Source: Lachnospiraceae bacterium
GTDB taxonomy: Bacteria > Bacillota > Clostridia > Lachnospirales > Lachnospiraceae
Direction of reading: 5' to 3'
DNA: 35,800 nt
Assembly (NCBI GenBank): GCA_030531245.1
Contig: JAUNOA010000018.1
Span: 1-35,800 of the forward strand
Shown: positions 1-35,800 of the stretch, one piece after another
Layout: every line of letters begins with the position of its first letter
How positions within the stretch are numbered: position 1 is the stretch's first letter
Notes under the pieces: generated by a model
What the model was told of the DNA's origin: nothing
The model's database searches: none
The model's input: the letters and a program-made list of their open reading frames with translations, nothing else
Position numbers and translations under genes: made by a program

Positions 1-4
1 ATAA

Positions 5-35
5 AAAACGGACCCGCGTGTGCGTAGTCCGTTTT
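5..35 (-). terminator. Rho-independent terminator of the methionine-rich small gene
   Basis: Nine-base arms (positions 5-13 and 27-35) pair perfectly. Read on the minus strand the hairpin is followed by a run of six T. It lies about 37 bases after the stop of the small ORF at 73-162. It could also end a plus-strand gene lying before the window, but the T run is better in the minus direction. Confidence 0.75.
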
Positions 36-72
36 AATTCGAAATGATTTATTATCAGATATCTATTTCATC

Positions 73-162
73 TCAACCACACACACGGATAACAGCCCGG
101 CACATCATCATGCCGTACATCATCATACCCATGTTCATGTTTGTGGTTGCAAATCTGTTCAT
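73..162 (-). CDS. Methionine-rich small protein, 29 aa, function unknown
   Basis: A 29-codon ORF with 9 methionines. Residues 9-21 read MNMGMMMYGMMMC, and the short tail is basic and hydrophobic with a second cysteine near the end. The start is supported by AGGAG six bases upstream and by a near-consensus promoter that gives a leader of only about 15 bases. A terminator follows the stop. This is a self-contained gene unit, so translation is likely although the protein is too short for most gene callers. The Met/Cys content could suggest metal (copper) binding, a membrane-associated peptide, or a leader peptide responding to methionine supply, but no long structured leader or downstream gene is present to support the last option. 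I do not recognise a family. Confidence 0.6.
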   Translation of the reverse strand: MNRFATTNMNMGMMMYGMMMCRAVIRVCG

Positions 163-182
163 AGTATCTCCTGTCGTGTCTC

Positions 183-211
183 ATTATATGCAGATTATCA
201 TCTTCCGTCAA
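183..211 (-). promoter_or_regulatory. Sigma-A type promoter of the small Met-rich gene
   Basis: On the minus strand TTGACG (206-211) and TATAAT (183-188) are separated by exactly 17 bases. This is one of the best promoter matches in the window. Transcription should begin about 15 bases before the ATG at 162. Confidence 0.8.
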
Positions 212-382
212 TTAACATATTGGACAAAATATACCAAAAGCGATCATTGTCTCTGTATAAAATTGCCAATCAACAGTAACGAAAAACCACCTCTGCAAAC
301 AGAAAGCTTTACTGTATTCTATGTCATTATTATCTATGATATAAATATAAAATCCCGAAATAAATATTTGTTTTTTCATCAA

Positions 383-574
383 ATGCTTATTCAGGACTTC
401 TATTTTTTAGCATCCGCAATCAATAATGGCGGTCACATTATCGTTCCGGAGCGAACATACTGGCATCTGCCGTGCGGAATTGAATCCATAGAAATCCTCT
501 GTGAAAGTTTGGGTCTTATTATAGAAGCTCCTGGCGTTGACAGCGGCAGCGAAGTCATATGCACCGTTCCGTAA
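383..574 (+). pseudogene. Possible remnant of a pectin-lyase-fold (GH28-like) enzyme
   Basis: An open stretch whose translation around residues 14-45 contains GGHIIVPERTYW followed by an I-x-S strand pattern. This resembles the first beta-helix turn of glycoside hydrolase family 28 and related proteins (GG-x-V-x-V-P-x-G-x-Y-x-x-x-P-I-x-x-x-S). Codon third positions look coding-like, but no ribosome site precedes the ATG at 383 and nothing of the catalytic core follows: the frame stops at 574. The simplest reading is a decayed fragment. It could also be chance. The rest of 213-592 is AT-rich with no other feature I can support. Confidence 0.25.
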
Positions 575-592
575 TATATTGAATCGGATCGT

Positions 593-868
593 TTCGATTC
601 ACAGCAGGCAGTCCGCTGAAGGGTTTGCTTCGAGAGAGTCTATGATCGCGAGAAGCAAAGCCCGGAACGACAGGACTGCCGGTCAGTTCGATTCACAACA
701 GGCAGTCCGCCGGAGGGTTTGCTTCGAGAGAGTCTGTGATCGCGAGAAGCAAAGCCCGGAATGACAGGACTGCCGGTCAGTTCGATTCACATCAGGCAGT
801 CCGCTGAAGGGTTTGCTTCGAGAGAGTCTGTGATTGCGAAAACAAAGCATATCGCTTGCGATATGCCC
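593..868. repeat. Tandem 94-bp hairpin repeat, two full copies and one altered copy
   Basis: Copies start at 593, 687 and 781, each opening with TTCGATTCAC, an exact 94-bp period. Copies 1 and 2 differ at only a handful of positions. Within a full copy, GGCAGTCC pairs with GGACTGCC and GGGTTTGCTTC pairs with GAAGCAAAGCCC (one bulged G), giving a long imperfect hairpin around a loop of about 20 bases. The third copy keeps the left arm but diverges after about 835. Its right arm is interrupted at 847-866 by a perfect 20-base palindrome with arms GCATATCGC and GCGATATGC. The repeat lies between the small Met-rich gene and the terminator of the decarboxylase operon. No coding role is apparent. 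It may be a dispersed intergenic repeat. Confidence 0.85.
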
Positions 869-911
869 GCGCCGGTCGCAGTCGCATCAGCGACATAATA
901 CCCTTCACGTA

Positions 912-940
912 AAAAGCGCAGCCCCCGCCGGGGCTGCGCT
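912..940 (-). terminator. Terminator of the decarboxylase operon
   Basis: A GC-rich 11-bp stem (AGCGCAGCCCC at 915-925 with GGGGCTGCGCT at 930-940) is followed on the minus strand by a T run. It lies 25 bases after the stop codon of the oadA-like gene. Confidence 0.9.
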
Positions 941-964
941 GATTTTATATAATGAGATAATGAA

Positions 965-2353
965 TTATACGGGATAAGAATCATTCTTAACCTTTGTCGG
1001 GTCAATACCTGTCTTCTGAGTATTTCTGTACTCAAAGAACTCTTTTGCAACTGCCGGGAACAGAGCGTATGAAAGTGTATCCTCATCCTGCTCCTTCCAC
1101 TGTTTAACTTCCTCTTCAAACTGTGTCAGCTGCGGCTTAAGCAGATCAGCCGGTCTGCAGGTGATCGGTTCCTCATCACCGAGGATCTTCTTCTGAACTT
1201 CCTTGTTCATCGGCTTAACGCACTGACCGAACTCACCCTTTGCAAGCTTCTTTGACTCCTTCGGAACCATCTTGTAACGCTCACCCATAAGAACGTTCAT
1301 AACTGCCTGTGTTCCGACGATCTGTGAAGAAGGTGTAACCAGAGGCGGCTGACCGAAGTCATCACGCACTCTCGGAATCTCCTCAAGAACTGCCTGGAGC
1401 TTGTCATCCTTGCCTGCATCATGAAGCTGCTTTACAAGATTTGAAAGCATACCGCCAGGTACCTGATACTTAAGTGTGTTGACATTAACTCCCATTACCT
1501 TCGGTGAAAGAAGTCCGCTCTTTAAGCACTCCTCTTTGTATGGCTGGAAGTAATCGCAGATATCGATAAGTTTGTTTACATCAAGACCTGTGTCGTACTG
1601 TGTTCCCTCGAATGCCTTGACCATAACCTCTGTTGAAGGCTGGCTTGTTCCGAGTGCGAAAGGTGTACATGCTGTATCAATGATATCGCATCCTGCTTCA
1701 ACTGCCTTCATAAGAACCATCGAAGCCATACCCGATGTGTAATGTGTGTGAAGCTCGATCGGAATCTTAACCGATTCTTTGAGTGCCTTTACAAGATCTG
1801 TTGTAGCATACGGAAGAAGAAGTCCTGCCATATCCTTGATACAGATCGAATCAGCTCCCATATCCTCAACTTCCTTTGCGAGCTTTGTCCAGTAATCAAG
1901 TGTATAAGCATCGCCAAGTGTGTATGAGAAAGCTATCTGAACATGTCCGCCCTCTTTCTTTGTTGCATCAACAGCTGTCTTTAAGTTTCTGACATCATTG
2001 AGGCAGTCAAAGATACGGATAATATCAATACCGTTTGCGATTGATTTCTGTACGAAATACTCAACTACATCATCTGCATAATGGTTGTAACCTAAGATGT
2101 TCTGTCCTCTGAAGAGCATCTGAAGCTTTGTGTTCTTGAAGCCGTCACGAAGAACTCTGAGTCTTCCCCACGGATCTTCCTTTAAGAATCTGAGGCATGA
2201 ATCAAATGTTGCTCCGCCCCAGCACTCTACTGCGTGGTATCCTACCTGGTCCATCTTTTCCATGATCGGAAGCATTTCCTCAGTAGGCATACGGGTTGCT
2301 ATTAAAGACTGATGAGCGTCACGAAGGACGGTCTCTGTAATTTTAACTCCCAT
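965..2353 (-). CDS. oadA: Oxaloacetate decarboxylase alpha / transcarboxylase 5S-type carboxyltransferase
   Basis: A 462-residue TIM-barrel carboxyltransferase of the pyruvate carboxylase/OadA/5S family, which moves CO2 between oxaloacetate (or pyruvate) and biotin on a separate carrier. The N-terminal metal-binding motif includes LRDAHQS (Asp12), then CWGGATFDSCLRFL, a likely carbamylated Lys near 173 in CIKDMAG, and metal-binding His near 202/204 in HTHYTSG. The biotinyl domain found at the C-terminus of some OadA proteins is absent, so it must use the carrier encoded at 3778-4092. The start is set at ATG 2353 because AAGGAG lies just before it; an in-frame start 33 bases earlier has no ribosome site. 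It is the last gene of the operon, 236 bases after oadB and preceded by a structured element. A pyruvate carboxylase subunit B label would describe the same domain. Confidence 0.92.
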   Translation of the reverse strand: MGVKITETVLRDAHQSLIATRMPTEEMLPIMEKMDQVGYHAVECWGGATFDSCLRFLKEDPWGRLRVLRDGFKNTKLQMLFRGQNILGYNHYADDVVEYFVQKSIANGIDIIRIFDCLNDVRNLKTAVDATKKEGGHVQIAFSYTLGDAYTLDYWTKLAKEVEDMGADSICIKDMAGLLLPYATTDLVKALKESVKIPIELHTHYTSGMASMVLMKAVEAGCDIIDTACTPFALGTSQPSTEVMVKAFEGTQYDTGLDVNKLIDICDYFQPYKEECLKSGLLSPKVMGVNVNTLKYQVPGGMLSNLVKQLHDAGKDDKLQAVLEEIPRVRDDFGQPPLVTPSSQIVGTQAVMNVLMGERYKMVPKESKKLAKGEFGQCVKPMNKEVQKKILGDEEPITCRPADLLKPQLTQFEEEVKQWKEQDEDTLSYALFPAVAKEFFEYRNTQKTGIDPTKVKNDSYPV

Positions 2354-2427
2354 TGTTTTTCTCCTTGTTAAAAAACTGTTTTTCACTCATCCGAAGTCAT
2401 CGCTTTCTTAGTATTCAGCAGGCTGAG

Positions 2428-2544
2428 CATAAAATCCCTTTGAGGGAGAATTGCCCAGTGCAGCGACTCAAAAAGCTCAACTGTATATTTTGTAATAAAG
2501 AGCTTTTTGACCAAGCGAAACGGTCCCGAAAAGGGATGTTTATG
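2428..2544 (-). other. Structured intercistronic element between oadB and oadA
   Basis: The 236-base gap holds nested inverted repeats. An outer stem pairs 2428-2441 with 2530-2544 (14 bp with one bulge; arm CATAAAATCCCTTT). An inner stem pairs TCAAAAAGCTC (2468-2478) with GAGCTTTTTGA (2500-2510) perfectly around a 21-base AT-rich loop. Weaker complementarity continues outwards to about 2393 and 2580. No ORF with a ribosome site and no convincing promoter is seen here. Possible roles are mRNA processing or stabilisation, partial termination to set subunit ratios, or an inserted palindromic element. Confidence 0.6.
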
Positions 2545-2589
2545 CGAAGTCTGCGGACTGGTAATAAGCGGTTTTGATTCGTTAAGGTC

Positions 2590-3741
2590 TTACTTAACCC
2601 CATATACAGCCATGAATGTTCCGGCTGCAACTGCTGTACCGATAACACCTGCAACGTTCGGTCCCATAGCATGCATGAGAAGGAAGTTTGTAGGATCGTA
2701 CTCTGAACCGACTTTCTGTGAAACACGTGCTGCCATAGGAACGGCTGAAACACCTGCCGATCCGATAAGCGGATTGATCTTGCCTCCGGTGATCTTGCAC
2801 ATAAGCTTGCCCAAAAGAACTCCGGCTGCCGTACCGAATGCGAAAGCGATAAGACCGAGTGCTACGATCTTAAGCGTATCGGCATTAAGGAATGCCTCTG
2901 CTGATGTTGTTGCTCCTACCGATGTACCAAGAAGGATAACAACGATGAACATAAGTGCATTGGATGCTGTATCTGTAAGCTGCTTAACAACTCCGCTCTC
3001 CTTGAAGAGATTACCGAGCATAAGCATACCAACAAGCGGTGCTGTTGACGGAAGGATCAGACATACAACAGTAGTAACAACGATCGGGAAGAGAATCTTC
3101 TCGAGCTTGGATACAGGACGAAGTGTACTCATCTTGATCTTGCGCTCTTCATCTGTTGTCAAAGCTCTCATAATAGGCGGCTGGATAACCGGAACCAAAG
3201 CCATGTATGAGTAAGCTGCTACTGCGATAGGTCCTAAAAGTCCTGTCTGTCCGAGCTTGTTTGCAAGGAAGATGGATGTCGGGCCGTCAGCTCCGCCGAT
3301 GATTGAGATAGCTGCTGCCGCCTGGCCGTTGAAGCCAAGAAGTATAGCTACGAAATAAGCTGCGTAGATACCGAACTGTGCTGCTGCACCGAGCAGGAAT
3401 GAGATCGGGTTTGCAATCAGCGGACTGAAATCCGTCTGTGCGCCTACGCCCATAAAGATAAGTGACGGCAATATCGTCCACTCATCAAGTTTAAAGAAAT
3501 AATGTAATAAACCTCCGACGCCGTTAGGTGTATCCTCTGCGGAATACATGATGTCCGGGTAAATGTTAACCAGAAGCATACCAAACGCAATCGGAACTAA
3601 CAGTAATGGCTCAAAGCCTTTCTTAATAGCCAGATATAAGAATACAAAGGCTACCAGAATCATGACATAGTTTCCCCAGGTCAATCCGAAAAATGCGGAC
3701 TGATGAACGAGGTTACTTAATGTCTCGCCTAAACTCATCAT
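2590..3741 (-). CDS. oadB: Na+-transporting decarboxylase beta subunit (membrane pump)
   Basis: A 383-residue, very hydrophobic protein of the OadB/MmdB/GcdB family, which decarboxylates carboxybiotin and couples this to Na+ export. Family hallmarks are visible: GGADGPTSIFLANKLG with the essential Asp of the Na+ channel, VIQPPIMRAL, and the C-terminal TNFLLMHAMGPNVAGVIG with the conserved Asn/Gly region. GGAGG lies ten bases before the ATG at 3741; a second ATG follows immediately. It sits 36 bases after the biotin-carrier gene. Membrane location is certain from composition. Which acyl substrate feeds it depends on the partner subunits. Confidence 0.95.
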   Translation of the reverse strand: MMSLGETLSNLVHQSAFFGLTWGNYVMILVAFVFLYLAIKKGFEPLLLVPIAFGMLLVNIYPDIMYSAEDTPNGVGGLLHYFFKLDEWTILPSLIFMGVGAQTDFSPLIANPISFLLGAAAQFGIYAAYFVAILLGFNGQAAAAISIIGGADGPTSIFLANKLGQTGLLGPIAVAAYSYMALVPVIQPPIMRALTTDEERKIKMSTLRPVSKLEKILFPIVVTTVVCLILPSTAPLVGMLMLGNLFKESGVVKQLTDTASNALMFIVVILLGTSVGATTSAEAFLNADTLKIVALGLIAFAFGTAAGVLLGKLMCKITGGKINPLIGSAGVSAVPMAARVSQKVGSEYDPTNFLLMHAMGPNVAGVIGTAVAAGTFMAVYGVK

Positions 3742-3777
3742 TATTGTGAATCCTCCGATTTCTCAAGATTTCTGGAA

Positions 3778-4092
3778 TTAGTTAAGTGTTGCAAGTACGT
3801 CTCCTGACTCAACTGCCTGACCTACTGTTGCGTTGATTGATGCTACTGTACCTGCCTCCGGAGCTACGATATCATTTTCCATCTTCATAGCCTCAAGTAC
3901 CATAAGAACATCACCCTTTGCTACAGCCTGTCCTGCTGATGCCTTTACTGCAAGGATCTTTCCTGACATAGGAGCTTCAACCTTGATTCCGCCTGCTGCT
4001 GCAGGTGCTGCCGGTGCCGGAGCTGCTGCAGTTCCTTCCTGAACTGTAACATTATATGTATTTCCGTTAACTGTAATTGTATAATTCTTCAT
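3778..4092 (-). CDS. Biotin carrier protein (gamma / 1.3S type)
   Basis: A 104-residue biotinyl carrier. The C-terminal half is a biotinyl/lipoyl domain with the biotin-accepting motif EAMKMEN (Lys70). The N-terminal section is joined through an Ala/Pro-rich flexible linker (about residues 21-34). It shuttles carboxybiotin between the soluble carboxyltransferase(s) and the membrane OadB-type subunit. AGAGGA precedes the ATG at 4092, and it lies only 4 bases after the anchor subunit gene, so the two are probably translated together. Length and linker match MmdC/GcdC and the transcarboxylase 1.3S subunit. Confidence 0.95.
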   Translation of the reverse strand: MKNYTITVNGNTYNVTVQEGTAAAPAPAAPAAAGGIKVEAPMSGKILAVKASAGQAVAKGDVLMVLEAMKMENDIVAPEAGTVASINATVGQAVESGDVLATLN

Positions 4093-4096
4093 CTTC

Positions 4097-4930
4097 TTAT
4101 CCTCTCTTAAACGATTTAACTACTATGCCATTGTTGAGTGAAGGCTGCTTCCTGATTGCACATCCCTCATCCTCTTCGTAAGCTGCAATTGCCGCTGCTA
4201 TTACTGCCTGAAGCTCCTCATCAGCCGGAGCAGGTGTAATCTGAACTGCCGGTGCTGCTTTTACTGCAGGTGCCGCTGCCGGAGCTGCCTTTGCTGCCGG
4301 AGCCGCCTCAGCCTTTGCCGCTTCTTTGGCTTTCTTCTTATCTTCAAGTTTCTTCTCTGCCTTGTTTACATACTTGAACAGACTGATAACCCACGCAAGG
4401 AAGATAAGAACAACAAATACTGTTCCCATACCTATTACAAGGTTGGTTGCTGCCTGACTCAGTTTCTCACCCAGTGAAAATACCGGGTTGAATGTCAGCT
4501 GATTAATATACTCTATTCCGCCGCTGCTGTCCTTCAAAAATCTGGACTCAAGTCCGAGTATGAACTCGCACTCGCGTTTTTCAAAAAGAAGCGGAATAGT
4601 TATAGTATAACTACCGTCAGACTCTATCTTTGTGTCTCCGACACCATCACCGATCCCCAGAAACTCACCAAGTTCCTTCTTGGCCGATTTCCAGGAGTTA
4701 AATCCGTTTGCAAGCGGAACATTCTGCTCGTACTCATACTGCTCGATCAGCATATCTATCTGCTCGTCCTCAAGCATGATGATATTTGCCGCCATCTGGA
4801 GTGCTGTCTGTTCCAGATGAAGCTGCTCCTGATCAGTCAGCTCTGTTTTATTGCTGCTTCCGCAAGCGGCAAGTGTGAGTACCGTAAGAGTCAGAATGCA
4901 TGCAAGCAGGATCTTCTTAAACTTTTTCAT
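4097..4930 (-). CDS. OadG/MmdD-like anchor subunit with lipoprotein-type N-terminus
   Basis: 277 residues with an unusual layout. There is an N-terminal lipoprotein signal (basic MKKFKK, hydrophobic stretch, lipobox LAAC with Cys23), an extracytoplasmic domain of about 140 residues, one membrane helix (about 163-185), a charged coiled segment, an Ala/Pro-rich linker, and a C-terminal DEELQAVIAAAIAAYEEDEG motif. That last motif is typical of the delta/gamma subunits that hold the carboxyltransferase to the membrane pump. The usual family member is about 100-150 residues, so the N-terminal domain is an addition. ATG 4930 is chosen because GAGGTGA precedes it; a GTG three codons upstream overlaps that ribosome site. 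The cytoplasmic C-terminus would bind the carboxyltransferase. Confidence 0.85.
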   Translation of the reverse strand: MKKFKKILLACILTLTVLTLAACGSSNKTELTDQEQLHLEQTALQMAANIIMLEDEQIDMLIEQYEYEQNVPLANGFNSWKSAKKELGEFLGIGDGVGDTKIESDGSYTITIPLLFEKRECEFILGLESRFLKDSSGGIEYINQLTFNPVFSLGEKLSQAATNLVIGMGTVFVVLIFLAWVISLFKYVNKAEKKLEDKKKAKEAAKAEAAPAAKAAPAAAPAVKAAPAVQITPAPADEELQAVIAAAIAAYEEDEGCAIRKQPSLNNGIVVKSFKRG

Positions 4931-4949
4931 GCATCTCACCTCTTAATCT

Positions 4950-6290
4950 TTATACTGTTCCGTGTTTCTTAGGAAGAAGATCTTCCTCTTTGCTGTAAAG
5001 CATTTCAAATGCTGCAACAAGTCTCTGTCTCGTCTCTGCCGGCACGATGATATCATCAACATAACCGCGGCGTGCATTGTACTCTGCAGCGTTGATATCT
5101 TTGTCAACTGCTTCCGTCAGACCCTCAAGAATAGACTGATCCATAAGTCCCATCTTTGCGCCTGTCCATGCATATACAAGATCAGCTCCGAGTGCCTTTG
5201 AATTCATTACAACACCTGCAGTGCCGTAAGCATCTCCTACAACGAGAGTTACCTTCGGAACCGTTGCATTTGCAAAAGTATAAGCAAGTTTTCCGAGACC
5301 TCTTGCAAGAAGCTTATCATTCAGTTCATCTCTCTTGAATCCGTCAACATCAACAAGCGTAAGAAGCGGTACATTGAATGCGTCGCAGAAGTTGATGAAA
5401 TGAATAGCCTTTTTGCATCCGCCGAAGCAGATAGCCTTCTCGGATGAATTATTTGCCACAACACCGACTGTGCTGCCGTTTAATTTGATAAATCCTGTTG
5501 AAATGCACGGAGCATTTGCTGCCTTGACTTCAACATACTTTCCGTCATCGGCAATCTGCTGTATCATCTCACATTTGCACTTAAGTGCGTCGATACCTGC
5601 AACTGCTCTGTTGAGGTCATCGCTGCACTCGTTGAATGAAAAGTCATCCGTATTGCTGTGTGGAATCATGGAAACGAGTTCCCTGATACCTGCATAAACT
5701 TCATCAGCTGTTCCGACAAAGTCTGCAAGACCTGTCTTTTCTGCCTGGAATGAAGCTGCTGCAGTATCGCATTTGCCTTCATAGTTACCCTTAACAGCAT
5801 TCGGACTGTTGAGGAAGAGCTTGCCGTCATTCTCCATGAATACGAAATCGCTCATTGCTGCCGCAACTGCCATTCCGCCGCCGCATGTGCCGAATACAGC
5901 TGTGATCTGAGGAACGATGCCGCTTGCCTTGGCCTGATGTGCAAACATACGTCCGAAGCTGTAAAGTGAATCATTACCCTCGTTGAGTCTTACACCTGCG
6001 CAGTCAACGATAGCGATAACAGGTGCCTTCATGCTCATTGCAAGATCATAAAGCTTGCTGATCTTTCTGGCATGCATCTCACCGATGGAACCACCAAGGT
6101 AGGATGGATCCTGTGCATAAACATAAACCAGTGCTCCGTCGATAGTGCCGTAACCTGTTGCGACACCGTCTCCGTTCACCTCACCTGCAGCACTGTATCT
6201 GGCTGCAACATGAGCACCGATTTCGACAAAGCTGCCTGCGTCAAGAAGTGCGTTGATTCTTCCGTAAGCAGTCGTCAGTGAACTTGTCAT
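4950..6290 (-). CDS. Acyl-CoA carboxyltransferase (MmdA / 12S / PccB family)
   Basis: 446 residues with the two crotonase-like halves of biotin-dependent acyl-CoA carboxyltransferases. The N-half has oxyanion and CoA-binding glycines (GTCGGGMAVAAAMSDFVF) and YVYAQDPSYLGGSIGEMHARK. The C-half has VDGFKRDELND and GDAYGTAGVVMNSKALGADL. Methylmalonyl-, propionyl-, acetyl- or glutaconyl-CoA are possible substrates; the protein is shorter than the roughly 510-residue MmdA and 12S enzymes, so substrate is open. The start is ATG 6290 because GGAGG lies eight bases upstream; the ATG at 6305 would place that ribosome site inside the gene. It is the first gene of the operon. Confidence 0.9.
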   Translation of the reverse strand: MTSSLTTAYGRINALLDAGSFVEIGAHVAARYSAAGEVNGDGVATGYGTIDGALVYVYAQDPSYLGGSIGEMHARKISKLYDLAMSMKAPVIAIVDCAGVRLNEGNDSLYSFGRMFAHQAKASGIVPQITAVFGTCGGGMAVAAAMSDFVFMENDGKLFLNSPNAVKGNYEGKCDTAAASFQAEKTGLADFVGTADEVYAGIRELVSMIPHSNTDDFSFNECSDDLNRAVAGIDALKCKCEMIQQIADDGKYVEVKAANAPCISTGFIKLNGSTVGVVANNSSEKAICFGGCKKAIHFINFCDAFNVPLLTLVDVDGFKRDELNDKLLARGLGKLAYTFANATVPKVTLVVGDAYGTAGVVMNSKALGADLVYAWTGAKMGLMDQSILEGLTEAVDKDINAAEYNARRGYVDDIIVPAETRQRLVAAFEMLYSKEEDLLPKKHGTV

Positions 6291-6339
6291 TTCTGTTTCC
6301 TCCATTCATTATCTCTTTGAAACATTAAATATTTTTTCA

Positions 6340-6400
6340 GGCATTTTCGGCCTTTGGCCAAAATACGCCAATTTGGATTTATTTTAACATAGAAATGTTA
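6340..6400 (-). promoter_or_regulatory. Two palindromes in the leader of the decarboxylase operon
   Basis: A perfect TAACAT-AGAA-ATGTTA palindrome lies at 6385-6400. A larger near-perfect inverted repeat lies at 6340-6369 (GGCATTTTCGGCC and GGCCAAAATACGCC around TTT). On the minus strand TAAAAT (6381-6386) could be a -10 box, with no good -35 box. The first palindrome would then overlap the promoter as an operator, and the second would lie in the leader RNA or act as a second operator. I cannot name the regulator. Confidence 0.45.
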
Positions 6401-6423
6401 GTTTGGGTAGAGAAAAACAAGAA

Positions 6424-6461
6424 AAATGCAGAACAGAGCCTTATAAACTCGTTCTGCATTT
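6424..6461 (-). terminator. Terminator of the efflux operon
   Basis: Perfect 11-bp arms (AAATGCAGAAC at 6424-6434 and GTTCTGCATTT at 6451-6461) with a 16-base loop. On the minus strand they run into T-rich sequence. It begins 14 bases after the stop of the last TolC-like gene. Confidence 0.85.
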
Positions 6462-6474
6462 CTATAAATGTTAT

Positions 6475-7701
6475 TTAGTTTGCCGCTACATTGCCTCTAA
6501 TTGCATTTTCATAATCAATAATCGCCTGTTCATAGGCATTTACAGCCGATGTATATGCTGCAAGCTTCTGTTTGTACTGCACCGTCGCACCCAGATACTG
6601 TGCTTTTCCTGCCAGTCCCTTATCCCTCTGTATATCTGCTGCGCGCTTATTGATACGGGCTGCCTCAAGTCCGGTGCATGCCGCGTCATATCCCTGCTGT
6701 GCTGCCTGCACATTGGCATAATATGTCAGCATGTTTGCCTTGACATAACCTGTCAGTTCCTCCATCCGAAGCAGATATACGTCCTGCGTCGCGCTGGTTC
6801 CCGCATGGTCCGACGAACGCAGGGTCTTGATCTCGGCATTTGAATTGGCAGCTGTTTCTGAATCTGTCTCAAGATTCATCGCATCTACCCTCGCCCGGTC
6901 CGGTACAGGTATGCTTCCGATTTCAACCTCATCTCCGGCATTCCACCCGCACATCGTAATCAGCTGATTATAAAGCTGCCGGTCCGTTGCCAGAAGCTTA
7001 GCCAGATTTGACTGGGCCGAAACCAGATCCGCACGTGCCGTAAGCACATCCACGGCGGTCGCCATACCCTGCTTCTGCATTTCTGTATAGGTATTCACTG
7101 CCTCCCGGTTCAGAGTTACAAGCTGACTCAGCATCTCCACATTTGCATGCACTGTCAGATACGCATTCATAATCGACTGTACAGCATATGTCAGACTGTC
7201 TTCCGCCGTATACAGACCTCTTGTCATTGCAGATTTCGACATCAATTTCTTATAATTTTCATTATACTGATGTGCAACTGTCCCTACAGACTCGGCCATG
7301 ATTTTAAGCGGCGCAAGCTGTGCAATCATCGCCTCTTTCTGTTCTTCCGGAATCGGGAGATTACGTATCTGCTTCACGGAATCATCATAGGTCTCGTTGG
7401 TTTTTTTCTTCGCATCCAGCAGAAGATTCACGGAATTCTTCATATCGCGTGCAGTATCGTCTATCTGATTCCATCCGCTGTCCAGGTTGGGATTAAAAAA
7501 ATGCACAAGCTCTTTTATCTCACCATATTCAAGTTTATCATCACATAGCGACGCCCAATGCTCCTGCGTCACCCCGTTAAGCTCTGCGATGCTCTTTCCT
7601 TCATCAGCAGGTTCCTTCGCCTGACGGGTATACGCATACGCTGTCATCGGCATCAGCATCAGCACAACTAATGCCAGCGTCCCTGCTACAATCCTCTTCA
7701 T
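6475..7701 (-). CDS. TolC-family protein (second tandem copy)
   Basis: 408 residues. A cleavable signal peptide (to about AYA at residue 23) is followed by long Ala/Gln-rich helices typical of the TolC/outer-membrane efflux family, including a C-terminal heptad-rich region (about 320-400). Residues near 48-70 (W-x-x-L-x-DD-x-LEY-x-EI) match a motif in the neighbouring TolC-like gene, so the two are paralogues. It is the last gene of the TetR-RND operon, 75 bases after its paralogue. A TTG just before the ATG at 7701 is an alternative start with slightly better spacing from a GGGG ribosome site. In a single-membrane host the role would be an extracytoplasmic helical extension of the pump rather than an outer-membrane pore; that is inference. 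Confidence 0.82.
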   Translation of the reverse strand: MKRIVAGTLALVVLMLMPMTAYAYTRQAKEPADEGKSIAELNGVTQEHWASLCDDKLEYGEIKELVHFFNPNLDSGWNQIDDTARDMKNSVNLLLDAKKKTNETYDDSVKQIRNLPIPEEQKEAMIAQLAPLKIMAESVGTVAHQYNENYKKLMSKSAMTRGLYTAEDSLTYAVQSIMNAYLTVHANVEMLSQLVTLNREAVNTYTEMQKQGMATAVDVLTARADLVSAQSNLAKLLATDRQLYNQLITMCGWNAGDEVEIGSIPVPDRARVDAMNLETDSETAANSNAEIKTLRSSDHAGTSATQDVYLLRMEELTGYVKANMLTYYANVQAAQQGYDAACTGLEAARINKRAADIQRDKGLAGKAQYLGATVQYKQKLAAYTSAVNAYEQAIIDYENAIRGNVAAN

Positions 7702-7776
7702 CAAAAATAATACCCCATCTTATATATAACTATGACTTATTCTCTCCTGACCGGTACAGTCTGTCCTGTCTTCGGA

Positions 7777-8934
7777 TCACACATCTGCCAGACCGGCAAC
7801 TACGGCATCATAATCGATCAGTGCCTGCAAAGCGGCATACTTCGCCTGACCGACTGCAATCTGAGTCAGCTGTGTCTGTATCTGCTGCGCCTTGAGTTCA
7901 GCGTCACTTGCGGTTCCCAGTTCATGCTTTTTCTGCATCTGTTTAAGCATACTCTGCTGGACCTCGTTTGCTGTGACTGCATAATTATATGCATCACGTG
8001 AAGCCGTCGCATTCAGGTATGCAGCGTCAAGTGCGATACCGATGCTCTGCTTATTCGCATCGATCGTAATAGTCAAAGTATCCTTTGTTGACTGCGCATG
8101 TGCATTGGAAAGCTTACGCTGATTAATCCTTACGGTATAATTGTTCTCTATGGCGGTCTGCAGATCCGCTGCCGGATTCAGCATATCTATCCTTGCAAAA
8201 TCAGGTGCCGGAAGTGCAGTCAGCAGCGGATCATCCGCATATTTCCATCCGCATGCAAGCTGAAGCTTTTTCTTTGAAGTTGTGACCGCTGCCGAGGCAG
8301 TCGTCAGCGTCTTCTGCGCATTAATCAGATTTTCGGTTGCCTGCAGCACATCGACCTGAGTCGAAAGCCCGTTCTTTGCCTGCACCTTCGTAATTTTCAG
8401 CTGCTGTTCCAAAAGCTCTGCGTTCAGCTGAGCGTTCTTCGCCTCAAGCTGATTATTGTAATAAGCGATCATATCCGATTTCGCATTTTTTACGATGCCT
8501 TTTTTCACTTTCTCATATGTCAGACGGTAGATTTCATAATCCTCAAGCGTATTGTCAGCCTGCTGCTCAAGCTGCTGTATCGTTGAATCATTCATAACCG
8601 CCGTCATCGCACTCATCGCATAAGTCGGACTCTCCGGATCTAGATCGACTCCTCCCGAAAGTTCCTCTGCGAGTTCAAGATATTTACCGGATACATCTGC
8701 ATTTGAAGTACCGTAAGTCTTCTTGAATTCCCGCAGCTCGATTTCATTGTTTTTGACAGTGGCATTGTACTCATCTATCAACGCTTCTATTTCATCGAAC
8801 TCAAGCGTGTCATCCCGCAGCTTTGCCCACTCTTCCTCACTCCTTCCGAATTCCGGAGTGGAGGCCAATGCTGCCGTACCCGCCGACATACATAAAATCA
8901 CAGACAAAACCACGCACGTAATTTTCTTAATCAA
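7777..8934 (-). CDS. TolC-family protein (first tandem copy)
   Basis: 385 residues with a signal peptide (hydrophobic to about ALAS, residue 25), then EEWAKLRDDTLEFDEIEALI, and two long coiled-coil helical segments (about 150-230 and 290-380) as in TolC-type efflux proteins. Start is TTG at 8934, directly abutting the TGA of the RND pump gene. It is supported by a perfect GGAGGTGG five bases upstream, and no better ATG exists. Translation is therefore coupled to the pump gene. It pairs with the RND pump and HlyD-type protein. As a helical secreted protein without an obvious beta-barrel it may bridge the pump through the cell wall. Confidence 0.85.
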   Translation of the reverse strand: MIKKITCVVLSVILCMSAGTAALASTPEFGRSEEEWAKLRDDTLEFDEIEALIDEYNATVKNNEIELREFKKTYGTSNADVSGKYLELAEELSGGVDLDPESPTYAMSAMTAVMNDSTIQQLEQQADNTLEDYEIYRLTYEKVKKGIVKNAKSDMIAYYNNQLEAKNAQLNAELLEQQLKITKVQAKNGLSTQVDVLQATENLINAQKTLTTASAAVTTSKKKLQLACGWKYADDPLLTALPAPDFARIDMLNPAADLQTAIENNYTVRINQRKLSNAHAQSTKDTLTITIDANKQSIGIALDAAYLNATASRDAYNYAVTANEVQQSMLKQMQKKHELGTASDAELKAQQIQTQLTQIAVGQAKYAALQALIDYDAVVAGLADV

Positions 8935-11900
8935 TCAGACCACCTCCGTACGTATCTTCTTCCTGCTGTCAAACATCTGATAAATCGTCGGAAGAAGCAA
9001 AAGTGTAAGTAAAGTTGATGCCAGAAGTCCACCTATATTGACCAGTGCCAGACCCTGAAGCATCTCACCTGAGTTGCCGTATGCCAGAGCCATAGGAACC
9101 ATCGCAAGTATCGTGGTTAGTGTAGTCATAAGCATAGGTCTGATACGGGTTGCTCCCGCTTCGACAAGTGCTTCCTGCAACGACATCTCATGCCTGTACT
9201 GATTGACAGTGTCTACATACAAGATACCGTTATTTACTACGGTTCCGACCATCATCAGCAGTCCCAGCATGGAAACCATGTTCAGCTTACTGTTGCAGAA
9301 GAACAGCAGACCGAACGCTCCGATAAGCGAGAACGGAATCGTGATCATAACCATCAGTGAAAGTCTCGGAGACTCAAACTGCATGGCCATAACGATAAAT
9401 ACCAGGAATACGGCTGTAAGAATCGCCCTTGCCAGCGCACCAAGTTCTTCGTTCATCATCTCCGTCATCGCGTTTATTCTGACGCTTACTCCATCCGGCA
9501 TATCATAGTTTTCTATGAATTCATCCAGCATATCCTGTGATGAGTTCTCATATGATACAGGTATCTGACCGGTAATCGATACCGTGTACTGCTTGTTGCT
9601 CCTTTGAATACTCTTCGCACTGTCTTCAAAAGTAACAGTCGCTATATCCTCCAGAGGAACAACCATCCCCGTCATAGTCGGAATGAGCATACTCTTTATG
9701 TCATCAACGGTCTGATACTGCCAGTCAGGATTCTCGAGCATTACCGATACTTCCGAACCGTTTGAAGTATAATTCAGAACTTCCTGTCCTGTCTTGTTGC
9801 TGTATATCATTCCTGCAACCGTAACCGGTGTCAGTCCGTATGCCTCTGCTTTTACCGGATCAACATGAACCTTGACCACCGGAGCGGAATTTTCCGCACT
9901 GGAATGAGTCTGTGTAATGAACGGCTCATCATGCAGCTTTTCCACGATATCATCTGCTGTCTTTTTCAGAAGTTCATAATCGGTACTTTCAAGGTTTACC
10001 GATGACGAAGAAGTATTCAGCATGTTCATTCCCGTGCTTGATGAGTTCGTGATGGAAATCGTGGTATCGCTCATCTGACTCAGTTCTCTCTTCCAGTCCT
10101 TGATTACCTCTTTGGTTCTCTTTGATCTGTTATCCTTCAGATAGGCCGTCACACTTATTGAATTGGTTGAACCGGTTCCCATAAGCGCAACTCCGCTGGA
10201 ACCGTATGTCAGCAGGTATTCTTCAACATCCGGCTGCTCTGCCACAAACTGCTCTATTTTTGTGGCTATTACATCGACCTCTTCTATTTTCAGACCCGGC
10301 TTTACAGTTGCGGAAACCTCTATCATACCTTCATCGACCTCCGGCATCAGTTCGAAACCGAGCTGACCGAGCATGATAAATGAAAGTGCAAGCAGAAGAA
10401 CAGTCACAATAACCACTTTGCCTCTCTGAGGGATGATATAACGCACCAGGTCTCTGTATCCGTCCTGGAATTTTGTCATGAATCTGCCTACCGGAGAGGT
10501 TTTCTTCTCAACAGGCTTAACCCAGTAGTAAAGAAGCGGAACTATCATGATAGCCGAAAGGAAAGATGCGGCCATACAGAAAACGATCGTAAATCCCAGC
10601 TGTTTGAACAACTGTCCGGTAAGTCCCTGAAGGAGTGCCAGCGGCAGGAATACGACACAGGTCGTGATGGTCGATCCGAATATTGCCCCGATTACGGTAC
10701 GCGTTCCTTCTATCGCAGCCTCTTTGTAATCGTATTTGTCTTTGGCTCTGAAACAGCTCTCGACGACAACTATAGAGTTATCGACGACCATACCGACACC
10801 AAGCGCAAGCGAGCCGACCGACACGATGTTCATTGAAAATCCTGCAGCGCCCATGAGAGTAAGCGCAACCAGTACCGAAACAGGAATCGAACTTCCAACG
10901 ATAATTGAAGACTTCCAGTCTCCGAAGAATACGAACAGCACTATCATCGCAAGAATTACCGCTATGATCAGGGTCTTGAAAACCGACGACAAAGCCGATT
11001 TGATGCTGTCGGAAGCATCATAAACGATCTTAAAATCCAGAGTGCTGTTGGTTTCTTTCAGACTGTTCAGTGTATTTGTAACTGCCTTTGAAAGTGTAAC
11101 CGCACTTGCCTTCTGCTGTTTGCTGATTGAAATGGAAACTACATCCAGTGAGTTATAACGCGAAAGACTGCTCTTGTCTTTAAGTGTATTCTCGATAACC
11201 GCCACATCCGAAAGATGGATGACATCTCCGGTTGCCAGCGGAAGCACTATATTCCTGATGCTTTCGATATCTCTGTATTCGGCTCCGACGGTCAGATTCA
11301 GATTCTGATCGGCATACTCTACTTCTCCTGAAGGAAGCGAAAAATCAGAAGCCGCTATGAGCTGCGCTATCGTACTGAGACTGAGATTGTACTGCGAGAG
11401 TTTTTCCGGTATTACCTCAATCTTTATATAATCACTCTGACCTCCCGAAAGAGAAACCTCTCCCACTGATGAAATCTTTTCGATTTCCGGTACTATGGCA
11501 TCATTTACATAGTTATAGAGATTCTCATCGGAGCCTCCTGAAATCGCCACGCTCATGGATGCCGATGAGTTCAGATCTATCTCATATATGGTCGGATCCA
11601 TCGCGTCTTCCGGCAGCGAATTCTTTACAGTATCAATGCTCTTCCTTAAATTCATGTATGCGGTATCCATATTTGTACCGTAATCATACTGAATTATTAC
11701 CATGGAAATATTCTCTGCCGATGTTGCGGTTATCGTATCAACACCTGCCAGAGTGGAAACAGCACCCTCAATGGGTTTTGAAATAAGCTCATTGATATCC
11801 TCAGGTGCCGCACCTGGATATACAACCGATACTATCTGCATAGGCAGATTCATATCCGGAGTCAGCTCCATCGGTGATGAAAGCACCGACTGAATACCGA

Positions 11901-11973
11901 AATAAAGTACAGTCACGAGAAGCAGTATCAGCGTGACGGGTCTTTTAAGTGAAAACTTGGTTAGATTAATCAT
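8935..11973 (-). CDS. RND-family efflux pump (SwrC/AcrB-like)
   Basis: 1012 residues with the full RND architecture: a membrane helix near the N-terminus, two large extracytoplasmic loops (about 35-330 and 550-840) and two six-helix bundles. The TM4 motif GMVVDNSIVVVE and TM10 motif VGTVVNNGILYVD are present. In AcrB the proton relay is Asp-Asp in TM4 and Lys in TM10; here they read Asp-Asn and Asn, as in a common non-AcrB subfamily. TAAGGAG lies before the ATG at 11973, ten bases after the fusion-protein gene. It probably exports amphiphilic drugs, bile salts or peptides. Substrate cannot be read from sequence. Confidence 0.93.
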   Translation of the reverse strand: MINLTKFSLKRPVTLILLLVTVLYFGIQSVLSSPMELTPDMNLPMQIVSVVYPGAAPEDINELISKPIEGAVSTLAGVDTITATSAENISMVIIQYDYGTNMDTAYMNLRKSIDTVKNSLPEDAMDPTIYEIDLNSSASMSVAISGGSDENLYNYVNDAIVPEIEKISSVGEVSLSGGQSDYIKIEVIPEKLSQYNLSLSTIAQLIAASDFSLPSGEVEYADQNLNLTVGAEYRDIESIRNIVLPLATGDVIHLSDVAVIENTLKDKSSLSRYNSLDVVSISISKQQKASAVTLSKAVTNTLNSLKETNSTLDFKIVYDASDSIKSALSSVFKTLIIAVILAMIVLFVFFGDWKSSIIVGSSIPVSVLVALTLMGAAGFSMNIVSVGSLALGVGMVVDNSIVVVESCFRAKDKYDYKEAAIEGTRTVIGAIFGSTITTCVVFLPLALLQGLTGQLFKQLGFTIVFCMAASFLSAIMIVPLLYYWVKPVEKKTSPVGRFMTKFQDGYRDLVRYIIPQRGKVVIVTVLLLALSFIMLGQLGFELMPEVDEGMIEVSATVKPGLKIEEVDVIATKIEQFVAEQPDVEEYLLTYGSSGVALMGTGSTNSISVTAYLKDNRSKRTKEVIKDWKRELSQMSDTTISITNSSSTGMNMLNTSSSSVNLESTDYELLKKTADDIVEKLHDEPFITQTHSSAENSAPVVKVHVDPVKAEAYGLTPVTVAGMIYSNKTGQEVLNYTSNGSEVSVMLENPDWQYQTVDDIKSMLIPTMTGMVVPLEDIATVTFEDSAKSIQRSNKQYTVSITGQIPVSYENSSQDMLDEFIENYDMPDGVSVRINAMTEMMNEELGALARAILTAVFLVFIVMAMQFESPRLSLMVMITIPFSLIGAFGLLFFCNSKLNMVSMLGLLMMVGTVVNNGILYVDTVNQYRHEMSLQEALVEAGATRIRPMLMTTLTTILAMVPMALAYGNSGEMLQGLALVNIGGLLASTLLTLLLLPTIYQMFDSRKKIRTEVV

Positions 11974-11982
11974 CGCATCTCC

Positions 11983-13065
11983 TTACCGCTCTTCGAAATC
12001 TACAGTAACTTCTGCGCCGTTATAAAGCTCACGGCTCCATGTATAAACCACATTGTCGGACCGGCTCAGGCCTTCAGCGACAACCACAAACTCTCCGTCA
12101 TCAATACCCGGTGTGAATACAGTCTTCTCAATCGTATCATCATCCTTAAGAACATACACGAAGCTCTGGCCTCCGTCATGATATACGGCCCTGACAGGAA
12201 TCGTCAAAACCTGTTTTTCAGTGTCCTTCAGTATATTTACGATTACTCTCGAATTCGCAGTCAGACCATCCGCCGTATCCAGTTCAGCCTTGACAGTATA
12301 CAGTCCGCTCTGTCCGATCATATTATTAATCTCTGTGATTTTTCCGTATCCGTCATAGCCTGATTTATAGACATGAATGCTGTCTCCGATCTCAACTGAG
12401 TTTTTGGAATCCTCGGAAACACCGAAGGTGACTGACGCATTCCCTGAACCTGTTATTACAGCAACAGGACTTCCCTGTGATGCATAATTATGAACCTCTG
12501 CATTCTTATACTCGACAGTACCGGAGATCGGCGCTGTGATATATGCATATTTCTTTGTTGTTTCGTACTGTGACTTCGCATTCTCATAGGAAAGCTTTGC
12601 TCCGTCTGCCGCAGCCTGTGTCTGTTCGAGAACAGACTGAGATACTGCTCCGGTTTCAAAGAGCGCCTTGGTCCTCTCGAGGCTGGTCTCGGCCGTATCC
12701 ATCTGAATCTTGGCAGCATTTACGGCTATCTCCAGTGACGAAAGAGAATCCGCATTTACCACTACAAGCAGATCTCCTTCTTTAACCTCGTCTCCTGCAT
12801 TAAAGTGAACTTCCAGTATCTCACCTGCCATCATGGGAAGAACATTTACCGTTTCCGCCGGCTGCACCGTACCTACCTGCTCTGTATATACATCAACATC
12901 ACGGATCCCGGGATTCATCACCCTGACTATCGGTCTTGAATCCGTTACTTCATGCTGACTGTTGATTATAAATCTTATGCCTATCACTGCTGCGACCAGC
13001 ACAACCAGCGCGATTAAAATGATAGCAATTACCCTGCCGTATTTATTACTCTTTTTTTCGCTCAT
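11983..13065 (-). CDS. RND membrane fusion protein (HlyD/AcrA family)
   Basis: 360 residues. An N-terminal membrane anchor (about 11-33) is followed by a split lipoyl-like domain (GEILEVHFNAGDEVKEGDLL and ITAPISGTVEYKNAEV) flanking an alpha-helical hairpin (about 108-170), then beta-barrel and membrane-proximal domains. This is the adaptor linking the RND pump with the TolC-like partners. Its start overlaps the TetR stop by four bases (ATGA), with AAGGAG upstream, so the regulator and pump are co-transcribed and translationally coupled. Confidence 0.93.
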   Translation of the reverse strand: MSEKKSNKYGRVIAIILIALVVLVAAVIGIRFIINSQHEVTDSRPIVRVMNPGIRDVDVYTEQVGTVQPAETVNVLPMMAGEILEVHFNAGDEVKEGDLLVVVNADSLSSLEIAVNAAKIQMDTAETSLERTKALFETGAVSQSVLEQTQAAADGAKLSYENAKSQYETTKKYAYITAPISGTVEYKNAEVHNYASQGSPVAVITGSGNASVTFGVSEDSKNSVEIGDSIHVYKSGYDGYGKITEINNMIGQSGLYTVKAELDTADGLTANSRVIVNILKDTEKQVLTIPVRAVYHDGGQSFVYVLKDDDTIEKTVFTPGIDDGEFVVVAEGLSRSDNVVYTWSRELYNGAEVTVDFEER

Positions 13066-13691
13066 TTTAATGCTCCTTCCTTAATACCTTTTTCCATTAT
13101 GTCATATTGTCTGAACAGCATATCCAGAATCAGTTCCTTCTTTTCCGGATTACGCCTGATCGCAACCAGGGATTTTACACTGGTCACAATCATCATATCT
13201 CCGACGATATAAAACTGATCTTCCGGAATGTGATTTCTTAAATCATCCATGCGGGAATATATCTCCCTGAGCAGATCTCCGAACAACGTACTTGCCTGAC
13301 CCATCGGTATCTCACTGATATGGGCAATGATACCGAAATCCTGCATGATCTTATCAAACAGAACCGTCGCTTTGTCTTTTGGTCTTGCAGCCATACCCGC
13401 ACCCTGCATCACCAGCTGACGTGCAGCCCTGAAGATGTCCCCGTTCTGATTGTCCACCTCATCAAGTATTGACCTGACTGCCGACTTCTTCAGCATTCCG
13501 AAGATATATTCAAACAGGTCCGTCTTATCTATAAAATATGTATAGAAGCTTCCTCTGGAAATATCCGCATCCTTTATAATCTTGTTGATTGACGCATCAT
13601 GCATTCCCGCCTCGATGAATTCATCCATTGAAGCTTCCACGATACGCTGCTGTTTATCGTCACTCAGCTTAAAATATCTCTCACTCGGCAT
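13062..13691 (-). CDS. TetR-family repressor of the efflux operon
   Basis: 209 residues with an N-terminal helix-turn-helix (about 14-58, including INKIIKDADISRGSFYTYF), the TetR signature, and a variable ligand-binding C-terminal domain. It is the first gene of the efflux operon. GGGAGG lies seven bases before the ATG at 13691. Two identical-type palindromes in its own promoter (TGACA-N3-TGTCA) are the likely operators, so it should repress itself and the pump until a pump substrate binds. The inducer is unknown. Confidence 0.93.
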   Translation of the reverse strand: MPSERYFKLSDDKQQRIVEASMDEFIEAGMHDASINKIIKDADISRGSFYTYFIDKTDLFEYIFGMLKKSAVRSILDEVDNQNGDIFRAARQLVMQGAGMAARPKDKATVLFDKIMQDFGIIAHISEIPMGQASTLFGDLLREIYSRMDDLRNHIPEDQFYIVGDMMIVTSVKSLVAIRRNPEKKELILDMLFRQYDIMEKGIKEGALK

Positions 13692-13715
13692 ATTTAACCT
13701 CCCGGTCCCTCAAAA

Positions 13716-13765
13716 TGACAAGTTGTCACCCGTAGTATGTTATCAAAAAAGTGACAGGGTGTCAA
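13716..13765 (-). promoter_or_regulatory. Efflux operon promoter with two TetR-type operators
   Basis: On the minus strand TTGACA (13760-13765) and TAACAT (13737-13742) are 17 bases apart. TGACA-GGG-TGTCA (13752-13764) overlaps the -35 box and TGACA-AGT-TGTCA (13716-13728) lies just after the -10 box. Their centres are 36 bp apart, placing both on nearly the same face of the helix. The upper operator is also close to the divergent guaB promoter. Confidence 0.8.
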
Positions 13766-13768
13766 CAC

Positions 13769-13797
13769 TTGCAGTTTGCCTTTTAAAGCGGTATAAT
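13769..13797 (+). promoter_or_regulatory. Probable guaB promoter
   Basis: TATAAT at 13792-13797, with TTGCAG 17 bases upstream (13769-13774). This predicts a leader of roughly 70 bases. A small hairpin (CAGGG and CCCTG arms, about 13824-13840) lies in the leader but lacks a T run, so it does not look like a terminator. Confidence 0.6.
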
Positions 13798-13876
13798 TTC
13801 TAAAATTTATCAATATTTCAGTCAGGGTATACTGCCCTGTAAAAATCTTGAATAATTCAGAAAGGAACGGGACGAA

Positions 13877-15382
13877 ATGGCTATTTTTATTAATGAACCT
13901 TCACACACATTTAACGAGTATTTACTGATTCCGGGTTATTCTTCAGAAAACTGTATTCCCGCCAATGTCAGTCTCAGGACACCTCTTGTAAAATTCAGAA
14001 AAGGCGAGAAATCCGCCATAACTATGAACATTCCTATGGTATCTGCTATCATGCAGTCGGTTTCAGGTACTGACCTTGCTATAGCACTCGCCACCGAAGG
14101 CGGCATATCATTTATTTACGGGTCACAGTCCATTGAAGATGAAGCAAAAATGGTCAAGACAGTAAAAGATTACAAAGCAGGTTTCGTAGTCAGTGATTCC
14201 AATCTTCGTCCCGATGATACTCTTGCTGATGTAATTAATCTGACAGAAGCTACAGGACACTCTACTATTGCTGTTACTGAAGACGGTTCCGCACGCGGAA
14301 AGCTCCTCGGCATCATAACCGGACGTGATTATCGTGTCAGCCGCATGGAGCCTACCACTCCTGTCAGTGAGTTCATGACTCCTCTTGACAAACTCGTTAC
14401 TGCTCCGGATACAACATCCCTCAAAGTGGCCAATGATATCATCTGGGATCATAAGCTCAATTCACTCCCGCTTGTAGACAAAAACGGAAATCTCAAATAT
14501 ATGGTATTCCGTAAGGACTATGATTCACACAAACAGAATCCTGATGAACTGCTCGATTCAGACAAGCGTTACATCGTAGGTGCAGGCATCAACACCAGGG
14601 ATTATGAGACCAGAGTTCCCGCTCTTATAGAAGCCGGTGCAGATGTCCTTTGTATAGATTCCTCAGAGGGATTTTCAGACTGGCAGAAGTTTACTATAGA
14701 GTGGATACGCAAAACCTATGGCGATACAGTCAAGGTCGGTGCAGGCAATGTTGTCGATGCCGAAGGTTTCCGCTTCCTCGCAGAATGTGGGGCAGACTTC
14801 ATAAAAGTCGGAATCGGCGGAGGTTCCATCTGTATAACTCGTGAAACCAAGGGTATCGGACGCGGCCAGGCTACTGCACTTATCGACGTATGCAAGGCAC
14901 GTGACGATTACTTCAGGGAGACCGGCATTTACATTCCGGTATGTTCTGACGGCGGTATCGTTTACGACCATCACATCACACTCGCTCTGGCTATGGGCGC
15001 AGACTTCGTAATGCTTGGCAGGTATTTCGCAAGATTTGAAGAAAGCCCGACAAACAAAGTCATGGTAAACGGTACATATTATAAAGAGTACTGGGGTGAA
15101 GGATCGGCAAGAGCCCGCAACTGGCAGAGATATGATCTCGGCGGTGACAAGAAGCTGTCATTTGAGGAAGGTGTGGATTCATACGTACCATATGCCGGAC
15201 ATCTCAAAGACAATGTAGGCATGACACTCAGCAAAGTACGCTCAACCATGTGCAACTGCGGTGCAACCACGATTCCTGAGCTTCAGCAGAAAGCAAAGCT
15301 TACTCTCGTATCTGCAACAAGCATCGTAGAAGGCGGAGCACATGATGTAATCCGTAAAGAAAGTCAATCATACGGTAAATAA
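13877..15382 (+). CDS. guaB: IMP dehydrogenase, divergent protist-like type
   Basis: 501 residues. It oxidises IMP to XMP with NAD+, the committed step to GMP. A TIM barrel is interrupted by a CBS-pair region (about 105-220). The active-site loop is [18 protein letters not shown] with catalytic Cys319. Other expected residues are Asp261 ([11 protein letters not shown]), Arg382 (GRYFAR) and the mobile flap Arg418-Tyr419 ([10 protein letters not shown]). These numbers coincide with those I recall for the Tritrichomonas foetus enzyme, whereas common bacterial GuaB has GPGSICTTR in the loop. GGGACG precedes the ATG. It is monocistronic, divergent from the efflux operon and convergent with the his operon. 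Confidence 0.93.
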
Positions 15383-15410
15383 CCGAAGTAAAACCATTTT
15401 CTGTATAAAA

Positions 15411-15441
15411 AGATGACGGAGCTGTGCCCCGTCATTTTTTT
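15411..15441. terminator. Bidirectional terminator between guaB and hisIE
   Basis: ATGACGG (15413-15419) pairs with CCGTCAT (15429-15435). It is followed by seven T on the plus strand and, on the minus strand, by five T. The plus-strand T run touches the hisIE stop codon at 15440-15442, so both convergent transcripts share this short element. Confidence 0.85.
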
Positions 15442-16087
15442 ATACCATCTTTTCCTGTTTCACTTTATGATCGATCACGTGTCTTGATGCAAGTTCTTTG
15501 CGGACATCCTTCAGGGAAATCCCTGTTTCTGCCATCAGCACAAGTACGTGGTAGGCCAGATCCGCAATCTCATATATCGTTTCTTTTTTATCCTGAGCCT
15601 TACCGGCAATAATAACCTCAGTGGATTCCTCACCGACCTTTTTAAGTATCTTATCAAGGCCTTTCTGGAAAAGGTAGGTAGTGTATGATCCCTCAGGCAT
15701 TTCTTCTTTTCGTTCCAGCAGCAGAGCCATCAGACCGTCTATGGAAAATTCTTCAAGTTTCTCTGAATACCATAAAGGATACTCAAAGCAGGATTCCGTT
15801 CCTTTGTGACAGGCAGGGCCTTCCGGTTCCACCATGACCATGAGTGCGTCGCCGTCACAGTCTGCGGTAATTGAAACTATGTGCTGATAATTACCGCTGG
15901 TCTCTCCCTTTAGCCACAATTCATTTCTTGATCTGCTCCAGAAACATGTCAGCTCTTTTTCCATGGAGATTTTCAGACTTTCCCTGTTCATATAGGCAAG
16001 TGTCAGCACCTTCTTACTTATTGCGTCCACCACTATGGCAGGTATGAGTCCTTTTTCATCAAACTTAAGTTCATCAATATTCAGCAT
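15440..16087 (-). CDS. hisIE: Bifunctional phosphoribosyl-AMP cyclohydrolase / phosphoribosyl-ATP pyrophosphatase
   Basis: 215 residues catalysing steps two and three of histidine synthesis. The N-terminal HisI domain (about 1-115) carries [19 protein letters not shown] and the zinc/metal motif [18 protein letters not shown]. The C-terminal HisE domain (about 120-205) carries [15 protein letters not shown] and the helical [16 protein letters not shown] 16087 is chosen because GGGAGG lies eight bases upstream; a longer frame running back into hisF is out-of-frame read-through. Last gene of the his operon. Confidence 0.96.
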
Positions 16088-16089
16088 TT

Positions 16090-16851
16090 TTATACCTCCC
16101 TGACAGGAATTCCGTTTGCTTTCAGTTCCTGCTTCAGCTCTCTTATACTCACTTCTCCGAAATGGAATATGGAAGCTGCCAGTCCTGCATCCACCTTCGG
16201 CAGCGCCTTGAACAGTCTGACAAAATCCTCTATGCATCCTGCTCCGCCTGACGCAATAACCGGTACTTTTACTATCTCCGTTACTGCTTTCAGCATCTCA
16301 AGGTCGAAACCGCCTTTCACTCCGTCGGTATCAATTGAGTTCAAAACTATTTCTCCGGCTCCCATGGAAACTCCCCTTCTGATCCATTCAAGAGCATCCA
16401 TTCCGGTGTCTTCCCTGCCTCCTTTGGCAAACACATGAAATGATCCGTCTACTCTTTTGGCATCCACGGAGAGCACAACACACTGATCTCCGTAAAGCTT
16501 TGCCGCTTCCTCTATCAGCCCGGGATTCCTTATGGCTCCGGAATTAACGCTTACCTTATCTGCTCCGCAGCTCAATACTCTTTCAAAATCCGCCGTGGTG
16601 TTTATTCCTCCTCCCACCGTCAACGGGATGAATACCTGCCGTGCTGTTTCAATCAGAATATCAGTGAACAGCTTTCTTCCCTCAGCAGACGCCGTAATAT
16701 CATAAAAAACCAGTTCGTCGGCACCGCAGTCGCTGTAAAATCCCGCCAGTTCCACAGGAGAAGACACATCCTTCAGCCCCTGAAAATTAACACCCTTTAC
16801 TACCCTTCCGTCTCTCACATCCAGGCATGGAATTATCCTTTTTGTTATCAT
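16090..16851 (-). CDS. hisF: Imidazole glycerol phosphate synthase cyclase subunit
   Basis: 253 residues, a (beta/alpha)8 barrel beginning [19 protein letters not shown] with catalytic Asp11. The second catalytic Asp is in [12 protein letters not shown], and the phosphate-binding loops AGGAG-like (ASGGAG) are present. It uses ammonia from HisH to form imidazole glycerol phosphate and releases AICAR. The start overlaps the hisA stop by four bases (ATGA), and hisIE starts three bases after its stop. Confidence 0.97.
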
Positions 16852-17561
16852 TCTGCTTCCTCTATTGCTTCCCTGAGATTGATGGCTCCCTCATAGTATG
16901 CCTTTCCTATGATGGCACCGTACAATCCCGCTTTATTCAGATTCCGTACATCATCCATTGATGAAACGCCTCCCGATGCGATGATATTCATCCCGACCGC
17001 AGAAGACAGTTCTTTGTACAGTCCGATGTTCGTCCCTTTCATTGCTCCGTCTCTGGAGATATCCGTGCATATGATAGTATCAACTCCGGCGGCTTCCATT
17101 TTTTTTGCAAAATCAATTGCCTTACAGGAAGTTTTTTCCGTCCATCCCTTTATCGCAACATATCCGTCCCTCAAGTCAATACCGACTGCAACTTTTTTCC
17201 CGAATGTCTCAACGGCCTTCCGTATCAGTTCTTCATTTTCCACGGCAGCGGTCCCGAAAATAATCCGGTCAACCCCTGCGGATATATACCTTTCCGCTGT
17301 TTCTATCGTCCTGATGCCTCCGCCGACTTCAATAAACATGGAACTCGAGTCTTTTATTTTCTTTATAGTTTCTATATTGGAGATCTTTCCTGTCCTGGCA
17401 CCTTCCAGATCAACCACATGCATATGTGTGGCGCCGCAGGCCTCAAAATCCATTGCCACAGCCGATGGATTCTGATTATAGACAGTCATTTTTTCATAAT
17501 CTCCTTTGAAAAGACGCACCGCCTTTCCTGCATAAAGATCAATAGCGGGATAGATCAGCAT
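16848..17561 (-). CDS. hisA: ProFAR isomerase
   Basis: 237 residues, a (beta/alpha)8 barrel related to HisF. It begins LIYPAIDLYAGKAVRL with catalytic Asp8; the partner Asp is in IICTDISRDGAMKGTN. The glycine phosphate loops FIEVGGGIR and IIASGGVS are present. It isomerises ProFAR to PRFAR. It overlaps hisH by seven bases and hisF by four, so translation of the three is coupled. Confidence 0.97.
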   Translation of the reverse strand: MLIYPAIDLYAGKAVRLFKGDYEKMTVYNQNPSAVAMDFEACGATHMHVVDLEGARTGKISNIETIKKIKDSSSMFIEVGGGIRTIETAERYISAGVDRIIFGTAAVENEELIRKAVETFGKKVAVGIDLRDGYVAIKGWTEKTSCKAIDFAKKMEAAGVDTIICTDISRDGAMKGTNIGLYKELSSAVGMNIIASGGVSSMDDVRNLNKAGLYGAIIGKAYYEGAINLREAIEEAE

Positions 17562-18181
17562 TTTTCCTCCTTAAGCTCGCAAAATGCACGCAGTATATTC
17601 AGTCCTGTCTTTCCGCTCTTCTCGGGATGAAACTGACATCCGTACACATTTCCTTTTCTGACTGCAGCAGTCAGATCCGCACTGTATCCGGCAACAGCGA
17701 CAGTATCTTTTTCGCATCCGGATGCAAAGTATGAATGCACGAAGTATACGCAGTCACCTTCCTTTATATACTTAAACAGCGGACAGTCATTCCCCGTAAA
17801 CCTGAGCTCATTCCACCCCATATGAGGGATTTTCAGATCCGGATCTATCACATCCGATATCGGTATGATATCTCCGCTGATAAGCCCGAGACCTCTGTGC
17901 TCTCCGTATTCAAAGCTTCGGTCAAACAAAAGCTGCATCCCCAGACAGATACCCAGTAAAGGTTTGCCTCTTTCGGCAGCCTCGATAACTGTTTTATCCA
18001 TTCCGCTCTCATGCAGTTTTTTTGCGGCATCGGCAAACGCTCCTACTCCCGGAAGCAATACCTGATCGGCTTCCATGATCACGTCCTTGTCATCGGTTAC
18101 CACCGCCTTTTCACCTATTGCTTCAAACGAGCTTTTCAGAGAAAACAGATTTCCGACTCCATAATCAACAATAGCTATCAT
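17555..18181 (-). CDS. hisH: Imidazole glycerol phosphate synthase glutaminase subunit
   Basis: 208 residues, a class I glutamine amidotransferase. The nucleophile is Cys79 in LLGICLGMQLLF, and the His-Glu pair is in CQFHPEKSG (about 184-186). It supplies ammonia to HisF. The start at 18181 overlaps the hisB stop by four bases. Confidence 0.97.
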   Translation of the reverse strand: MIAIVDYGVGNLFSLKSSFEAIGEKAVVTDDKDVIMEADQVLLPGVGAFADAAKKLHESGMDKTVIEAAERGKPLLGICLGMQLLFDRSFEYGEHRGLGLISGDIIPISDVIDPDLKIPHMGWNELRFTGNDCPLFKYIKEGDCVYFVHSYFASGCEKDTVAVAGYSADLTAAVRKGNVYGCQFHPEKSGKTGLNILRAFCELKEEKC

Positions 18182-18768
18182 GCAAGTATTCCTTTCGTTG
18201 ATGAGATATCATCTGCAAATTCAGGATCAATAGCCGCAGCCTTTCTGAGACTTCTTGCCACGGATTTAAAGGCTCCTTCTGCAATATGATGCGAATTGAT
18301 GCCGCACAGCTTGCGGATATGCAGAGTGATTCCTGCGTTTAATGCAAATGCTGTAAAGAATTCACGGATCAGCTCCGTGTCAAAGTCTCCGATCTTTTCG
18401 GTCGGCAGCTCAAGATCAGCCTCGTACCAGCCTCTGCCGGATATATCCGCCGCCGACAGAATAAGTGTCTCATCCATAGGAAGTATACAATCGCCATAAC
18501 GGCATATTCCGGTTTTATTTCCCAGAGCCTCCCTGAATGCCTGACCCAGACAGATACCTATGTCCTCAACCGAATGGTGATCATCCACCTGTGTATCACC
18601 TGTGCAGTTTAATCTCAGATCAAATCTGGAATGTTTTGCGAAAAGTGTGAGCATATGATCCAAAAATCCAACACCGCTGTTTATTTGTGATACTCCGGTT
18701 CCGTCCAGTTCCAGAAACAGTGATATTTTAGTTTCTTTTGTTTCTCTTTTGATCTCTGCTTTTCTCAT
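18178..18768 (-). CDS. hisB: Imidazoleglycerol-phosphate dehydratase
   Basis: 196 residues, the stand-alone dehydratase without the histidinol-phosphatase domain of the enterobacterial fusion. Manganese-binding motifs are seen: FLDHMLTLFAKH, DDHHSVEDIGICLG and, near the C-terminus, GINSHHIAEGAFKS. It starts one base after hisC ends. No histidinol phosphatase (HisK/HisN) is found in the window, so that step must be encoded elsewhere. Confidence 0.97.
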   Translation of the reverse strand: MRKAEIKRETKETKISLFLELDGTGVSQINSGVGFLDHMLTLFAKHSRFDLRLNCTGDTQVDDHHSVEDIGICLGQAFREALGNKTGICRYGDCILPMDETLILSAADISGRGWYEADLELPTEKIGDFDTELIREFFTAFALNAGITLHIRKLCGINSHHIAEGAFKSVARSLRKAAAIDPEFADDISSTKGILA

Positions 18769-18769
18769 A

Positions 18770-19828
18770 TTATTCCCCCATAATCTTTCTTACCGCAGCC
18801 AGAAATGCTTCCATCTGTTCTCTTGTTCCGATCGATATTCTGTTATACTGGCAGATTCTTTCCTTCTTGAAAAAATGTCTCACCAGAACTCCTTCATCCT
18901 TCAGTTTCCGGTACAGCTCACCTCCGTCCATATCCGGAGTCCTTGCAAAAATAAAATTGGCCGATGAGTCCGTAACTTCAAACCCCATCTCCCGCAGCTG
19001 CTGCACAGTATATTCGCGGTTTTTTATAATCTCAAGGCAATTGGCTTTAGTATATTCCTCATCATCCAGAATTGCCGTTCCCAGATACATACTGCAGGAA
19101 TTGACATTATAAGGATTGGTGGAAAACCGGATTGTATTCAGATCGTTTATCAGTTCCCTGCATGCAAATCCCATTCCGAGTCTTGCACCGGCAAAAGATC
19201 TGGATTTGGAAAACGTCTGTGCAACAATCAGATTATCATATTTATGAATAAGTCCTACCGCAGATTCCGCCCCGAAGTCCACATAAGCTTCATCAATCAG
19301 AATCACATTGTCAGGATTGGTCTTCAGTATAGTTTCGATATCGGAAAGCGGCAGTGCGATACCTGTCGGTGCATTCGGATTTGCAATGATGATATTTTTA
19401 TTTATTCCCTTATAATCATCAACATTAATCTTAAAATCCTCAGTAAGAGGTATCTCCTCAAAGGGAACATGATTAAGTGCTGCAAATACCGGATAAAAGC
19501 CATAGGTTATATCCGGAAATGCCAGCGGATGCTCTTCGTCTGCAAAAGCCATAATTGTAAAATTCAGAAGCTCATCCGAACCGTTTACGGCTATAATTTC
19601 ATCCCGGTCAACTCCGTATACCTCCGCAAGCTTGTCTCTTATTATCCCGCACTGCGGATCGCTGTACAGCTGCAGCGGTCTGACATTTTCCACCGTTTTC
19701 ATCGCCTTCGGAGAAGTGGGAAAAGGACTTTCGTTTGTATTCAGCTTCAGATATTTTCTATCCTGAGGCTGTTCTCCGGGAGTATAGGCTTCAAGTTCAC
19801 TGTACTTACCGCTGAAAAATCTGCTCAT
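18770..19828 (-). CDS. hisC: Histidinol-phosphate aminotransferase
   Basis: 352 residues, a fold-type I PLP enzyme. The PLP lysine is Lys208 in AQTFSKSRSFAGARLG. LNTNESPFPTSP near the N-terminus and NPNAPTG are typical of HisC. ATGA overlap with the hisD stop (19825-19828). Confidence 0.96.
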   Translation of the reverse strand: MSRFFSGKYSELEAYTPGEQPQDRKYLKLNTNESPFPTSPKAMKTVENVRPLQLYSDPQCGIIRDKLAEVYGVDRDEIIAVNGSDELLNFTIMAFADEEHPLAFPDITYGFYPVFAALNHVPFEEIPLTEDFKINVDDYKGINKNIIIANPNAPTGIALPLSDIETILKTNPDNVILIDEAYVDFGAESAVGLIHKYDNLIVAQTFSKSRSFAGARLGMGFACRELINDLNTIRFSTNPYNVNSCSMYLGTAILDDEEYTKANCLEIIKNREYTVQQLREMGFEVTDSSANFIFARTPDMDGGELYRKLKDEGVLVRHFFKKERICQYNRISIGTREQMEAFLAAVRKIMGE

Positions 19829-21123
19829 TTTGTTTCTCCTGATTCAGTCTTTTTATTCACACGAATCAATGCGCTTTTACCATGACCCGTAAGTCCCTCC
19901 GCAGAGGCAAATATTCCTATTTTTTCCGCATCCCTTGAAAATGCCTCACGGGTATAGTATGTATACTGTGTTCTTTTAACAAAATCCTCTACGGAAAGCG
20001 GACTTGAAAACCTTGCAGTCCCTCCTGTCGGAAGTGTATGATTTGCTCCGCAGAAATAATCGCCTAAAGCTTCAGGACAGTATTTCCCCAGAAAAACAGA
20101 TCCTGCATTTTTTACTTTCCCCAGATACGCAAAAGGATCATCCATGCAAAGTTCCAGATGCTCGGGAGCGATCTCATTGGCGATTTCTATCGCCGTGTCA
20201 ATGTCATCGGTTATTATGATTTTTCCGTTTACATCTATTGATACCCTGGCTATTTCTTCTCTTTCAAGCTCTGACAGCTGTTTTTCCAGTTCGTCACTGA
20301 CATTAAAGGCAAGTTCGGAACTGTCCGTTATCAGAACAGCCGATGCATTTCTGTCATGCTCTGCCTGAGAAAGGAGATCTGCCGCCACATATGCGGGATT
20401 ACATGTACCATCAGCAACTATAAGTATCTCCGACGGACCTGCTATCATATCGATTGCTACTCTGCCAAAGACCTGGCGCTTTGCCTCTGCTACAAATACA
20501 TTACCCGGCCCGACTATTTTATCGACTTTCGGAACACTCCCGGTTCCGTATGCCAAAGCAGCAACGGCCTGGGCTCCGCCTATCTTAAACACTCTCGACA
20601 CTCCTGCAATTTCCGCCGCCGCAAGAAGCGCCGGAGATATCTTTCCGTCCTTACCGGGAGGAGTCACCATAATTATTTCACTGCATCCGGCAATGTTTGC
20701 AGGTATTGCGTTCATGAGAACCGTTGAAGGATATGCCGCTGTACCTCCCGGAACATATATTCCGACCTTTTCTATCGGGAGTACTCTCTGCCCCGTCACT
20801 ATCCCTTCCGGCTTGTCCAGAATAAATCCGTTATTAAGCTGATGGCTGTGAAATTCTCTGATATTGCCCGCAGCTTCTTTTATCACTTCATAGAGTCCCG
20901 GAGCAATGCTGCCGCGGGCTTCAAGCATCTCTTCTTTGCTGACCTCCAGACTGTTCAGCCTGACTTTATCGAACTGTTCCTCATATCTGAAAAGAGCCGC
21001 GTCACCGTTTTCGGATACATCATTTATTATTTCTCTGACTATGGATGATACATCCTGCTCCGGTACCATTCGTGAAAAGATTCTGCTGTTTTCCACTTCT
21101 CCGTATTTTAATACACTAATCAT
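19825..21123 (-). CDS. hisD: Histidinol dehydrogenase
   Basis: 432 residues, a zinc enzyme making the final two oxidations to histidine. Motifs include VGIYVPGGTAAYPSTVLM, the signature region KIVGPGNVFVAEAKRQVFG, DMIAGPSEILIVAD with SQAEHD, and EIAPEHLEL. CGGAG precedes the ATG at 21123, and the gene begins 38 bases after hisG. Full length for the family. Confidence 0.97.
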   Translation of the reverse strand: MISVLKYGEVENSRIFSRMVPEQDVSSIVREIINDVSENGDAALFRYEEQFDKVRLNSLEVSKEEMLEARGSIAPGLYEVIKEAAGNIREFHSHQLNNGFILDKPEGIVTGQRVLPIEKVGIYVPGGTAAYPSTVLMNAIPANIAGCSEIIMVTPPGKDGKISPALLAAAEIAGVSRVFKIGGAQAVAALAYGTGSVPKVDKIVGPGNVFVAEAKRQVFGRVAIDMIAGPSEILIVADGTCNPAYVAADLLSQAEHDRNASAVLITDSSELAFNVSDELEKQLSELEREEIARVSIDVNGKIIITDDIDTAIEIANEIAPEHLELCMDDPFAYLGKVKNAGSVFLGKYCPEALGDYFCGANHTLPTGGTARFSSPLSVEDFVKRTQYTYYTREAFSRDAEKIGIFASAEGLTGHGKSALIRVNKKTESGETK

Positions 21124-21161
21124 ATCAGTCTCCGAATATCATTATCATTCAACATTTCGTT

Positions 21162-21800
21162 TCAGGCCTTGTTTTCACTGAGCATTTCCAGCTTCTTCCT
21201 GACGTTTTCTATCATTTCCTTTTTAAATTCGTAATTTGCCTTGTTGGCAATCAGTCTTGCGCTGAGATTCGCAATCACGCGGAACTCCCTCATATTATTC
21301 TCTCTGAGTGTGGTTCCGGTTTCCGTTATATCTACTATAACATCAGACAGCCCGACTATAGGTGCAAGCTCTATTGAGCCGTTCAGTTTGATTATGTCCA
21401 CATCTCTTCCGAACTGAGAATAATACTTTGTTGCAATATTGGGGAATTTAGTGGCTACCCTGAGCGTCCTTGTGCAGTCCTCCACATAATCATTAAGGGC
21501 TGATTCGGACATCCTGCAGCATCCAGCCTTCAGATCATACAACTCGTAAACATCCGGTTCGTTTTCCATTATAATATCTTTTCCCGCAACACCTATGTCA
21601 CAGGCACCACGTTCCACATATACCGTTACATCTGACGGCTTGACCCAGAAGTATCTGACTCCGGTTTCTTCATTTTCAAAAAAGAGCTTCCTGCTTTCTT
21701 CAAGAGCTTCGGGACATTCAAAACCGGCTTCGGCAAACATTCCGTAAACCTTTTCTCCCAGGCGCCCTTTGGGAAGGGCTATATTGAGCATCTGTTTCAT
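21162..21800 (-). CDS. hisG: ATP phosphoribosyltransferase, short form
   Basis: 212 residues, the short HisG lacking the C-terminal histidine-sensing ACT-like domain. Seen are IALPKGRLGEK at the N-terminus and the PRPP loop region IVDITETGTTLREN. Short HisG works only with HisZ, which is encoded immediately upstream with an ATGA overlap. GAGGAA precedes the ATG at 21800. Confidence 0.97.
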   Translation of the reverse strand: MKQMLNIALPKGRLGEKVYGMFAEAGFECPEALEESRKLFFENEETGVRYFWVKPSDVTVYVERGACDIGVAGKDIIMENEPDVYELYDLKAGCCRMSESALNDYVEDCTRTLRVATKFPNIATKYYSQFGRDVDIIKLNGSIELAPIVGLSDVIVDITETGTTLRENNMREFRVIANLSARLIANKANYEFKKEMIENVRKKLEMLSENKA

Positions 21801-22735
21801 ACCGTTTCCTCACCTGTTTCAATATTTAAACCGATTTTTTCTTTTGGCAGATAATCCAGCATATCCAGATATACCGCAAATCCTATAGCCGAATCATCTC
21901 TTCCCATTTTTTTAAGCAACCCGTCATACTGACCGCCTGCCAGCACACGGAACGGAATGCCGCTGACAAAACCCCTGAAAACAATACCGTTATAATATGT
22001 CTGGTCATTCACTATAGAGAAATCTATATTAACCATATCTCCGTAACCGTTTTTCTCCAGATCACCGATAAGTTTTTCAAGCTGCCGGAAATATTCATCG
22101 CTGCATCCGAGCTGCCTGAGCTTCGGGAAAACCTCCGAAGGCTTTCCGCTTGTGGAAATAAGTTCCTTTAATCTGTCAGCATTTTCATTGTCTGATATTT
22201 CTGAAATGCCGCTCAGGTTTTTATCCGCAATACATTTCAAAACCGCTCTTTCTTCGTCATCTTCCAAACCCATAGCTTTTACGAACCCTGAAAGAATATC
22301 CAGATGGGAAATCGAAAGAATGCTCTCCGGTGAAATATATCTGAGACTTGCAGCTGCCAGAGAAAGGACTTCGGCCCTGCACTCATCATCTACCTGTCCG
22401 ATACATTCAAGCCCGGTCTGAGTGATCTCACTGAAGCGGTGAGACAGACTGGAAACTCTGTAAACATTCTCATTGTAATAAACCTTATAAAGAGGTTCAT
22501 CACTCAGTCTGCTGCCCTTGACTATGGAGAGTGTCACATCAGGCTTTAATGCCATCAGCTTCCCGTTGGTATCCGTAAAAGTAATTACTGCGTCCGACAC
22601 CAGAAAGCTCTTATTGCGGGCGTAAAAATCGTATTCCTCGAATTTACTCATACTGTAATGTCTGTAACCCTTCTGACTGTACAGCTGTCTTAAAGCAAAT
22701 CCGATTTTTTCTTCATTGGTCAATACATCAATCAT
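21797..22735 (-). CDS. hisZ: HisZ regulatory subunit of ATP phosphoribosyltransferase
   Basis: 312 residues, a histidyl-tRNA-synthetase-like protein that activates short HisG and confers histidine feedback control. Class II motifs are seen: LKPDVTLSIVKGS, YYNENVYRVSS, ITQTGLECIG and the motif-3-like RVLAGGQYDGLLKK. It ends soon after motif 3, shorter than the roughly 390 residues of the Bacillus protein, and it lacks an anticodon-binding domain. It is the first gene of the his operon, with a weak AAGG ribosome site before ATG 22735. Confidence 0.92.
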   Translation of the reverse strand: MIDVLTNEEKIGFALRQLYSQKGYRHYSMSKFEEYDFYARNKSFLVSDAVITFTDTNGKLMALKPDVTLSIVKGSRLSDEPLYKVYYNENVYRVSSLSHRFSEITQTGLECIGQVDDECRAEVLSLAAASLRYISPESILSISHLDILSGFVKAMGLEDDEERAVLKCIADKNLSGISEISDNENADRLKELISTSGKPSEVFPKLRQLGCSDEYFRQLEKLIGDLEKNGYGDMVNIDFSIVNDQTYYNGIVFRGFVSGIPFRVLAGGQYDGLLKKMGRDDSAIGFAVYLDMLDYLPKEKIGLNIETGEETV

Positions 22736-22776
22736 ATCTGAAGCCTTTCGATTTTATCATGTTATATCATGCTATC

Positions 22777-22805
22777 ATGTTATCACTTTAGCTAACTAAA
22801 GTAAA
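22777..22805 (-). promoter_or_regulatory. his operon promoter with TrpR-like palindrome
   Basis: On the minus strand TTTACT (22800-22805) and TAACAT (22777-22782) are 17 bases apart. The spacer is filled by a perfect inverted repeat ACTTTAG-CTAA-CTAAAGT (22785-22802). Its centre resembles operators of TrpR-superfamily repressors, to which the Firmicute histidine regulator YerC/HisR belongs. No T-box or attenuator leader is visible in the 75-base gap, so repression at this site is the likely control. Confidence 0.6.
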
Positions 22806-22810
22806 GTGTT

Positions 22811-23989
22811 TTAATGATGGAAAAGCCGCATTCCTGTAAAAGCCATAACCATGTCATAGCGATCCGCAGTTTCTATAACATTATCATCGCGGATAGATCC
22901 GCCGGGTTCAGCCACGTATTTTACTCCTGACTTTGCCGCACGCTCGATATTATCTCCAAACGGAAAGAACGCATCACTGCCCACTGTCACTCCGGACTGA
23001 GTGGCAATCCATGCCTTTTTATCTTCGGCTGTCAAAACCTCCGGTTTTTTCCTGAAGACCTTCTGCCACTCTCCCTCACATAAAATATCCTCATACTCAT
23101 CCGATATATAGATATCGATTGCGTTGTCACGTTCCGGTCTTTTGAGTCCTTCCGCAAATTCAAGTTCCAGCACCTTCGGATTTCTCCGCAGATACCAGTT
23201 GTCCGCTTTCTGCCCTGCCAGTCTTGTACAATGGATTCTTGACTGCTGTCCGGCCCCTACTCCTATGGCCATTCCGTCTTTAACATAACATACCGAATTT
23301 GACTGGGTATATTTTAATGTGATCAGCGAGATAATCATATCTGTCAGTGCTTCATCAGGGAGCTCTTTGTTTTTTGTAACTATATTGTTGAGCAGTTCTC
23401 TGTCTATCCTGAAATCATTATGTCCCTGTTCAAAAGTGATGCCGAATACATCCTTGCATTCCCTGGGTTCCGGCACATAATCCGGATCTATCTCTACTAC
23501 ATTATAATTTCCTTTTTTCTTGGTTTTCAGAATCTCCAGCGCCTCTTCTGTATATCCGGGCGCGATAATACCATCTGAAACTTCTTTTGACAGATATAGT
23601 GCCGTCGCTCTGTCACAGACATCACTGAGTGCGGCCCAGTCCCCGAAAGAGCACAGTCTGTCGGCTCCTCTGGCACGTATATAAGCGCAGGCCAGCGGTG
23701 AAAGAGGCGCATCTTCTTCAACAAAATACATTTTCCTGTCAGTATCCGACAACGGATAACCGACCGCTGCCCCCGCCGGCGAAACATGCTTAAAGCTTGC
23801 TGCGGATGGCATACCTGTGGCTTCCTTCAGTTCTTTTACCAGCTGCCAGGAGTTCAGGGCATCAAGAAGATTGATATATCCCGGTTTTCCGTTCAATACT
23901 GTTATCGGAAGATCCGAACCGTTTTTCATATATATACTTGCGGGCTTTTGATTTGGATTACATCCGTATTTAAGTTCCATTGCTCTCAT
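22811..23989 (-). CDS. purH: Stand-alone AICAR transformylase (PurH C-terminal domain only)
   Basis: 392 residues corresponding to the formyltransferase half of PurH, without the N-terminal MGS-like IMP cyclohydrolase domain. It begins ELKYGCNPNQKPAS. Catalytic-region motifs are AASFKHVSPAGAAVG (Lys-His pair), YTQSNSVCYVKDGMAIGVGAGQQSR and SDAFFPFGDNIERAA. It formylates AICAR to FAICAR using 10-formyl-THF. GGAGG lies six bases before the ATG at 23989. It is 12 bases after the PurO-like cyclohydrolase, which supplies the missing activity. Confidence 0.94.
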   Translation of the reverse strand: MRAMELKYGCNPNQKPASIYMKNGSDLPITVLNGKPGYINLLDALNSWQLVKELKEATGMPSAASFKHVSPAGAAVGYPLSDTDRKMYFVEEDAPLSPLACAYIRARGADRLCSFGDWAALSDVCDRATALYLSKEVSDGIIAPGYTEEALEILKTKKKGNYNVVEIDPDYVPEPRECKDVFGITFEQGHNDFRIDRELLNNIVTKNKELPDEALTDMIISLITLKYTQSNSVCYVKDGMAIGVGAGQQSRIHCTRLAGQKADNWYLRRNPKVLELEFAEGLKRPERDNAIDIYISDEYEDILCEGEWQKVFRKKPEVLTAEDKKAWIATQSGVTVGSDAFFPFGDNIERAAKSGVKYVAEPGGSIRDDNVIETADRYDMVMAFTGMRLFHH

Positions 23990-24001
23990 GTCTGTCCTCC
24001 T

Positions 24002-24634
24002 TCAGTCTCCCAGATTCTTATTGAACAGTTTTACTGTTCCGCTGTCATATGCATATAACGAAACCTTATTGTCTTCGTTCAGTGATTCCCATACGGTTTC
24101 GGCATCCGGCATGTCAACCTCAACAGGTTCACCGCAGAATGACGGCAGAGGATTTCCGTCCCCTGTATATGTACTGATAAAATATCCTATTCCGTCCTCA
24201 CATCCCTCATAACGAAAAAATTCGCGAACGCATCGTCCGCTTTTTTCTTTAAGTATGGATATATCGAAACTCCCGTCATCCTTAAGAAGTGCGCTGATTC
24301 TCGGAGTATAATTCGGTGCATCCGGTTCGTATTCTCTTGTCATCAGGGCATTTATGAAATCACCCTTTTCAGCTATAGTATCCGTCTGATCCCCATTGGT
24401 GATTACCAGGCCCATATCGGTTTTTCTGACAGGGTGATAAATAATAAGACTCGGATCCTTCATTTTGGATATATCAAATGCCTCTGTCCTGATTCCGTCT
24501 TCTGTCTTCACAAAAATGCGGTTTCTGCTGTTTTCAGAACGTCCCATGATAAAATAAAACACTCTGTTACGCCCGACTACAATACCCCTTCCGGGATATG
24601 GATTGTTTTTCAGTAATTTTTCCAGACTTTGCAT
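24002..24634 (-). CDS. purO: PurO-like IMP cyclohydrolase
   Basis: 210 residues of the archaeal-type IMP cyclohydrolase family, an NTN-hydrolase-like fold that closes FAICAR to IMP. Seen are NPYPGRGIVVGRN near the N-terminus, YFIMGRSENSRNR, and a central NYTPRISALL segment. The assignment rests on these motifs plus its placement directly before a transformylase-only PurH. AGGAGGAG precedes the ATG at 24634. Only 31 bases separate it from the response regulator gene, with no promoter or terminator seen, so the purine pair is probably read through from the murA promoter. Confidence 0.85.
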   Translation of the reverse strand: MQSLEKLLKNNPYPGRGIVVGRNRVFYFIMGRSENSRNRIFVKTEDGIRTEAFDISKMKDPSLIIYHPVRKTDMGLVITNGDQTDTIAEKGDFINALMTREYEPDAPNYTPRISALLKDDGSFDISILKEKSGRCVREFFRYEGCEDGIGYFISTYTGDGNPLPSFCGEPVEVDMPDAETVWESLNEDNKVSLYAYDSGTVKLFNKNLGD

Positions 24635-24665
24635 TTTCTCTCCTCCTAAAAAAGCAAAAAGTACC

Positions 24666-25355
24666 TTATTTAAACCTGTATCCTACTCCCCAAATAGTCT
24701 CTATATAATCCGGATCAGCGGTTGTATCATCCAGCTTCTCGCGGATTTTCTTGATATGTACTGTGACTGTCGCCACATCGTCACCCAAAGATTCCATGCC
24801 CCAGATTTCACGGAAAAGATCCGCTTTACTGTAAACATGATTCGGATGCATAGCAAGGAAAGTCAACAGATCAAATTCCTTTGCGGTAAAGGTCTTCTCC
24901 TCTCCTTCCACCCATACCTTTCTGGCAGTACGGTCTATCTTAAGTCCTCTGATCTCAATGACATCATTAGCCTGCTTTCCCACTCCGGTCAGTCTGTTGA
25001 ATCTTGACATATGCGCCCTGACTCTGGCCACCAGCTCACTCGGTGAGAATGGCTTGGTCATATAATCATCGGCACCGAGTCCCAGAGCACGGATTTTATC
25101 AATATCATCCTTACGTGCGCTGACTACGATAACCGGTATATCCTTTTCCTCACGCACTCTCTTGCATATCTCAAATCCGTCTGCTCCCGGAAGCATGATG
25201 TCAAGAACGAGCAAATCATAATCCTCTTTCAATGCCTTGAGCAGACCCTCATCTCCGTTATTGCAGATTTCCACATCAAAACCCGAAATTTTGAGATAGT
25301 CCCTTTCCAGTTCGGCGATACTCTCTTCATCTTCAACAATCAAAATCTTACTCAT
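24666..25355 (-). CDS. OmpR-family response regulator
   Basis: 229 residues. The receiver domain has acidic pocket VEDEE, phospho-acceptor Asp52 in LLVLDIMLPG, a Ser-Ala switch and Lys in TKPF. A winged-helix DNA-binding domain follows (about 130-227, including FTAKEFDLLTFLAMHPNHVYSKADLFREIWG, positions about 146-176). The start is taken as ATG 25355. A GTG one codon upstream has better spacing from GGAGG and may be used. It overlaps the end of the histidine kinase gene, so the pair is translationally coupled. Confidence 0.93.
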   Translation of the reverse strand: MSKILIVEDEESIAELERDYLKISGFDVEICNNGDEGLLKALKEDYDLLVLDIMLPGADGFEICKRVREEKDIPVIVVSARKDDIDKIRALGLGADDYMTKPFSPSELVARVRAHMSRFNRLTGVGKQANDVIEIRGLKIDRTARKVWVEGEEKTFTAKEFDLLTFLAMHPNHVYSKADLFREIWGMESLGDDVATVTVHIKKIREKLDDTTADPDYIETIWGVGYRFK

Positions 25356-26406
25356 CACTCAGCTCTGCCTCCTGATATTTTCTTAAAATAAAGGTAAATT
25401 TACTACCCTTTCCAACCTTACTGGATGCCCAGATTTTGCCTCCGTGGTCCTCAATGATCTTCTTGGAAATCGAAAGTCCTATCCCGCTTCCTCCGGTACC
25501 CGAGTTCCTTGAGGCATCCGTCCGGTAAAACCTGTCGAAAATTCTCGGCAGCTCCGATGCCTCCATTCCTTTCCCGTTATCCTCAATCTCAAATTTGACA
25601 AAGTCACCTTCATCCAAAAGAGATATCCTGATGCGTCCAGGTATCTTGTCCATATACTTGACCGCATTATTGACAATATTGTTTACAACCTTCGCCAGCT
25701 GTTCAACATCCGCAATAACTATATCATTCGGACTGGCATGCTGTTCGTGTGTAAAGATGATTCCTTTTGTCTCCAGATCGAGTCCGACATCTTCAACACA
25801 ATCATAGAAAAATTCCACCGGCGAAACCTTTTCGAATTTATACGGTATCTTGTTGGTATCGATTTTGGTATAGTATGTCAGCTCATCAATAAGTCTGGCC
25901 ATGTCATCGGCCTTATTATATATCGTCGTGATATATTTCTTCTGCTGCTCCGGAGTGGTCACGACTCCGTCCAGAATTCCCTCTGCATATCCCTTGATAG
26001 CCGTGATCGGTGTCTTAAGATCATGTGAAATGTTGCCGATAAGTTCGCGGTTCTCACGATCCAGTTTATTCCGTGTCTCAACATTATCCCTGATTTTGAT
26101 CCTCAGGTTTTCGAATTCCTGGCTAACTTCTCCTATCTCGTCGTTACTGTCTCTGTCCAGGATACGGTCAAAGTTCCCGTTTGCTACTGCCTTGATGGAT
26201 TCCCGCAGATCATCCATCGGTTCAGTAACCTCCTTCCTGAGCCATTTGAAAAGTCTGATCCCGCATACGACGATAACTACAACATCAATAATATATACAA
26301 AGAACACCTGCTCTCCTGTATGCGCAACGGCGTTAAACGTAATTGCAATAAGAAGTGCAAGTGCCACAAATAACAATGTCAAATGTTCACGAAGTCTTTT
26401 TTTCAT
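25348..26406 (-). CDS. Intramembrane-type sensor histidine kinase
   Basis: 352 residues. Two closely spaced membrane helices (about 10-28 and 34-51) leave an external loop of only a few residues. Then come a HAMP region (about 52-105), the H-box GNISHDLKTPITAIKGY, the N-box NNIVNNAVKY, and G-boxes DNGKGM and GTGGSGIGLSI. With no extracytoplasmic domain it probably senses membrane state or an associated protein, as known for intramembrane-sensing kinases. Its ATG overlaps the murA stop by four bases, so kinase synthesis is coupled to a peptidoglycan enzyme, pointing to an envelope-related signal (inference). Confidence 0.92.
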   Translation of the reverse strand: MKKRLREHLTLLFVALALLIAITFNAVAHTGEQVFFVYIIDVVVIVVCGIRLFKWLRKEVTEPMDDLRESIKAVANGNFDRILDRDSNDEIGEVSQEFENLRIKIRDNVETRNKLDRENRELIGNISHDLKTPITAIKGYAEGILDGVVTTPEQQKKYITTIYNKADDMARLIDELTYYTKIDTNKIPYKFEKVSPVEFFYDCVEDVGLDLETKGIIFTHEQHASPNDIVIADVEQLAKVVNNIVNNAVKYMDKIPGRIRISLLDEGDFVKFEIEDNGKGMEASELPRIFDRFYRTDASRNSGTGGSGIGLSISKKIIEDHGGKIWASSKVGKGSKFTFILRKYQEAELSDE

Positions 26407-27695
26407 CCAACCTTCATGGCAAATTTCTTTGCCTCACGTTCGGAATCCACAATATCAATGGTCGCACCGAGCTCTGCAAGTTTCTTCTCAAAATGCTCAT
26501 AACCTCTCTGAATGAACTCGATTTCATTGACTATGGTGATTCCGTCGGCAGCCAGTCCTGCAAGTACAAGTGCTGCTCCGGCACGAAGATCCGGTGCCGT
26601 AATCTGTGCAGGCGAGAATTCATTTATACCGTTGACTACTGCGATATTTCCTTCAACTCTTATATCGGCTCCCATACGAATCAGTTCATCGACATATTTG
26701 AATCTGCTGTCAAATATACTCTCGACTACCATACTCGTTCCGCTTGAGAGTGCAAGCAGTGTCGTAATCTGCGGCTGCATATCCGTCGGAAATCCCGGAT
26801 ACGGAAGTGTCATGATATTTGCAGGTTTTATAACCTCCGGGCCTATGACTCTGATTGCATCGTCATACTCAATAACAGTGCATCCGACTTCCTCCAGCTT
26901 TGCGGATACAGACTCCATATGCTTTGGAATTATATTTTTTACTGTAACATCCCCTTTTGTAATCGCTGCGGCACACATAAAAGTACCTGCCTCGATCTGA
27001 TCAGGAATGATAGAGTACTCCGTACCATGCAGCTTATTCACGCCCTTTATCCTGATGACATCTGTTCCTGCTCCGCGGATATTTGCTCCCATACTGTTCA
27101 GGAAGTTTGCCATATCAACGATATGCGGCTCCTTGGCTGCATTTCCTATAATGGTCCTGCCCTCTGCAAGCACCGCAGCCATCATGATATTGATCGTCGC
27201 ACCTACCGAAACCTTATCAAGATAAATCTCATCACCGACAAGCCTGTCAGCCTTTGCGATGACATTACCGTTCTCGATATGGATTTTGGCACCGAGAGCC
27301 CTGAATCCCTTGACATGCTGATCTATAGGTCTTGAACCGATCACACATCCGCCGGGAAGAGGAACTTCCGCCTCATGATGCTTTCCGAGAAGTGCCCCTA
27401 TAAAATAATAAGAAGCTCTCATCATACGCAGATAATCGTCATCGATAGCTGCGTTTCTGATAGAGCTTGTATTGATTCTGACTGTATTTCTGTCAATTCT
27501 TTCAACACTTGCGCCCAGTTCTTTCATGGCCTCAAGCATTATATTGGTGTCACGAACATCAGGTACATTGTCAATATGTACGTCTTCATCGGTGAGAATT
27601 GCCCCGGCAATGATGCCTAGTGCCGCATTCTTTGCACCACTGATATTTACTTCTCCTGTCAGCGGCAGTCCGCCTTTCATTATATATTGTGACAT
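26403..27695 (-). CDS. murA: UDP-GlcNAc 1-carboxyvinyltransferase
   Basis: 430 residues. It catalyses the first committed step of peptidoglycan synthesis, enolpyruvyl transfer from PEP to UDP-GlcNAc. Seen are the catalytic Lys22 in ISGAKNAAL, the fosfomycin-target Cys117 in PLPGGCVIGSRPIDQH, and the C-terminal RAGAALVLAGLAADG motif. The Cys is intact, so intrinsic fosfomycin insensitivity through a Cys-to-Asp change is not predicted. GGAAGG precedes the ATG at 27695. It heads the murA, kinase, regulator, purO, purH transcription unit. Confidence 0.97.
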   Translation of the reverse strand: MSQYIMKGGLPLTGEVNISGAKNAALGIIAGAILTDEDVHIDNVPDVRDTNIMLEAMKELGASVERIDRNTVRINTSSIRNAAIDDDYLRMMRASYYFIGALLGKHHEAEVPLPGGCVIGSRPIDQHVKGFRALGAKIHIENGNVIAKADRLVGDEIYLDKVSVGATINIMMAAVLAEGRTIIGNAAKEPHIVDMANFLNSMGANIRGAGTDVIRIKGVNKLHGTEYSIIPDQIEAGTFMCAAAITKGDVTVKNIIPKHMESVSAKLEEVGCTVIEYDDAIRVIGPEVIKPANIMTLPYPGFPTDMQPQITTLLALSSGTSMVVESIFDSRFKYVDELIRMGADIRVEGNIAVVNGINEFSPAQITAPDLRAGAALVLAGLAADGITIVNEIEFIQRGYEHFEKKLAELGATIDIVDSEREAKKFAMKVG

Positions 27696-27720
27696 AAAAT
27701 CCTTCCACTCAAACTGTTGT

Positions 27721-27749
27721 ATTATAACACATAATCAGTCCGAGGTAAA
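27721..27749 (-). promoter_or_regulatory. Promoter of the murA operon
   Basis: On the minus strand TTTACC (27744-27749) and TATAAT (27721-27726) are 17 bases apart, and TG one base before TATAAT makes it an extended -10 element. The -35 box lies inside the last codons of the upstream gene. Confidence 0.75.
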
Positions 27750-30173
27750 GTTGCATGAAAAATCCCCTCCGCCTCTGGCAAACATCTCACCTGCTTCATC
27801 CTGATTATGATACTCACGTTCCTTTTTGTTAAGATCAAACATCGAAACCGTGGTTTTATCATAAGCATAAATAGCGACGGCCCTTCCACTGTCCGTATAT
27901 GCCAGAACCGGGATTTTTCTGCTTACAAAGTATAATGCCTCACGAAGTGTGATTCCGTACAGATCAAACAATTCACCGTTCGATCTTTCCTTAAGCAGAT
28001 CCGTACTGACTTCTTCAACTCCGTCTATGATACGCGTCGTAACCATCGCCGGTCTGCAATAGAAAGTCGACCCGTTATAGCGAACACTGCCCATGTTATT
28101 GTATGCCGTATCAATAGCTTTACTTACTTCGTCGGTCACGCACTTAAGTTCATTATCGCCATATGCGTAAAATCTGTTATCCGTACCGAGTTTTATTCCC
28201 GTTACCATCGTTCCGTCACTGACTATAGTGGTCGAAGCCGCAACCTTTACCCCGCGGCCTTTGACATCTTCGCCGATCTGAACATAGCAGACACGAAGTT
28301 TGAAATCATCCATATAAGTTCCTGTATCTTCATTTCTTTCGGGAACTTCTGTACTGCTTGCGATAGTATCCTCTCCTGCCTCAGTAAAATCACCCGCTTC
28401 GTTTTTGGTCAAAAGAGTCATATTTATACGTCCGTCATGAACACTGATCTGTCCGATATACTCTCCCTCTCTGTCATAACGCTTCATGACATTGAGATTA
28501 TCATCCATGATTTCAACTGCACTGGCGGGTATGCTTCTGACTATACCGTTGACTCTGCTTACATTGCTTTTATCGTGTATACTGATTACTATGTCACGTC
28601 CTATAAATCCCTCGGCCTTCAGCACCATCCCGCTGTCTGCACGGATTTCCTGCTTCTTACCGGAATCCAGATCCAGGACATTGATGATTTCCGATCCGAG
28701 CCTGTCATTATCCTCCTGCCATGCAAGCTTCTGCATGTTTTTGTTTATCTGATAGTTTCCGTCAAGCAGACCCTCAGCCAGCACAATATGACTTGCGTCC
28801 TTGGTATCTATGCCATAGAAATTGCCGTCGATTTTGATATAAAGGATATTCTCATCGCTCAAATACGCAAACTCCTTTACATCTTTCTCAATACTTTCAA
28901 AGGTTCTCTCTATCGGAAGGAAAAACACCTCTGTAACAGTATCACTTTCGGTATCGTAATTCATCAGTGCCATTCCGGTCTCACCCTCATGTGCACCTCT
29001 GTTCATGTATCCGTACAGCAGAAACGTCAGATTCCCGGTCTCATCACTTTTAATAAGATGAATATTGTGCCTGCGGTAACCGTCCGTCATGTCATTGCCG
29101 TCATTGCTTCTGAAAGAAAAGATATTTTCAACAGTTTTCTTTTCACTGTTGAAGCACCACAGATCCCTGGTTGCAAGGAAATACACTCTCTTTCCGTCAG
29201 GAGTCCTCATACTCTCCAGGTCTTCTTCCTTGTTGATTCCCAGATTGATCCTCTTGCCTGAGACCTTACCGATCCCGGTATAAACCTCACGGATATTTCT
29301 TGAGAAATTAAGCATATAGAGTCTGCTGAGTCCCATACGCATCGTGTATGTCTCGGATATTTCAAATATTTCAGTATCATTATCCTGAAGTTCCCTGCGT
29401 GCGGTGTAGTCGAGATGCACCTCCCCGGTATTTCCGTCAAAAAAGCAGAACCTCATATCCTTGTTGTCATCAGGTATGAGTTTAAGTCCGTTATATGCAA
29501 GATTGTTAAATGTCGACTTGAGGTTGGTGTACTCCAGAGTTGAATCATCCGCACTTCCGTCGGTCTCGACATAAGTCGTGTTCTCCACCGCATCATCGTA
29601 ATTGAAATTTCGTGCCGAAAAATCTTTTACAAGGGCGATCATACTTGCCGCCAGCTCATCTTCCCCGCTCTGGAGGAGTCTGGTATAATAATGCACTTCT
29701 CCCGCTTCCTGCGTATGCAGACATACATCAAGTCTGTACTCTTTGTTTTTCACGATAAGATTCGGAAGCTGTATATACATCCTGATTCCGGATTCATCAC
29801 GTGCAGTCTCCGTGATCTCGGCCTTATCGATAAGACCGGTAAGATCCGCATTTCTGATTTCATATTCGGCGTTCAGTATGTTTACATCATTGCTTTCCGC
29901 ATAAAGTGCGAGTCTTCTGTTATCCGGAAGAAGCGTAAGGGTATCCGCTGTTTCCTCATAACTGACAGGACTGGTATGTCCCCTCATACAGTTCATCTTA
30001 TTATCCAGCATATCGACCCAGATAACCGGGAGTCTGGATTCTTCAAGTGTAGTAGAATAAACCTCATCTTGCAGGACGGATTCTTTCTGTCTGAGGACAA
30101 AGAAAACGACCAGCGCAATGAGGAATACTCCCGTGATAATCAATATTCTGTATTGTATTTTCAGCTTATCCAA
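27735..30173 (-). CDS. Uncharacterised membrane-anchored 812-aa protein
   Basis: One membrane helix (about 10-27) after a basic N-terminus, then about 780 extracytoplasmic residues. The middle (about 220-600) is beta-rich with repeated short strands and phrases such as RTPDGKRVYFLATRDLWCF and LSDENILYIKIDGNFYGIDT, suggesting a beta-propeller. The last 120 residues (TLREALYFVSRKIPVLAYTD, then AVAIYAYDK) recall the C39-like papain-type fold but show no catalytic Cys-His pair, so it would be a non-enzymatic relic. The start is TTG 30173, overlapping the thrC stop by 13 bases with only a weak ribosome site; no better start precedes the membrane helix. It sits between thrC and murA. I do not recognise a named family. 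Confidence 0.8.
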   Translation of the reverse strand: MDKLKIQYRILIITGVFLIALVVFFVLRQKESVLQDEVYSTTLEESRLPVIWVDMLDNKMNCMRGHTSPVSYEETADTLTLLPDNRRLALYAESNDVNILNAEYEIRNADLTGLIDKAEITETARDESGIRMYIQLPNLIVKNKEYRLDVCLHTQEAGEVHYYTRLLQSGEDELAASMIALVKDFSARNFNYDDAVENTTYVETDGSADDSTLEYTNLKSTFNNLAYNGLKLIPDDNKDMRFCFFDGNTGEVHLDYTARRELQDNDTEIFEISETYTMRMGLSRLYMLNFSRNIREVYTGIGKVSGKRINLGINKEEDLESMRTPDGKRVYFLATRDLWCFNSEKKTVENIFSFRSNDGNDMTDGYRRHNIHLIKSDETGNLTFLLYGYMNRGAHEGETGMALMNYDTESDTVTEVFFLPIERTFESIEKDVKEFAYLSDENILYIKIDGNFYGIDTKDASHIVLAEGLLDGNYQINKNMQKLAWQEDNDRLGSEIINVLDLDSGKKQEIRADSGMVLKAEGFIGRDIVISIHDKSNVSRVNGIVRSIPASAVEIMDDNLNVMKRYDREGEYIGQISVHDGRINMTLLTKNEAGDFTEAGEDTIASSTEVPERNEDTGTYMDDFKLRVCYVQIGEDVKGRGVKVAASTTIVSDGTMVTGIKLGTDNRFYAYGDNELKCVTDEVSKAIDTAYNNMGSVRYNGSTFYCRPAMVTTRIIDGVEEVSTDLLKERSNGELFDLYGITLREALYFVSRKIPVLAYTDSGRAVAIYAYDKTTVSMFDLNKKEREYHNQDEAGEMFARGGGDFSCNFTSD

Positions 30174-31648
30174 TCTATAGCCTGACGAACTGTCTCTTTC
30201 ATATTATCTTTTTCACATTCCGCTTTATGCCTTACCTCGAGAGTCTTAAGCTCTTTTACGGCATTCGGAACGGATGTGTTGCTTATCTCCGAAAGTCTGT
30301 CAATGATTTCGAAATCATCGCCTTCCGCCTGTCCTGTGATAGCCCCGACAACAGCCTTTGAGAACTTATACGGACTTGCCGTGGAAGCTATAACGGTAAC
30401 CTTATCATCTTTTGTGCGGTTCCTGTAATCTTCGTATACTGCAGCGGCCACTCCGGTATGGGTATCGATTACATACCCGGTCCTGTCGTACAGATCTTTG
30501 ATTTTTTTATGGACTCGTTCCTCATCTGCATATCCGCCTGCGAAATCCCTCATATAATCTTTCATGGATGAGGATACTTCATATTCACCTGTCCGGGAAA
30601 GACTTTCCATCAGCCTTGAATTGCACTGTGCATCACAGCCGGAACTTAAGTATATAAGTCTCTCTAGATTGCTTGAAACGAGGATGTCCATCGACGGGGA
30701 ATCCGTAAGCACGAATTCACGGTTTTTGTCATAAACACCCGTCTCGAAGAAATCATACAGAACCTTGTTGTCATTGGATGCGCAGATAAGTCTGTCAACA
30801 GGCAGACCCATGCACTTTGCCATGTATGCCGCCAGTATATTTCCGAAATTTCCCGTGGGAACACTGATGTTGATTTTACCGTTTTCACCGATCCTGCCGC
30901 ATTCGAGAAGCTTTACATATGAATAAACATAGTAAACTATCTGCGGAACCAGGCGGCCGATATTGATTGAATTGGCGCTTGAGAGTCTGACACCTTTTTT
31001 TCTGAGTTCTTCGGCAAACTCCGCGTCACCGAATATTTTCTTTACTCCGGTCTGTGCATCGTCAAAGTTTCCGTGGATTGCGACTGCGGTCACATTGGCT
31101 CCGCGCTGTGTAGTCATCTGCAGCTGCTGGATGTGACTGACTCCGCCCTTCGGGAAAAATACTATGATGCCTGTTCCCGGTACATCGGCAAATCCTGCCA
31201 TCGCGGCTTTTCCCGTATCACCGCTCGTTGCAGTGAGTATTATGATCTTATCGCTGACATTGTTTTTCTTTGCTGCAACGGTCATAAGATGCGGCAGTAT
31301 TGAGAGTGCCATATCCTTGAAAGCAATGGTTGCTCCGTGATACAACTCAAGATAATATGCTCCGTCGGCATACGTGATCGGTGCTATCTCCTCCGTGTCG
31401 AATTTTTCATCGTATGCACCCGCGATGCACTCACACAGTTCTTCCTTCGTATAATCCGTCAGATACAGTTTCATAACCTCATACGCGATCTCCTGATATG
31501 TTTTTCCGCAGAGGTCTTTAACATTAAAATCAAATTCCGGAATGCGGTCCGGCATGAACAGTCCTCCGTCACATGCGAGGCCTTTGAGAATCGCCTGAGA
31601 TGCCGTTATATTTTTTTCTCCGCCTCTTGTGCTGTTGTAATAAATCAT
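30161..31648 (-). CDS. thrC: Threonine synthase
   Basis: 495 residues, a fold-type II PLP enzyme converting O-phosphohomoserine to threonine. N-terminal YYNSTRG is typical of the long ThrC class. The PLP lysine is Lys111 in GATIAFKDMAL, and the phosphate/PLP-binding motifs TATSGDTGKAA and SVPTGNFGN are present. AAAGGA precedes the ATG at 31648. Neither hom nor thrB is nearby. No T-box is seen in the 73-base upstream gap. Confidence 0.96.
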   Translation of the reverse strand: MIYYNSTRGGEKNITASQAILKGLACDGGLFMPDRIPEFDFNVKDLCGKTYQEIAYEVMKLYLTDYTKEELCECIAGAYDEKFDTEEIAPITYADGAYYLELYHGATIAFKDMALSILPHLMTVAAKKNNVSDKIIILTATSGDTGKAAMAGFADVPGTGIIVFFPKGGVSHIQQLQMTTQRGANVTAVAIHGNFDDAQTGVKKIFGDAEFAEELRKKGVRLSSANSINIGRLVPQIVYYVYSYVKLLECGRIGENGKINISVPTGNFGNILAAYMAKCMGLPVDRLICASNDNKVLYDFFETGVYDKNREFVLTDSPSMDILVSSNLERLIYLSSGCDAQCNSRLMESLSRTGEYEVSSSMKDYMRDFAGGYADEERVHKKIKDLYDRTGYVIDTHTGVAAAVYEDYRNRTKDDKVTVIASTASPYKFSKAVVGAITGQAEGDDFEIIDRLSEISNTSVPNAVKELKTLEVRHKAECEKDNMKETVRQAIDWIS

Positions 31649-31704
31649 ATTATGTCCTTTCTTTGCTGATGCTTTATATACGATGTGAATACTTCCGGCT
31701 GTTT

Positions 31705-31713
31705 ATTATATCA
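31705..31713 (-). promoter_or_regulatory. Extended -10 promoter candidate for thrC
   Basis: On the minus strand TGATATAAT forms an extended -10 element shortly after the upstream stop codon, giving a leader of about 50 bases. No convincing -35 box is present. Confidence 0.5.
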
Positions 31714-31721
31714 CAGGAGTA

Positions 31722-32573
31722 TCAGAAGTGCCTTCCGCCGCCACCTCCGCCATGGAATGTACCCGAACCTCCCATATGTATCGTGCTCTGTCCATGGGAA
31801 CCCGAACTCTTGTTTCCTGTAGCTATCGGTATGATACGTCTTGTTACCTGACGGTCCAGCAGATCATCTCCGGCTGCCGCAAATGCAAATGCACAGGTAG
31901 CCTGATATGCAAGTCTGAAATTCTGCGACTGAGATTTTTCTTTCTTCATCGCATATTCATCTTTAATATTCTTAATCACAAGCAGTCCGATGATTCCCGG
32001 AATCAATACCGCTATGATGATTTCAAATAAAGTCAGTCTCTTTACCGGTGATTCCGCTTCCGTCTCTATAACAGTGTGCTGATCCGCCTCGATCCCCTGA
32101 CGATAATAATCAAGAAGTCTCGCGGCACATCTCTCAATCGCGGCCTTGTAATCACCGTCTGACAGATACTCATACAATGTATCATCACCGTCGGTCATGT
32201 TATAAATACGGGCATCCGTAAAATAGTTTATCGCCTGCCCCGTTGTACCTAAATAAACTGTGCGGTCTTCCATATCAATGAAGATCACAACTCCCCTTTT
32301 ATCTTCACCGAATCCGAATCCGTTATAATCGTAAAAATCATCCGCATACTGACGAAGCGTCTTTCCGTCCTTGTAGTCCGAAGTCAGGGCAACGATATCC
32401 ATGTCCATTTCCTGCGAAACCACATCAAGCTCCTCATTCAGCTGCGCAGCCTCATCCTGTGACAGAATTCCGGCATAGTCATAAACCCTTTTCTCTGTGC
32501 CTGCAAATGCTGACGTGGTCCCGATGAGTACCATGAGCACTGCGCTTATCATTAACAATAACAGTTTTTTCAT
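31722..32573 (-). CDS. TPM-domain (YgcG/YdjH-like) membrane protein
   Basis: 283 residues. A signal peptide (basic MKK, hydrophobic to about AFAG) precedes a TPM domain (about 28-150) with VYDYAGILSQDEAAQLNEEL and RGVVIFIDMEDRTVYLGTTGQ. A membrane helix follows (about 180-200), then a cytoplasmic segment, and the C-terminus is Gly/His-rich (GGSGTFHGGGGGG). ATG 32573 is chosen because GGGGAGG lies just upstream. It is the third gene of the SPFH/zinc-ribbon/TPM module and corresponds in order and type to Bacillus ydjH. Confidence 0.88.
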   Translation of the reverse strand: MKKLLLLMISAVLMVLIGTTSAFAGTEKRVYDYAGILSQDEAAQLNEELDVVSQEMDMDIVALTSDYKDGKTLRQYADDFYDYNGFGFGEDKRGVVIFIDMEDRTVYLGTTGQAINYFTDARIYNMTDGDDTLYEYLSDGDYKAAIERCAARLLDYYRQGIEADQHTVIETEAESPVKRLTLFEIIIAVLIPGIIGLLVIKNIKDEYAMKKEKSQSQNFRLAYQATCAFAFAAAGDDLLDRQVTRRIIPIATGNKSSGSHGQSTIHMGGSGTFHGGGGGGRHF

Positions 32574-32586
32574 GCGTACCTCCCCG

Positions 32587-33666
32587 TCAGAATACAAAAT
32601 AGAACAGGGCCAGCAATGCGATGAACACCGGTATGAATATCAAAAGGAAAGTCCTGATAAGTCTTCCCTTGTCAACCGGAAGTTCTCCGATGGTCTTGCC
32701 CGTCTGTCCGTTTATCGAGAAATAGTATATCCTTCCGCCGTCATTGTATGTAAGTGTCCATACCGGCATAAGCGCATATTCCCATTTCTCGCCATCTACA
32801 GTTATATTGTCCTCGTTTACATTTATATCTCCGTATTCAGCTACCGCGCTCTTGAGCTGACTTACGGCATAGTCCTTTACTTCCTGACGCATTTCGTCCT
32901 GCATGTCGCCGCTTTCGATGTCACGCTTTTCCGCAAAAAATCCGGACAGATAACTCATGTTGAACGGCTGCATCCCGTCATCATTGTAGTCAAAAGGAAG
33001 CACTCCGTCCGCCAGAACCTTGTTTGCCTTTTTAAGAGCATTTCTGAAAACATGCGTCACCTTCATATCTCCGCTGCGGACAACATGGTATTTGCTTCTC
33101 TCCGTAGTCTCATATGCACCGTCGGTATAGACTTTGGTCCTTATCGCATCCGTATCGATATTGCCGCTTACATTGCAGGTATACATCAGGTACGGAAAAT
33201 ATACTCCTGTAAATTTCTCGATCTGTTTTTTATCATAAAAAGCCTTGGGTACATACTTTTTTCTCGAGATCCATTTTTCAAAAATCTCAAGAGCTTTATC
33301 TCTGGAGATTTTGAACGGAATGACATAATCCGGTTTGTCTTCTCCGGACAGCCGTCCCGAAAGTACTATCGGGTTATGACAATAATAACAGAATGTCGCC
33401 GCTGTCGTCTCATCCGTGACTATTGTCGCACCGCAGCTGGGACATGTATATACTTTTGATCCTGACACATCACCAGTCTGATCTGCATCAGAAGTATAAG
33501 AAGCAGGCCCGGCATTGTCTCCGGCCTGCTCCTTGCTATCGGTTATCTTGTCCATTTCCGCCTGCGTAAAACTGCCTCTGCAGTACTCGCAGGTATGCGT
33601 ACCGGTCTTCGGGTCGAATTTCAGAGGACCGCCGCAATTCGGACACTTGTATTGGATTAAATCCAT
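32587..33666 (-). CDS. Zinc-ribbon membrane protein (YdjG-like)
   Basis: 359 residues. It has two N-terminal zinc ribbons (CPNCGG with CEYC, about residues 8-30; CPSC with CYYC, about 75-97), a middle domain of unknown fold (about 110-330), and one C-terminal membrane helix (about 337-357). The C-terminal anchor places the ribbons in the cytoplasm. AAAGGTGG precedes the ATG at 33666. It lies between the SPFH gene and the TPM gene, the arrangement of Bacillus ydjI-ydjG-ydjH-type loci. It probably helps assemble or recruit the SPFH protein at the membrane (inference). Confidence 0.86.
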   Translation of the reverse strand: MDLIQYKCPNCGGPLKFDPKTGTHTCEYCRGSFTQAEMDKITDSKEQAGDNAGPASYTSDADQTGDVSGSKVYTCPSCGATIVTDETTAATFCYYCHNPIVLSGRLSGEDKPDYVIPFKISRDKALEIFEKWISRKKYVPKAFYDKKQIEKFTGVYFPYLMYTCNVSGNIDTDAIRTKVYTDGAYETTERSKYHVVRSGDMKVTHVFRNALKKANKVLADGVLPFDYNDDGMQPFNMSYLSGFFAEKRDIESGDMQDEMRQEVKDYAVSQLKSAVAEYGDINVNEDNITVDGEKWEYALMPVWTLTYNDGGRIYYFSINGQTGKTIGELPVDKGRLIRTFLLIFIPVFIALLALFYFVF

Positions 33667-33752
33667 TCAGATCCACCTTTTTATTTTTAATTTCTGATAC
33701 GCCGCCGCACTCTGTCCGGCCGCGCAGTCGTTTTCTGCCGTCTGCCGGCAGA

Positions 33753-34943
33753 TTACTGTCTCGGCTTGCCGCACTGTGTGCAGAAGTTTCCTGTATTTAC
33801 TGCTCCGCATGAACATGTCCATGTACCCGGCTGTGGTTTTGCCTTGCCGCACTGGCTGCAGAAATTGCCTGCATTTACTGCTCCGCATGAACATGTCCAT
33901 GTACCTGCTGCCTGGGCCGGCTGAACTGCCTGAGCCTGCTGTGCTGCCTGCGCCTGCATCTGCTGTGCATTGGTTGCACTTGCTGCGCCCATGAAACCTC
34001 CGGCTGCGCTCATGCCCATACCCATGCCCATAAATGCTGTACCTGCACCGTTCGGATTGGAACCTGCCTGTCCGAGGCCGTGAGCGATCTCGCTCTGAAC
34101 ATATCCTTCGCGGATTGTAGCATCGCTCATCATAGCACCCTGGTTTCTCATGTTGATGAGTCTCTGGCTCTCCTCGTCATAAGAGATGCTTGCGATACCT
34201 ACGCTGTAAACCTCAAAGCCTCTCTTTGTCTTCCATGCATCATCAAGGCACTCAGACATATATTTTGAGAGCTCCGGTCCCTTGCTTGTAACAAAGGAAA
34301 TTCTCTGACCGTCCGAACTCATCCTGTTGATTGAAGCCTGTAAAGCCTCAAGGAACTCTGAGAGATACTGCTCGCTGATATCCTCGAACTCAACCTTGTC
34401 GGCATTCTTCGGAATAACCTCTGAATAGAAAAGCAGCGGGTCGGTAACCTTTACCGAATAATCTCCGTGACATCTCAGGAAAAGCTCTGCATTATAAAAA
34501 TTATCAAAGTAGTTGATCGGATTTTTCGTTCCGAACTTCTGACCCTTGATTTCCTGTGTGTTGATGAAGAATACTCTCTGTGCACCTGATGGAACTCCGC
34601 CGTATTTGATACGTGCAAATGTCTCCTTCAGGCTGTCCCCGAACTGTCCGTTGAACATTGAAGGCATTGAGGAATTATCAACTTTGTAGTAGCCTTCCTC
34701 TGCTGTATAGTCTACAACCTTGCCGCCGTCGGTAAGAATCATAAACTGATTAGGATATACATGTATGATGGAACCGTTGCTTACAGTTTTTTCAGTACCT
34801 TTTATATTTGATCCTCCCTGTCTTACAGGAACTCCGGATGTAAAAACGGTACTGCCGCCCATATCACCTGCTTCAAGGACTTCCAGCCACTGGTCTCCCA
34901 GTGCTCCGCCGATTGCACTAACTGCTGCTTTGATGATTCCCAT
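33753..34943 (-). CDS. SPFH-domain protein with two C-terminal zinc ribbons (YdjI-like)
   Basis: 396 residues. An SPFH/virion-core-like domain (about 25-270) is followed by a Met/Gly/Ala/Gln-rich linker and two tandem zinc ribbons (about 349-394), each with TWTCSCGAVN and CxQCGK. The ribbons are encoded by a 78-bp tandem duplication (copies aligned at 33801 and 33879). No signal peptide is seen. Bacillus YdjI is the closest family I recall; there it is an envelope-stress protein that works with a PspA homologue, which is absent here. AAGGAGG precedes the ATG at 34943. First gene of the module. Confidence 0.9.
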   Translation of the reverse strand: MGIIKAAVSAIGGALGDQWLEVLEAGDMGGSTVFTSGVPVRQGGSNIKGTEKTVSNGSIIHVYPNQFMILTDGGKVVDYTAEEGYYKVDNSSMPSMFNGQFGDSLKETFARIKYGGVPSGAQRVFFINTQEIKGQKFGTKNPINYFDNFYNAELFLRCHGDYSVKVTDPLLFYSEVIPKNADKVEFEDISEQYLSEFLEALQASINRMSSDGQRISFVTSKGPELSKYMSECLDDAWKTKRGFEVYSVGIASISYDEESQRLINMRNQGAMMSDATIREGYVQSEIAHGLGQAGSNPNGAGTAFMGMGMGMSAAGGFMGAASATNAQQMQAQAAQQAQAVQPAQAAGTWTCSCGAVNAGNFCSQCGKAKPQPGTWTCSCGAVNTGNFCTQCGKPRQ

Positions 34944-34971
34944 AGTAGTTTCCTCCTTATATGGATGATTT

Positions 34972-35035
34972 CCGCCGCAGTCGGTATTATCCCGAACCGG
35001 CGGTGTTATGACATTCTATAAACGATTGTATTATA
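34972..35035 (-). promoter_or_regulatory. Promoter candidate and leader hairpin of the SPFH operon
   Basis: On the minus strand TATAAT (35030-35035) is a likely -10 box, but no good -35 box is found. Between it and the gene, 34972-35003 forms a GC-rich hairpin (CCGCCG and CGG arms with a small mismatch) in the leader RNA. There is no T run, so it is not a terminator. Its role is unknown. Confidence 0.4.
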
Positions 35036-35132
35036 CTATAATTTCTGACAGTAAGTGTGAAATAATTGTAAATTCTCATGGAACCATTCTATGAAGCATG
35101 CGATATTTCTTCGCCGTCTGCCGAAATTGAGG

Positions 35133-35161
35133 TTGTGAAATTCCGCCTCACAGGATATGAT
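35133..35161 (+). promoter_or_regulatory. Promoter of the right-edge plus-strand gene
   Basis: TTGTGA (35133-35138) and TATGAT (35156-35161) are 17 bases apart, predicting transcription from about 35168. Confidence 0.6.
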
Positions 35162-35199
35162 TTAGGGGGATTCTCTTTTGTATGCCGGACAGGAGGATT

Positions 35200-35739
35200 A
35201 TGATAATAGAAACTCAGAAACTGACTGAGGCTATTGCTTTTGCAAAAAGCATCACCGAGGGAAAATTACCGCAGTCCGGTAAAGGATGGGATGATTTTCT
35301 GAATGATCCGCAAATTATCAGAAATATGTATTTTATCCTTAGCATTCTGAATGAAATCGACAGCGGCAATCTGGTCAGTAAAAACCGAAGTCCTTTTCCT
35401 TTTGAGATTCTCGGACAGTTCAGATATGAACAGGATATGGGAATCAAAAATCTTCTGGCCCGGATTTATGCTCCGGTTGCGCGCGACAATGTTAAGGTGC
35501 TTACTCCTCAGATGGTCGGAAACTGGCTGAAGGATCATGGTTATATCAATATGAAATATGATACGGAGTATATGGCCAATGTTGCCGTACCAACCCCTGA
35601 CGGTGAAAAGATCGGGCTGTATCAGCGTATACGGCTGTATCAGGGACGGCGTTTTCCTCAGGTGATATACTCTCAGCCCGCGCAGGAATTCATCGTGGAA
35701 CATTTCAGGGAAATATATGAATCATCCCGGGTAAAGTAG
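35200..35739 (+). CDS. Hypothetical protein, 179 aa
   Basis: A soluble protein with no signal peptide or membrane segment and no family I recognise. The N-half is helical (KLTEAIAFAKSITEGKLP, FILSILNEIDSGNL). The C-half has NWLKDHGYINMKY, which could be a winged-helix-like segment, then a beta-rich stretch (GLYQRIRLYQGRRFPQVIYS). ATG 35200 is preferred because AGGAGG sits at 35191-35196 (spacing is short, three bases) and the promoter at 35133-35161 leaves almost no leader for the in-frame ATG at 35182. It stands alone, divergent from the SPFH operon and next to a possible mobile-element end. Confidence 0.7.
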   Translation: MIIETQKLTEAIAFAKSITEGKLPQSGKGWDDFLNDPQIIRNMYFILSILNEIDSGNLVSKNRSPFPFEILGQFRYEQDMGIKNLLARIYAPVARDNVKVLTPQMVGNWLKDHGYINMKYDTEYMANVAVPTPDGEKIGLYQRIRLYQGRRFPQVIYSQPAQEFIVEHFREIYESSRVK

Positions 35740-35750
35740 GCTTGTAAATG

Positions 35751-35800
35751 TGTGTCAACGGGGACGGTTCTAATTGTCAGTGTGTCAACGGGGACGGTTC
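35751..35800. repeat. Direct 20-bp repeat, possible IS200/REP-associated transposase end
   Basis: TGTGTCAACGGGGACGGTTC occurs at 35751-35770 and exactly again at 35781-35800, separated by TAATTGTCAG. Motifs with GGGGACGGTTC and TGTCA parts are, from memory, common beside IS200-like/REP-associated tyrosine transposase genes in clostridia. The window ends here, so no transposase can be seen. Confidence 0.6.

Follow-up and report, generated by a model that had tools for sequence, protein, structure and literature searches.

The first 211 bases of the window, which is the whole stretch of 35,800 nucleotides (35.8 kb) analysed here, hold on the minus strand a complete miniature unit consisting of promoter, Shine-Dalgarno sequence, open reading frame (ORF), and terminator. 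The promoter TTGACG-17-TATAAT, seen in the sequence and in a promoter scan, has its -35 element at 211-206 and its -10 element at 188-183. It is an 11/12 match and the sole match of that quality at a spacing of 16-18 in the window. Weaker promoter-like matches within positions 1-3000 are about as frequent as expected from shuffles (5 found vs 5.1 expected). The Shine-Dalgarno sequence AGGAG (172-168) is placed five bases 5' of the ATG at 162, and the ORF that follows (162-73) has 29 codons and encodes the peptide MNRFATTNMNMGMMMYGMMMCRAVIRVCG with nine Met and two Cys. Eight of the Met codons belong to a putatively regulatory cluster comprising codons 9-20 (138-103). Behind the ORF folding reveals an intrinsic terminator hairpin at 35-5 with a U run reaching to position 3, which was absent from the output of a simple terminator scan, probably because its stem contains a bulge. 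None of ten shuffles of the stretch behind the stop codon was equally good. Thus, all parts given in the preliminary description, namely the promoter with its spacing, the position of AGGAG, the Met- and Cys-containing ORF, and the terminator, could be confirmed. The 178-nt leader has a folding z of -3.9 and the unit recurs both within this genome and among relatives, and therefore it exceeds what chance would produce. A plus-strand ORF spanning the same place (44-574) is only a mechanical listing. Further into the window, several tandem near-copies of a unit of about 110-120 bases (AGGCAGTCCGC...GGACTGCCGGTCAG) were seen by eye at 580-905, and positions 842-909 match part of an interspersed repeat, being one of 37 places in the genome matched by a 239-base query taken from an end of contig C49.

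A second copy of the leader, called the twin in the following, is located in the same genome at G000:C10:81-264 and shares 83% DNA identity with the window copy. The ORF and the terminator are conserved between the two copies while the spacers differ. The twin peptide, MNRFATTTMNMDMMMCGMMMCRAVIRVCG, is 90% identical to that of the window, the 31 bases of the terminator are identical, and the twin promoter reads TTGATT-17-TATAAT. About 60 bp past the twin terminator a metN-like gene begins, which is followed by a metI-like and then by a metQ/NlpA-like gene. The best NCBIfam models for these genes are MetN (with NIL domain), MetI, and MetQ, but the scores are below the respective cut-offs (340.7 vs 499.7, 211.3 vs 212, and 205.4 vs 374), whereas the Pfam cut-offs for ABC_tran, NIL, BPD_transp_1, and Lipoprotein_9 are passed. 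Therefore, these genes are only predicted, from their sequences, to encode a methionine importer of the MetNIQ type. Elsewhere on the twin contig there is a PyrR binding site (L015:5318-5427; RF00515, 54.4 bits vs a cut-off of 54). At the window copy the contig ends past the terminator, so that the downstream gene lies off the contig. The genome contains a second metN on contig C49 (L046, G000:C49:93000-96453), which is 86% identical to the metN behind the twin and would be the natural partner for the window copy. Only 238 upstream bases remain to the contig end, which is formed by a repeat, and the leader is absent from these bases. By end overlap and a search of the own genome, this repeat is common to the ends of contigs C10, C101, and C59 but not to the contig of the window, C68. 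This metN is therefore only a possible partner of the window copy.

When the single peptide was run against 98 genomes, all hits beyond the own genome were weak (best E 0.255). Two incomplete genomes of the same genus (73% and 80%) contained neither a match to the peptide nor a metN at E <= 1e-60. Homologues of metN are found at E <= 1e-70 in 100 of 200 genomes of the family, and among 50 metN upstream regions, some of which were shortened by contig ends, ten contain this type of leader, six contain divergent Met/Cys-rich ORFs that were assigned by eye, and in 34 none was recognised. A profile built from eleven leader peptides (window, twin, and nine from metN loci) was run on 397 genomes of the family ignoring the genomic context. 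It gave a match at E <= 1 in 92 genomes and a match at E <= 0.0014 in 20, with E-values as low as 3.9e-13. All 20 strong matches are on the same strand as a metN homologue and 119-324 bp upstream of it, counted from the end of the match to the first aligned metN base, with a terminator in between. Because nine of the eleven profile rows had been taken from metN loci, only the 11 further genomes that did not contribute a row are independent in this respect, and three of these 11 share a genus with a row. None of the next ten matches, which were also fetched (L089-L098, E 0.0128 to 0.0708), has a metN nearby. The eleven-row profile missed the two copies of the own genome, and a 21-row profile including them recovered both. 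That frame, Met pattern, ribosome-binding site, and terminator are all conserved in the relatives supports well that the unit is real and complete.

The 20 strong matches, the window copy, and the twin make up the set of 22 leaders used in the following. The Shine-Dalgarno-like site and the reading frame are conserved across the leaders, and the 21-row alignment has the consensus M-x5-MQMNMxMMxGMxMCRM, in which the Met cluster follows the pattern M-N-M-x-M-M-x-G-M-x-M-C and the Cys behind the cluster is invariant. The peptides are between 28 and 44 residues long without a fixed end, their tails varying in both length and sequence. Within the 22 ORFs, internal ATGs occur 193 times in frame and only 8 and 7 times in the other two frames. 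The 759 internal residues include 193 Met and 76 Cys, corresponding to a codon ratio of about 2.5 to 1. Together, these features suggest that the leader ORF is translated. A small hairpin within the ORF (window positions 115-98, CGGCAU...GUGCCG) appears in the folds of the window copy and the twin, and by eye its letters reappear in several relatives; it could be a pause signal for the polymerase.

A profile search at the level of the class, covering 391 genomes with few members of the family, gave matches in three genomes, none of them new and credible: the own genome, the already known G361, and G796, which was dropped as a chance match because it sits within a frame of 698 codons. Of 80 named loci, 27 (L099-L125) match MetN over nearly the full length at an identity of at least 51%, and the others match mostly the ATPase part. 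A filter for Met-rich ORFs was passed by five of the 80. Four were kept (L099 from Lachnospiraceae UBA10550, L103, L111 from Faecalibacterium UBA1762, and L114), and L174 was dropped for lacking a Shine-Dalgarno sequence. Each of the ten divergent leaders (these four and the six assigned by eye) has a terminator-like hairpin past the ORF, as judged without a shuffle control. The metN leaders at L037, L052, L056, L057, and L061 are more distant, Met/Cys-rich, and each have a terminator-like hairpin. Possibly they represent a second, more Cys-dependent branch. The pattern ATGATGATGTGYTGY, describing the class of leaders with Met-Met-Met-Cys-Cys, occurs at 31 places in 31 of 250 genomes. Ten of these places were fetched, of which three are leaders (L182, L183, and L191, which are the places L061, L056, and L057), and the other seven have no leader anatomy and look like chance matches.

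In Firmicutes, methionine genes are commonly controlled by T-boxes and SAM riboswitches, which directly sense tRNA and SAM, respectively, without a translated ORF. At the gathering score, the window is without any Rfam match, hence contains neither a T-box (RF00230) nor a SAM riboswitch, and there is also no match over the twin leader or over the leaders of the nine loci of this type that were scanned. T-boxes were identified just upstream of metN in two of 29 loci of the family (L020 and L034 among L017-L045) and in four of 20 named loci (L102, L104, L113, and L115 among L099-L118). These six loci do not have a leader of this type, and the leader-bearing loci scanned do not have a T-box. Accordingly, the T-box in the one group of loci takes the same site upstream of metN as the Met-rich leader in the other.

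All 22 leaders have an intrinsic terminator past the ORF, and none of 220 shuffles of the stretches behind the stop codons equals the real one. In the window, the last codons of the ORF (region 2, 87-75, CGTGTGTGTGGTT) are complementary both to the start of the ORF (region 1, 149-136) and to the 5' arm and loop of the terminator (region 3, 29-17, GACTACGCACACG), the latter being paired to region 4 in the terminator itself. In folds of the ribosome-free RNA, region 2 is the partner of region 1. The pairing of regions 2 and 3, found by a duplex search, would act as an antiterminator. In the window this duplex amounts to -17.8 kcal/mol, which is reached by one of 300 shuffles, and one of 300 is also as good as the duplex of the twin. 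Across the family the picture is less uniform. The duplex of regions 2 and 3 beats dinucleotide shuffles of the upstream stretch (<= 15/300) in only five of the 22 leaders (L069, L073, L076, window, and twin). In 14 of the 20 relatives the best partner of the terminator arm is an element corresponding to region 2, often TTGTATGGATTGTGATT, which matches an arm such as TCGCAAGTCTGTGCA and whose start ranges, relative to the end of the stop codon, from 16 bases before to 11 bases after it. The strongest partner of the arm is within the Met region in the other six, which are L074, L078, L082, L084, L086, and L088. A restricted search, read by eye, revealed the element corresponding to region 2, although sometimes a weak one, in all of these except L088, for which a convincing antiterminator was not found. 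When the partners were swapped between the 22 leaders, the own combinations of regions 2 and 3 had a mean of -15.09 kcal/mol vs -12.77 for swapped ones, a difference reached in none of 10000 permutations with effects of relatedness and composition still contained in these pairing statistics. Leaving out L071, the twin, L075, and L077 (18 leaders) again gave 0 of 10000, and for regions 1 and 2 of the 22 leaders 2 of 10000 permutations were as good. For L075 an upstream-extended start was used in the terminator, duplex, and partner-swap tests. The letters of regions 1, 2, and 3 in the window and the twin are unlike those of the relatives, but the pairings are kept.

The consequences of these alternative pairings were computed for RNA without a ribosome, with a ribosome waiting at a Met codon, and with a ribosome at the stop codon. 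The ribosome was taken to cover 16 bases past the first base of the P-site codon, which is an assumption from general knowledge. The probability of the terminator in these three states is 0.94, 0.08 (average), and 0.94 for the window copy, and 0.94, 0.26, and 0.94 for the twin. If only the Met codons 11-20 are considered, the values with a waiting ribosome decrease to 0.03 and 0.21, respectively. None of 200 shuffles of the window leader has the three-state pattern and none is at or below 0.2. For the twin, one of 200 shuffles is at or below 0.2 and two are at or below its own value, one of these with the full three-state pattern. At equilibrium, such switching is found in only four of the 22 leaders, the other two being L073 (0.29) and L074 (0.04). 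The remaining 18 keep on average a terminator probability of at least 0.80 with a Met codon waiting, and the lowest values at single Met codons are 0.40 for L069 and 0.71 for L087. In these 18 the computed terminator is stronger than the antiterminator, and because of their high terminator probability at equilibrium we infer that the antiterminator would need to be kinetically trapped during transcription.

Based on these data we propose, with a probability of about 0.83, that the leader in the window is a ribosome-mediated transcription attenuator that senses the supply of methionine and is predicted to control an importer of the MetNIQ type. Transcription would start from the promoter at 211-183 and the ORF of 29 codons would be translated at once. 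If charged Met-tRNA is ample, the ribosome would reach the stop codon and cover region 2 (87-75), so that the terminator at 35-5 could form and RNA polymerase would stop. If charged Met-tRNA is scarce, the ribosome would wait in the Met cluster (138-103) and mask region 1, leaving region 2 free. According to the folding of the window copy and the twin, free region 2 may then pair with region 3, by which the terminator would be blocked and the downstream genes would be transcribed. In the ribosome-free RNA, folding predicts regions 1 and 2 to pair and the terminator to form. Readthrough is thus predicted to rise upon shortage of charged Met-tRNA, and the finished leader peptide probably has no job of its own. 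The features known from attenuators are present to different extents. The ORF has its own ribosome-binding site and the crowded Met codons, and the twin precedes genes predicted to fit the sensed amino acid; a terminator follows the ORF in 22 of 22 leaders, the structural gene of the window copy being off the contig. The protecting pairing of regions 1 and 2, restoring termination without translation, appears in the folds of both the window copy and the twin. The mutually exclusive antiterminator is found in these two copies, but only partly across the family (5/22 beat shuffles and 4/22 switch).

Other explanations were considered. The preliminary description had suggested that the peptide might be a ligand of copper or another soft metal, or be active at the membrane. 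Nine Met and two Cys among 29 residues as well as the invariant Cys are what such a small protein might contain, but a peptide whose coding ends double as RNA elements in alternative pairings, either mutual or involving the terminator, is better understood as part of a switch. In addition, the twin and all 20 strong relatives precede metN-like genes with a terminator in between, T-boxes take the same site in six other loci, and neither the length nor the end of the peptide is fixed. The identification of neighbours covered metN, metI, and metQ, so that metal-handling genes may lie nearby. Conservation independent of the regulatory RNA and of one operon was not found. The suggestion of a metal-binding or membrane peptide is therefore left unsupported, and we consider it very improbable. 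Even less credible is a constitutive small RNA or a plain upstream terminator with an ORF inside by chance. The terminator is indeed stable without a ribosome, and on average still so in 18 of the 22 leaders with a Met codon waiting, but chance would account neither for the bias of 193:8:7 in favour of in-frame ATGs nor for the conservation of ribosome-binding site and peptide pattern at profile E-values down to 3.9e-13.

A variation of the attenuator, which would sense Met together with Cys, or chiefly Cys, the importer serving sulfur amino acids in general, is unlikely but more probable than these two. Cys is frequent in the 22 leaders (76 vs 193 Met), the Met cluster is closed by a Cys codon, and runs of Met-Met-Met-Cys-Cys appear in the divergent metN leaders. 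The computed effect of a waiting ribosome is ambiguous in this respect, as a ribosome at Cys21 keeps the terminator off in the window (0.1) but results in 0.8 in the twin. Furthermore, Cys28 is situated within region 2 so that its codon is constrained by pairing, and Met codons exceed Cys codons by about 2.5 to 1. Thus, we prefer sensing of methionine.

Leader peptides with Met codons have been proposed before in other phyla. In Streptomyces lividans, metL stands immediately in front of metNIQ. The leader peptide of 29 residues that it encodes has Met codons, and metL was proposed to be an attenuator (PMC8079986). According to that report, its transcription is leaderless, a typical Rho-independent terminator is missing, and the printed peptide contains three Met, whereas the leader described here has a Shine-Dalgarno sequence, nine Met, and a clear terminator, and its pairings follow a 1-2-3-4 scheme. 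The printed metL peptide ends with ...CMCRRMCAF, which by eye recalls MCRMFxC of the peptides here, both containing Met-Cys-Arg. This resemblance, as judged by eye, could be either convergence or homology. In Campylobacter jejuni, a Met leader peptide, MetL, was proposed upstream of metBA (PMC3847290), and CJsORF19 (MMYQMR) is found upstream of Cj0772c, the gene of a substrate-binding protein for D-methionine transport (PMC11955535). Both are short Met-containing ORFs proposed to couple the supply of methionine to downstream methionine genes, and the MetL RNA ends shortly past the stop codon (PMC3847290). However, they belong to another phylum, MetL has 20 residues with three Met codons and CJsORF19 only six residues, the genes downstream of MetL are different from those of the metN leaders, and alternative pairings are not described in the accessible parts of these reports (PMC3847290, PMC11955535). 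A 2005 survey of Actinobacteria found no methionine leader peptides (PMC1262725). Transcription attenuation by leader peptides itself is described in Gram-positive hosts for the leucine attenuator of the ilv-leu operon of S. aureus (PMC5794164) and for histidine attenuators in Bacillota (PMC2965389, PMC9413887), for which swapping with T-boxes has been reported (PMC2965389). These concern other amino acids and other operons. Our literature search, which most subscription journals were outside of, found no Met leader peptide for Bacillota (Firmicutes). It is likely, then, that the leader in the window extends the already known leader-peptide attenuation to methionine in Bacillota, after the earlier proposals for Met leader peptides in Streptomyces and Campylobacter.

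In general, the leaders could constitute a so far undescribed, family-wide class of sulfur-amino-acid attenuators, present in a Lachnospiraceae-like family, so placed by its best named metN relative, and some other Clostridia. In this class a nascent peptide with Met plus Cys would sense elongator Met-tRNA, both coding ends would serve as arms of the RNA switch, and the unit, which is duplicated here, would be interchangeable with T-boxes at metN. This wider proposal is about as probable as not. For the locus itself, an unexplained Met-rich mini-protein would become a readable regulatory switch with a searchable family of 22 examples, and leader-peptide attenuation would be found where relatives use T-boxes. 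Methionine is an odd signal for such a switch because it has a single codon, which is also that of the initiator. How a shortage of elongator Met-tRNA might be discriminated from one of initiator Met-tRNA would thereby become a testable question.
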